Part shown: positions 1-40,428 of the stretch, piece after piece
How positions within the stretch are numbered: position 1 is the first letter of the stretch
How the letters are laid out: the number at the start of each line of letters is the position of its first letter
DNA from: an uncultured bacterium
GTDB taxonomy: Bacteria > Spirochaetota > Leptospiria > Turneriellales > Turneriellaceae
Assembly (NCBI GenBank): GCA_938038265.1
Contig: CALHRC010000034.1
Location: 1-40,428, forward strand
Reading direction: 5' to 3'
Length of the DNA: 40,428 nucleotides
Notes under the pieces: model-generated
What the model was told of the DNA's origin: nothing
The model's input: only the letters and a program-made list of their open reading frames with translations
Database searches by the model: none
Translations under genes and position numbers: made by a program

Positions 1-38
1 AAAAAATCAAAAAAATAATCCAAAAAACGCAAAATTTT

Positions 39-78
39 CCTATATCGCTGGGTATATAGGTATAGGGGGGATATATCC
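39..78. promoter_or_regulatory. Inverted repeats upstream of the first gene
   Basis: The AT-rich first 111 bases hold two short inverted repeats. CCTATAT (39-45) pairs with ATATAGG (54-60) across an 8-base loop, and GGATATATCC (69-78) is a perfect 10-base palindrome. They lie 34-73 bases ahead of the ATG at 112, a reasonable place for an operator or a leader hairpin. No clear -35/-10 pair is visible and the window edge cuts the context, so a regulatory role is inference only. Confidence 0.3.
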
Positions 79-111
79 TCACCATCCAGCAACATACCAA
101 GGGGGAAAATT

Positions 112-876
112 ATGTCACATCATTGGCAACAGTACCGGGTTCCGGGGGAACGTCATCCTGAGAGAAATAATTTGCAGGCCGCTAGAGACAAGATTAGAGA
201 CGTACGGCACAAAACGAAACTCTCAAAAAAATTATTGTCGAGCGTTTCGCTGCCGACTTTTTCACGTGCTCGACTGCGGCACGCTTTGGGGCAGAGCCGA
301 CGACATTTTGAAATCCATGATGCCTGGCGGGGCAAAAGGCCACCGACAGAGGGAGATATTTTATTGGCCTGCTTGGTTTTTTTAGTTACTAAATTGAAAA
401 GGCGGGAAGGCAGGCTGCGGGCTATGTCCGGGCCGCGCTTTCGACTTTATAACGAGGATCGGTATAGTTACGAGATTGTCCCGGTGTATGCCGACCGGCA
501 ATTATGGCTGGCTTTACAGGCAAGAGCCCTGGAGCTTGAAGTTTCTCTTTCTTATCTGGCGGATCTGGCTTTGCGGTTATATTTACGCCGGGTACTGAAC
601 CGCTTATTAGGCCAGCGGGATTGGCAAAGGTTGCGCGCACGCACGGTTGCGGGGATGGGTGCAACGGCAGACAGCCGGATAAAACATGGTGGGAAAGAAT
701 GGCCATCCCTGCAACATAGCGTTGGCATAGATTTTTTACACCATCTTTTACGTTCTTGTAGTTACAAAAAAAACTACACCGCCAGCAGGTACGGAGACCC
801 AGGAAAAAGTCGCGCAGGTATTTTTGAAGCCCGCCTTTTTTACGTTTTTGGCTTGAAAACCGCAATCCTAACCTGA
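112..876 (+). CDS. Hypothetical basic protein, possibly DUF1564-like
   Basis: This encodes a 254-residue protein that is very rich in Arg and Lys and has no signal peptide or membrane segment. A GGGGGA motif sits 5 bases before the ATG, supporting the start. Residues about 105-165 (from MSGPRFRLYN to the LALRLYLRRVLNRLL helix) look like the compact domain of the Leptospira DUF1564 family, in which a short strand is followed by helices resembling ribbon-helix-helix. This is a visual resemblance, not a proven match. The C-terminal 60 residues are unrecognised. The gene converges with the lipoprotein on the other strand, with only 12 bases between the stops. The function is unknown. A DNA-binding role would fit the charge and the palindromes upstream, but that is speculation. 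An overlapping antisense frame exists at 422-865, so coding on the plus strand is likely rather than certain. Confidence 0.5.
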   Translation: MSHHWQQYRVPGERHPERNNLQAARDKIRDVRHKTKLSKKLLSSVSLPTFSRARLRHALGQSRRHFEIHDAWRGKRPPTEGDILLACLVFLVTKLKRREGRLRAMSGPRFRLYNEDRYSYEIVPVYADRQLWLALQARALELEVSLSYLADLALRLYLRRVLNRLLGQRDWQRLRARTVAGMGATADSRIKHGGKEWPSLQHSVGIDFLHHLLRSCSYKKNYTASRYGDPGKSRAGIFEARLFYVFGLKTAILT

Positions 877-888
877 GCTACGGCAGTT

Positions 889-1584
889 TCACCCATCATT
901 GCGGGGTAAAACCCGTAGTGTTTGGTTCTTGCTATTGATACTGATAACAAAAGCCATGGGTTGCCACTGGCAGCGATTGGTACAATACCGGTGCCTTCCG
1001 GTAAAGTGCGCCTGGTATTCGCTTTCCTTCTGCAATTCAGCTACCAATTCCAATTCGGCTTCAAGGTGCCAGTAGCTGCGCAGAATCTGGCCTCTCAAAA
1101 GTATTAACGCAATATTACGCAAGCTGAACTGTTGTAATCCCTGGCGGGTAACTTCACCGACATACACCCCTTCTGGCGCCAAACCACCTGTGACATCCAC
1201 CCGGTTGAGAAAACTGAAATATTTGGGATTCACTGAAACCCGTTTTTCACCGGGAGCGCGATAGAGAATATAATCGGGCGATGTCACCAGGTCATCAAAC
1301 AGCCGAATCGTATTGTCATCCGAGCGAATAAGCTTCACAGCAGGAACTACCAGCGTCGCTTGTTCTGCCTCAGCGCTGTCGGTAAGACCTGACCAAGGGT
1401 TATCATGGCGTTCTATATGCAATTTGAGACGCGGTACAGGCGCTGCCGGTTCTTTGAGTTTTTTTTCTGTTATCACAGGTTTTTTAAGGGGTGGATGTAC
1501 CTTCTCTTTACTAACACAGCCAACAATCAGTAAGAGCAGAGTTGGTAATACAATCCCATACATCCCCCCAATTGCAATTTTCAT
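889..1584 (-). CDS. Predicted lipoprotein of unknown function
   Basis: This 231-residue protein begins with a lipoprotein signal peptide: a charged start, a hydrophobic stretch and the lipobox LIVGC at about residues 19-23. A Lys/Pro-rich linker follows (KEKVHPPLKKP and on). The mature part (about 55-231) is a soluble mixed alpha/beta region with no motif I recognise. Its ATG overlaps the thiG stop codon by four bases (ATGA), so the two are almost certainly translated from one message with coupling. Nothing else links it to thiamine synthesis, and it is more likely a passenger in the operon. The protein should be anchored in a membrane by an N-terminal lipid, outer or inner leaflet undetermined. 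Confidence 0.75.
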   Translation of the reverse strand: MKIAIGGMYGIVLPTLLLLIVGCVSKEKVHPPLKKPVITEKKLKEPAAPVPRLKLHIERHDNPWSGLTDSAEAEQATLVVPAVKLIRSDDNTIRLFDDLVTSPDYILYRAPGEKRVSVNPKYFSFLNRVDVTGGLAPEGVYVGEVTRQGLQQFSLRNIALILLRGQILRSYWHLEAELELVAELQKESEYQAHFTGRHRYCTNRCQWQPMAFVISINSKNQTLRVLPRNDG

Positions 1585-2351
1585 AACGGGCTCGAAGCGG
1601 TCGCATACAACTTTTTCGGCATACGCCCGGCGAGGTAAGATAACCGGCCGGCTTCGACGGCTAATTTCATAGCTCGTGCCATGGCCAGTGGATTTTGCGC
1701 TAGAGCCACGGCGGTATTGAGCAGCACGGCATCGGCGCCGGTTTCCATAGCAATGGCGGCATCGGAAGCACAGCCGATGCCGGCATCGACGATGACAGGC
1801 ACCCGCCCGTCCACCAGTTCCAGGATCATCTTAAGGTTGGCTGGGTTAGCCAGCCCACGGCCGCTGCCGATTGGCGAGCCGGCGGGCATAATGGCATCAG
1901 CGCCGGCCTCGAGCAGCTTGAGTGCTAACACCGGATCATCGCTGGTATAAACTAACAAAAGCAACTTCTGACGATCGTACTTGTCTCTTATGAGCCTTAC
2001 GGCTTCCAGGGTTTCTACTGGGTCGGGCAAAAGGGTCTTGAGTTCACCCATAACCTCAATTTTCAGGAAGTTCATACCCATGGCGACTGCTAGGTCAGCC
2101 AGCCTCAACGCTTCACGTCCAGTGTAGGCGCCGGAAGTATTGGGCATCAACTGTATTTTGGTAGTGTCGATATAATCGAGAATTGAAGGTGTGTTACTTT
2201 TGAGCGGCACGCGGCGCAGAGCGACGGTTACGAGTTCCGTTCCGGCGGCCTGGTGGCATTCACGCATCAATTCGAGGCTGGCATACCTGCCCGTGCCCAG
2301 TATCAGGCGGGAAGTAAACTGGTATGGTCCAATAGTTAGTTTTTGTTCCAC
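1581..2351 (-). CDS. thiG: Thiazole synthase ThiG
   Basis: ThiG forms the thiazole phosphate ring of thiamine from deoxyxylulose phosphate, dehydroglycine and ThiS-thiocarboxylate in the cytosol. The family landmarks are present: the SRLILGTGRY N-terminus, the Schiff-base lysine in FLKIEVMGE, MPAGSPIGSGRGL, VDAGIG and VLLNTAVALA near the phosphate-binding end. I chose the GTG at 2351 because it gives 256 residues, the usual ThiG length, with the protein starting just before LTIGPYQF. The frame stays open to a TTG at 2399 (preceded by a GGGGGGA motif) and a TTG at 2417, so the start is uncertain. A short start also leaves room for promoters between thiG and the divergent gene at 2429. No thiS, thiF or thiH lies beside it in this window. 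A lipoprotein gene follows with a 4-base overlap. Confidence 0.9.
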   Translation of the reverse strand: MEQKLTIGPYQFTSRLILGTGRYASLELMRECHQAAGTELVTVALRRVPLKSNTPSILDYIDTTKIQLMPNTSGAYTGREALRLADLAVAMGMNFLKIEVMGELKTLLPDPVETLEAVRLIRDKYDRQKLLLLVYTSDDPVLALKLLEAGADAIMPAGSPIGSGRGLANPANLKMILELVDGRVPVIVDAGIGCASDAAIAMETGADAVLLNTAVALAQNPLAMARAMKLAVEAGRLSYLAGRMPKKLYATASSPL

Positions 2352-2428
2352 TGGGGGCAAATGCCAACAGAAGTCCTCAGGCAGTAAAATAAAAAACAAT
2401 TGACATCCCCCCGCCAATATTCAAGATT

Positions 2429-4531
2429 ATGTCACATATGAGTCGGCTTCGAAGGGCCACGCTAGTCGCGACTGTGGCATTCGCAGCCGCGGGGTTTGCC
2501 TGGGCAGTTTATTATGCTGGCGGCGGCCTGCGACAGAATGCCGCTGAAGCTGCTTTCCGCAACGGCTTGTTTCTCTATTCCCAGTACCAGTATGATGCCG
2601 CCAGCGAGCAGTTCTTGCTCTCGCTGGGTAAAAACAATGATTTTCACTTGGCCCGCCGCATGCTTGGTCAGTCGCTGTTATTTTCCGGCAAACAGGATGA
2701 AGCGCTTCACGAATGGCGGCTGTTGCTTGACAGTGGACAATATGATCCGTCATTAGCGCTTCACATCCAGACCCTTGAGAATTTAGCGCCACAGCGTGAT
2801 AACAAATGGGTATTCTCCCGTATTATCGAGCAGAAGCGGGGATATAAATATTCCCTGCCGACATTTGTCGGCAATCTCCCTTCTAGAAATATTTTTTTTC
2901 TTTCCTTAGGTTTGCTGGATACCGGTAGTTTACTGGAAGTCTCTGCCGATGAGGGCTTTCGCAAGGTTTTGCGGCGGATCTCAGGGCGTCTGAAGGCTCC
3001 TATTGGCGCCGCCACAGGTTCGCGTGAAATTTGGATTAGTGATTTTGAAACGGACCAAGTGCACCGTCTCAACCACTCTTTGACAACTGGCTTGCCCTAT
3101 TTGCAAGATACGCCAGCCATCGGCGGGAAAGGCAGTGCCGAGGGACAATTTCACGGCCCGGCTGGGATTGCTTTCTGTGACAATGCTTTCTGGATCGCCG
3201 ATCACGGCAATAACCGCGTGCAGAAGTTTGACGAAGATGGCAATTTTATCCTGGCATTTTCCGATGTAGATGGCGGCTGGAAATTAAACCATCCCTTTGG
3301 TATTGCTTGTTCCGATAAAGGGGGGCTGTGGGTCAGCGAGCCTGAAGAGGCTCGCATCAGTGAATTTGATCGCTATGGCAATTTTGTGCGTTACCGCTTT
3401 GAGACAATACTTAAAAAACCGCGTCATTTATTTCACGATAGTGAAAATGGTTATTTAATGATTGCCGATGAAGCGCGCGGCATTCATATTTTTGATCTGC
3501 GCAGTAATGAGCATAAATTGCTTGAGGGCTATAACCGTGCAGACGGGCAGTTCATTCGCTTTAACCGTCCCTATTCGGCTACTCTCGATTATTTTGGCAA
3601 CCTATTTGTGGCTGACTATGCGGCTCACAGCATTATTCAATTTGTTCCCGAATCCCGGCTCATGACGAACCTTGATGTCTATATTGAAAATATTATTTCG
3701 CATCAGTATCCTGCGGTGCATTTGATTGCTTCGGTAAAAGACGAGAAAGGTCGCCCATTAACAGAGCTTAGTTCTGAAAATTTTTCGGTCTTTGAAAATG
3801 ACGCCTACACCGGTAACTTGCGCGCTGATACTCTTAGTAAATTTCAGAACCAGTTACATTACAGAATTATTTTATCACGCAGCAAGCAGATGGCTGACTA
3901 TTTCGACTCGCTACCGCATACTCTGGATATAATGCTCTCTGATCTACGCGAGAAAGACACGGTCCAGCTCATAAGTTATACTAATTCCTACCGTGATGAC
4001 ACCCCTGCAACAAATTCCCGCTTGAGGATTCTGCAGGGTGCCCGGGAAAAACTTGAAACGGATTATACATCCGACATAGTTAGCGGCTATTCTAAGGCTC
4101 TTTATCATGCAATCAGCCAGTTGTTGCCATACTTCGGGCGCCGGGCAATTGTCTGGATTACCGATGGTTCTCTATCGGGCGATGGCACAGATGGTTTTCC
4201 TCTCGATCGTATTGAGAATTATGCGAAAATCAATCATATTCAAATTTATGTCATAAGTTATGAGAACCCACGCCTGTTTGATTTCAGAGAGAACCGCGAG
4301 CGTTTGGCAGAGCTGGCGCGACGCACTGGTGGAGAATACTACAATGCCTTTGGTGATCTACGTAGATTACCTATGCGTATGAGACAGCCACGAGAGGAGC
4401 GTTATATGCTCAGCTATCGCTCCGGCGGCGACAGCTCATGGGTTGGACAATATATGGAAGTGCGTTTGACAGCCGTGTTCCAGGGCAGGCGCGGGGCCGA
4501 AACCGGGGGCTATTTCATTCCAGGAAAATAA
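2429..4531 (+). CDS. TPR - NHL propeller - vWA domain envelope protein
   Basis: This 700-residue protein has an N-terminal hydrophobic segment (about residues 10-30, an anchor or uncleaved signal) and then three recognisable parts. TPR-like helices (about 38-115) include YQYDAASEQFLLSLGKN. An NHL-type beta-propeller (about 200-415) has repeats such as FHGPAGIAF, WIADHGNNRVQKFDEDGNF and LFVADYAAHSIIQF. The last part (about 430-665) is a von Willebrand A-like domain with VWITDGSLSGDG. The metal site is degenerate: where DxSxS is expected the sequence reads SRSKQ, although the later Asp in ITDG is kept. The C-terminus (YMLSYRSGGD...) resembles the tail of VWFA-related proteins. A second ATG at 2438 is an alternative start; neither has a good Shine-Dalgarno. 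The next TPR gene follows after one base, so they form an operon. It is probably a periplasmic scaffold. The function is unknown. Confidence 0.8.
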   Translation: MSHMSRLRRATLVATVAFAAAGFAWAVYYAGGGLRQNAAEAAFRNGLFLYSQYQYDAASEQFLLSLGKNNDFHLARRMLGQSLLFSGKQDEALHEWRLLLDSGQYDPSLALHIQTLENLAPQRDNKWVFSRIIEQKRGYKYSLPTFVGNLPSRNIFFLSLGLLDTGSLLEVSADEGFRKVLRRISGRLKAPIGAATGSREIWISDFETDQVHRLNHSLTTGLPYLQDTPAIGGKGSAEGQFHGPAGIAFCDNAFWIADHGNNRVQKFDEDGNFILAFSDVDGGWKLNHPFGIACSDKGGLWVSEPEEARISEFDRYGNFVRYRFETILKKPRHLFHDSENGYLMIADEARGIHIFDLRSNEHKLLEGYNRADGQFIRFNRPYSATLDYFGNLFVADYAAHSIIQFVPESRLMTNLDVYIENIISHQYPAVHLIASVKDEKGRPLTELSSENFSVFENDAYTGNLRADTLSKFQNQLHYRIILSRSKQMADYFDSLPHTLDIMLSDLREKDTVQLISYTNSYRDDTPATNSRLRILQGAREKLETDYTSDIVSGYSKALYHAISQLLPYFGRRAIVWITDGSLSGDGTDGFPLDRIENYAKINHIQIYVISYENPRLFDFRENRERLAELARRTGGEYYNAFGDLRRLPMRMRQPREERYMLSYRSGGDSSWVGQYMEVRLTAVFQGRRGAETGGYFIPGK

Positions 4532-4532
4532 A

Positions 4533-6548
4533 ATGACACCTTTTTTTAAGTATTCTTTTTCAGTATTACTTTTACCACTTATTTTGCTGTTAGCAGCAAT
4601 AGCGCGGTCTTTGTACCCACAAGCTTATGGCACTGCTGAATATTTCAAAAAAGCGGGGGATGAAGCCCGCATCCAGCGTCAGACCCTTCAGGCGTTGGAT
4701 AACTACCGAAAAAGTCTGCAGAAAAATCCCGCTTATACTCCAGCGTTAGTTGCGTATGGCCAGTTGCTATACGAGACGGGGGCTGTGATTCCTGCTTTGG
4801 CAAACATCCAGCGCGCAGTTGCGATTGAACCTGACAACAAAGAGGCGATCCTAACGTACTGTGATCTGCTGTTGGAATTTAACCAGCTCCCGCAAGTAAA
4901 AGAGCTGATAGACCGCCAGCTCAATAGCACACCTTTTGATCCTGACTTTAATTTTTTTTCGGCCAGACTTTTGCTACTTGAAGGGCGTCATTATCTAGCA
5001 AGAGAGAAACTACTTAAAATACTGAAAAGTAATCCGGGCCATTATCGCTCGCACCTGCTACTCGGTGAACTTTATCTTAACGAAAAACGCTACGATAAAT
5101 CTGAAAAGCATTTTCGCCAGGCGCAGCTAATTAAACCAGAAGATCCTGCCATATTCATTTTACTAGGAGAAAATGCTCTGCGCAAAATAACTGATCGTAC
5201 AGGTTCTCTTTTGTTTGACGAACCGCTGCAACCAGAAATTTTTGAAGATGCTTTGGGGCAATATCTAAATGCCAAGAGCTACGATAACTTTCATGTCCCG
5301 GCCAATTTAGCTTTAGGGCAGATTTATGCATTAACCGGTCGCTGCCGTGAAGCAATTGCTTTCTTTGACGCAGTATTACATATAAATCCCGAACATACGG
5401 GTGCCCGTTACTATCGGGGCTATTGTTCCAAAGATTATGCTGCAACGGAATATCCCGCCATGTTGAAATTGTATGAGAATAACGACATCCTGCGGCACTC
5501 CTACGAACGAAATCTTCTGGCAGCCCAGCCCCGCAGGGAGAATCCGGAAATTGTTGCCCAAGCCAGCGAACACTTGCGATTAGCCAAAAACCTTGCAGCA
5601 CGCAACCAGATTAACAAAGCGCTGTATGAGATGCGCATGGCAGTAAACCTGTTCCCCGCTTTTATTGAAGCCAGAGAACAGCTTTTAGAACACTATCGCG
5701 CCCAGGGTGACTTTACTTTCTATGAGCAGGAATTAAACTATCTTAGAACTGCCACAAAACGTCAGCTTTATACTGATACTTACGAACTTTACATCAACGA
5801 GAGACGAAAAAAACTTTATTACAAAGAGGGATTTCCCGACCCGTTGTCTTTAGCCAGTCGTACTCCAGTATATGTTTTTCACTTTCTTCCTCAGGATGTC
5901 AGAACCCCATATCCCGATGCCGGACGCAACCTTGCGGAAGCTATTCGCTTTGCCTTAGAGCGCCGGGGGCGTATTGCTTCCCTACCCCGTAATATCCTGA
6001 AAGAAGTTCAGGACAAACTGGACAAAAAAAATTATTTTGGCGATGGTGGTTACTACAACGCAGAGGTTGCTGAAACCGTCAGGGAGCTGGTAACCGCCCG
6101 CCTACAGCAGGACAACCAAGATCGCCCCTGGCTGAACCGCCCATTACGTTATGCACTTGCTGGCGACTATGGCATCATTCATGATGGCATCCGATATCGG
6201 GCGCGACTGCTTGATCTGGTAACCGGCCTGTCCGTCGCTGAAATATCCGGTACGCACACTGGCCGCGGCTACCTACGTGATGCGGCATTAGCATTAGCAC
6301 AGTTTGTTGAGAATAAAACTCCTTTCCACGGTCACATTATCAAAATCGGCAGAAATGGCATCGTGGTGAATCTCGGCAAGCGCGACGGCATAAAGCGGGG
6401 GGATGTACTCATTGTAGAACGGCAGGGCCAGTTATTGAAAGAACTGAAGGTCACCCAAATGGATCATGATATTCTTTGGGCGGATGTCGCTTTAACCAAA
6501 GATCTGGCTCTGCTACAGGTAGGAGACTCTGTTCGTCTGAAGCTCTGA
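4533..6548 (+). CDS. TPR protein with CsgG/LpoB-like and FlgT-C-like regions
   Basis: This 671-residue protein starts with a single hydrophobic segment (about residues 8-27), an inner-membrane anchor or signal peptide. Residues about 35-420 are mostly TPR repeats with typical spacing, for example ALDNYRKSLQKNPAYTPAL, PALANIQRAVAIEPDNKEA and AIAFFDAVLHINPEHTGA. After the TPRs, about 440-600 resembles the CsgG/LpoB-type fold (VYVFHF, ALAGDYGIIHDGIRYRARLLDLVTG). Residues about 610-671 look like the FlgT C-terminal beta-barrel (GHIIKIGRNGIVVNLGKRDGIKRGDVLIV). Domain calls are by eye. The ATG is one base after the preceding stop, with AGGAA just upstream, so translation is coupled to the TPR-NHL-vWA gene. 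The pair probably forms one envelope complex. The gene converges with the GerMN gene with only four bases between the stops. Confidence 0.8.
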   Translation: MTPFFKYSFSVLLLPLILLLAAIARSLYPQAYGTAEYFKKAGDEARIQRQTLQALDNYRKSLQKNPAYTPALVAYGQLLYETGAVIPALANIQRAVAIEPDNKEAILTYCDLLLEFNQLPQVKELIDRQLNSTPFDPDFNFFSARLLLLEGRHYLAREKLLKILKSNPGHYRSHLLLGELYLNEKRYDKSEKHFRQAQLIKPEDPAIFILLGENALRKITDRTGSLLFDEPLQPEIFEDALGQYLNAKSYDNFHVPANLALGQIYALTGRCREAIAFFDAVLHINPEHTGARYYRGYCSKDYAATEYPAMLKLYENNDILRHSYERNLLAAQPRRENPEIVAQASEHLRLAKNLAARNQINKALYEMRMAVNLFPAFIEAREQLLEHYRAQGDFTFYEQELNYLRTATKRQLYTDTYELYINERRKKLYYKEGFPDPLSLASRTPVYVFHFLPQDVRTPYPDAGRNLAEAIRFALERRGRIASLPRNILKEVQDKLDKKNYFGDGGYYNAEVAETVRELVTARLQQDNQDRPWLNRPLRYALAGDYGIIHDGIRYRARLLDLVTGLSVAEISGTHTGRGYLRDAALALAQFVENKTPFHGHIIKIGRNGIVVNLGKRDGIKRGDVLIVERQGQLLKELKVTQMDHDILWADVALTKDLALLQVGDSVRLKL

Positions 6549-6552
6549 TTTT

Positions 6553-7419
6553 TCAGAATTTATTCAGCGAGGCGAGATCAATTCTGTCGGGAACGGCAAT
6601 TCCATCCCCCCCGAGATGCCTTGAGGCTTTACCATTGATTCTTATTGAAATAGCGTTAATCCCTTCAAATTGTTTCGCCGTATGCAGTAACTGCTGAATC
6701 TGAAATTTTAATGTGGAATGACTAACTCCAACTCCAAAATTATCAGAAAAATTTATGATTAGTGTATCATCTTTTTGCTGCAATGAAATAATCTTTGGCT
6801 TCGCCGGAAAAGAATCAATAAAATCACGCATTTCTTCGGCAGCAGTCGGCCCCTTAATCGAAGCCTGTAAGGCTAGTAGGCGCACGTCGCCACCGGAGAT
6901 TTCACGCCTGACGCTTTTCAAGCGAGGGCTACCATTTTTATCCAGTGCATATAGATATACTTTGGCACTGCTGGGAGAAACGGGTCGTTCAGGTAAAGAT
7001 TCTAAAGTGGGTAGCTCATCTTTGCCAGCAGCCTGGTGGGCTTCCGTCTCGGGGAGCTGAGCAGATAGAGGTATTCCAGCCAAAGGATCGTCAACCACAG
7101 GTAAATCGTCGGGGCGTGCTGCTATAGCTGTCTGAATAGGAGCCAGTGTTTTCATTTTAATTTCTTTTTCTGTTTTGTCATTTTTCGTAATCTTGTCAAG
7201 CAGCCACAATTTCAAAGCAGTTAGTGTTCCAGTTTCGGTTCGTTCAGCCTTGCTGCCCCGGCGGGGAATAATTTCACTGGAACTATCGGTCATACGCGCA
7301 ATGGCAAAAAATCCCCAACTGATAATACCAATCGTGAAAATTAGTGGTATTATATTACGCTCGGATGATTTACTAGATGCAGGCCGCCCCATTCTGCAGT
7401 TATTATCGGCATTTACCAC
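6553..7419 (-). CDS. GerMN-domain membrane protein
   Basis: This 288-residue protein has a short cytoplasmic start, one membrane helix at about residues 22-42 (NIIPLIFTIGIISWGFFAI) and a low-complexity linker to about residue 145. The C-terminal domain at about 150-285 is GerMN-like: VYLYALDKNG, LLALQASIKGPTAAE, LIINFSDNFGVGVSHSTLKFQIQQLL and INAISIRINGK follow the family pattern. GerMN domains occur in spore proteins but also in many non-sporulating bacteria as extracytoplasmic domains, so the name says nothing about sporulation here. It lies 26 bases downstream of the small lipoprotein gene and probably ends the rho transcript. The exact role is unknown. Confidence 0.8.
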   Translation of the reverse strand: MVNADNNCRMGRPASSKSSERNIIPLIFTIGIISWGFFAIARMTDSSSEIIPRRGSKAERTETGTLTALKLWLLDKITKNDKTEKEIKMKTLAPIQTAIAARPDDLPVVDDPLAGIPLSAQLPETEAHQAAGKDELPTLESLPERPVSPSSAKVYLYALDKNGSPRLKSVRREISGGDVRLLALQASIKGPTAAEEMRDFIDSFPAKPKIISLQQKDDTLIINFSDNFGVGVSHSTLKFQIQQLLHTAKQFEGINAISIRINGKASRHLGGDGIAVPDRIDLASLNKF

Positions 7420-7445
7420 AGCTAATTTGAATATGTCGGCCTTTA

Positions 7446-7955
7446 TTATTGAGCGATTTCTATACGAAAAGGTAAATCGCGGCTTTGGATCAGACGGGCG
7501 AGATTTTCTCTTTCGAGTCGGTAAGCTGCCTTATAGGTGCCATTGGTCCGTTCTTCATAGATAATATAACCCGGTAATAGATCGCCATAGATGGCTTCAA
7601 GCCGTTGCTTTTGCTCATCGGTAAAAGTTATGTGGTAACTCCAAGCCGGCACGGGCTGTGCTTTTTCGATTAGGCTGCGGCGGTGCAATTCATAGTGCGC
7701 GCGGTACTGAAAAATTTCTTCAAGCATAACCTCACGACAGCGCGCTGTTAATTGCTCGCGCACTAAAGAAACATCTGCTATAGGCTGTTCCAGGTGACAG
7801 TGAATCTGCAAAATATCAGCGGTAAGAAAACCGGTTTCTTCAAAATTAAGGGCCACATCCCGCAGGTAGGTTTCGACGGCAGGTTGGCAACCCTGCATGG
7901 CAAACCAGCTTAGGATGACTGTGAGCCGCCAGCCGCCCATTTGGTAATGCGTCAA
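7446..7955 (-). CDS. Small predicted lipoprotein downstream of rho
   Basis: The frame opens at a TTG (7955) that overlaps the rho stop codon. An internal ATG (7940) would give 164 residues and is an equally good start; neither has a strong ribosome site. The N-terminus is a short signal with a lipobox-like AMQGC at about residues 19-23. The mature part is helical and charged, with [25 protein letters not shown] near the C-terminus. I recognise no domain family. Tight coupling to rho means it is transcribed with rho and may be controlled by rho levels. The lipoprotein call depends on accepting a Gln-Gly before the Cys, which spirochaete lipoboxes can tolerate. It could also be a soluble exported protein. 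Confidence 0.65.
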
Positions 7956-9403
7956 GAAGGACTGTTCATGCTCTCAAGGAAAGCAGCGTTGCTCTTCGTG
8001 CCTTTCATTTTCTCGAGAATCAACTCAATGGATTCCGAAGCGCCTAATGGAGCAAGCACTTTGCGAAGAACCCAGATGCGGCTGAGGTCGTTTTTATCAA
8101 CCAGTAATTCCTCACGCCGGGTACCTGATTTATTGATTTCAATGGCCGGAAAAATTCTTTTTTCGGCAAGTTTGCGGTCAAGGTGGATTTCCATATTACC
8201 AGTTCCCTTAAACTCCTCAAAAATTACCTCGTCCATTTTACTGCCGGTCTCAACCAAAGCGGTTGCAATAATGGTCAGCGATCCCCCCTCTTCAATATTT
8301 CTTGCCGCACCAAAGAATCGCTTGGGTTTATGCAGGGCATTAGAATCCACACCACCGGAAAGCACCTTACCGGATGAAGGCACCACCTGGTTATAGGCCC
8401 GCGCCAACCGCGTAATAGAATCTAACAAAATTACTACATCCCGCTTATGCTCTACCAAACGCTTCGCTTTTTCAATTACCATTTCTGCCACCTGTACGTG
8501 ACGACTCGCCGGCTCATCAAAAGTTGAAGAGATAACTTCCCCCTTAACGTTACGGGCCATATCGGTTACTTCTTCAGGGCGTTCATCAATGAGCAGCACG
8601 ATAAGAAATACTTCCGGGTGGTTGGTCGTAATCGCATTGGCAATATCCTGCATCAACATGGTCTTACCAGTGCGGGGTGGGGCCACAATCAATGCACGCT
8701 GGCCTTTACCAACCGGCACCAGCAGGTCAACAACACGAGTACTGAGTTTTTCAGGGGTAGTTTCAAGTACAAAACGTTTGTCAGGATACAATGGCGTCAA
8801 GTTATCAAAATGTACCCGGCGCTGCGCTTCGGCTACCGGCGCATTGTTAATGGTTTCAATGCGCAAAATCGCAAAAAACCGCTCATTATCTTTTGGCATA
8901 CGGATTTGGCCATAAACAGTATCACCCTTGCGCAAACCAAACATTCTAATCTGCGACGGACTGACATAGATATCATCGGGGCCAGCAAGATAATTATAGT
9001 TTGCCGAACGCAAAAAGCCATAACCATCAGGCAAAATTTCAAGGACGCCTTCGGCGTAAACCTGACCAGTCTCTCCACTCTGTGCCTGAAGGATAGAAAA
9101 TATAAGCGCCGGTTTTTTGAGTTCAGCAGGATTTTCTACGCCATTTTGCTCAGCAATTTCGACCAGTTCGTTCATGGTCTTCATTTTTAATTCACTAATT
9201 TCAAGTTTCTTACCATTCGCCGTATTGCCGCCATTGAGTGGGTTTTGCTCTGGCGCACGCGCAGTCGGCTTCTCTTGGCTGCTATCTGGTGGCGCTTCAG
9301 CCACTTTTTTGCGACTTCTTAATTTAATTTTTTCACCCGCTGGCTCATCGGCCACAAACGTAGAAGCGCTTTCCGCTTCTTCAGTCACTTTCTTTCTCGC
9401 CAT
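7952..9403 (-). CDS. rho: Transcription termination factor Rho
   Basis: Rho is the hexameric RNA helicase that ends transcription at unstructured C-rich RNA. The start is the ATG at 9403, preceded by GAGGA; the open frame beyond it is not needed. The protein has 483 residues. Residues 1-65 are a charged, low-complexity extension. About 70-110 is the Rho N-terminal helical domain ([16 protein letters not shown]). About 118-170 is the cold-shock RNA-binding domain ([25 protein letters not shown]). The ATPase core has Walker A APPRTGKT (241-248), DERPEEV, Walker [17 protein letters not shown] and the R-loop [19 protein letters not shown]. All catalytic landmarks are present. The SD sequence lies inside a 10-base palindrome, CCTCATGAGG (9409-9418), which could limit initiation. 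Rho often controls its own leader, but that is inference here. Confidence 0.97.
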
Positions 9404-9450
9404 TGATTCCTCATGAGGCCGACAAAAAAGCCGGCAATGGTTGGATGGAA

Positions 9451-9473
9451 TCCCCCCACACAAGGCGGGGGGA
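9451..9473 (-). terminator. GC hairpin between LysM gene and rho
   Basis: TCCCCCC (9451-9457) pairs perfectly with GGGGGGA (9467-9473) across a 9-base loop. It lies 8 bases after the LysM-protein stop codon and about 50 bases before the rho start. No T-run follows on the minus strand, so it is not a textbook intrinsic terminator. It could stabilise the 3' end of the LysM message or attenuate read-through into rho. Confidence 0.45.
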
Positions 9474-9480
9474 GAGATGA

Positions 9481-11016
9481 TCAATAATCAGTTTCTTCTT
9501 CGTATTCGTCCGAGGGATTAACAGGGCGCTCGTTTTCATCCATGGAGTCGCCATCCTCTGGACTTTCGTAGTCATTTTCTTCTTCACCGTAATTCGTGCC
9601 TTTTACCCCCGGTGCCTTAGGCGGTACGGTTTTCTTGGGTTCGACTTTCTTGGCACCAGAAGATTTAGAGCCAGTCGGCCTTACCGTGGCGTTGCTGTGC
9701 TTCGGTGGGATGTCAAAAATCTGCCCGGGGTATATCAAGTCTGGATTCTTGATTTGCCGTTTATTTGCCCGGTATATTTTGGGCCACAGGCGAGCATTAT
9801 TGTAAATGAATTTGTACTCAGCAATCCGCCACAGACAATCCCGACGCTCAGGGATGAGGCGCACTTTATAGGTTTTCCATCCATCATCTGACAGTTCTTC
9901 ACCTTCTGGTTGTGTTTTGGTTCCTTTACGCTCACCAGGGCTACTGGCTTTTTCTTCCGCCTGGCGACGCGCTGCCTGTACTAGTGCTAGCTCCGCATCT
10001 GGAATCTGCTCATTCACAATACGGGCTAAACGGATGGCCTCTTCGCTGTGGTTATAAGATGTCTGGTAGTTTTCTTTTTTGTATTCATCTTCAGCTCGTC
10101 GCAGACTATCTTTAGCAGCTTCCAGAGTCTCTTCGGCTGCTGACAGAGCATCCTGGGCTTCCGTTGAGTTTTCCAGGGCTTTTTTACCCTGCTCATTTTC
10201 CGCAGCCGAACGCAGGTTGATCATACTGCGATCCGCAGCCGTTACAGCGGCTTCCGCTTCGACAAATTTCTTTCTCGCCCATTCTTTACGGGACAGTTTA
10301 GCAGCCAATTCAGCATTCTCACGGGCTGCCTTGATATCGTCAGTAGCTAACTTCAGCTTTTTCTCTTCGATACGCTGCTTAGCCAAAGCTGTGCTTTCCC
10401 GGGCTTTACGCATGGTATCCGGCGCACTCTGGTTGGCGCCATAAGTTTCCGCTTCACGAATACGGTCTTCAATTTCGGCAATCTGCCGTTTCATCATTTC
10501 AATTTGCGCTTCGGATATCACCAGAGCTTTATTGGCTTCTTCCCGGGACTCTTCAAATTTCCTGAAAGAATCGACATATGCCTGCTTGGCAAAGTTATCA
10601 TCGCCGGCAGCAAAAGCCGCCTTAGCGTTCTGGAATTCCGTTGGGGCAAATTCCTCGGCATAAGCATCATCAGCCGCCCTTATCGCATTATCTGCCTCGG
10701 TTCTGGTATCCTGGGCAAGCTGGGGAGCAGCAATGGCAAAGGACTCTTTAGCGAGTGCACTAGCCTCTTCGGCCAGTTTTTTCGCCTCTTTCATGTCTTC
10801 TTTTTCTACCTGTTCATGGGCAGAGAACAGAGACTTCTTCGCGGCATCGAATTTCTCCGGCGCGTACTTCTCTGCCCGGACGGCTTCTGCCCTGGCAATG
10901 TCATACTTCGCCTGGGAAAGTTCTTCTACTGGGATGGTTTTACCACAAAAAGCTACAACCGGCAAAGCAATTAAGGCCATCGCCAGGTTGCGTATTCTAG
11001 GAAAGGTTGATTTCAT
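9481..11016 (-). CDS. Helical-repeat envelope protein with LysM domain
   Basis: This 511-residue protein begins with a signal sequence ending in VVAFC, a loose spirochaete-style lipobox at about residues 19-24, so it is probably a lipoprotein. Residues about 30-350 are Ala/Glu/Lys-rich helix made of about four related repeats. Two of them share the motif (Y/F)AP-x-(K/E)F-x-x-AK ([17 protein letters not shown] and [17 protein letters not shown]), as in DUF4398 proteins. Residues about 375-430 are a LysM-type peptidoglycan-binding domain ([41 protein letters not shown]). The tail is acidic and low in complexity. The protein should link the outer membrane or periplasm to peptidoglycan. AAGGAG lies 7 bases before the ATG. 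The same helical motif recurs in the genes at 14808 and 15204. Confidence 0.85.
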
Positions 11017-11055
11017 CGGAAACTCCTTCGATCAATCATCAGGTACTGTTTTTTT

Positions 11056-11083
11056 ACACTATCTTAACTTAAAGAGCCTGCAA
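11056..11083 (-). promoter_or_regulatory. Possible promoter of the LysM gene
   Basis: On the minus strand TTGCAG (11078-11083) is followed after 16 bases by TAGTGT (11056-11061). Both are partial matches to sigma70 boxes. The pair lies about 40-70 bases before the ATG at 11016, which itself has a strong AAGGAG. The match is modest. Confidence 0.35.
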
Positions 11084-11092
11084 GATTGGAAT

Positions 11093-11116
11093 GTTGGACA
11101 GAACTATCTGCCCAAC
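11093..11116 (-). terminator. Hairpin after the STAS gene
   Basis: GTTGG-A-CAGA (11093-11102) pairs with TCTG-C-CCAAC (11107-11116) around the tetraloop ACTA, with one internal mismatch. It lies about 40 bases after the STAS stop codon and before the LysM promoter region, so it probably ends or protects the STAS transcript. No T-run follows. Confidence 0.45.
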
Positions 11117-11156
11117 CCCAATGTAAACTTATATTTGCCAGGCGAGCCAACCGGTA

Positions 11157-11492
11157 TTATTTAAACTTCGCTAAAGCCTCTTCTTCAGAATTATAGATTT
11201 CAAAAAAAGAGGTCAGTTTGGTGAGCTCAAATACCTTTTTTACCGAAGCGTAAACATTGATTATCTTAAGGCTTCCCTGGTACTTTTTCAAGTTGGACAA
11301 ACTGGAGATTAGAGCCCCAATTCCCGAGGAGTCAATATAAGACACCTTTTCTAAATTGATGATAATATTGTATTTCTGGGCTTCGATCAGTTTTTGAATC
11401 GTGTCTTTTATCTCGGGAGCATTATAGAGGTCAATTTCTCCCTGAATATCCAGAATAACTACACCATCCTTTTCACGCTGGCTGATTTCCAT
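11157..11492 (-). CDS. STAS-domain anti-sigma factor antagonist
   Basis: This 111-residue protein is a single STAS domain of the SpoIIAA/RsbV type. It starts MEISQREKDGVVILDIQGEIDLYNA and has the phosphorylation loop YIDSSGIG, with Ser56 as the expected phosphate acceptor. Such proteins bind anti-sigma kinases and release a sigma factor, or act in other partner-switch modules. No anti-sigma kinase or PP2C phosphatase lies beside it in the window, so its partner is elsewhere. It has its own promoter-like boxes upstream and a GGAG 9 bases before the ATG, consistent with an independent single-gene unit. It may respond to the same signals as the neighbouring cNMP-binding protein, but nothing in the sequence proves a link. 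Confidence 0.92.
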   Translation of the reverse strand: MEISQREKDGVVILDIQGEIDLYNAPEIKDTIQKLIEAQKYNIIINLEKVSYIDSSGIGALISSLSNLKKYQGSLKIINVYASVKKVFELTKLTSFFEIYNSEEEALAKFK

Positions 11493-11541
11493 AATAAGTG
11501 GCTCCGTTTACTGTTTTCCTGCAGGATTACCCGCAGTATTC

Positions 11542-11569
11542 AATCTAAATTTTAGATTTTTAACGTCAA
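11542..11569 (-). promoter_or_regulatory. Promoter with palindromic -10 region for the STAS gene
   Basis: On the minus strand TTGACG (11564-11569) is followed by a 16-base spacer and TAGATT (11542-11547). The spacer end and the -10 box sit inside a near-perfect palindrome, AATCTAAA-T-TTTAGATT (11542-11558). A repressor bound there would cover the -10 element. The start codon lies about 50 bases downstream at 11492. Confidence 0.5.
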
Positions 11570-11629
11570 CAAAAAAAATAAAAAAATGATAGCAATACAC
11601 AGCCCGGCACACGGAGCAAATCCTCCCCA

Positions 11630-13792
11630 TTAGAGTGTGACATCCTCATGAGCGCGCAACAACCTCATATAAACACCCGGATTCTTCTGAATAAACGATG
11701 TAATAGCCTCGCGGCTCACCTGGTAAATATCGCAGTCGCTGGTCGCTAAGGCCGAGAATGGCGACGGGAAATTTCGCTGCAGGGAAAAGATATCACCGAC
11801 AAAATCACCCCGCCCCAAGGTTTTCAGCGTTTCGCCTTTGCGCTTTAGCTCTACCGCACCCTTGATGATAATACAAGCGTACTCTTCCGGCTGGTTCTCG
11901 CGCATGAGTACCGTACCGGCCGGTACACTGGTCTGCACTAAAATACTTTCCAATTGTGTTTTCTGGTGTGAAGTCATACTACTGAAAAGCGGCGAAGTTG
12001 ATAGCAAATTCCAAGAATTGGATTTTCGGGTTTCAGCTAAATTACGCAATGTCTGCTCCAGGCGGGAGCCATTTATAAAATGAAGGAAATCGCTCTTCTG
12101 GATAATAATCGCCTCTACATCGGTTTCCGCATAGACATCCGCAGAGCGAGCTTCGCCCGTAATCAGAGAGGCTTCACCAAAATACTCGTATTTTCCATAG
12201 GTTTTTTTGACATCCGCCCCAACACCTTCTACCCGAACAACACCGGAAATAATAATGTAAAACTTATCGCCTGGCTCACCCTTACGGATGATGCGCTCAC
12301 CTTCTTTGAAGTTTTTTTCTTCAACAATACTCAAAAATTCCCGGGCTTTCGTCAGAGGAAAATCAGCGAACAAATCCACATGATTGAGAACATCTAGCAG
12401 GCGGATGGCTCCGGCGTATTTTGGTTCGGCAATCTCAGGATAGACCGTGTTCTCCATACCAAAACGCGCTAACGCAATTTTAGAATCTGCAGGAAAATCT
12501 TTGCGGGCAATATGGTAAGCCGTAATTCTTTTCTGCACCTCTTCAGGCAAACTGGCCAAATAGGAGACCGGGGTATGCAGTGGCGGAATGCCCGCTTCAT
12601 GGTAGATGATATTATAGTGCCAGGGGAAATTTTTCAGGAATTCATAGCGCCCTTCCGGCAGCACGCCGAGATCACGCAGCTTATCAAAAGTCTCGGGGTA
12701 ATTTAGGTGATCTGACGTATAAAGAAATGATTGGTTGCGGTAATGCATACGGAAACCAATCGCCGGGATCGAATGCAAGGTATAATGAAAATAAAACTCT
12801 GCACCTTCAATATACACTGGAGTATCAATCATCACCGGATTAAACAAAAACAATTCGTATAATTGCTTCTTGGGTAACCCGGTAAGGGCAGTGTACTTGC
12901 GGATAAAACTATCCATCACCGTAGGGGTGGTATGGATGGTGATCTGGAACTCTTCGAGTATCTTCTGGAACGTGCCGGCATCATGGTCAGCATGACAGTG
13001 GGTCAAAATCACATGGCTAATGAGCTTCGGGTTGACATTCGACTGGCTGAGCCATTCAGTTGAATTCACCGGAGGATCAATCATGATCCCCCGGCGGTTA
13101 ATCCACAAAATAAAACCCGAAGTATTATCATTAGGGTCAAACCCATGGCTCGGCCCCAAACAGGTGATGCCAAACTCGGGCGGCGAATACGGTTTCTGCA
13201 GACGCGCGCCAATATCATACATAATATTAAATTCAAGCCGCCAGGGAATCTCCGCAATAAGCGCGCCAGCTTGCAGTACCCGAAAGCCGACACCCGGCTT
13301 AATCTCGATAATGACATCCCCCAAATAGTAGCGGTTATTTTCGTCATAGATACCAAATTCCACTAGGTCGGCAAGCTCGCGCCGCCCGCGAAAATAATCC
13401 ATCTCAGCTTTCATGTTAGGGAAAGTGGGGGATTTTTCCCCCTGCGGAAACTCCGACGCCAAGTTAAGGTGCTCTGGCCCAAAAACCGATTCCTGCAAAA
13501 CCACCTTGAGCTGCTCACGCTGCTTTTCTGTACCAATCACCAAAGTCTTTTTCTGACAAAGAAAATGATTATAATAAAGAGGAAACTCCAACTCGGCAAC
13601 GGCAATTCCCTTCTCTACATTAAATAACTCGCCCGGAAGTACAAAGATGGTCGGCACCTTCTCTGGCAATATCATCGTGTCTTTGATAGTTTCAGGTGGG
13701 GCGCCAAACTGGATTAAGCCAGCGGAAGTCTTAACAATATAACCGCCGCGCGGTAGGCGTTTGACACCGGGAAATATTTCAGTCGCTGGCAT
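11630..13792 (-). CDS. Metallo-beta-lactamase fold protein with two cNMP-binding domains
   Basis: This 720-residue cytosolic fusion has an N-terminal region (1-200) that is unrecognised. About 205-430 is a metallo-beta-lactamase hydrolase fold with the metal motif THCHADHD (His265, His267, Asp269, His270). Two cyclic-nucleotide-binding domains follow. The first (about 470-580) keeps the phosphate-binding cassette FGEASLITGEARSA, with Glu540 and Arg549, so it should bind cAMP or cGMP. The second (about 600-715) has FVGDIFSLQRNFPSPFSA at that place, lacking the Glu/Arg pair, so it is probably structural. A nucleotide-controlled hydrolase is the natural inference; the substrate is unknown. The start is the ATG at 13792 with AGG upstream. 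A good promoter lies just ahead, and no gene is close enough downstream for an operon. Confidence 0.85.
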   Translation of the reverse strand: MPATEIFPGVKRLPRGGYIVKTSAGLIQFGAPPETIKDTMILPEKVPTIFVLPGELFNVEKGIAVAELEFPLYYNHFLCQKKTLVIGTEKQREQLKVVLQESVFGPEHLNLASEFPQGEKSPTFPNMKAEMDYFRGRRELADLVEFGIYDENNRYYLGDVIIEIKPGVGFRVLQAGALIAEIPWRLEFNIMYDIGARLQKPYSPPEFGITCLGPSHGFDPNDNTSGFILWINRRGIMIDPPVNSTEWLSQSNVNPKLISHVILTHCHADHDAGTFQKILEEFQITIHTTPTVMDSFIRKYTALTGLPKKQLYELFLFNPVMIDTPVYIEGAEFYFHYTLHSIPAIGFRMHYRNQSFLYTSDHLNYPETFDKLRDLGVLPEGRYEFLKNFPWHYNIIYHEAGIPPLHTPVSYLASLPEEVQKRITAYHIARKDFPADSKIALARFGMENTVYPEIAEPKYAGAIRLLDVLNHVDLFADFPLTKAREFLSIVEEKNFKEGERIIRKGEPGDKFYIIISGVVRVEGVGADVKKTYGKYEYFGEASLITGEARSADVYAETDVEAIIIQKSDFLHFINGSRLEQTLRNLAETRKSNSWNLLSTSPLFSSMTSHQKTQLESILVQTSVPAGTVLMRENQPEEYACIIIKGAVELKRKGETLKTLGRGDFVGDIFSLQRNFPSPFSALATSDCDIYQVSREAITSFIQKNPGVYMRLLRAHEDVTL

Positions 13793-13831
13793 GATTTACC
13801 TAGGAAGCACTCGCCTATTTATCTTAGGTGC

Positions 13832-13860
13832 AATATACGATTTTATCAGGGTTCTTGCAA
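13832..13860 (-). promoter_or_regulatory. Sigma70-type promoter of the MBL/cNMP-binding gene
   Basis: On the minus strand TTGCAA (13855-13860) and TATATT (13832-13837) are separated by exactly 17 bases, the clearest promoter in the window. The expected transcription start is near 13825, giving a leader of about 33 bases. ACCTA (13797-13801) and TAGGT (13825-13829) form an inverted repeat over the leader. Confidence 0.6.
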
Positions 13861-13882
13861 GACGACTTTGCTACAAATACTC

Positions 13883-14314
13883 TCATTTCTCTATATGCTC
13901 CAATTGATCTAGTGAGACGAAACGCCGGTAATAACAGCTCTGGCGGTGGTGCCCCTCGCGGTCTAAAGTATGGCAAGAACGGCCAGTCAACATCCTAACC
14001 AAAAACAACAGAGAATTCTGCTCACAATTAACCCGCGCTTCGACAAGTTCTAACGTATCACCACTGGTATGTCCCTTAACCCACAAAGTATTCCTGCTGG
14101 TGGAATAAAAGGCAACCCGCCGCTGCTCTAAAGTGTAGTGCAAGGCTTCACGATTCACATAAGCCAAAGTTAACACTTCTTTAGAGTCAACATCCTGCAC
14201 CACCACAGGCAATACCTCAACGCCGCCAGCGACTACCTTCTGCAATTTGCCCCAATCCAGCTTGAGAGAGCCCCCTTCTTCTAAATTCAGAATTTCTTCA
14301 GTACTGTGAATCAC
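13883..14314 (-). CDS. hisI: Phosphoribosyl-AMP cyclohydrolase-like protein (HisI)
   Basis: HisI opens the purine ring of phosphoribosyl-AMP in histidine synthesis. This 143-residue protein matches the family along its length: VVQDVDSKEVLTLAYVNREAL, FYSTSRNTLWVKGHTSGDTLELVEARVN split over residues 69-96, then a CHT motif and a late Cys. The zinc cysteines are present (Cys97, Cys114, Cys127). The usual magnesium triad DxDxD is replaced by Asn96-Cys-Glu98-Gln-Asn100, so two acidic ligands are lost and one is lengthened. I think some bacterial homologues share this NCEQN form, so it may be a natural subfamily rather than a dead copy. No other his gene is in the window. It reads away from the large intergenic region at 14315-14807. 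Confidence 0.85.
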   Translation of the reverse strand: MIHSTEEILNLEEGGSLKLDWGKLQKVVAGGVEVLPVVVQDVDSKEVLTLAYVNREALHYTLEQRRVAFYSTSRNTLWVKGHTSGDTLELVEARVNCEQNSLLFLVRMLTGRSCHTLDREGHHRQSCYYRRFVSLDQLEHIEK

Positions 14315-14470
14315 AATACTAACTTACTAAGGCTTGTCAAATTGACCACTAGAAATTGCCAATTCAAGCAAAGCTATAGCCATAAAGGGAGCTTAACCCA
14401 CCCCTTCGCTGCAACCCGGCTCTACTGTATTTAAGACGCCGGGATAGGGAATTCCTTAACTAAAAAACCT
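14315..14470. other. Intergenic region with hairpin, divergent hisI / envelope operon
   Basis: This is the first third of a 493-base gap between the hisI start (minus) and the small lipoprotein gene (plus). It holds a perfect 6-bp hairpin, CCCGGC (14415-14420) with GCCGGG (14438-14443), and a GGGAATTCC (14447-14455) that recurs in variant form three times in the next 80 bases. No ORF with a ribosome site is visible. Promoters for hisI should lie here but I see no convincing pair. Confidence 0.4.
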
Positions 14471-14531
14471 GTTCAGGAATTCCGGAACTAGTGATGTGGA
14501 TTTCCATACCGGATGGGGAATTCCCCATCCG
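14471..14531 (+). repeat. Interspersed repeat block alpha, copy 1
   Basis: This block begins with a short hairpin-like unit, GTTCAG-GAATTC-CGGAAC (14471-14488, one mismatch). It continues through GTGGATTT and ends in a perfect 22-base palindrome at 14510-14531 centred on GGGGAATTCCCC. A second copy is at 33257-33315. Over the core (14496-14525 against 33280-33309) 28 of 30 bases match without gaps. It lies directly before block beta. I do not recognise it as a known repeat family. Confidence 0.75.
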
Positions 14532-14555
14532 TACCGTCATGCCTGACCTAAAGAA

Positions 14556-14667
14556 AAGCCGGGCAGTGGCAGGGTTGAGCGGCTTAGCGAAAACCGGTGG
14601 CCTGAAAGGTTAGCCGCCACACGGTGTCCCCTAAAAGGGGGCATGCCTTGGGGGCGCGGTGGCCCCC
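14556..14667 (+). ncRNA. Candidate structured RNA element beta, copy 1
   Basis: Four hairpins follow in order. I: AAGCCG (14556-14561) with CGGCTT (14580-14585), 18-base loop containing GGCAGG. Linker: CGAAAACC at 14588-14595. II: GTGGC (14597-14601) with GCCAC (14616-14620), extended by CCG/CGG around a bulged A. III: TGTCCCCT (14625-14632) with AGGGGGCA (14636-14643). IV: GGGGGC (14650-14655) with GCCCCC (14662-14667), 6-base loop. The copy at 34503-34623 keeps the same order, loop sizes and linker, with compensating changes in hairpin I. Pairing is assigned by eye. It could be a small RNA, a mobile structured repeat or a leader of the downstream operon. Confidence 0.6.
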
Positions 14668-14671
14668 GTAC

Positions 14672-14697
14672 TTATTGCAAAATTTTGCCTGCAATAA
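14672..14697 (+). terminator. AT-rich hairpin after element beta
   Basis: TTATTGCA (14672-14679) pairs perfectly with TGCAATAA (14690-14697) over a 10-base loop. It lies directly after hairpin IV of element beta and about 110 bases before the next ORF. It would suit the 3' end of a small RNA, though the run of T residues is short. The equivalent place after copy 2 also has a short inverted repeat (CAACA/TGTTG, 34629-34648). Confidence 0.4.
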
Positions 14698-14807
14698 ATT
14701 GCCTAGGTGGTTACTCTGAAATTACCATAAAAAAAAAGTTGTAACTCTAACTGCATATTTTAAGTCATACTCCATATCACACAATTTCAACAGTTGAGAG
14801 GTATTAG

Positions 14808-15194
14808 ATGAGTAATGGAAAAAAAATAGTTATGTTAGGTTGGCCCCTGTTGCTTTTTATTCTGGCAGCATGTGGCAGCAGTGAGGTGCGCTCTGATATT
14901 CCCATTCGTGTACCGGATAGCATCAACTTGAAAATGGCCCAGAAGGAAGTTAACGAGGCACAGGAGGAGTTAGAGCGCGAGAAACTGGAAAAACTGGCTG
15001 ATTATGCTCCCCAGGAATTTGTCAAAGCAGAGCAGTTTATTAAAGACGCCCGTACCCAACTAAATGATGAAAACGAAGAACCGGCTTACTATAGTGCGGC
15101 CAAAGGCCGGGCTTACTTACGTTTAGCCCGTTCTAAGAAAGAGCTGGAAATTGCCCGTAACCAGCAAAAATCGCTGGAAGAAGAACTGAAATAG
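14808..15194 (+). CDS. Small helical lipoprotein (DUF4398-type)
   Basis: This 128-residue protein has a clear lipoprotein signal with the lipobox ILAAC (about residues 18-22). The mature part is almost wholly helical and charged. It carries the motif YAPQEFVKAEQFIKDA (about 64-79), which matches the repeat motif of the LysM protein at 9481-11016 and is typical of DUF4398. GAGAGG stands 6 bases before the ATG. The next gene starts 9 bases after the stop, and citrate synthase follows that, so the three are probably co-transcribed. It is likely a small envelope lipoprotein working with the product of the next gene; the specific role is unknown. Confidence 0.85.
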   Translation: MSNGKKIVMLGWPLLLFILAACGSSEVRSDIPIRVPDSINLKMAQKEVNEAQEELEREKLEKLADYAPQEFVKAEQFIKDARTQLNDENEEPAYYSAAKGRAYLRLARSKKELEIARNQQKSLEEELK

Positions 15195-15203
15195 GAGTTA
15201 CCC

Positions 15204-15971
15204 ATGAAGAAAATTGCATTAATCCTTGTTGGGTTTATTTTATTTGGCACCACTGTTTTTGCGCAGAAAGTTAGCAAAGCTCAGGTACAGGTAGAAATTG
15301 AAGACGCGGAAAAGAGCATCCGCACTTTAATGGACCGCAAAGATTTAAGTGACTATACCCCCTACCAAGAGTATTTCTTTGCCCGCAGTTACCTGGCTTT
15401 AGCGCAGAATTTCTTTGAGAAAAGCGAATATGCCAAAGCAAGTTTCTACGCCACTTTAGCTTCGGTTTATAGCCAAACTGCACTTTATAAAGCAGAGAAA
15501 CGCAAAATCCAGCGTGATATGCTCGATAAAGAAAAAGATTATTATAAGAAGAAAGTGGAGAGTGATACCACCTGGGTTTCCATTGCTTTACTTGAAGCGG
15601 GTATGAAACGCAAAGGGGATACTCGTTTTCAGGGGAGTTATACTGCGGTTAACGCCTTTGTGTTACCTTCCAACCGGGAGCCAGCCAAAGCTGACCAGGT
15701 TGGCCCTTTAAGCGATACGTTCAAGCGCTCCTTAGATAAAATCCACTCTATCATGCGTAAACAACCAGATGTGAAACTAAGCATTTTAACCCGTAGCCAA
15801 AAGGACAGTAAGAGTAGTATTGCTATTTCGGAATACTATGCCAAGGCCATTGCTGACTACCTATTAGACAAAGGTGGTATTAAGGCCGAGCATGTTATAC
15901 AAGAGCCCAAAGGCCCCGGTAAAAAAGATGGTGAAATCGAGTTGACTTTAAGCGAGGTTTCCGCAAAGTAA
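15204..15971 (+). CDS. Exported DUF4398-like protein with OmpA-like C-terminus
   Basis: This 255-residue protein starts with a cleavable signal peptide (residues 1-20, ending VFA-QK). About 25-105 is a helical region with YTPYQEYFFARSYLALAQ, a divergent form of the YAP-x-x-F motif seen in the preceding lipoprotein. About 160-255 resembles the peptidoglycan-binding OmpA C-terminal fold: LDKIHSIMRKQPDVKLSILTRSQKDS, then AISEYYAKAIADYLLDKGGI. The usual Asp and Arg that hold diaminopimelate in OmpA (in the GHTD and RA segments) are not evident, so binding may be lost. It should be periplasmic. It follows the lipoprotein after 9 bases with a GGAG-like site, and precedes gltA by 6 bases. Confidence 0.75.
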   Translation: MKKIALILVGFILFGTTVFAQKVSKAQVQVEIEDAEKSIRTLMDRKDLSDYTPYQEYFFARSYLALAQNFFEKSEYAKASFYATLASVYSQTALYKAEKRKIQRDMLDKEKDYYKKKVESDTTWVSIALLEAGMKRKGDTRFQGSYTAVNAFVLPSNREPAKADQVGPLSDTFKRSLDKIHSIMRKQPDVKLSILTRSQKDSKSSIAISEYYAKAIADYLLDKGGIKAEHVIQEPKGPGKKDGEIELTLSEVSAK

Positions 15972-15977
15972 CACTTC

Positions 15978-17096
15978 ATGTCAACAGATCATCACGCTGG
16001 TCTTGAAGAAGTCAAAGTTCTGCCTTCGGCGATTACCTTAATCGAAGGCAGATCGCTTTTTTACCGTGGCATTCCCATTGAAGAATTAGCAGCTAAATCT
16101 AATTTTGAAGAAGTCGTCTATCTTTTGTGGTATGGCCGCCTGCCGGGAGTGCGTGAGTTAGATAAATTAAAAAAAGAGCTACGCGAAAACAACCAGGTGC
16201 CCTGGGAAGTAGCTGAGATGATCCACCACTTCCCACGCCAGGCCCACCCGATGGCAGCGCTGCGTACCTTGGTTTCAGCACTCGCGCTGCATGACCATGA
16301 AGCCGATATCCTAACCCATGAAGCCAATGACAATAAAGCGGCAAGGCTCTTAGCCAAAATTCCCGTATTAGTCACTGGATTTGAACGCCACCGCAAGGCT
16401 AAATCGATTATTGAACCGCGGCATAATCTTTCCTTTTCTGCCAATTTTCTCTACATGCTTTGGGGCGAAGAACCCGATGAACTGTCAGTGAAAACCCTCG
16501 ATACGGCGCTCGTTCTCTATGCCGAACATGAATTAAACGCATCGACTTTTAATGCAAGAATTGTCACTGCAACCTTGGCAGATATGTACTCCGCCGTGAC
16601 ATCCGCCTTAGCGACCTTGAAAGGCAACCTGCATGGCGGCGCCAACCAGAAAGCCATGGAAATGCTGCTCGACATTGGCGACCCCGATGCGGTCAAAGAG
16701 TACATTGACGCGAAACTAGCACAAAAAGAGCGCATTATGGGTTTTGGCCACCGGGTTTACAAAGAGGGCGATCCCCGCGTACCTATATTAAAAGAGATGA
16801 GCGAAAAACTCTGCCGCCAGCAGGGCTATGACCGGCAGTTTGAAACTGCTGTGGCAGTTGAAGAATATATGTTACAGAAAAAAAACCTGCGCGCCAACGT
16901 TGATTTTTACGGTGGGCTGGTTTTTTACGCGTTGGGATTTCCCACAGATATGTTTACTGCGGTATTTGCAGTAGCGCGCTGCGCCGGATGGATTGCCCAT
17001 ATTTTTGAGCAATACGAAAATAACCGACTGATTCGTCCGCGGGCTGAATATACCGGCCCACGCAACGCCGTCTATACGCCCATTGAAGCGCGCTGA
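15978..17096 (+). CDS. gltA: Citrate synthase
   Basis: Citrate synthase condenses oxaloacetate and acetyl-CoA, the first TCA step. This 372-residue protein is of the short bacterial type (related to 2-methylcitrate synthases). The three catalytic regions are present: GNLHGGANQKAMEML with the first His, GFGHRVYKEGDPRVPIL with the second His, and NVDFYGGLVFYALGFPTDMFTAVFAV containing the catalytic Asp. The C-terminal GWIAHIFEQYENNRLIRPRAEYTG is characteristic. The short form and the start ITLIEGRSLFYRGIPIEELA leave open a propionate-related role, but sucA in the same window favours the TCA cycle. The start 6 bases after the previous stop has only a weak ribosome site, so coupling with the envelope gene is likely. 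Confidence 0.93.
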   Translation: MSTDHHAGLEEVKVLPSAITLIEGRSLFYRGIPIEELAAKSNFEEVVYLLWYGRLPGVRELDKLKKELRENNQVPWEVAEMIHHFPRQAHPMAALRTLVSALALHDHEADILTHEANDNKAARLLAKIPVLVTGFERHRKAKSIIEPRHNLSFSANFLYMLWGEEPDELSVKTLDTALVLYAEHELNASTFNARIVTATLADMYSAVTSALATLKGNLHGGANQKAMEMLLDIGDPDAVKEYIDAKLAQKERIMGFGHRVYKEGDPRVPILKEMSEKLCRQQGYDRQFETAVAVEEYMLQKKNLRANVDFYGGLVFYALGFPTDMFTAVFAVARCAGWIAHIFEQYENNRLIRPRAEYTGPRNAVYTPIEAR

Positions 17097-17110
17097 ATTA
17101 CCCTGCAAAA

Positions 17111-17133
17111 GTTAGCTTACTGCGCACGCTAAC
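17111..17133. terminator. Bidirectional hairpin between gltA and secA
   Basis: GTTAGC (17111-17116) and GCTAAC (17128-17133) form a perfect 6-bp stem over an 11-base loop. It sits in the 57-base gap where gltA and secA converge, so it may end both messages. There is no T-run on either strand. Confidence 0.5.
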
Positions 17134-17153
17134 CGGATAGGCATTGGGATAGT

Positions 17154-19706
17154 TCAACGACGGCGGCGGGACGATCTGCGCCGTGAGGCGCCGCCAGCAG
17201 TCATTTTCGCGGCCACACTTTCTCTTGGTCTGCCCAAATGCATTGCTTCGCTGGCAGCTTTTTCCATAAGACTTTCGACGGGTGACAAATCAAAAGACTT
17301 TACTGAAGAATGCGTGGCATTGCCAATTTCGTGATATTCTTGCGGTACTTCCAGGGAGACCGGTCCCTGTATCTCAGCGCGCATTAGAAATTCAATCGTC
17401 TCTTCTTTTGCAGCGGCAACCATATCTTCAAACAGATGGAAAGCCCGCAGGCGGTATTCCACAAGCGGGTTTCTCTCTGCATAGCCCAAAGTCCAGACAC
17501 CTTCACGCAACTGGTCAATGGCATAGAGATGGTCTTTCCATTTCTGATCAATGACCTGCAGGGCAATCATGCGTTCCAGCGCGGCCATGTTAACTTCGCC
17601 CAGACGCTGCCGCTTGGCTTTATAGGCACCAATCACAATCTCTTCAATTGCTTGGCGCATTTCCTGGTGAGACTTGTGGTTTAGCTCAATTTGGGTTTGG
17701 GGAATGCCGAGGTTATGTTCCAGATACGCCTCTAACTGGGGGATATCCCAACTACTGGCCGAGCGACCCGGCAGGAATTGTTCAATTTTTTGTGCGATGA
17801 CGTCGTAAATATATTCTTCGATTAGAGCAGTAATATTGTCATTTTCCAGAATTTCGTTGCGCACCCGATAAATATAAGACCTCTGGGTATTCATAACGTC
17901 ATCGTACTCTAGAAGATGTTTGCGGATATCAAAGTTATGCGACTCAACCCTTTTCTGGGCGCGTTCAATCGCCCGGGTCACCATCTTGTGCTCGATGGAA
18001 TCCCCCTCTTTCATGCCGATGCGCTCCATAATAGGCCCCAATCTGTCTGAACCGAAAATACGCATCAAATCATCTTCAAGCGAGAGATAAAAACGCGATG
18101 AGCCCGGATCCCCTTGCCGGCCCGAGCGACCTCGGAGCTGGTTATCTATACGGCGGGATTCATGGCGTTCGGAACCAATAATGTGCAATCCCCCCAATTC
18201 TTTAACACCGGGACCTAAAACAATATCGGTGCCGCGGCCCGCCATATTGGTGGCAATGGTAACCCGACCTTTCTGACCGGCTTCTTTGATAATCTCTGCC
18301 TCTTTTTCGTGATACTTAGCGTTTAAGACTGCATGGGGGATACCTTTTTGCTGCAACAATTTAGAGAGCTTTTCAGAATTTTCAATTGACACCGTTCCTA
18401 ATAGCACCGGCTGACCTTTCAGGTAACATTCTTTAACTTCTTGCGCAATTGCTTCAAATTTTTCGCGCACTGTGCGGTAAATGCGATCCGGATAATCGAT
18501 TCGGATCATCGGCTTATTGGGCGGCAGTACCACCACATCAAGGTTGTATATCTTGCGAAATTCTTCAGCTTCAGTGTCAGCAGTACCGGTCATACCGGCT
18601 AACTTTTCGTACATCCTGAAAAAATTCTGAAACGTTATGGTCGCCAGTGTCTGGTTCTCCTGTTTGACTTGAACTTTTTCCTTGGCTTCAATTGCCTGAT
18701 GCAGGCCGTCGCTGTAACGGCGACCAACCATCAGGCGTCCGGTAAATTCATCCACAATAATGATCTCGCCATTTTGTACGACATAATCAACGTCTTTCTG
18801 AAACAAGTGGTGTGCCTTAAGGCACTGGTGCACATGGTGTACTAATTCTATGTTCTGTGGGGCGTATAGGTTTTCAATATTTAGCAACCGCTCCACTTTA
18901 GACACCCCGATCTCGGTCAGCAGAACGGAGCGCGCTTTTTCATCAATTTCAAAATCCACTTTGTCTTGCAACTGGGGGATAATGCGATTGACCCTGACAT
19001 ATTCGGCAGTATCCATTTCAGCTGGTCCACTGATGATGAGCGGGGTGCGCGCCTCATCAATGAGAATAGAATCAACTTCATCTACAATAGCATAATAATG
19101 CCCGCGCTGCACCTTAAAGGAACGATGTTCTACCATGTTATCACGCAGGTAATCAAAACCAAATTCATTGTTGGTACCATAGGTGATATCCGCTGCATAA
19201 GCGCGCTGCCGGGCGTCATGCGCCATATGGCTGGTGATAACCCCAACCGATAGGTTATGAAACTGGTAAATAGGCCCCATCCACTCGGCGTCGCGCTTTG
19301 CTAAGTAATCGTTGACCGTCACCACATGAACACCTTTGCCGGTAAATGCATTCAGACAGATGGCCAAAGTAGAAGTCAGCGTTTTTCCTTCGCCCGTTTT
19401 CATCTCAGCAATTTTCCCTTGGTGTAACACAATCCCCCCCATCAACTGCACATCATAGTGACGCAGGCCAAGCGTTCGTTTGGCAGTTTCGCGAATTACA
19501 GCAAAGACTTCAGGCAAAAGCATATCAAGCGACTCACCGTGCGAAATACGCTCACGAAATTCAAAACCTTTACCACGCAGCCGCTCATCAGGCAATGACT
19601 GGATTTCACTTTCGAGACTGTTGATCTTTTCAATGAGTGGGCGCATCTTTTTAATATCGCGCTCAAACTTAGAGCCAAAGATCAGTTTCAGTGCCAATTG
19701 AATCAT
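17154..19706 (-). CDS. secA: Preprotein translocase ATPase SecA
   Basis: SecA drives secretory proteins through the SecYEG channel. The start is the ATG at 19706 ([17 protein letters not shown]), preceded by AAGGA at 8 bases; the frame upstream of it is not typical SecA. The protein has 850 residues. The N-terminal motor has [14 protein letters not shown] (Walker A), [15 protein letters not shown] and [21 protein letters not shown] (DEAD-type Walker B). The second motor has [16 protein letters not shown] and [29 protein letters not shown]. The scaffold and wing domains follow, ending [36 protein letters not shown] in the helical part. The usual C-terminal zinc motif CxCxSGxxxxxCC is missing. 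The protein ends instead in an Arg/Ser-rich tail. A long structured gap precedes the gene. Confidence 0.97.
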
Positions 19707-19772
19707 GGTATAGTCCTTAAAACAGGGGGATGGATTTACTGTAACACAACTTGTACTGGCAAAAAAAATCAA

Positions 19773-20109
19773 CCTCGCAGCACGACAACCTGTTTTCCCC
19801 TAAGGTCAGATATTTAGCATGCCTACATAGCTTAACATGTATGCTTAAATATCCTCACAAACCCAAGTGCCTTAGGTCAATTCCCGCTAGTTGCCCGAAG
19901 TTTCCTTAATAGGGCTTTCAACGTTAGCAACTGACGACATAAGCCAACTTCGCTGCTGCTTAAGGCAGCAAGAAAGACGGAACGGCAGTCTTCAGACAAC
20001 TAAGCATTACTCGGCAGATTCCAGTCTGGCGGGTTAGGCGTTTCTATTGTATAGGCCCTGCCTAAAGACTGGCGCGCTGCGGCAAAAATCCGGTACTTTC
20101 CTTTAAGTA
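19773..20109. other. Hairpin-rich intergenic region upstream of secA
   Basis: There is no ORF with a ribosome site in these 340 bases. Several near-perfect stems stand in a row. GATATTTAGCATGC (19809-19822) pairs with 19839-19853, with one bulge and one mismatch. AGTTGC (19889-19894) pairs with GCAACT (19927-19932). TGCTGC (19954-19959) pairs with GCAGCA (19965-19970). AAGAC (19974-19978) pairs with GTCTT (19988-19992). CCAGTCT..TTAGGC (20021-20039) pairs with GCCTAA-AGACTGG (20060-20072). On the minus strand it lies between the M23 gene and secA, so it could be a long secA leader, a small RNA gene, or both. I checked by eye for RNase P, tmRNA and SRP RNA signatures and saw none. Confidence 0.4.
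20021..20072. repeat. Long bulged hairpin
   Basis: CCAGTCT (20021-20027) and TTAGGC (20034-20039) pair in one continuous helix with GCCTAA-AGACTGG (20060-20072), leaving a 6-base bulge GGCGGG on the 5' side. The bulge can alternatively pair with CCCTGCC at 20056-20062, which would break the TTAGGC/GCCTAA half. Two mutually exclusive pairings suggest a switch-like RNA, but this is inference. Confidence 0.45.
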
Positions 20110-20127
20110 AGCATGAAGTGGCATGCT
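20110..20127 (-). terminator. Hairpin at the end of the M23 lipoprotein gene
   Basis: AGCATG (20110-20115) and CATGCT (20122-20127) make a perfect 6-bp stem with a 6-base loop. It overlaps the stop codon of the M23 gene at 20126 and may mark the 3' end of that message. No T-run follows on the minus strand. Confidence 0.35.
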
Positions 20128-21184
20128 ACTCCAGCGGGGCCACAGGAAGGTGCAGCAATCCTAAAGGGTCAACAGTTACGCCTTTAATGTTTAGAAAAAC
20201 ATGCAGGTGGGGTCCCGTCACCGCCCCGGTCGCACCACAGGCGCCAATGAGATCCCCCGCCTGTACCAAATCGTTAGTGCGTACCGCAAAAGAATCCAGG
20301 TGCATATATCCGGTAAAGATACCATTCCCATGCGACAGTAAAATAAAATTACCCTCATAATGCAGAGCGTCAGCTAACGCTACCCGCCCTGCCGCCATGG
20401 CATAGACTGGCGCTCCAGTCTGGCCCCGCAGGTCAAGGCCACGGTGGATTGAGGTTACGGGATCCAGCATTACTTTTTTTCCGTTTTTAAAATAATATTT
20501 TGCATATATCCTCTTAGCCCAGAACGGGGAGGTAATATGGTGCGTATTGCGCGGATGTCTCAGTTGCGCTCCAAGACGATCAGGATCTTTGGCGGCAAAA
20601 GCCGCATTTTTTTTTCGAGCCGATAGTTCAATAAATTCTTTCACGCCGGGCCGCGAGGCGCTGCGGGTATCGGAAAAATTGCCTAAATCCAGAGAACTTT
20701 CAAACACCGGCCACTCTTTCTTTTTCAATTTTACCTGAAATTCTAATCTATTGGTCACACTACTTCTGACACTTAGATTGAAAAAATCCTGCGTATATTC
20801 AGGCGAAACCCCCAGAAAAAAACGGTGGCCGCCCGAAATTGCAGAAACCGGTATGTCGCGACCAAAGGCCCCAAGCCGGGGCTTAGCTGGCAAGGGGGAG
20901 CCATCCTCCCGGCGGATTTCACCATAAATTACCTCACCCTTAGAAAATTCCCGCGCGAAAAGATCAATAACTACGCCTTTTTCGAGAAAGGTCTGTTGCT
21001 CCGGGTGGCGAAAGGGATACTCTTTAGGCAAATGGGCTGCATTGTGCGACAAAATGGCCGCGCGAGTCTCATATAGACCAACCTCAGGCGCCGGTTCTTT
21101 CCGTGGCGCCGAACGACAAGAAAACACGAACAGTTGCATAAATAAAACTGCTGCAAGCTGGAATATTGCCTTAGGCATTTTCAT
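20126..21184 (-). CDS. M23-family peptidase, predicted lipoprotein
   Basis: M23 enzymes cut peptide cross-links in peptidoglycan. From the ATG at 21184 the protein has 352 residues. It begins with a lipoprotein signal ending FVFSC (about residues 19-23). About 30-210 is a beta-rich region typical of the N-terminal part of such proteins (GEVIYGEIRREDGSPLPAKPRLGAF split by loops). About 235-345 is the LytM/M23 domain. Its zinc ligands are present: HRGLDLR (His and Asp) and the final HLH in TGPHLHVFLN. It is therefore likely an active envelope endopeptidase, tethered by lipid. The ribosome site is weak. A longer frame to 21226 lacks a better signal sequence. It is divergent from ppk1. Confidence 0.87.
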   Translation of the reverse strand: MKMPKAIFQLAAVLFMQLFVFSCRSAPRKEPAPEVGLYETRAAILSHNAAHLPKEYPFRHPEQQTFLEKGVVIDLFAREFSKGEVIYGEIRREDGSPLPAKPRLGAFGRDIPVSAISGGHRFFLGVSPEYTQDFFNLSVRSSVTNRLEFQVKLKKKEWPVFESSLDLGNFSDTRSASRPGVKEFIELSARKKNAAFAAKDPDRLGAQLRHPRNTHHITSPFWAKRIYAKYYFKNGKKVMLDPVTSIHRGLDLRGQTGAPVYAMAAGRVALADALHYEGNFILLSHGNGIFTGYMHLDSFAVRTNDLVQAGDLIGACGATGAVTGPHLHVFLNIKGVTVDPLGLLHLPVAPLE

Positions 21185-21334
21185 GCTGACGTAGGCCAAA
21201 GTACACCTAACACACCGACAAGCCAATTACAGTAACTTCCGAGGTTACGTGGCGGCTAGGTGTCTGAAGCATATTATTTCGCTTTTTGCCGAAAAGTGAT
21301 TGACCGATAACCTGCAGCAGCGCCCGTTTACTCT

Positions 21335-23527
21335 ATGCCAAATAGCCAGACCCTAAAAGAGAGCCAAGAAAGAATAGAAGCTCCTGAAGAAAAAATCGAC
21401 ACGCTTAACGTACCAGAATACTATATCAACCGCGAACAGTCATGGCTGCGCTTTAATGATCGGGTACTTGAAGAAGCGCAGGATACCAGCAACCCACTGC
21501 TCGAAAGGCTGCGTTTTCTTACCATCTGCGAGAGCAATCTAGATGAATACTATATGGTAAGGGTCGCGGGCCTCAAACACCAGGTTGCCAATGATATTCT
21601 CGATGTCGGCCCGGATGCCATGACCCCCAGACAACAACTTGAGCTCATCAAGGCGCATGTCACTGAATTTTATCGCAACCTTTATGAGACCCTCAACAAG
21701 AGTATCCTGCCTGAACTAAAAAAAGCAGGTATTGAATTTTGTACCCCTGAAAGTCTCAACAAATCAGACCGCAAGCAAATCGAACAATTCTTCCATAGCG
21801 AAGTATTCCCCGTGCTGACCCCTTTGGCCATTGACCCGGGACATCCCTTCCCGCGTCTGGCAAACCGCAGCCTTAACCTTGGCGTACTACTGCAACGCCC
21901 GGAGACACCTTCTGCTCACTTACTATTCGCGGTAGTGCAGGTGCCTTCTTTGCTGCCCCGCCTGGTATTATTGCCGTCAAGTACCGATGAAAAACGTCGT
22001 TATATTTGGCTTGAGGATATCATCGCCTATTACCTATCCGATCTGTTCTCTGGTTTTGAAATAAAGGATATTTCGCCGTTTAAGATAACCCGGGATTCTG
22101 ATTTGATCATCGAAGAAGATGAAGTGGATGATCTATTAATGACCATACAGCAAGAGCTGCGGCGGCGGGAAAAAGGCGCCGGCGTGCGGCTGGAGGTGCG
22201 CAGCAGCGTGAACTCCGAAATCCTTACCCGCCTGCAGGAAGCATTTGCCAAAGAAAATATTGATGTCTTCTTCTGTGAAGGGCCACTGCCGCTTGCTGGT
22301 TACCGGGTGCTATTTGATGATCCTGTGTTATTGAAGCACACCTACCGTCCCTTTACCGCCATCACCCCGGTCGAGTATGATACATCCTCCCAGTTGTTTG
22401 CCATGATACGCAAAAGCGATATCTTCATGCACCACCCGTTTCAGTCATTTTCGATAACTGAAGATTTTATCAGTGCAGCAGCAGACGACCCCAAAGTGCT
22501 CGGCATCAAGATGACCCTATACCGCACCGGCACCAAGTCACGCATTCTCGATGCCTTAATTCGCGCCGCACGTAACGGCAAACAAGTAACCGCGTTAGTG
22601 GAACTTAAAGCGCGCTTCGACGAAGAGACCAACATCCAGTGGGCCAAAATCATGGAAGCCGAAGGAGTGCATGTCGTCTATGGCCTCATGGGATTCAAAA
22701 CTCACTGTAAAGTAGCGATGGTTGTCAGAAAAGAAGACGAACGGATCAGGCGCTATGTGCACCTTTCCACCGGCAATTACAATGCCGTCACTTCACGCAT
22801 CTACACGGACATGGCCATTCTCACCGTTAAAGATGATTTTGGGGAGGATATCACCCATTTATTCAACAGTATCACCGGTTATTCCAGACTGCCGCACTTA
22901 AATCGCATCTTCACTTCCCCCGGTAATCTGAAAAAGCAGATTATCCGCTCCATCCGCGCAGAACGCGTCGCAGCTACGGAAGGCAGAGAAGCGCGCATCA
23001 TTGCTAAGATGAATTCTTTGGTGGATGAATCTGTCATTAAAGAACTCTATCTGGCCTCACAAGCTGGAGTGCAAATTGATCTTATTGTGCGTGGCATCTG
23101 TTGTCTGCGACCGGGAATTCCCGGTATTTCGGAAAATATCCGGGTGCGCTCGATTGTTGGCAGACTGCTTGAACACAGCCGCATTTTTTATTTTGCCAAT
23201 GGTGGCAATCCTAACCTCTATCTTTCAAGTGCTGACTGGATGCCAAGAAACTTCAACCGGCGCATTGAAACTATGTTCCCCGTTGAAGAACCCCATATCC
23301 GAGACGAAATTATCAACTACTTTCTGCCAGCCTATCTCAAAGACAATGTCAAAGCCCGAATTCTGCAGAGCGACGGCAGTTACCTCAGGGTAACCCGGCA
23401 GGAAAACGAAGAGCCTTTCAACGCCCAGGAAGCATTTATCGAAATGAGCCGCGCTGAAATTGAAAAGCGGGAGAAGAAATCAGGTAGCAAGAAAACTATC
23501 GTGAAAAAAGAGAAAAAGCTTGGTTAA
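21335..23527 (+). CDS. ppk1: Polyphosphate kinase 1
   Basis: PPK1 reversibly moves the terminal phosphate of ATP onto inorganic polyphosphate. The 730-residue protein has a short charged extension (1-28), then the N-domain signature INREQSWLRFNDRVLEEA and FLTICESNLDEYYMVRVAG. The head domain and two catalytic domains follow: HHPFQSFSITEDFI, GIKMTLYRTG, VTALVELKARFDEETN, and GFKTHCKVAMVV with the phosphorylated His457, then YVHLSTGNYN. The C2 domain has LIVRGICCLRPGIPG and the closing DWMPRNFNRRIETMFPV. The C-terminus is Lys-rich. No ppx gene is beside it. TTGCCG and TAACCT, 16 bases apart near 21280-21310, may be its promoter. There is no clear Shine-Dalgarno. Confidence 0.97.
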   Translation: MPNSQTLKESQERIEAPEEKIDTLNVPEYYINREQSWLRFNDRVLEEAQDTSNPLLERLRFLTICESNLDEYYMVRVAGLKHQVANDILDVGPDAMTPRQQLELIKAHVTEFYRNLYETLNKSILPELKKAGIEFCTPESLNKSDRKQIEQFFHSEVFPVLTPLAIDPGHPFPRLANRSLNLGVLLQRPETPSAHLLFAVVQVPSLLPRLVLLPSSTDEKRRYIWLEDIIAYYLSDLFSGFEIKDISPFKITRDSDLIIEEDEVDDLLMTIQQELRRREKGAGVRLEVRSSVNSEILTRLQEAFAKENIDVFFCEGPLPLAGYRVLFDDPVLLKHTYRPFTAITPVEYDTSSQLFAMIRKSDIFMHHPFQSFSITEDFISAAADDPKVLGIKMTLYRTGTKSRILDALIRAARNGKQVTALVELKARFDEETNIQWAKIMEAEGVHVVYGLMGFKTHCKVAMVVRKEDERIRRYVHLSTGNYNAVTSRIYTDMAILTVKDDFGEDITHLFNSITGYSRLPHLNRIFTSPGNLKKQIIRSIRAERVAATEGREARIIAKMNSLVDESVIKELYLASQAGVQIDLIVRGICCLRPGIPGISENIRVRSIVGRLLEHSRIFYFANGGNPNLYLSSADWMPRNFNRRIETMFPVEEPHIRDEIINYFLPAYLKDNVKARILQSDGSYLRVTRQENEEPFNAQEAFIEMSRAEIEKREKKSGSKKTIVKKEKKLG

Positions 23528-23534
23528 GCAACCC

Positions 23535-23557
23535 CACTTGTGGCTTAAACACAGGTG
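23535..23557. terminator. Bidirectional hairpin between ppk1 and SRPBCC gene
   Basis: CACTTGTG (23535-23542) pairs with CACAGGTG (23550-23557), eight pairs including one G-T wobble, over a 7-base loop. It lies within the 35-base gap between convergent stops and probably serves both genes. No strong T-run. Confidence 0.5.
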
Positions 23558-23562
23558 CGCGC

Positions 23563-24096
23563 CTACGTTTTCTCTAGATAGTTTTTCAGATTTGCCAGTG
23601 AATCGAGAAAATCAGGCTCGATAAAGCCCTTGAAAAACAAACCTAAGAGGCGTCCCAAGGGATAAACCAGCTCGCCGCTGGCACTCCAGGTGAGTGACGA
23701 CCCCCCCTGTGGCAACGGCACAATGATAAACTTTTGGTCGAGGTGCAGTACATTAGGTTCTCTGACTTCCATGAGAATAGTCACTTCAACAGGCCGTTGG
23801 ACTCCAACGATATGAAATCTACCTTTGCCCATAAGCGGCCCCTCCCAAGAGCGCGCATGTCCCGGCTCGCCCGGCTTGCCACTTATTTGAAATTTCGCTT
23901 GGGGATCGCGACCGTACCAAACATCCCAATGTTGCCAGCTGTTGAAATCGGCAACGGTTGCATATACTTTTTCGGGTGGAGCCTCGATATCTACAGTCCA
24001 ACGGTAATCATAGCGAGACGGCAGGAACAGAGCACCAATAAACAACAATGCAAGTAAAATACCCATAGCTATTATGATTTTTTTTAGTATATCCAT
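23563..24096 (-). CDS. Membrane-anchored SRPBCC-fold protein
   Basis: The chosen start is the ATG at 24096, 7 bases after AGGAG, giving 177 residues. A single N-terminal membrane helix (about 5-24, IIIAMGILLALLFIGALF) is followed by a SRPBCC (polyketide cyclase/dehydrase, START-like) domain: VDIEAPPEKVYATVADFNSWQHWDVWY is the usual opening with its Trp-rich loop, and a beta-sheet plus a final helix (FIEPDFLDSLANLKNYLEK) follow. The fold binds hydrophobic ligands; the ligand here is unknown. It lies 61 bases downstream of the M16 gene on the same strand and may be co-transcribed with it. An upstream extension in frame to 24180 lacks a ribosome site. Confidence 0.8.
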   Translation of the reverse strand: MDILKKIIIAMGILLALLFIGALFLPSRYDYRWTVDIEAPPEKVYATVADFNSWQHWDVWYGRDPQAKFQISGKPGEPGHARSWEGPLMGKGRFHIVGVQRPVEVTILMEVREPNVLHLDQKFIIVPLPQGGSSLTWSASGELVYPLGRLLGLFFKGFIEPDFLDSLANLKNYLEKT

Positions 24097-24157
24097 CCCC
24101 ATTCTCCTGTTTGTCTGAAGTAAAATTTTATCACGGAACTTAAATGCTATCGCCAAA

Positions 24158-25570
24158 TTATCTGAATTCAGCTTCATCAATATACTCAGTTAGTTTCTGT
24201 TCGTCTGGATAAGCCTCTTGGGGTCCCACGATTACAGTAAAAAATTTATCGGGGGTATAAAAATCCCGGGCGATTTTTCTGACATCCTCTATAGTCACTG
24301 CTTTGATCCTCTCGGGTAACTCGCTTAGGTAATTGGCAGGCATATCATCCCACAAAAGAGAAAGGTAGAGGTTTAAAAACTGTTCCGGCGTCTCATAGAG
24401 AAATACATATTTATTCAACATTGACTCTTTAGCCTGCGAGAGACGCTCTTCGGTAAGGTATTCTTCAGGTGCGGCGAGTATCCGGCGGATCTCACGGATT
24501 ACCTCGGGCAGATTTTTATTTTCGGTCTGCGCTGCGATCGTTATGCTACCCTGAAAGCGATCGCTGTCAAACGACGAGTACACGCTGTAAGCCCATCCGT
24601 TCTTGGTGCGGATCTTCTGCGCCAGCGCCGAATTAAACGAATCGCCACCAAGAATCGCATCAAACAAACGCCACGCCGTATAACGCGGGTCATTGTGTTT
24701 CATGCCAGGCGCCCGTAATACCAGAGAACTTTGGGGGATATTTTTATTTACCCGAAATACTTTTCCCGCCGGCATGGCCGGCAATTCTTGCAGCAAGTCG
24801 AACTTAAACTCTTTTCCCTCCGGCTTAAGTTTGCCAATCGTATCATTAAGAAGAGACAGTACCGCCTTACGGTCAAAGTCGCCAGCTAAAGCCACCGACA
24901 TCCTTTCAGGACGCACAATGCGGCGGTGCAAAGCGGCGAAGTCCGAAACAGCAATTCGGGAAAGGGTCGCAGTTGTCGAAATACGACTGCGCAAGTTACC
25001 GGGATAAGTACGGGTTTTGAGAACTAAAGAAACCAGAGAGGATGGATTTTCACCCCGTTGCTCAATCGAACGCAGGCTGCGTTTCTTCATGATCTCCCAA
25101 TCGTCTGAATTAAACCGAGGGTTGGCGATTACCTCAAGCGCCGTCTCAATATCTTTCAAAAAAAAATGCGCTAAGGACGATACCCCAAAACTACAACGCT
25201 CTAAACCACAACTGCCACTAAAATTGCTCGCCCGCTGCTCGAAAAATTCCGCCAGGGATTCCCGTGGCATCGATGTGGAACCAGAAAAAGTTACCATGTC
25301 TGCCATGAGCGCAGCAAGACCGGCTTTTTCCTCCGGTTCATCAATACTACCACCCAAAGTGACCAAACGAAATGAGGCCCGCGGGACCAAATTATGAGCC
25401 ATAAGGTAAACTGGAATGCCATTTGCGAGCCGCACTTGCTCAACAACCGGCAAATGAACTTCAACTTCACGCACCTGTGCTAATAAATCGGCAAAGGGTC
25501 TCTCCTGTGGTTCCGCCCGCGAAACTACAGCAATAAAGACAAGGTTCAGGCAAATTCGAATAGCTTTCAT
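24158..25570 (-). CDS. M16-family protein without zinc ligands (pseudopeptidase)
   Basis: The start at 25570 gives 470 residues with a signal peptide (1-19, ending SRA). Two M16 lobes are visible. The N-lobe opens VRLANGIPVYLMAHNLVPRASFRL, and the C-lobe has LVLRAPGMKHNDPRYTAWRLFDAILGGD and then LAQKIRTKNGWAYSVYSSF. The zinc motif HxxEH, expected at residues 87-91, reads ALMAD, so both His and the Glu are gone and the protein cannot be a standard zinc peptidase. The R..Y substrate-binding pair in the C-lobe (KIRTKNGWAY) is kept. That matches the non-catalytic partner seen in heterodimeric M16 enzymes, but no catalytic partner is within the window. It is probably periplasmic. Confidence 0.85.
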   Translation of the reverse strand: MKAIRICLNLVFIAVVSRAEPQERPFADLLAQVREVEVHLPVVEQVRLANGIPVYLMAHNLVPRASFRLVTLGGSIDEPEEKAGLAALMADMVTFSGSTSMPRESLAEFFEQRASNFSGSCGLERCSFGVSSLAHFFLKDIETALEVIANPRFNSDDWEIMKKRSLRSIEQRGENPSSLVSLVLKTRTYPGNLRSRISTTATLSRIAVSDFAALHRRIVRPERMSVALAGDFDRKAVLSLLNDTIGKLKPEGKEFKFDLLQELPAMPAGKVFRVNKNIPQSSLVLRAPGMKHNDPRYTAWRLFDAILGGDSFNSALAQKIRTKNGWAYSVYSSFDSDRFQGSITIAAQTENKNLPEVIREIRRILAAPEEYLTEERLSQAKESMLNKYVFLYETPEQFLNLYLSLLWDDMPANYLSELPERIKAVTIEDVRKIARDFYTPDKFFTVIVGPQEAYPDEQKLTEYIDEAEFR

Positions 25571-25657
25571 AGCACCACAAAGAAAGTGCCGTTCAGACAA
25601 ACAATTCTTTAATAAACCTTGACCCGCTATAGTGGTTTTGCCGATGGGTTTAATAAT

Positions 25658-26713
25658 ATGGAAGAAATACGTCGGAAGTTACAGCGCTTGCAGAAGAAAA
25701 TAAAACAGAAGGGCAATGAACGTCTAACGTTCATGATTATCCCGCATAACGAAGCGCACATCTTCAACCTGCAACTGAGTAAATTCACCATCGTCTTTGC
25801 TATCCTCATTGCGCTCACTATTTTAGTTACTTCGGGGTTCTCTGTCAAGCTGCAGCAGAATATCAAACAAGAAGCCGCAGAGCTCTACTCCACAGAAAAT
25901 GCTTTCGTGACCGAACGCCAGCACTACCGCGTACATTACAGAAAGTTCAACGCGCGCCACCGCCAACTGCGCGAAAACCTCACGGCACTGATGATAAAAG
26001 CGGAGTTGATCCAAGAAAGCGATTTGCTCTTCCGTAATGATAATTCGCTGAGCACAATTGCGAACATCCAACTTGAACGCGAAAGTGAACAGTTTCTGCA
26101 GCAACTGAAAAACCGCGAAACATCCGCCCAAGAAGCTGGCACCACACTCGCCCAAATACGAGAACGACTGCTGGCCAATGATAACAAGAGTGTTGAAAAA
26201 TTTTCTTATGGGTCGGATGTCGTAGAATTCCGCGAGCTTCACCTGGAATTAAAAGAAACTATCGCAGCTATGAAATCTTTCAAGCGCTTCATCAGTGAAC
26301 GCGAAAATGTACAGAAAAGCCTGCCTTACTCCTGGCCAATTGGCGGTGGGCATTTCACCTCTTTCTATGGACCACGCATTTCGCCCTTCGGTTATTCCCG
26401 CGACTTTCATACCGGCATTGACTTAGCCGACGAAATTGGCACACCTATCTATGCGGCCGCAGACGGCATCGTCGCCCTATCAGGTTACAACGGCGGTTAT
26501 GGCATTTCAGTAAAATTACAGCACCGCTTTGGCTACATGACCCTTTATGCCCACATGAGCAGCACCTATGTCTATACCGGACAATCTGTTAAAAAAGGCC
26601 AAATGATTGGCCGCGTCGGAACAACCGGTCGTTCGACAGGTCCGCATTTACATTATGAAGTGCGCCTCTATGACCGCCACATTGATCCGCTGCCGTTTTT
26701 AACTTCGCTGTAA
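25658..26713 (+). CDS. Membrane-anchored M23 peptidase with coiled coil
   Basis: The ATG at 25658 (MEEIRRKLQRLQ) is the preferred start and gives 351 residues; the open frame reaches a TTG at 25619. A basic cytoplasmic segment (1-35) is followed by a membrane helix (about 42-65, FTIVFAILIALTILVTSGF). About 68-220 is a coiled-coil-rich stretch. About 232-345 is the M23 domain with FHTGIDLADEIGTPIYAAADG (His and Asp ligands) and GPHLHYEVRLYDRHIDPLPFL (HLH). All ligands are present, so it should cut peptidoglycan. The anchor-coil-M23 layout is that of septal or cell-shape endopeptidases and their regulators. It is divergent from the M16 gene. Confidence 0.88.
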   Translation: MEEIRRKLQRLQKKIKQKGNERLTFMIIPHNEAHIFNLQLSKFTIVFAILIALTILVTSGFSVKLQQNIKQEAAELYSTENAFVTERQHYRVHYRKFNARHRQLRENLTALMIKAELIQESDLLFRNDNSLSTIANIQLERESEQFLQQLKNRETSAQEAGTTLAQIRERLLANDNKSVEKFSYGSDVVEFRELHLELKETIAAMKSFKRFISERENVQKSLPYSWPIGGGHFTSFYGPRISPFGYSRDFHTGIDLADEIGTPIYAAADGIVALSGYNGGYGISVKLQHRFGYMTLYAHMSSTYVYTGQSVKKGQMIGRVGTTGRSTGPHLHYEVRLYDRHIDPLPFLTSL

Positions 26714-26735
26714 GTTTAGAGCAGCTTTCCTAAGA

Positions 26736-27674
26736 TTAAAGACTGGTTTTTTTCTTGTATTCTTTCGCTGGCGCGGATGTTTTTGTCTTAACTTCAGACT
26801 TGCCTGAAGGCAATAATTTTTTTCTGCCAGTAACAACCTTCCTACGCCTGGGGATACTGCCACCCTCATTGGGGTTGTTATCAGCATCTTGTTGGGGTGA
26901 GACTTCAGACACCTCTGGCGAGACTGCAGCTGCTTCATGCATCTCAATACATTTGAGGTACTTAAAATAAGCGCGCAGTACTGTGGTTAGCGTCACAGTC
27001 AAACCATCCACCCCCTGCAGAAAACCACCCTTGAGAAAAAATTTTCGGAGAAAAGCAACGAAAGCGTGCAACACGGGCGCCATTTTCGTGGGCCTCTTAC
27101 CCTTTTGGTACATCGCCCAGGCATCTCGGCTAGACAGGGCATTGACCCGTTCAAGCCAGTGACTGTAGTTTTCATAAGTGCGGTGTAACAGATGTGCCCT
27201 TACCTTATGAATCTTTTTTGCTTCTACCCTTGAATGAGCTTTGCGTGGCAGGTAGCCAGCACGGGAACGGTGGTACAGGCGCACCACATAGTCGGGATAG
27301 AAACCAGCCGCCCTGATCCAGTGCTTGCCGACAAAATTCCTACGCCGAAAAGCATAGGCATCGACAGAGTCATCATTGAGGTTAATAGATCGGATATAGG
27401 CAACCATGTCCTGGTCAAGACGCTCATCGGCATCAATGCTTAAAATCCAGTCATGCCGGGCGTGGGGCACTGCCCAGGCTTTCTGCGGACCATCCCCCAG
27501 GTATTCTTGGTGAAACACACGGGCACCGGCTGCTCTGGCAATTTTAGCAGTGCTATCCGTTGTCTTGGTATCGACAATGACAATAACTTCGTCGCAGACC
27601 TGTTGTGCCGAGGCAATACAGCCAGCAATATCTTTTTCTTCGTTATAGGCAATGATGGTAGCAGTAATCTTCAT
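26736..27674 (-). CDS. GT2-family glycosyltransferase with basic tail
   Basis: This 312-residue protein is a family 2 glycosyltransferase of the WaaE/KdtX-like group that acts in lipopolysaccharide core or surface-glycan synthesis at the inner face of the membrane. It opens MKITATIIAYNEEKDIAGCIASA and has the nucleotide-sugar DAD motif in SIDADERLD (about residues 93-100). GKHWIRAAGFYPDYVVRLYHR and HLLHRTYENYSHWLERVNALSSRDA are the acceptor-side region. FLQGVDGLTVTLTTVLRAYFKYLK is an amphipathic C-terminal segment. After about 240 the remaining 70 residues are low-complexity and Lys/Arg/Ser-rich, unusual for the family and perhaps a membrane or partner contact. It is divergent from two methyltransferase genes, which may belong to the same glycan pathway. 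Confidence 0.88.
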   Translation of the reverse strand: MKITATIIAYNEEKDIAGCIASAQQVCDEVIVIVDTKTTDSTAKIARAAGARVFHQEYLGDGPQKAWAVPHARHDWILSIDADERLDQDMVAYIRSINLNDDSVDAYAFRRRNFVGKHWIRAAGFYPDYVVRLYHRSRAGYLPRKAHSRVEAKKIHKVRAHLLHRTYENYSHWLERVNALSSRDAWAMYQKGKRPTKMAPVLHAFVAFLRKFFLKGGFLQGVDGLTVTLTTVLRAYFKYLKCIEMHEAAAVSPEVSEVSPQQDADNNPNEGGSIPRRRKVVTGRKKLLPSGKSEVKTKTSAPAKEYKKKTSL

Positions 27675-27745
27675 ACAATTCTGAGTAGCAACTTTTTTCG
27701 CAGAACCAATGGCTGCTACCTGACGATAATGGAAGTGTTGTCAGC
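27675..27745. promoter_or_regulatory. Divergent region between glycosyltransferase and methyltransferase
   Basis: Within these 71 bases GTAGCA pairs with TGCTAC and CTGAC pairs with GTCAG, the second just ahead of the ATG at 27746. Both genes must be driven from here if they are not read through from elsewhere. No convincing -35/-10 pair was found. Confidence 0.3.
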
Positions 27746-28357
27746 ATGAGAAGCCAATTTCAGAACCAGATCCAATGGGAACAACATTACACGCGCGAGC
27801 GCTCCCGGCAGCAATATCCCGATGAAAATGTGGTGCGTTATTTTAGCCGACTGTTGCGCCAATTGCCTGCAGAGAGCCAGCTCACGGTATTGGATTTGGG
27901 CACCGGCTCCGGACGGCATCTGCAATACCTCAATACCCTGCCGCTGCGCGCCTTTGGCTGCGATTATTCTTGGGAAGCTATTAAACTATTGCCACACACA
28001 ATTCAGGCACATGCAGCAGAGCTACCATTTCGGGCTCTATCTTTTGATGTAGTACTCTGCTGGGGTGTCCTGCACTACCTGCCAGCAGAAGAAATTCCCT
28101 CTCTGACCAGCGAAGTCTGGCGCATCTTAAAACCCGGCGGACGCTTTTTCCTTACTGTACGCAGCGATCTTGACACCCACCTCGCACAGACTATAGAGCA
28201 GGGGGATCTCGCCGGCGGAAAAGTAAAGCTCTACTCGGAGCAGGAAGCAAAATCTCTGCTGCAAGCTTTCCGCAATATACAGACAGGATTTATCTCCCGC
28301 CGACCGTTGGGAGAAAGCGGACTTATTGCCCACCATATTTTGGAAGGAATCAAATGA
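27746..28357 (+). CDS. Class I SAM-dependent methyltransferase
   Basis: This 203-residue protein has the Rossmann methyltransferase signature: LTVLDLGTGSGRHLQYL (motif I, SAM binding, about 47-63), FGCDYSWEAIKLL (acidic loop), AAELPFRALSFDVVLCWGVLHYL (motif IV region) and EVWRILKPGGRFFLTVRS (post-IV). The C-terminus, HHILEGIK, overlaps the next gene by four bases (ATGA). The substrate is unknown. Its neighbours, a second methyltransferase and a divergent glycosyltransferase, suggest glycan or small-molecule modification, which is inference. Confidence 0.88.
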   Translation: MRSQFQNQIQWEQHYTRERSRQQYPDENVVRYFSRLLRQLPAESQLTVLDLGTGSGRHLQYLNTLPLRAFGCDYSWEAIKLLPHTIQAHAAELPFRALSFDVVLCWGVLHYLPAEEIPSLTSEVWRILKPGGRFFLTVRSDLDTHLAQTIEQGDLAGGKVKLYSEQEAKSLLQAFRNIQTGFISRRPLGESGLIAHHILEGIK

Positions 28358-29265
28358 CTGATACCTGCCCGGTCTGTCAATCTTCAGACACACAAAAAAA
28401 ATATATCATTAAGCGCTTTCAATCCCCCTTTGTGATGAAACTCTGCAATAACTGCCACTGTCTGTTCCAAAGCCCGATGCCTGAAAATGCCGACCAATAC
28501 TATGACGCCGCTTATTATGATGGCACAGCAGAATTTTCATATACCGATGAACGTCGCCGCTACCGTTTTGCAGCTTACGTGTATCGTGCCCGGCTTAAGA
28601 CAATCCTGCGCTACCTGCCAAGGGAATTGCATGGCGGCAGATTCCTCGATGTGGGCTGCAGCTTCGGCGGCCTAACCCTTACCGCTAGCCGCTGGTTTGA
28701 AGCTTACGGCATAGATATCTCACGCTATGCCATTGAACAAGGTCGGGCCTGGCTACAAGAAATTTCCCCCGGCTGCACTGTACAACTTGAACATGGTTCG
28801 CTTACACGACTTCCAGCAAATAGAGTTTTTACTCCCGAAAATTTTGCTGTCATTACGCTAATTGAAGTGGCCGAACACCTATCTAATCCGCGGCAGGCTT
28901 TTGCCAAAGCGTATGAATTATTACAACCCGGTGGCATGTTGGTAATACAAACAGCAAATTTTGCAGGCTGGCAAGCCATCAATGCCGGTGCTGGCTACCA
29001 TTATTTTTTGCCGGGACATTTGGTCTGCTACACAGCCACCGCTCTCAAGAATCTGCTGCGGGAGCAGGGTTTTGTCTCTTTCAAAGAATTTTTTCCAGTA
29101 GATTTTTCCCTGTGGGCTAAATTATGCAAATCACGGGGAGACTTTAAGAAAATAACGGACTACCAGCGTTGGCTGACAATCACCTGGTATCATCTTAAGG
29201 GAAAATTTTTCTGGCGAGGGCGCCCGCTGGTATCTTCTTACGTTTTATATGCATTCAAAAGTTAG
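28354..29265 (+). CDS. Zinc-ribbon plus SAM methyltransferase
   Basis: This 303-residue protein has an N-terminal zinc ribbon (CPVCQSSD ... CNNCHCLF, residues about 5-38) and then a class I methyltransferase domain with FLDVGCSFGGLTLTAS (motif I, about 92-107), AYGIDISRYAIEQG, VITLIEVAEHLSNPRQAF and LLQPGGMLVIQT. The CxxC-x(n)-CxxC plus methyltransferase layout, with the HYFLPGHLVCYT stretch, is typical of sugar or secondary-metabolite C-methyltransferases. The ATG overlaps the previous stop (ATGA), so the two methyltransferases are translationally coupled and probably work on one pathway. The substrate is unknown. Confidence 0.88.
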   Translation: MTDTCPVCQSSDTQKKYIIKRFQSPFVMKLCNNCHCLFQSPMPENADQYYDAAYYDGTAEFSYTDERRRYRFAAYVYRARLKTILRYLPRELHGGRFLDVGCSFGGLTLTASRWFEAYGIDISRYAIEQGRAWLQEISPGCTVQLEHGSLTRLPANRVFTPENFAVITLIEVAEHLSNPRQAFAKAYELLQPGGMLVIQTANFAGWQAINAGAGYHYFLPGHLVCYTATALKNLLREQGFVSFKEFFPVDFSLWAKLCKSRGDFKKITDYQRWLTITWYHLKGKFFWRGRPLVSSYVLYAFKS

Positions 29266-29399
29266 TGGCGCTAACGAATCCCAGAGAAACCTTAAACCGA
29301 CCATCTGAGATTCAGAAAAACTGTTGCCATTTCAGACAAAACCAGAATAAAGACAAAACGTTACCGGCTTTTCAGGCCAGCAAACAAATGGAGGATATT

Positions 29400-30515
29400 A
29401 TGAAACTAAAAGAAATCTTCAAGCGGTTAGATATGACCATCCCGCCAAAGACAGGTGAAATTCCCAAAGAAGTCATGCGTTTGGTACAGCACAGTGACGC
29501 CGGTCGCAGCCTGTCGAGTAAAGCTGCGAAAACAGATAACTCGCTCGAAAATCTGCTTGAAAAGGTACTGCCCGATTCTGTCTTAAGTCCCGGTGCCCAT
29601 TTTCACAGTATTACTCTCGATACTTCTACCACGGGTTTTTCGGCCGTTTTAGATGGGAAACAGCGACTTGCCTGGTTTCTATTATTTGTCTCAAAAGGGC
29701 GCATGTCAGCAGATATTGACCTGCCGGTAGTGCAGATCAACTGCGGCGCAAATTCCGAAGATGATATGGCCGATAACCACTGGTTTATCCATCCAGCCAG
29801 AATCCGTGAATTTTTACTGCGCCACTGGCAATCTGCAGATCGAGGAATTACATCGGGACCTACCACCGGTGTCTCGTCTATGCCACGCGAAGAAGTTATC
29901 TCTCATTTTACACGGCGAATCGTGCGGCATTTGTCATCCATTTCCAATTCCGGCTCTCATGCAAGCGAAAGCGCGCTACTAGCGCTTACCCTGAGTCGTT
30001 ATTTGCCTCAGGTGAGGATCGCTGAAATATTACGCCGCAGCGAAGCCTGGGTATCGGCAGCTTGTTCGTTGGGGCAGCTCGAAGAACAATATCTTGCGGC
30101 CCTCGAAAATAATACCATAAGCTACTCTGCTGCCCTTTTGCTGGCGGAAGCCCAGATGCCTGAAGAGCGTGCTCTACTTTTTGAATTAGCCACAGCCCAC
30201 AAGCTTACCACACGTTCCCTGAGGGTGGCGCTGCAATTTTTGCGTCTTAATGATGGTTTTGCCCGGCGCACCGATGCTCTGGCAAAGCTACTAAAATTGC
30301 TTTCAGAAAGACTTATCAGCCTTAAAGATAATTATTTTGCGCGTCTGAAACTTATCTTTCGTAACCGCCGGCCCCTGTGGCAAATACGTTTTTTTCACAA
30401 GAAAAAGAAAATTGCAGTAAAAGATAATCTTCAGACAGGGTCCGAAGTTACTTACCGCGGTTTATTGCAAAAACTGCAGGATGCCGAGGCAGCTTTAGCC
30501 CAATTTCCGCTGTAG
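29400..30515 (+). CDS. ParB-HTH-like protein
   Basis: The ATG at 29400 has GGAGG 5 bases upstream and is the true start. The open frame from 29265 only overlaps the previous gene. The protein has 371 residues. The N-terminal 190 residues are unrecognised and lack the ParB/Srx GERR motif. About 215-315 looks like the ParB/Spo0J helix-turn-helix: LSRYLPQVRIAEILRRSEAWVSAACSLGQLEEQYLAALENNTISYSAALLLAEA follows the pattern of a HTH plus the IS-x-x-AA segment. The C-terminus is basic and helical (RLKLIFRNRRPLWQIRFFHKKKK). It is not beside parA and is unlikely to be the chromosome-segregation ParB. A DNA-binding regulator is possible. Confidence 0.65.
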   Translation: MKLKEIFKRLDMTIPPKTGEIPKEVMRLVQHSDAGRSLSSKAAKTDNSLENLLEKVLPDSVLSPGAHFHSITLDTSTTGFSAVLDGKQRLAWFLLFVSKGRMSADIDLPVVQINCGANSEDDMADNHWFIHPARIREFLLRHWQSADRGITSGPTTGVSSMPREEVISHFTRRIVRHLSSISNSGSHASESALLALTLSRYLPQVRIAEILRRSEAWVSAACSLGQLEEQYLAALENNTISYSAALLLAEAQMPEERALLFELATAHKLTTRSLRVALQFLRLNDGFARRTDALAKLLKLLSERLISLKDNYFARLKLIFRNRRPLWQIRFFHKKKKIAVKDNLQTGSEVTYRGLLQKLQDAEAALAQFPL

Positions 30516-30721
30516 AGCAGGCAACACAAAGCCGCCGGTAGCACTAAAGCCGGCTAGATAAATGTCTAAAATACCAATGCCTTAACACAGGAGGGACAAC
30601 TTATATCCTTTGAGGCTTTTAATAGACTTCAGACAGTTATATTATAACTCTCTTATAGACACTCGAAACAATTTACCGGGAAATACCTTTACTGTGTGAA
30701 TCTCAAGCCCCCTGTGGCGGC
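30516..30721. other. Gap before purL with terminator-like hairpin
   Basis: AGCCG (30530-30534) pairs with CGGCT (30551-30555) shortly after the previous stop, a possible terminator. An AGGAGG at 30589-30594 has no start codon at proper distance. The -10-like TATATT/TATAAC at about 30639-30648 is a possible purL promoter without a clear -35. No riboswitch (for example purine or PRPP type) signature was recognised. Confidence 0.35.
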
Positions 30722-33001
30722 ATGGTATTGGCAGATCGCATTGGCAACAAAGAAGAAGCACAAAAATTGGGACTTTTGGAAAGTGAATATGAGCTGATCT
30801 GTGATGGCTTAGGACGTGCTCCAACCTTTACCGAACTGGCCATGTTCTCAGGCATGTGGTCAGAGCACTGTTCTTACAAAAATTCTATTCTGCTATTAAA
30901 ACAGCTCTACAGCCAGTCAGATCGTCTGCTGGCTAAACCTGGTGAAGAAAATGCCGGTGCATTGAGGCTTGACGATCGCCTTGCTGTGGTATTTAAAATT
31001 GAATCGCACAACCATCCCTCTGCTATTGAGCCTTACCAGGGTGCTGCCACAGGAGTAGGCGGTATCATGCGCGATATATTTACTATGGGCGCGCGACCAA
31101 TAATCTCTCTCAATTCACTACGTTTTGGTAACCCGACTGAACCGCGCAATAAATGGCTATTGAAAAATGTCGTCAAGGGTATTGGTGATTATGGCAACGC
31201 ACTGGGGATTGCCTGCGCTGCTGGTGAAATTTTTTTTCATGATAGCTATTCCAAAAATCCATTAGTTAATGCCATGACAGTAGGTATTGCCGAAATTGAT
31301 AAGATGGCTTCGGCCAGAGCGGGAAAACCTGGTAACCTAGTAATCTATGTTGGTGCGAAAACCGGGCGCGATGGTATTCACGGCGCCAGCTTTGCATCGA
31401 AAGAGCTATCCAATGAATCGGCGGAAGAACGCAGTGCCGTGCAGGTAGGCGACCCTTTCATGGAAAAGCTGCTGATGGAAGCAACTCTCGAATGTCTGAA
31501 GAAAAAGTTAGTTGTAGCCATCCAGGATATGGGGGCGGCGGGCTTAGTCAGCTCTTCTAGCGAAATGTCTGCATCCGGCGGAGTCGGCATGCGACTGGCG
31601 TTAGAAAAAGTGCCTGCACGTGAAGAAGGCATGGAACCGTTTGAATTCATGCTTTCTGAAAGCCAAGAGCGCATGCTCCTTATTGTTGAAAAAGATCGAA
31701 AAGAAGAAGTGCTGGCTGTCTTTGAAAAGTGGGAGCTTGACGCTGCAGTCATAGGCGAGACCACTGCTGGTAAAAATCTCACTATCAGCTTTCATGGAAA
31801 GATTTACGCCGACCTACCCGCAGAGCTCCTGGCGAAAAAAGCGCCGCGCTATGAAAGGGAATTCCAAAAACCGGCTCACGATTTGTGGGCGCGATTTAAT
31901 CACGAGAGTCACCAGACACCAGATGATTTTTCACAACTGCTTACCAAAAATGATACTGAGGGATTGGGTATTTTTCTGCAACAGTTGCTCTCAGAGCCTA
32001 ACTTCGCCTCAAAAGAACCAGTCTATGAACAGTACGACACAGATATTGGCTTAGGCAAAATTATCGGGCCGGGACAAAATGCCGGCGTCTATCGGGTACC
32101 TAATAGCCAGATGGCTCTATCGGTAACGGTAGATGGTAACGGATTTTATGTCGCACAAGAGCCTTACTTAGGAGCACAACACACTGTCGCTGAATGTTAC
32201 CGTAATATTGTATCTTCCGGCGCAACTCCCATTGGTCTCACCAACTGCCTGAATTTTGCCAACCCTTATAAGCCCGAAAATTTTTACTTCTTTCGCAATG
32301 CTGTACTCGGCATGTCAGACGCTTGTGCTAAGCTTAAGATTCCGATTACTGGAGGAAATGTCTCTTTCTATAACGAGTCGGAGGATGGACCGGTTTTACC
32401 CACTCCTACTATGGGTATGGTTGGCCTGTTAGAAGACGCTTCATACACCTTGCCTGCCATCCTGCAACCGGGAGAGAGATTAGCTGTGTTGGGGTTTTTT
32501 AAACCCCAGCTTGGGGGATCGCTCTACGCATACCTGCGCCGACGGAGCTTCGGCGGGGTATTACCGCCTCTCGACCTGGAACAAGAAATCCGCTGTGGCG
32601 AATTGTTGCTCTCTCTCAATCGCAAGAAGCTACTCAGCGGAGCCATTGATCTATCTTTCGGTGGATTGCTCTATGCTGCCCTACGACTTGTGTTTGCTGC
32701 AAACCGCAAAAACCGGCAGACATCTGGTTTAGACCTCTGCGGGGTACTATCCTTACCCGTAAAGCAAAGTGCAGTTAACTTCGATGAACTGTACTTTGGA
32801 GAATCAGCGCATAGTTACCTTGTAGCGTATTTGCCTGAAAAGGAAAAAGAAATTGTGGACATAGCAACTAGGGCCGGTGTTCCCTTCCAGCCAATCGGTA
32901 TGGGACTACCGGCTGATCTTCTAAAGCTTGGTGATGCCGAAATAGTTATGTCTCAATTGCAGAGCAGTTTTGAAAATGGATTAAAACTATTGTTTTACTA
33001 A
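30722..33001 (+). CDS. purL: Phosphoribosylformylglycinamidine synthase, PurL subunit
   Basis: PurL is the ATP-dependent synthetase of the fourth purine step, working with PurS and the glutaminase PurQ. This 759-residue protein is the small (PurL-II) type. Landmarks are EYELICDGLGRAPTFTELAMFSGMWSEHCSYKNS, then FKIESHNHPSAIEPYQGAATGVGGI (the catalytic loop), GMSDACAKLKIPITGGNVSFYNE and the C-terminal AIR-synthase-like half. The ATG at 30722 has no strong ribosome site; the frame stays open to about 30659 without a better start. No purS or purQ gene adjoins it in this window, which is unusual because they are often neighbours. Length and motifs leave little doubt about the family. Confidence 0.95.
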   Translation: MVLADRIGNKEEAQKLGLLESEYELICDGLGRAPTFTELAMFSGMWSEHCSYKNSILLLKQLYSQSDRLLAKPGEENAGALRLDDRLAVVFKIESHNHPSAIEPYQGAATGVGGIMRDIFTMGARPIISLNSLRFGNPTEPRNKWLLKNVVKGIGDYGNALGIACAAGEIFFHDSYSKNPLVNAMTVGIAEIDKMASARAGKPGNLVIYVGAKTGRDGIHGASFASKELSNESAEERSAVQVGDPFMEKLLMEATLECLKKKLVVAIQDMGAAGLVSSSSEMSASGGVGMRLALEKVPAREEGMEPFEFMLSESQERMLLIVEKDRKEEVLAVFEKWELDAAVIGETTAGKNLTISFHGKIYADLPAELLAKKAPRYEREFQKPAHDLWARFNHESHQTPDDFSQLLTKNDTEGLGIFLQQLLSEPNFASKEPVYEQYDTDIGLGKIIGPGQNAGVYRVPNSQMALSVTVDGNGFYVAQEPYLGAQHTVAECYRNIVSSGATPIGLTNCLNFANPYKPENFYFFRNAVLGMSDACAKLKIPITGGNVSFYNESEDGPVLPTPTMGMVGLLEDASYTLPAILQPGERLAVLGFFKPQLGGSLYAYLRRRSFGGVLPPLDLEQEIRCGELLLSLNRKKLLSGAIDLSFGGLLYAALRLVFAANRKNRQTSGLDLCGVLSLPVKQSAVNFDELYFGESAHSYLVAYLPEKEKEIVDIATRAGVPFQPIGMGLPADLLKLGDAEIVMSQLQSSFENGLKLLFY

Positions 33002-33256
33002 AAGTATCTACTCAGAATGTCGGGCATAACAGCAGAAACTCAAAATGGACCACTCCCTTATATCTAGGGCGGCGTGCTTTCTAGGCCTGGCTAACCCCGG
33101 TATTCCTCAACCAGAAAACAGCGTACCTCTTGGGGGTTAACAAGCTTAGCCGATTACTTTTGCGTTAGCAATCTCTGCCTCGCCTAACTGGAAGAGTTAA
33201 AAGCCATCTCTTGCGGGGCTCACGAAAAGGCAGCAGCGCAGCAACTCACCTTTGGG
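33002..33256. other. Intergenic region downstream of purL
   Basis: This is the first part of a 424-base gap between the convergent purL and the hadB-like gene. TAACCCC (33092-33098) pairs with GGGGTTA (33133-33139). A frame at 33211-33411 overlaps the repeat and has no ribosome site, so I do not call it. No gene is visible here. Confidence 0.4.
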
Positions 33257-33315
33257 GTTCAGGAATTACTGAACATGCTGTGGATTTTCATACTGGATGG
33301 GGAATTCCCTACCAG
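33257..33315 (+). repeat. Interspersed repeat block alpha, copy 2
   Basis: A perfect hairpin GTTCAG-GAATTA-CTGAAC (33257-33274) is followed by GTGGATTT and a stem, CTGG...CCAG (33293-33315), with GGGGAATTCCC at its centre. It matches copy 1 at 14471-14531: 28 of 30 core bases are identical and the two differ in length by two bases. In copy 2 the first hairpin is perfect where copy 1 has a mismatch. Downstream bases (about 33316-33350) with a CTTGG/CCAAG stem only faintly resemble the beta element. Confidence 0.75.
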
Positions 33316-33425
33316 CATAGGCACTTAAAGCTTGGTGTTCAGCCAAGTCGCCTCACACCACACGGGGAATCGTTGGGTGGTTACTGGTACAGAAGTGTAA
33401 GCGGGTATTAGGTTGGCTAAAACAC

Positions 33426-33845
33426 TTAATCTGCTTTAATGACTAGCTCGCCGGAGACTTTGACATCCCCAGCTTCGTTAGCGGCCTGTACGGCAACGGT
33501 AATCAATTTTTCTCCGTTTTCTTCTTTTTTCTTTTTTACCTTTCCAGTCATTACCAAGGTTTCGCCGGGCAGGGTCATGCCGCGGAATTTAACACCAAAC
33601 CATTTGATCTGTAGGGGGTGCGCCCAGTTACTGCACATGCGTCCCACTTGTGCCATGACATACATACCATGCGCAATGGTACCGTTTAATCCTACTGATC
33701 TGGCAAATTCAGCGTCGTTATGGATGGGATTAAAATCGCCTGAAGCGCCGGCATAGCGCACTAAATCCATTTGGGTAATGGGACCACATTTAAGGGAAGG
33801 TATCTCCATTCCCTCATCGACTGCGTTAAACACGATTCTCTGCAT
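33426..33845 (-). CDS. MaoC-family dehydratase, HadB-like
   Basis: This 139-residue hot-dog fold protein carries the hydratase motif YAGASGDFNPIHNDAEFARSVG (about 30-51), with the catalytic Asp and His, then GTIAHGMYVMAQVGRM. It follows the HadA-like gene after 23 bases with AAGGAG ahead of its ATG, so the two form an operon. In Mycobacterium-type pairs HadB is the active half of the 3-hydroxyacyl-ACP dehydratase; the same pairing is inferred here, acting in fatty-acid elongation or in enoyl-CoA hydration. The Lys-rich segment KVKKKKEENGEK is a surface loop. Confidence 0.88.
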   Translation of the reverse strand: MQRIVFNAVDEGMEIPSLKCGPITQMDLVRYAGASGDFNPIHNDAEFARSVGLNGTIAHGMYVMAQVGRMCSNWAHPLQIKWFGVKFRGMTLPGETLVMTGKVKKKKEENGEKLITVAVQAANEAGDVKVSGELVIKAD

Positions 33846-33868
33846 TTTTTTCTCCTTAAAGAAACAAA

Positions 33869-34312
33869 TCAGTCAGGGCGGATCACTATGGCCATTTCTG
33901 ATTCAATGTAGGGCACGCCATTTTCATCGGCAAACACTCCCTTAAAGGTGGCCATATTCATTTTCCCGGTTTTGACATCGATGACCTCCATACGGCAATG
34001 TACGGTGGTGCCGGGGTAGATGGGGCGGTGGTAAGTGTATTCTTCTTTTAGGTGCAGCAATTTTTTGACATCAATACCAAGCGCTTCCAGGTCAGTCCAG
34101 AATTTTGGATAACCCCAGAAGGTAAATGCTGTCTGGAAGGTGAGCGGTACCGGGGTATCTGAAAATCCTGCTGCTTGGGCTGCGGATTGGTCAAGGTAGA
34201 TGGGGTTGGTTTCACCAATTGCCAGACAAAATTCTCTCACCTTGCCGCGCTCCACATGAAAGGTAAAGGGGGCGAGTTTTTTGCCTACAATGTCTTTATT
34301 TAATTCTGCCAT
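33869..34312 (-). CDS. MaoC-like N-terminal domain protein, HadA-like
   Basis: This 147-residue protein has the FAS1-type MaoC-like N-terminal dehydratase domain: VGKKLAPFTFHVERGKVREFCLAIGETNPIYLD, then VPLTFQTAFTFWG and EEYTYHRPIYPGTTVHCRMEVIDVKTGK. The hydratase motif is modified (GETNPIYLD in place of GDxNPIH), as expected for the stabilising subunit of a HadAB-type heterodimer. The partner is the next gene downstream. Start at the ATG 34312 is preceded by GGAAG. A TTGACA box lies about 30 bases upstream (34341-34346 on the minus strand) but without a clear -10. The long gap toward sucA holds candidate RNA element copy 2. Confidence 0.85.
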   Translation of the reverse strand: MAELNKDIVGKKLAPFTFHVERGKVREFCLAIGETNPIYLDQSAAQAAGFSDTPVPLTFQTAFTFWGYPKFWTDLEALGIDVKKLLHLKEEYTYHRPIYPGTTVHCRMEVIDVKTGKMNMATFKGVFADENGVPYIESEMAIVIRPD

Positions 34313-34502
34313 ACTTCCAGTCGAAGTTGTCTGAACATACTGTCAACCATAAGCCATGTAGCATATTCTGGGCGCATGCGCTTAAGTTACGCCGGAGACA
34401 AAACGAAAATGCGTAGTAGTTTGATTTTGGGGCGGCGGGATGAAGGGTCGAGGGCATGGGCGCAAATTATATGAGACGACCAAGCCCGGGGGGAGCCTAA
34501 AA
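34313..34502. other. Intergenic region upstream of the hadA-like gene
   Basis: This is the first half of the 337-base gap between the hadA-like start and the sucA stop, both on the minus strand. It contains a 10-base palindrome, GCGCATGCGC (34372-34381), and a TTGACA on the minus strand at 34341-34346. No gene is visible. The remainder of the gap is element beta copy 2. Confidence 0.4.
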
Positions 34503-34623
34503 TGCCAAGCGTGGCGGCAGGTTTGGGTGCTTGGCACGAAAACCGGTGGCTTAAGCCAGCCGCCACGCGTTGTCCCCTATGGGGACATGGCAGTTGAGGC
34601 GCGGGGGGCGGTTGAGCGCCCCC
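34503..34623 (+). ncRNA. Candidate structured RNA element beta, copy 2
   Basis: Hairpin I is TGCCAAGC (34503-34510) with GCTTGGCA (34529-34536) over an 18-base loop containing GGCAGG. The linker CGAAAACC (34537-34544) continues into GTGGC (34546-34550), which pairs with GCCAC (34562-34566) as hairpin II. Hairpin III is TGTCCCC (34571-34577) with GGGGACA (34581-34587). Hairpin IV is GGGGGCG (34604-34610) with CGCCCCC (34617-34623), 6-base loop. Copy 1 at 14556-14667 has the same order and loop sizes but different hairpin I stem bases. On the minus strand the element sits just after sucA; the conserved single strands read on the plus strand in both copies. Confidence 0.6.
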
Positions 34624-34649
34624 GTATCCAACAAAAAGTTTAGCTGTTG

Positions 34650-37394
34650 TCAGGCCAACGCACGGCGCACTAAGTCTGCTTGTTCAAGTGCATGAACTTT
34701 GGTAAGGCCGGCAGCCGGGCTGGGGCTGGTTTTACGCGCAATACAGACCAGGGGAAACTTGACCGCCTTTTGGGTTTTCTCCCAACGTTCTTTCATAAAA
34801 AACCAGGCGCCCATATTGCGCGGTTCTTCTTGTACCCAATAGACTTCTTTAAGTTTTGGATATTGGGCCACAGCCTCATCGATAAGATCATAACGTAACG
34901 GGTACAGTTGTTCAATGCGGTGGATGGCGATGTTGTAATTTTCACCTTCTTCACGGGCGCGAATTAGGTCATAATAGATTTTCCCGGAGCAGAAGATAAG
35001 GCGGGTGATGTTGCGTTCTTTGGCTGTTTCATCCCCCAAAATATCTTGGAATCTGCCTTTTTCAAGTTCATGAACATAGGAAACCGCTTCAGGCAAACGC
35101 AGCAGACTCTTGGGTGTCATCACAACTAAAGGCTTGCGTACTTTGCGCAGGGCATGGCGGCGCAGCATGTGAAAATACTGGGCTGGGCTTGTCGGATAAC
35201 AGACAATCATATTTTTTTTGGCACAGAGCTGTAGAAAACGCTCTAAGCGGGCAGAGGAATGCTCCGGCCCCTGGCCTTCATAACCATGCGGGAGCAGCAT
35301 AATGAGACCTGAGAGGCGATTCCATTTTACCTCAGAGCTTGAAAGAAACTGGTCGATCACAATTTGTGCGCCGTTGGCAAAATCGCCGAACTGTGCTTCC
35401 CAGATAACCATGTCGCGCGGCGCAGAAAGAGAATAACCATATTCAAAACCCAGCACTGCGTATTCAGAAAGAGGCGAATTGATAATACGCACCCAACCCT
35501 GATCGGGGCTTAGATGAGCGAGGGGACAGTATTTTTCGCCTGTTTGGTAATCAACCAGTACTGCATGACGATGGGAAAAAGTTCCCCGCTCAGCATCCTG
35601 CCCGGAAAAACGGATATTGTATTTCTGCTTTAGCAAAGTGCCAAAAGCCAGCGCTTCGGCCAAAGCCCAGTCGATGGCTTGGTTTTCTTCAATTGCCTTG
35701 CGGCGGTTTTCCAAAAGTTTCACCAGTTTGGGGTGCGGCGAAAATGTATCGGGCAGAGTTGTGATACCGTAAGCTGTCTGAAGCAATTCATCACGGGAGA
35801 CGCCGGTTTCGGGTTCTGTTTTGTCAAAATCACGCGAGAAGCCTTCCCAGATGCCCTGCATGGTATCTACGGTGATCTGTACATTTTTTTCACTGGTTTC
35901 GCGGTATGATGCTTCAAGTGCATCCATGATTTTAGTTTGGATGGCATCTAACTCGCTTTTCGCAATACCGGCCTGTTCTGTTAGAAATTTGCCATAAAGA
36001 GTCACAGTAGTGGGATGTTTCTTAATTATTTCATACATCGTCGGCTGGGTAAACGCTGGCTCATCAGTTTCATTGTGACCCAAACGGCGGTAGCAAATTA
36101 AATCAATGATAACATCCTTCTTGAATTTATGGCGGTACTCCATGGCAAGCTTGATTACACGCATAGCCGCTTCAGGGTCATCGGCATTGACATGAAAAAT
36201 GGGAATCTGAAAGCCTTTCGCCAAGTCGGTGGCGTAAAGTGTAGAGCGTGATTCGTTAGGCAGTGTGGTAAATCCTACCTGGTTATTGATCACAATGTGG
36301 AGGGAGCCGCCGGTAGTAAATCCTTCGAGATACATTAGATTCAGTGTTTCGGCGACCACACCTTGGCCAGTAAAGGCGGCGTCGCCGTGGATTAAAATAC
36401 CCATGAACTTCTCGCGTTTATGATCGCCGTAATAGTTTTGTCTCGCTCGCACTGAACCTAACGCCACAGGGTTTACTGCTTCAAGGTGGCTGGGATTGAA
36501 CATAAGCGACAGCTTTACGTTTTTACCCGATCTCGTGTTGATAATGCTGGAATAACCGAGGTGGTATTTGACATCCGCATTATCGAACGTAACCGCGTCA
36601 GCTTTCTCTTCAAATTCAGCAAAGATTAGGGAGGATGGTTTGCGCATAATATTTTGCAGTACATTGAGGCGCCCTCGGTGGGCCATCCCAATGACAATAC
36701 CTTCCATATTTTGCGCACCGGCATCTTCGATAACCCAATCGAGTAGGGGAATCATGGTCTCGCCACCTTCGAGAGAGAACCGTTTTTTCCCGACATATTT
36801 TTTAGCGAGGAAACGCTCAAAATATTCTGCTGCGAATAATTTTTCATAGATCCGCAACCGCTCTTCGCGGGTGAATTCATACTGGAAACTGCCGGTCTCA
36901 ATGCGATCCTGCAACCACAGGCGTTCGGTATCATCAACAAGGTAATAGTGTTCGCTGCCAATGGTGCCACAATAGATGCGCTCAAACCAGGCGACCACAT
37001 CGCGCAGCTTGGCAATCCCCAAACCAGGCACATTGGTGTCAAATTCAGAATCAAGATCGCTTTCGGAAAGGTGGCGCAGACGATCGTCGATCATCTCTCG
37101 GTTAGGCTTGCTGATACCCAGAGGATCCAGGTTTGCCGCTCGATGCCCCAGACGGCGGTAAGTGTTGAGCAGGTTCTGCACACCCATTTCTTTGAGCAGG
37201 GAAATATCGTCCGCAGCTGCCATTGCTGCCGCAGCTGGTTGGGCGACTGTTGCGTTTAACGTACGGTGGTTTTCCAGAGCACGGAAAAAATCTCCCCATT
37301 CATGGCCGACAGAGTTGTTACTTTGCCGGTATTTCTCGTACATTTCTTCTAAGTAGGCGGCCTGGTCGCCGGTGAGCATGCTGTTGTTGTTCAT
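34650..37394 (-). CDS. sucA: 2-Oxoglutarate dehydrogenase E1 component
   Basis: SucA is the thiamine-diphosphate decarboxylase of the 2-oxoglutarate dehydrogenase complex, a TCA step. The 914-residue protein opens with the E1-type segment QAAYLEEMYEKYRQSNNSVGHEWGDFF. Key motifs are VIGMAHRGRLNVLQNIM, SSIINTRSGKNVKLSLMFNPSHLEAVNPV, HGDAAFTGQGVVAETLNL (cofactor), INNQVGFTT, and in the C-terminal half FGDFANGAQIVIDQFLSSSEVKW and LLPHGYEGQGPEHSSARLERFL. It starts at the ATG 37394 with GAGG upstream. The E2 (sucB) and E3 genes are not in the window. The short insert after residue 48 (VAQPAAAAMAAADD) is low-complexity. It is divergent from the ABC1-kinase gene. Confidence 0.96.
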   Translation of the reverse strand: MNNNSMLTGDQAAYLEEMYEKYRQSNNSVGHEWGDFFRALENHRTLNATVAQPAAAAMAAADDISLLKEMGVQNLLNTYRRLGHRAANLDPLGISKPNREMIDDRLRHLSESDLDSEFDTNVPGLGIAKLRDVVAWFERIYCGTIGSEHYYLVDDTERLWLQDRIETGSFQYEFTREERLRIYEKLFAAEYFERFLAKKYVGKKRFSLEGGETMIPLLDWVIEDAGAQNMEGIVIGMAHRGRLNVLQNIMRKPSSLIFAEFEEKADAVTFDNADVKYHLGYSSIINTRSGKNVKLSLMFNPSHLEAVNPVALGSVRARQNYYGDHKREKFMGILIHGDAAFTGQGVVAETLNLMYLEGFTTGGSLHIVINNQVGFTTLPNESRSTLYATDLAKGFQIPIFHVNADDPEAAMRVIKLAMEYRHKFKKDVIIDLICYRRLGHNETDEPAFTQPTMYEIIKKHPTTVTLYGKFLTEQAGIAKSELDAIQTKIMDALEASYRETSEKNVQITVDTMQGIWEGFSRDFDKTEPETGVSRDELLQTAYGITTLPDTFSPHPKLVKLLENRRKAIEENQAIDWALAEALAFGTLLKQKYNIRFSGQDAERGTFSHRHAVLVDYQTGEKYCPLAHLSPDQGWVRIINSPLSEYAVLGFEYGYSLSAPRDMVIWEAQFGDFANGAQIVIDQFLSSSEVKWNRLSGLIMLLPHGYEGQGPEHSSARLERFLQLCAKKNMIVCYPTSPAQYFHMLRRHALRKVRKPLVVMTPKSLLRLPEAVSYVHELEKGRFQDILGDETAKERNITRLIFCSGKIYYDLIRAREEGENYNIAIHRIEQLYPLRYDLIDEAVAQYPKLKEVYWVQEEPRNMGAWFFMKERWEKTQKAVKFPLVCIARKTSPSPAAGLTKVHALEQADLVRRALA

Positions 37395-37557
37395 GATTAC
37401 CTCGGAAAAGACATCATAAAGTTATGAATAAAGTGGTCTATTGACCACCGAATCATGCAATTCGGACAATTAGCCGGTGCTGTCAACCCTTTGTCGCTTT
37501 TCTTTCCCTAATTGTCAAAAGAGCTTGACTGCAGCCCCACATGGCTGCCATTAAACT
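37395..37557. promoter_or_regulatory. Divergent sucA / ABC1-kinase region with inverted repeats
   Basis: Three inverted repeats are packed into 163 bases: GTGGTC-TATT-GACCAC (37433-37448), GACAATTAG (37465-37473) with CTAATTGTC (37508-37516), and GCAGCC (37531-37536) with GGCTGC (37543-37548). TTGACT (37525-37530) could be a -35 for the kinase, but its -10 is not clear. The GCAGCC stem sits where a ribosome site for the kinase would be. A six-codon frame (37541-37561) ends across the kinase ATG. Confidence 0.45.
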
Positions 37558-38880
37558 ATGACATTATTGGATTCTCTGGGAAATTCTTTTAGCGCCGCAA
37601 GTCGGGTTTTAAACACGATACGCATTTTTGGTAGCCGCGGCGGAGAGCTTTTAACTGCCTTAACTTTACAATCGCCTGAAGCGCCACGGATCTTACGCGA
37701 AACCTTTGAGGAGCTCGGCGCCACCTATATTAAATTAGGCCAACTGATTGCTTCGGCGCCAGGCTTGTTCCCGGAGCCTTATGTCAGAGAAATGCAGCGC
37801 TGCTTTGACCAGGCCAAGCCCCTGCCTTTTCGGGATATCCGTCGGGTACTTGATCGCGAATTCAATAACCGTACCGACGATATCTTTGCCTCAATAGATC
37901 CATCCCCTCTGGCTTCGGCCTCAATTGCACAGGTGCATGCCGCCCGATTACGCAGTGGGGAGGATGTCGTCATCAAAGTGCAGCGACCCGGCATTGAAGA
38001 CATACTCATGGCTGACATGAACTTGATCTTAATCGCTACTTTTCTTTTTGAAAAAATTACTACAAAAAATGGCGCTGGTTTAACTGATATTGTAAAAATG
38101 TTCCAGGAGACAATTGCCGAGGAAATAGATTTTATTCGCGAAAGTGCCAACCTTGAAGAGTTTCGAGACTTTTTGAATTCTATCGGTGAAACCCGGGTAG
38201 TGGCCCCCAAGGTCTATCGCCAGTACACCACCCGCCATGTTCTGACAATGGAGCGTCTCTACGGACGTTCACTTACAGACCTCGGCGCAGTGCGGCGTTA
38301 CAGCGGCAATCCCAAAGAGACGCTGGTCATAGCGCTTAACACTTGGACTTTGTCTCTGATGCACTGCGGTTTTTTTCATGCGGATGTTCACGCAGGCAAT
38401 CTCATGATACTTGAAGATGGACGGGTGGCTTTCATTGACTTTGGAATTGTCGGCCGCATGAGCGAGAAAATCTGGAATTCTCTGCTCGGTCTGGTTCAAG
38501 CTTTGGGCACCGAAGATTACGAACTGATGGCAGAATCTCTGGTTGGCATGAACGCCACGCATGATGCAGTAAACATCCCGCAATTTGCTGCGGAACTAAA
38601 AAAGATTTTTAATGACTTCAGTACATTAGGGGCGCAAGTCGCCAACAACGAAATGTTAGACGAAGACCGACTCAATGAAATGATGATGCACCTCTCAAAT
38701 GTCGCACAGAAAAATGGTCTCAAAATTCCTCGGGAATTTGGTCTGTTATTCAAGCAGATGCTCTACTTTGACAGGTATGTACGTATTCTGGCGCCCGAAA
38801 TGAATCTCGCCACATCGCCTGAATTCCAGCTTGGAAAGCGTCCAATGTTACCTTCTGCTAACTCTAACAAGAAAAAGTAG
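37558..38880 (+). CDS. ABC1/UbiB-family atypical kinase
   Basis: This 440-residue protein is a member of the ABC1/UbiB/ADCK family of atypical kinases. The KxGQ motif is [16 protein letters not shown] (about 61-76), the Ala-rich loop is [14 protein letters not shown], the lysine loop is [10 protein letters not shown], and [11 protein letters not shown] and [10 protein letters not shown] carry the catalytic and metal residues. Family members support quinone synthesis and lipid homeostasis; the target here is unknown. It lacks the two C-terminal membrane helices common in UbiB, ending in a soluble Lys-rich tail. No ubi or men gene is nearby. The ATG has no Shine-Dalgarno and overlaps a six-codon upstream frame. 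Confidence 0.9.
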
Positions 38881-38919
38881 TCTGTTTCTGCTATAACCGT
38901 GGCGCAACTGCCATATAAA

Positions 38920-38939
38920 GCCTAAGGGCACCATTAGGC
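38920..38939. terminator. Bidirectional hairpin between ABC1 kinase and folC
   Basis: GCCTAA (38920-38925) pairs with TTAGGC (38934-38939) over an 8-base loop in the 67-base gap between convergent genes. A direct repeat, GGCGCAACT, flanks it at 38901-38909 and 38941-38949, exactly 40 bases apart. The same GCCTAA/TTAGGC stem occurs in the hairpin at 20034-20065. Confidence 0.5.
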
Positions 38940-38947
38940 AGGCGCAA

Positions 38948-40114
38948 CTATTTGAGAGTACTAACAAGCCGGCGGGCTTGCTGATAAAGTTGCATGGTAC
39001 CGCAGAACACATGCACCATCTCGCTGCGCTGTAATAATTTTAAAGTTTCAATTTCTGAAGCGTATCGGCCCCGGTGTAATGTCAGAGATTCGAGCGCTTG
39101 CGGGGTATGACAGCCGGCGATTTTAATATCGGGAAAAATAATTTCATCTGTTCTATTAAGATCAAGCGCGTCAAGCAGCTCCACGGGATCGCGCTCTGTC
39201 ATACAAGAGAAATATATCGCACGCGGAATTCTACCATACTCATGCGCTAAAAGTTCTCGCAGAGATCGCATGCCTGGAGCGTTATGTGCCGCATCGAAAA
39301 TAATATCTGGCTGAAAATTTAATTTCTCAAACCTGCCGATAATAGCAATCTGGTTAACATTTACCTCGCTACCTGCAAAGATAGATAAGGCTGCGGATAC
39401 AAATTCTCGATTTTGCTCTCGGTAATCAGGACTGTTGGGATAATCGGGAAAATAAATTTTCGTCCCTTGTTGCTCGGCTGTCTGAAGAAATATATGCGCT
39501 ACTTCTTTGGGCTGCCGCATGGAAAAAACTTTAGCTCCTGGCTTGATAATACCGGCTTTTTCCCGCGCGATTTCTTCTATTGTGGCACCAAGCACATTCC
39601 TGTGATCCATCCCCACCGGACCGAAAAAAACTGCTGCAGGGTTCACCACGTTAGTAGAATCAAGTCTGCCGCCAAGACCCACTTCGATTACAGCTATAGA
39701 TACTGACTGTTTCTGAAAATGAAGAAAAGCAATCGCGGTTAAAGCGTCAAAGAAACTCAAATGCTCAGCAGCGACATTATGTCTTAACGTTTCAAAACAC
39801 TCAGAAAATTCAGTGTCACTGATCTCCCTGCCATTCACTGAAATTCGCTCGTTTAGTCGTAACAGGTGGGGGGATGTATAGAGACCGACAGTTTCGCCCT
39901 GTTCACGAAAGTAAGACGCCAGCAGGTAACTAATGCTGCCCTTCGCGACAGTACCCCCGACGTGAAATATCCTACCGATATTCTGTGGATTACCGAGCCG
40001 CTCCAAAGCTTTACGCAGAGGCTCGGTTGAATAGGCGCCGGCGCCAAAGCGGCGCGATCTTTCATAGTTATTGCTTTGATAAAAGGCGCAGAACTCACCG
40101 ATAGCGCTGCCCAT
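38948..40114 (-). CDS. folC: Folylpolyglutamate synthase / dihydrofolate synthase (FolC)
   Basis: FolC adds glutamate to folates and often also makes dihydrofolate. The 388-residue protein has the Mur-ligase fold: the P-loop at residues 51-60 (HVGGTVAKGS), LYTSPHLLRLNERISVNG, FFDALTAIAFLHF, IEVGLGGRLDSTNVV, GMDHRNVLGATIEEIAREKAGI, and the C-terminal FDAAHNAPGMRSL. The P-loop departs from the usual GTNGKGS, reading GTVAKGS, though the Lys and Ser are kept. It is shorter than most FolC (about 420). An AAGG stands near the ATG at 40114, five bases after the stop of the upstream gene, so the two are co-transcribed. Confidence 0.92.
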   Translation of the reverse strand: MGSAIGEFCAFYQSNNYERSRRFGAGAYSTEPLRKALERLGNPQNIGRIFHVGGTVAKGSISYLLASYFREQGETVGLYTSPHLLRLNERISVNGREISDTEFSECFETLRHNVAAEHLSFFDALTAIAFLHFQKQSVSIAVIEVGLGGRLDSTNVVNPAAVFFGPVGMDHRNVLGATIEEIAREKAGIIKPGAKVFSMRQPKEVAHIFLQTAEQQGTKIYFPDYPNSPDYREQNREFVSAALSIFAGSEVNVNQIAIIGRFEKLNFQPDIIFDAAHNAPGMRSLRELLAHEYGRIPRAIYFSCMTERDPVELLDALDLNRTDEIIFPDIKIAGCHTPQALESLTLHRGRYASEIETLKLLQRSEMVHVFCGTMQLYQQARRLVSTLK

Positions 40115-40119
40115 TTGCC

Positions 40120-40428
40120 TTACCGTTGTTCTGGAAAGCGACGTTTTTGTAATTCTGCAGTCCAGCGCTTGAGTTCATACAAATTGTCTTTATTCTTACG
40201 AATTTGCTGCATGATATAATCAATTTCATTTAATTCACGCGTCGATTCTGAAAGCGAAGGATCATTATCGGGATTGTAACTATCCACAAAAAATAAATGA
40301 TGTAATGTTGAACTAAATTCACCGCTGCGTTTATCGCGGCAGCGAATATGCAGGTAGTAACTTCCGGGTTTTAATTTAGCTACCAATGAAGCGCGACCAT
40401 CTTTCGCCAAATTAAGCGGTTTCACCGG
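40120..40428 (-). CDS. C-terminal part of a gene cut by the window end
   Basis: About 102 residues are visible; the frame is open at the window edge, so the start lies outside. The visible GTG at 40425 is probably an internal Val codon. The segment begins with a beta-sandwich-like stretch (LKPGSYYLHIRCRDKRSGEFS...HHLFFVDSYNPDNDP), followed by a charged helix to the end (ELNEIDYIMQQIRKNKDNLYELKRW). The strand pattern is like the extracellular repeats of large surface or sensor proteins, but too little is seen for a function. FolC follows after 5 bases. Confidence 0.7.
   Translation of the reverse strand, partial: PVKPLNLAKDGRASLVAKLKPGSYYLHIRCRDKRSGEFSSTLHHLFFVDSYNPDNDPSLSESTRELNEIDYIMQQIRKNKDNLYELKRWTAELQKRRFPEQR

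Follow-up and report, generated by a model that had tools for sequence, protein, structure and literature searches.

Dispersed structured repeats are known from bacteria, among them bcr1 of Bacillus cereus and BOX of Streptococcus pneumoniae. Both repeats are named in PMC2267715. The REP elements are GTAG- and CGTC-tagged palindromes (PMC3733652), and in the spirochaetes, the ilvB and sucC-II motifs of Leptospira are structured RNA candidates (PMC8632094). The DNA analyzed here, referred to as the window, comprises an entire contig (40,428 nucleotides) of the spirochaete draft genome G000 (2.61 Mb, 83% complete), whose relatives served to infer its phylum and order. The initial annotation had placed two homologous copies of a candidate structured RNA in it, at 14556-14667 and 34503-34623. 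The homology was borne out, the similarity far exceeding chance, and both copies lie on the + strand, with limits moved outward to about 14550-14668 and 34487-34624. The two copies are not those of a single RNA gene, as had been assumed, and belong to a high-copy dispersed repeat.

The blastn query 14540-14680, which covers copy 1, was searched against this genome and 40 relatives and returned 20 places in this genome and no match in the relatives. Fifteen copies were aligned by sequence only (alignment A2), and the structure was set by hand after viewing the alignment. A covariance model, R1, was used to find more copies, and 36 matches were aligned to the model (alignment A3). The model search, which the initial annotation had proposed, yielded additional copies both in this genome and in related spirochaetes, with a few in related genera. 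With the covariance model R2, this genome has 44 matches at E ≤ 0.001, including near-identical duplicates and truncated copies, several of them at contig ends. The copies are short, non-coding, dispersed at unrelated intergenic sites, and conserved in fold, as is characteristic of dispersed structured repeats.

The intergenic regions of G000 also abound in perfect palindromes with GGAATTCC at their centre; two kinds occur, GTTCAGGAATTCCTGAAC and GATGGGGAATTCCCCATC-like. These were seen at 14440-14540 of the window and in the flanks of L032, L036, L040, and L043-L058, often paired and flanking the element on both sides, with outer bases that vary while the palindrome is kept. A second intergenic repeat near TTTTTAGTAACTAACA ... 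TTATGTCCCAT was found close to copies of the element (flanks of L033, L045, L051, L052, L056, L057, and L060). At L051, a truncated subfamily 1 copy (1501-1566, - strand) and a diverged subfamily 2-like copy (1684-1801, + strand) are oppositely oriented and separated by about 120 bp.

The consensus fold, read by hand from A2, is P1{P2{P3,P4},P5}+P6, in which P1 encloses P2 and P5, P2 encloses P3 and P4, and P6 lies 3' of P1. P1 and P3 both contain GA-type internal loops (GCC-GA-AAAC/GGTT-GA-GGC and GGTTT-GA-GCG/GC-GA-AAACC, respectively). Copy 2 of the window (34487-34624, + strand) is an intact member of subfamily 1, the best match to R1 in the genome (146.9 bits, E 3.0e-25), and well preserved, with a fold z of -5.0 versus shuffles. 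All its parts read on the + strand. It starts with the conserved 5' tract CGGGGGGAGC (34487-34496, from A2), followed by the 5' strand of P1 with its GA-type internal loop (34495-34507), which pairs with the 3' strand at 34588-34600 according to structure and pair counts. The strands of P2 (34509-34518 and 34559-34568) were defined by pair counts, and the hairpins P3 (34520-34544, tandem-GA-type loop, GGTTT-GG-GTGC..GCAC-GA-AAACC), P4 (34547-34558), and P5 (34571-34587) by A2 and pair counts. The terminator-like hairpin P6 (34602-34624), assigned from sequence, pair counts, and fold, forms the 3' end, with a T-rich 3' flank in the family; this end is 25 nt from the stop of the opposite-strand gene sucA (34650-37394, - strand).

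Copy 1 (14550-14668, + strand), the one listed in the initial annotation, is a decayed member of subfamily 1 (R1 62.3 bits, E 8.9e-9). Its 5' G-tract and most of P1 are gone, and it folds no better than shuffles (z -1.05). On the + strand, it retains P3 (GGGTTGAGCG..GCGAAAACC, 14572-14595), P4 (14598-14612), and P5 (14625-14643), all from A2, and the G-tract/C-tract hairpin P6 with a 6-base loop at the 3' end (14650-14667, from sequence and fold). It sits between divergent genes, a hisI-like gene with a PRA-CH domain on the left (13883-14314, - strand) and a small lipoprotein-like gene (14808-15194, + strand).

The fold first drawn for the two copies was partly wrong. Of its four common hairpins, the GTGTCCCC hairpin and the GGGGGC hairpin, its hairpin IV with a 6-base loop, are present, and hairpin I is not conserved. 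The base changes in hairpin I had been read as compensating; in other copies, the AAGCCG/CGGCTT columns pair at only 1 to 3 of 6 positions (fewer where gapped), and the TGCCAAGC/GCTTGGCA columns pair at 2 to 5 of 8 positions in most copies and at 6 or 7 in three. Hairpin I was therefore rejected as a conserved helix, the same bases belonging to P1, P2, and P3 in the family. The 14-mer CGAAAACCGGTGGC is identical in both copies, as reported, and is not a single-stranded joiner, since the consensus fold assigns it to the 3' strand of P3 and the start of P4.

The broader claim of selection on base pairing was upheld by covariation well above background. In A2, 93.4% of cells pair, compared to about 35-45% in slid versions, and double-sided change was seen in 18 of 50 pairs (8.7 in shuffles, none of 500 reaching the observed value), including 5 of the 10 pairs of P2. 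In A3, 40 of 50 pairs showed double-sided change, again reached by none of 500 shuffles, with a covariation score of 0.371 versus 0.112 in shuffles, although A3 leans towards the model because it was fitted to it. Base pairing is maintained by selection while the sequence changes. The paired columns hold 48 G-U against 16 A-C combinations, which favours the + strand as drawn as the folded strand; folding of that strand fits these data, and folding of single-stranded DNA is also compatible with them.

Beyond this genome, R1 found a single copy in G002 and another in G006; both have the same small gene on one side, and the one in G002 has glnA on the other. Their P1 and P2 sequences are quite different, with pairing retained. 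A second syntenic pair was found in the relatives (L064/L097), and some copies are syntenic between sister species (G002 and G006, and likewise G370 and G376). Such copies have therefore been retained for long times, which may reflect function rather than spread. One related record that holds a homologous copy bears the title 'Turneriella parva isolate SulCav'. R2 additionally matched G013, G014, and G016 from other families of the order, in which the common part is the outer frame only and the inner part is genome-specific. In four G013 copies (L108, L113, L115, and L118), an extra block of about 51 nt, which contains the hairpins GCCGC...GCGGC and GTCCATCCATGGAC, lies at one and the same site, with the 5' G-tract/TAG on one side and GCG on the other. 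The matches L065 and L068 to the P3 pattern were discarded as chance.

The outer frame reads GGGGG-N-AGC-(GA-type internal loop)-stem ... stem-AGCGA-GGGGG-loop-CCCCC, and on its 3' side, AGC(G/C) precedes the G-tract/C-tract hairpin, which has T-rich sequence behind it. A scan of 393 genomes for the 3' pattern AGCGAGGGGG-N(1-20)-CCCCC gave 21 matches in G000, 19 in G013, and 78 in G363. One large family contains many genomes with roughly 5 to 17 matches each. Some counts are inflated because shifted matches within C runs were counted. The reversed-pattern control gave 0 to 1 matches per strand per genome, and single matches in some genomes are probably due to chance. The 5' partner GGGGG-N-AGC was present at a distance of 50-205 nt in most multi-copy genomes inspected, often with a further hairpin, GCGGGG...CCCCGC-AGA, before it. 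Across Spirochaetota, the frame recurs many times per genome, enclosing inner hairpins that are entirely different. When 5' and 3' arms were exchanged among 46 thinned, dissimilar elements, the mean folding energy was -15.8 kcal/mol for native and -8.9 for swapped arms, and none of 2000 permutations was as good, which shows that the inner part is self-complementary in each of the 46 elements. The proposed link of the detailed Leptospirales-type fold to the simple hairpins elsewhere rests on the frame that they share, and subfamily 2 of G000 (GGGGGTAGC...AGCGAGGGGG) is the bridge between the two. Among the longer inner hairpins, those of L198, L212, and L216 (G363), L078-L091 (G013), and L169-L171 contain similar loops of the form TGCAGGGACAAAGA / GACAGGATGGAGGAC / GGAGGGGACGGA, which may be a second conserved site.

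Copies of subfamily 1 often end close to a convergent gene, 2-49 nt from its stop codon. The 14 nt 3' of the hairpin have a T fraction of 0.49 versus 0.30 (P = 2e-9), so that a G/C-rich hairpin is followed by a T-rich tract, as in intrinsic terminators, with T-tracts that are interrupted and weak in several copies. The explanation that we prefer, with about an even chance of being right, is a widespread Spirochaetota mobile-like, non-autonomous structured repeat, similar in kind to bcr1, BOX, and REP, whose folded transcript ends in a putative terminator. The element would be a non-coding intergenic unit of 50-205 nt, with a constant outer frame and inner hairpin(s) varying by genome, that spread as a non-autonomous mobile repeat. 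Where transcribed, its top strand would fold, and the 3' hairpin would then separate transcription units as an intrinsic terminator or insulator.

The same structural data could be explained by multi-copy genes for trans-acting small RNAs, that is, independent transcripts that end at the 3' hairpin and bind a protein or ligand through the GA-loop motif. The strong and long-lasting structural conservation, the conserved loop motifs of P3 and P1, the terminator-like 3' end, and the retention of orthologous G002/G006 copies with compensating changes are consistent with such genes. However, a simple sigma70 scan upstream of the copies found no promoter enrichment over mononucleotide shuffles and so lent no support to independent small RNA promoters. 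The dozens of diverged and truncated copies in one genome resemble a repeat rather than a gene family, and the inner hairpins are unrelated between genomes. We regard small RNA genes as unlikely.

Evidence on mobility came from prophage-like and CRISPR-associated copies. Five contigs of a viral collection carry the element (L148, L149, L152, L154, and L156, of which L152 and L156 overlap), and those with gene lists resemble small prophages, their genes having been read as including integrase, terminase, portal, and capsid. In two prophage-like contigs, the element lies upstream of other genes (AAA_13 and DUF3800), and further related phage contigs hold variant copies. L148, L149, and L154 together with about 80 related contigs (L225-L303) make up a family of small prophage-like contigs with integrase, terminase, portal, and capsid, and in several contigs of this type, the element is at the start of the variable gene region. 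The remaining matches of the viral scan, L150, L151, L155, L157, and L158 (one repeated GC-rich sequence) and L153, have no frame and are, like L159, apparent chance matches. In G376, a copy (L204 2812-2910) lies inside a CRISPR-Cas operon, on the same strand, between cas3 and cas4. The prophage copies and the cas3-cas4 copy suggest that the element spreads by horizontal or mobile routes; its presence is patchy across genomes.

A DNA-level element, in which a fold of single-stranded DNA rather than RNA is needed for transposition or recombination of the REP/IS200 or attC type, would account for a dispersed short sequence with G/C-tract ends, whose hairpins single-stranded DNA could form, and for the prophages, in which the homology between relatives is frequently lost at, or close to, the element's 3' end. 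Against it, Y1_Tnp (PF01797) was absent in G000, G002, G013, and G014, and the reverse transcriptase domain RVT_1 (PF00078) in G000, G002, and G013, where G000 and G013 are incomplete assemblies (83% and 80% complete). On these absences from the main carriers, incomplete assemblies among them, REP/RAYT and retron models, or any other reverse transcriptase-borne origin, were considered unlikely. An integron attC site was rejected on the right arm, which varies (GGTTGA, GGCTGG, and GGCCGA) against the core GTTRRRY, and gene-cassette arrays on the dispersal of the copies among core genes. The carrier genomes, G370, and the phage comparisons revealed neither a mobilising enzyme nor an empty site or target duplication: the phage contigs gave no clean empty site, and for the cas3-cas4 copy, the sole match in G370 was a different copy of the element, the region that flanks the cas3-cas4 copy being absent there. 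We give the DNA-level reading a low probability, on a par with small RNA genes. The preferred structured repeat can be extended to a phylum-wide class of mobile RNA elements with a fixed frame, an exchangeable inner hairpin, and an unknown mobilising enzyme, residing in spirochaete chromosomes and prophages, and this extension is offered tentatively, as possible rather than probable.

A cis-regulatory, riboswitch-like leader, in which the 5' or 3' G-tract would pair alternatively with the 3' C-tract, is very improbable: all 11 clear subfamily 2 copies in G000 (near-duplicates L053 and L055 included) lie 126-229 nt upstream of a same-strand gene, and in other genomes some copies end 37-105 nt before a start codon, a few directly before the RBS/ATG, but the neighbouring genes when compared showed no common function, many subfamily 1 copies, including copy 2 of the window, face a convergent gene, and 5' G-run and 3' C-run lengths are uncorrelated (rho 0.03, P = 0.77), on which the tract-pairing switch was rejected, so that the element is probably not a riboswitch.

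The comparison with Rfam, also proposed in the initial annotation, matched no family: no Rfam 15 family reached its gathering score in the window, and below that threshold nothing worth following appeared for the window copy, for five other copies, or for the phylum-wide elements. A search of the open-access literature, with most subscription papers outside it, gave no description of the element. The family appears to be undescribed; in kind, it resembles bcr1, BOX, and REP repeats. With dozens of spirochaete genomes carrying the frame, in up to tens of copies each, it makes up a sizeable unannotated share of the intergenic DNA of the phylum. It is unusual for inner stems to change freely, yet always remain self-complementary, within a frame that stays constant, and the element makes it possible to ask directly what spreads or maintains these repeats in bacteria without a REP transposase and whether they set transcription unit boundaries.

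Compared to described systems, the element shares with bcr1 and BOX a short, non-coding, intergenic, folded form and many copies per genome, whereas sequence, fold, and phylum differ, and its constant outer frame spans a whole phylum with inner hairpins changing between genomes. Like REP elements, it is intergenic, palindromic, and dispersed, and many of its 5' ends read GGGGGTAGC, so that GTAG is present by sequence; in contrast, REPs are single palindromes of 20-40 bp associated with RAYT (Y1) transposases, and the element is multi-hairpin, with carriers (G000, G002, G013, and G014) without Y1_Tnp. Intrinsic terminators resemble its 3' G/C hairpin with the T-rich sequence behind it, near the ends of transcription units, but match only the last 20-25 nt, the remaining fold being conserved independently. 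The ilvB and sucC-II motifs are likewise structured RNA candidates of the same phylum; they are single-locus leaders before one gene, whereas the element is dispersed.
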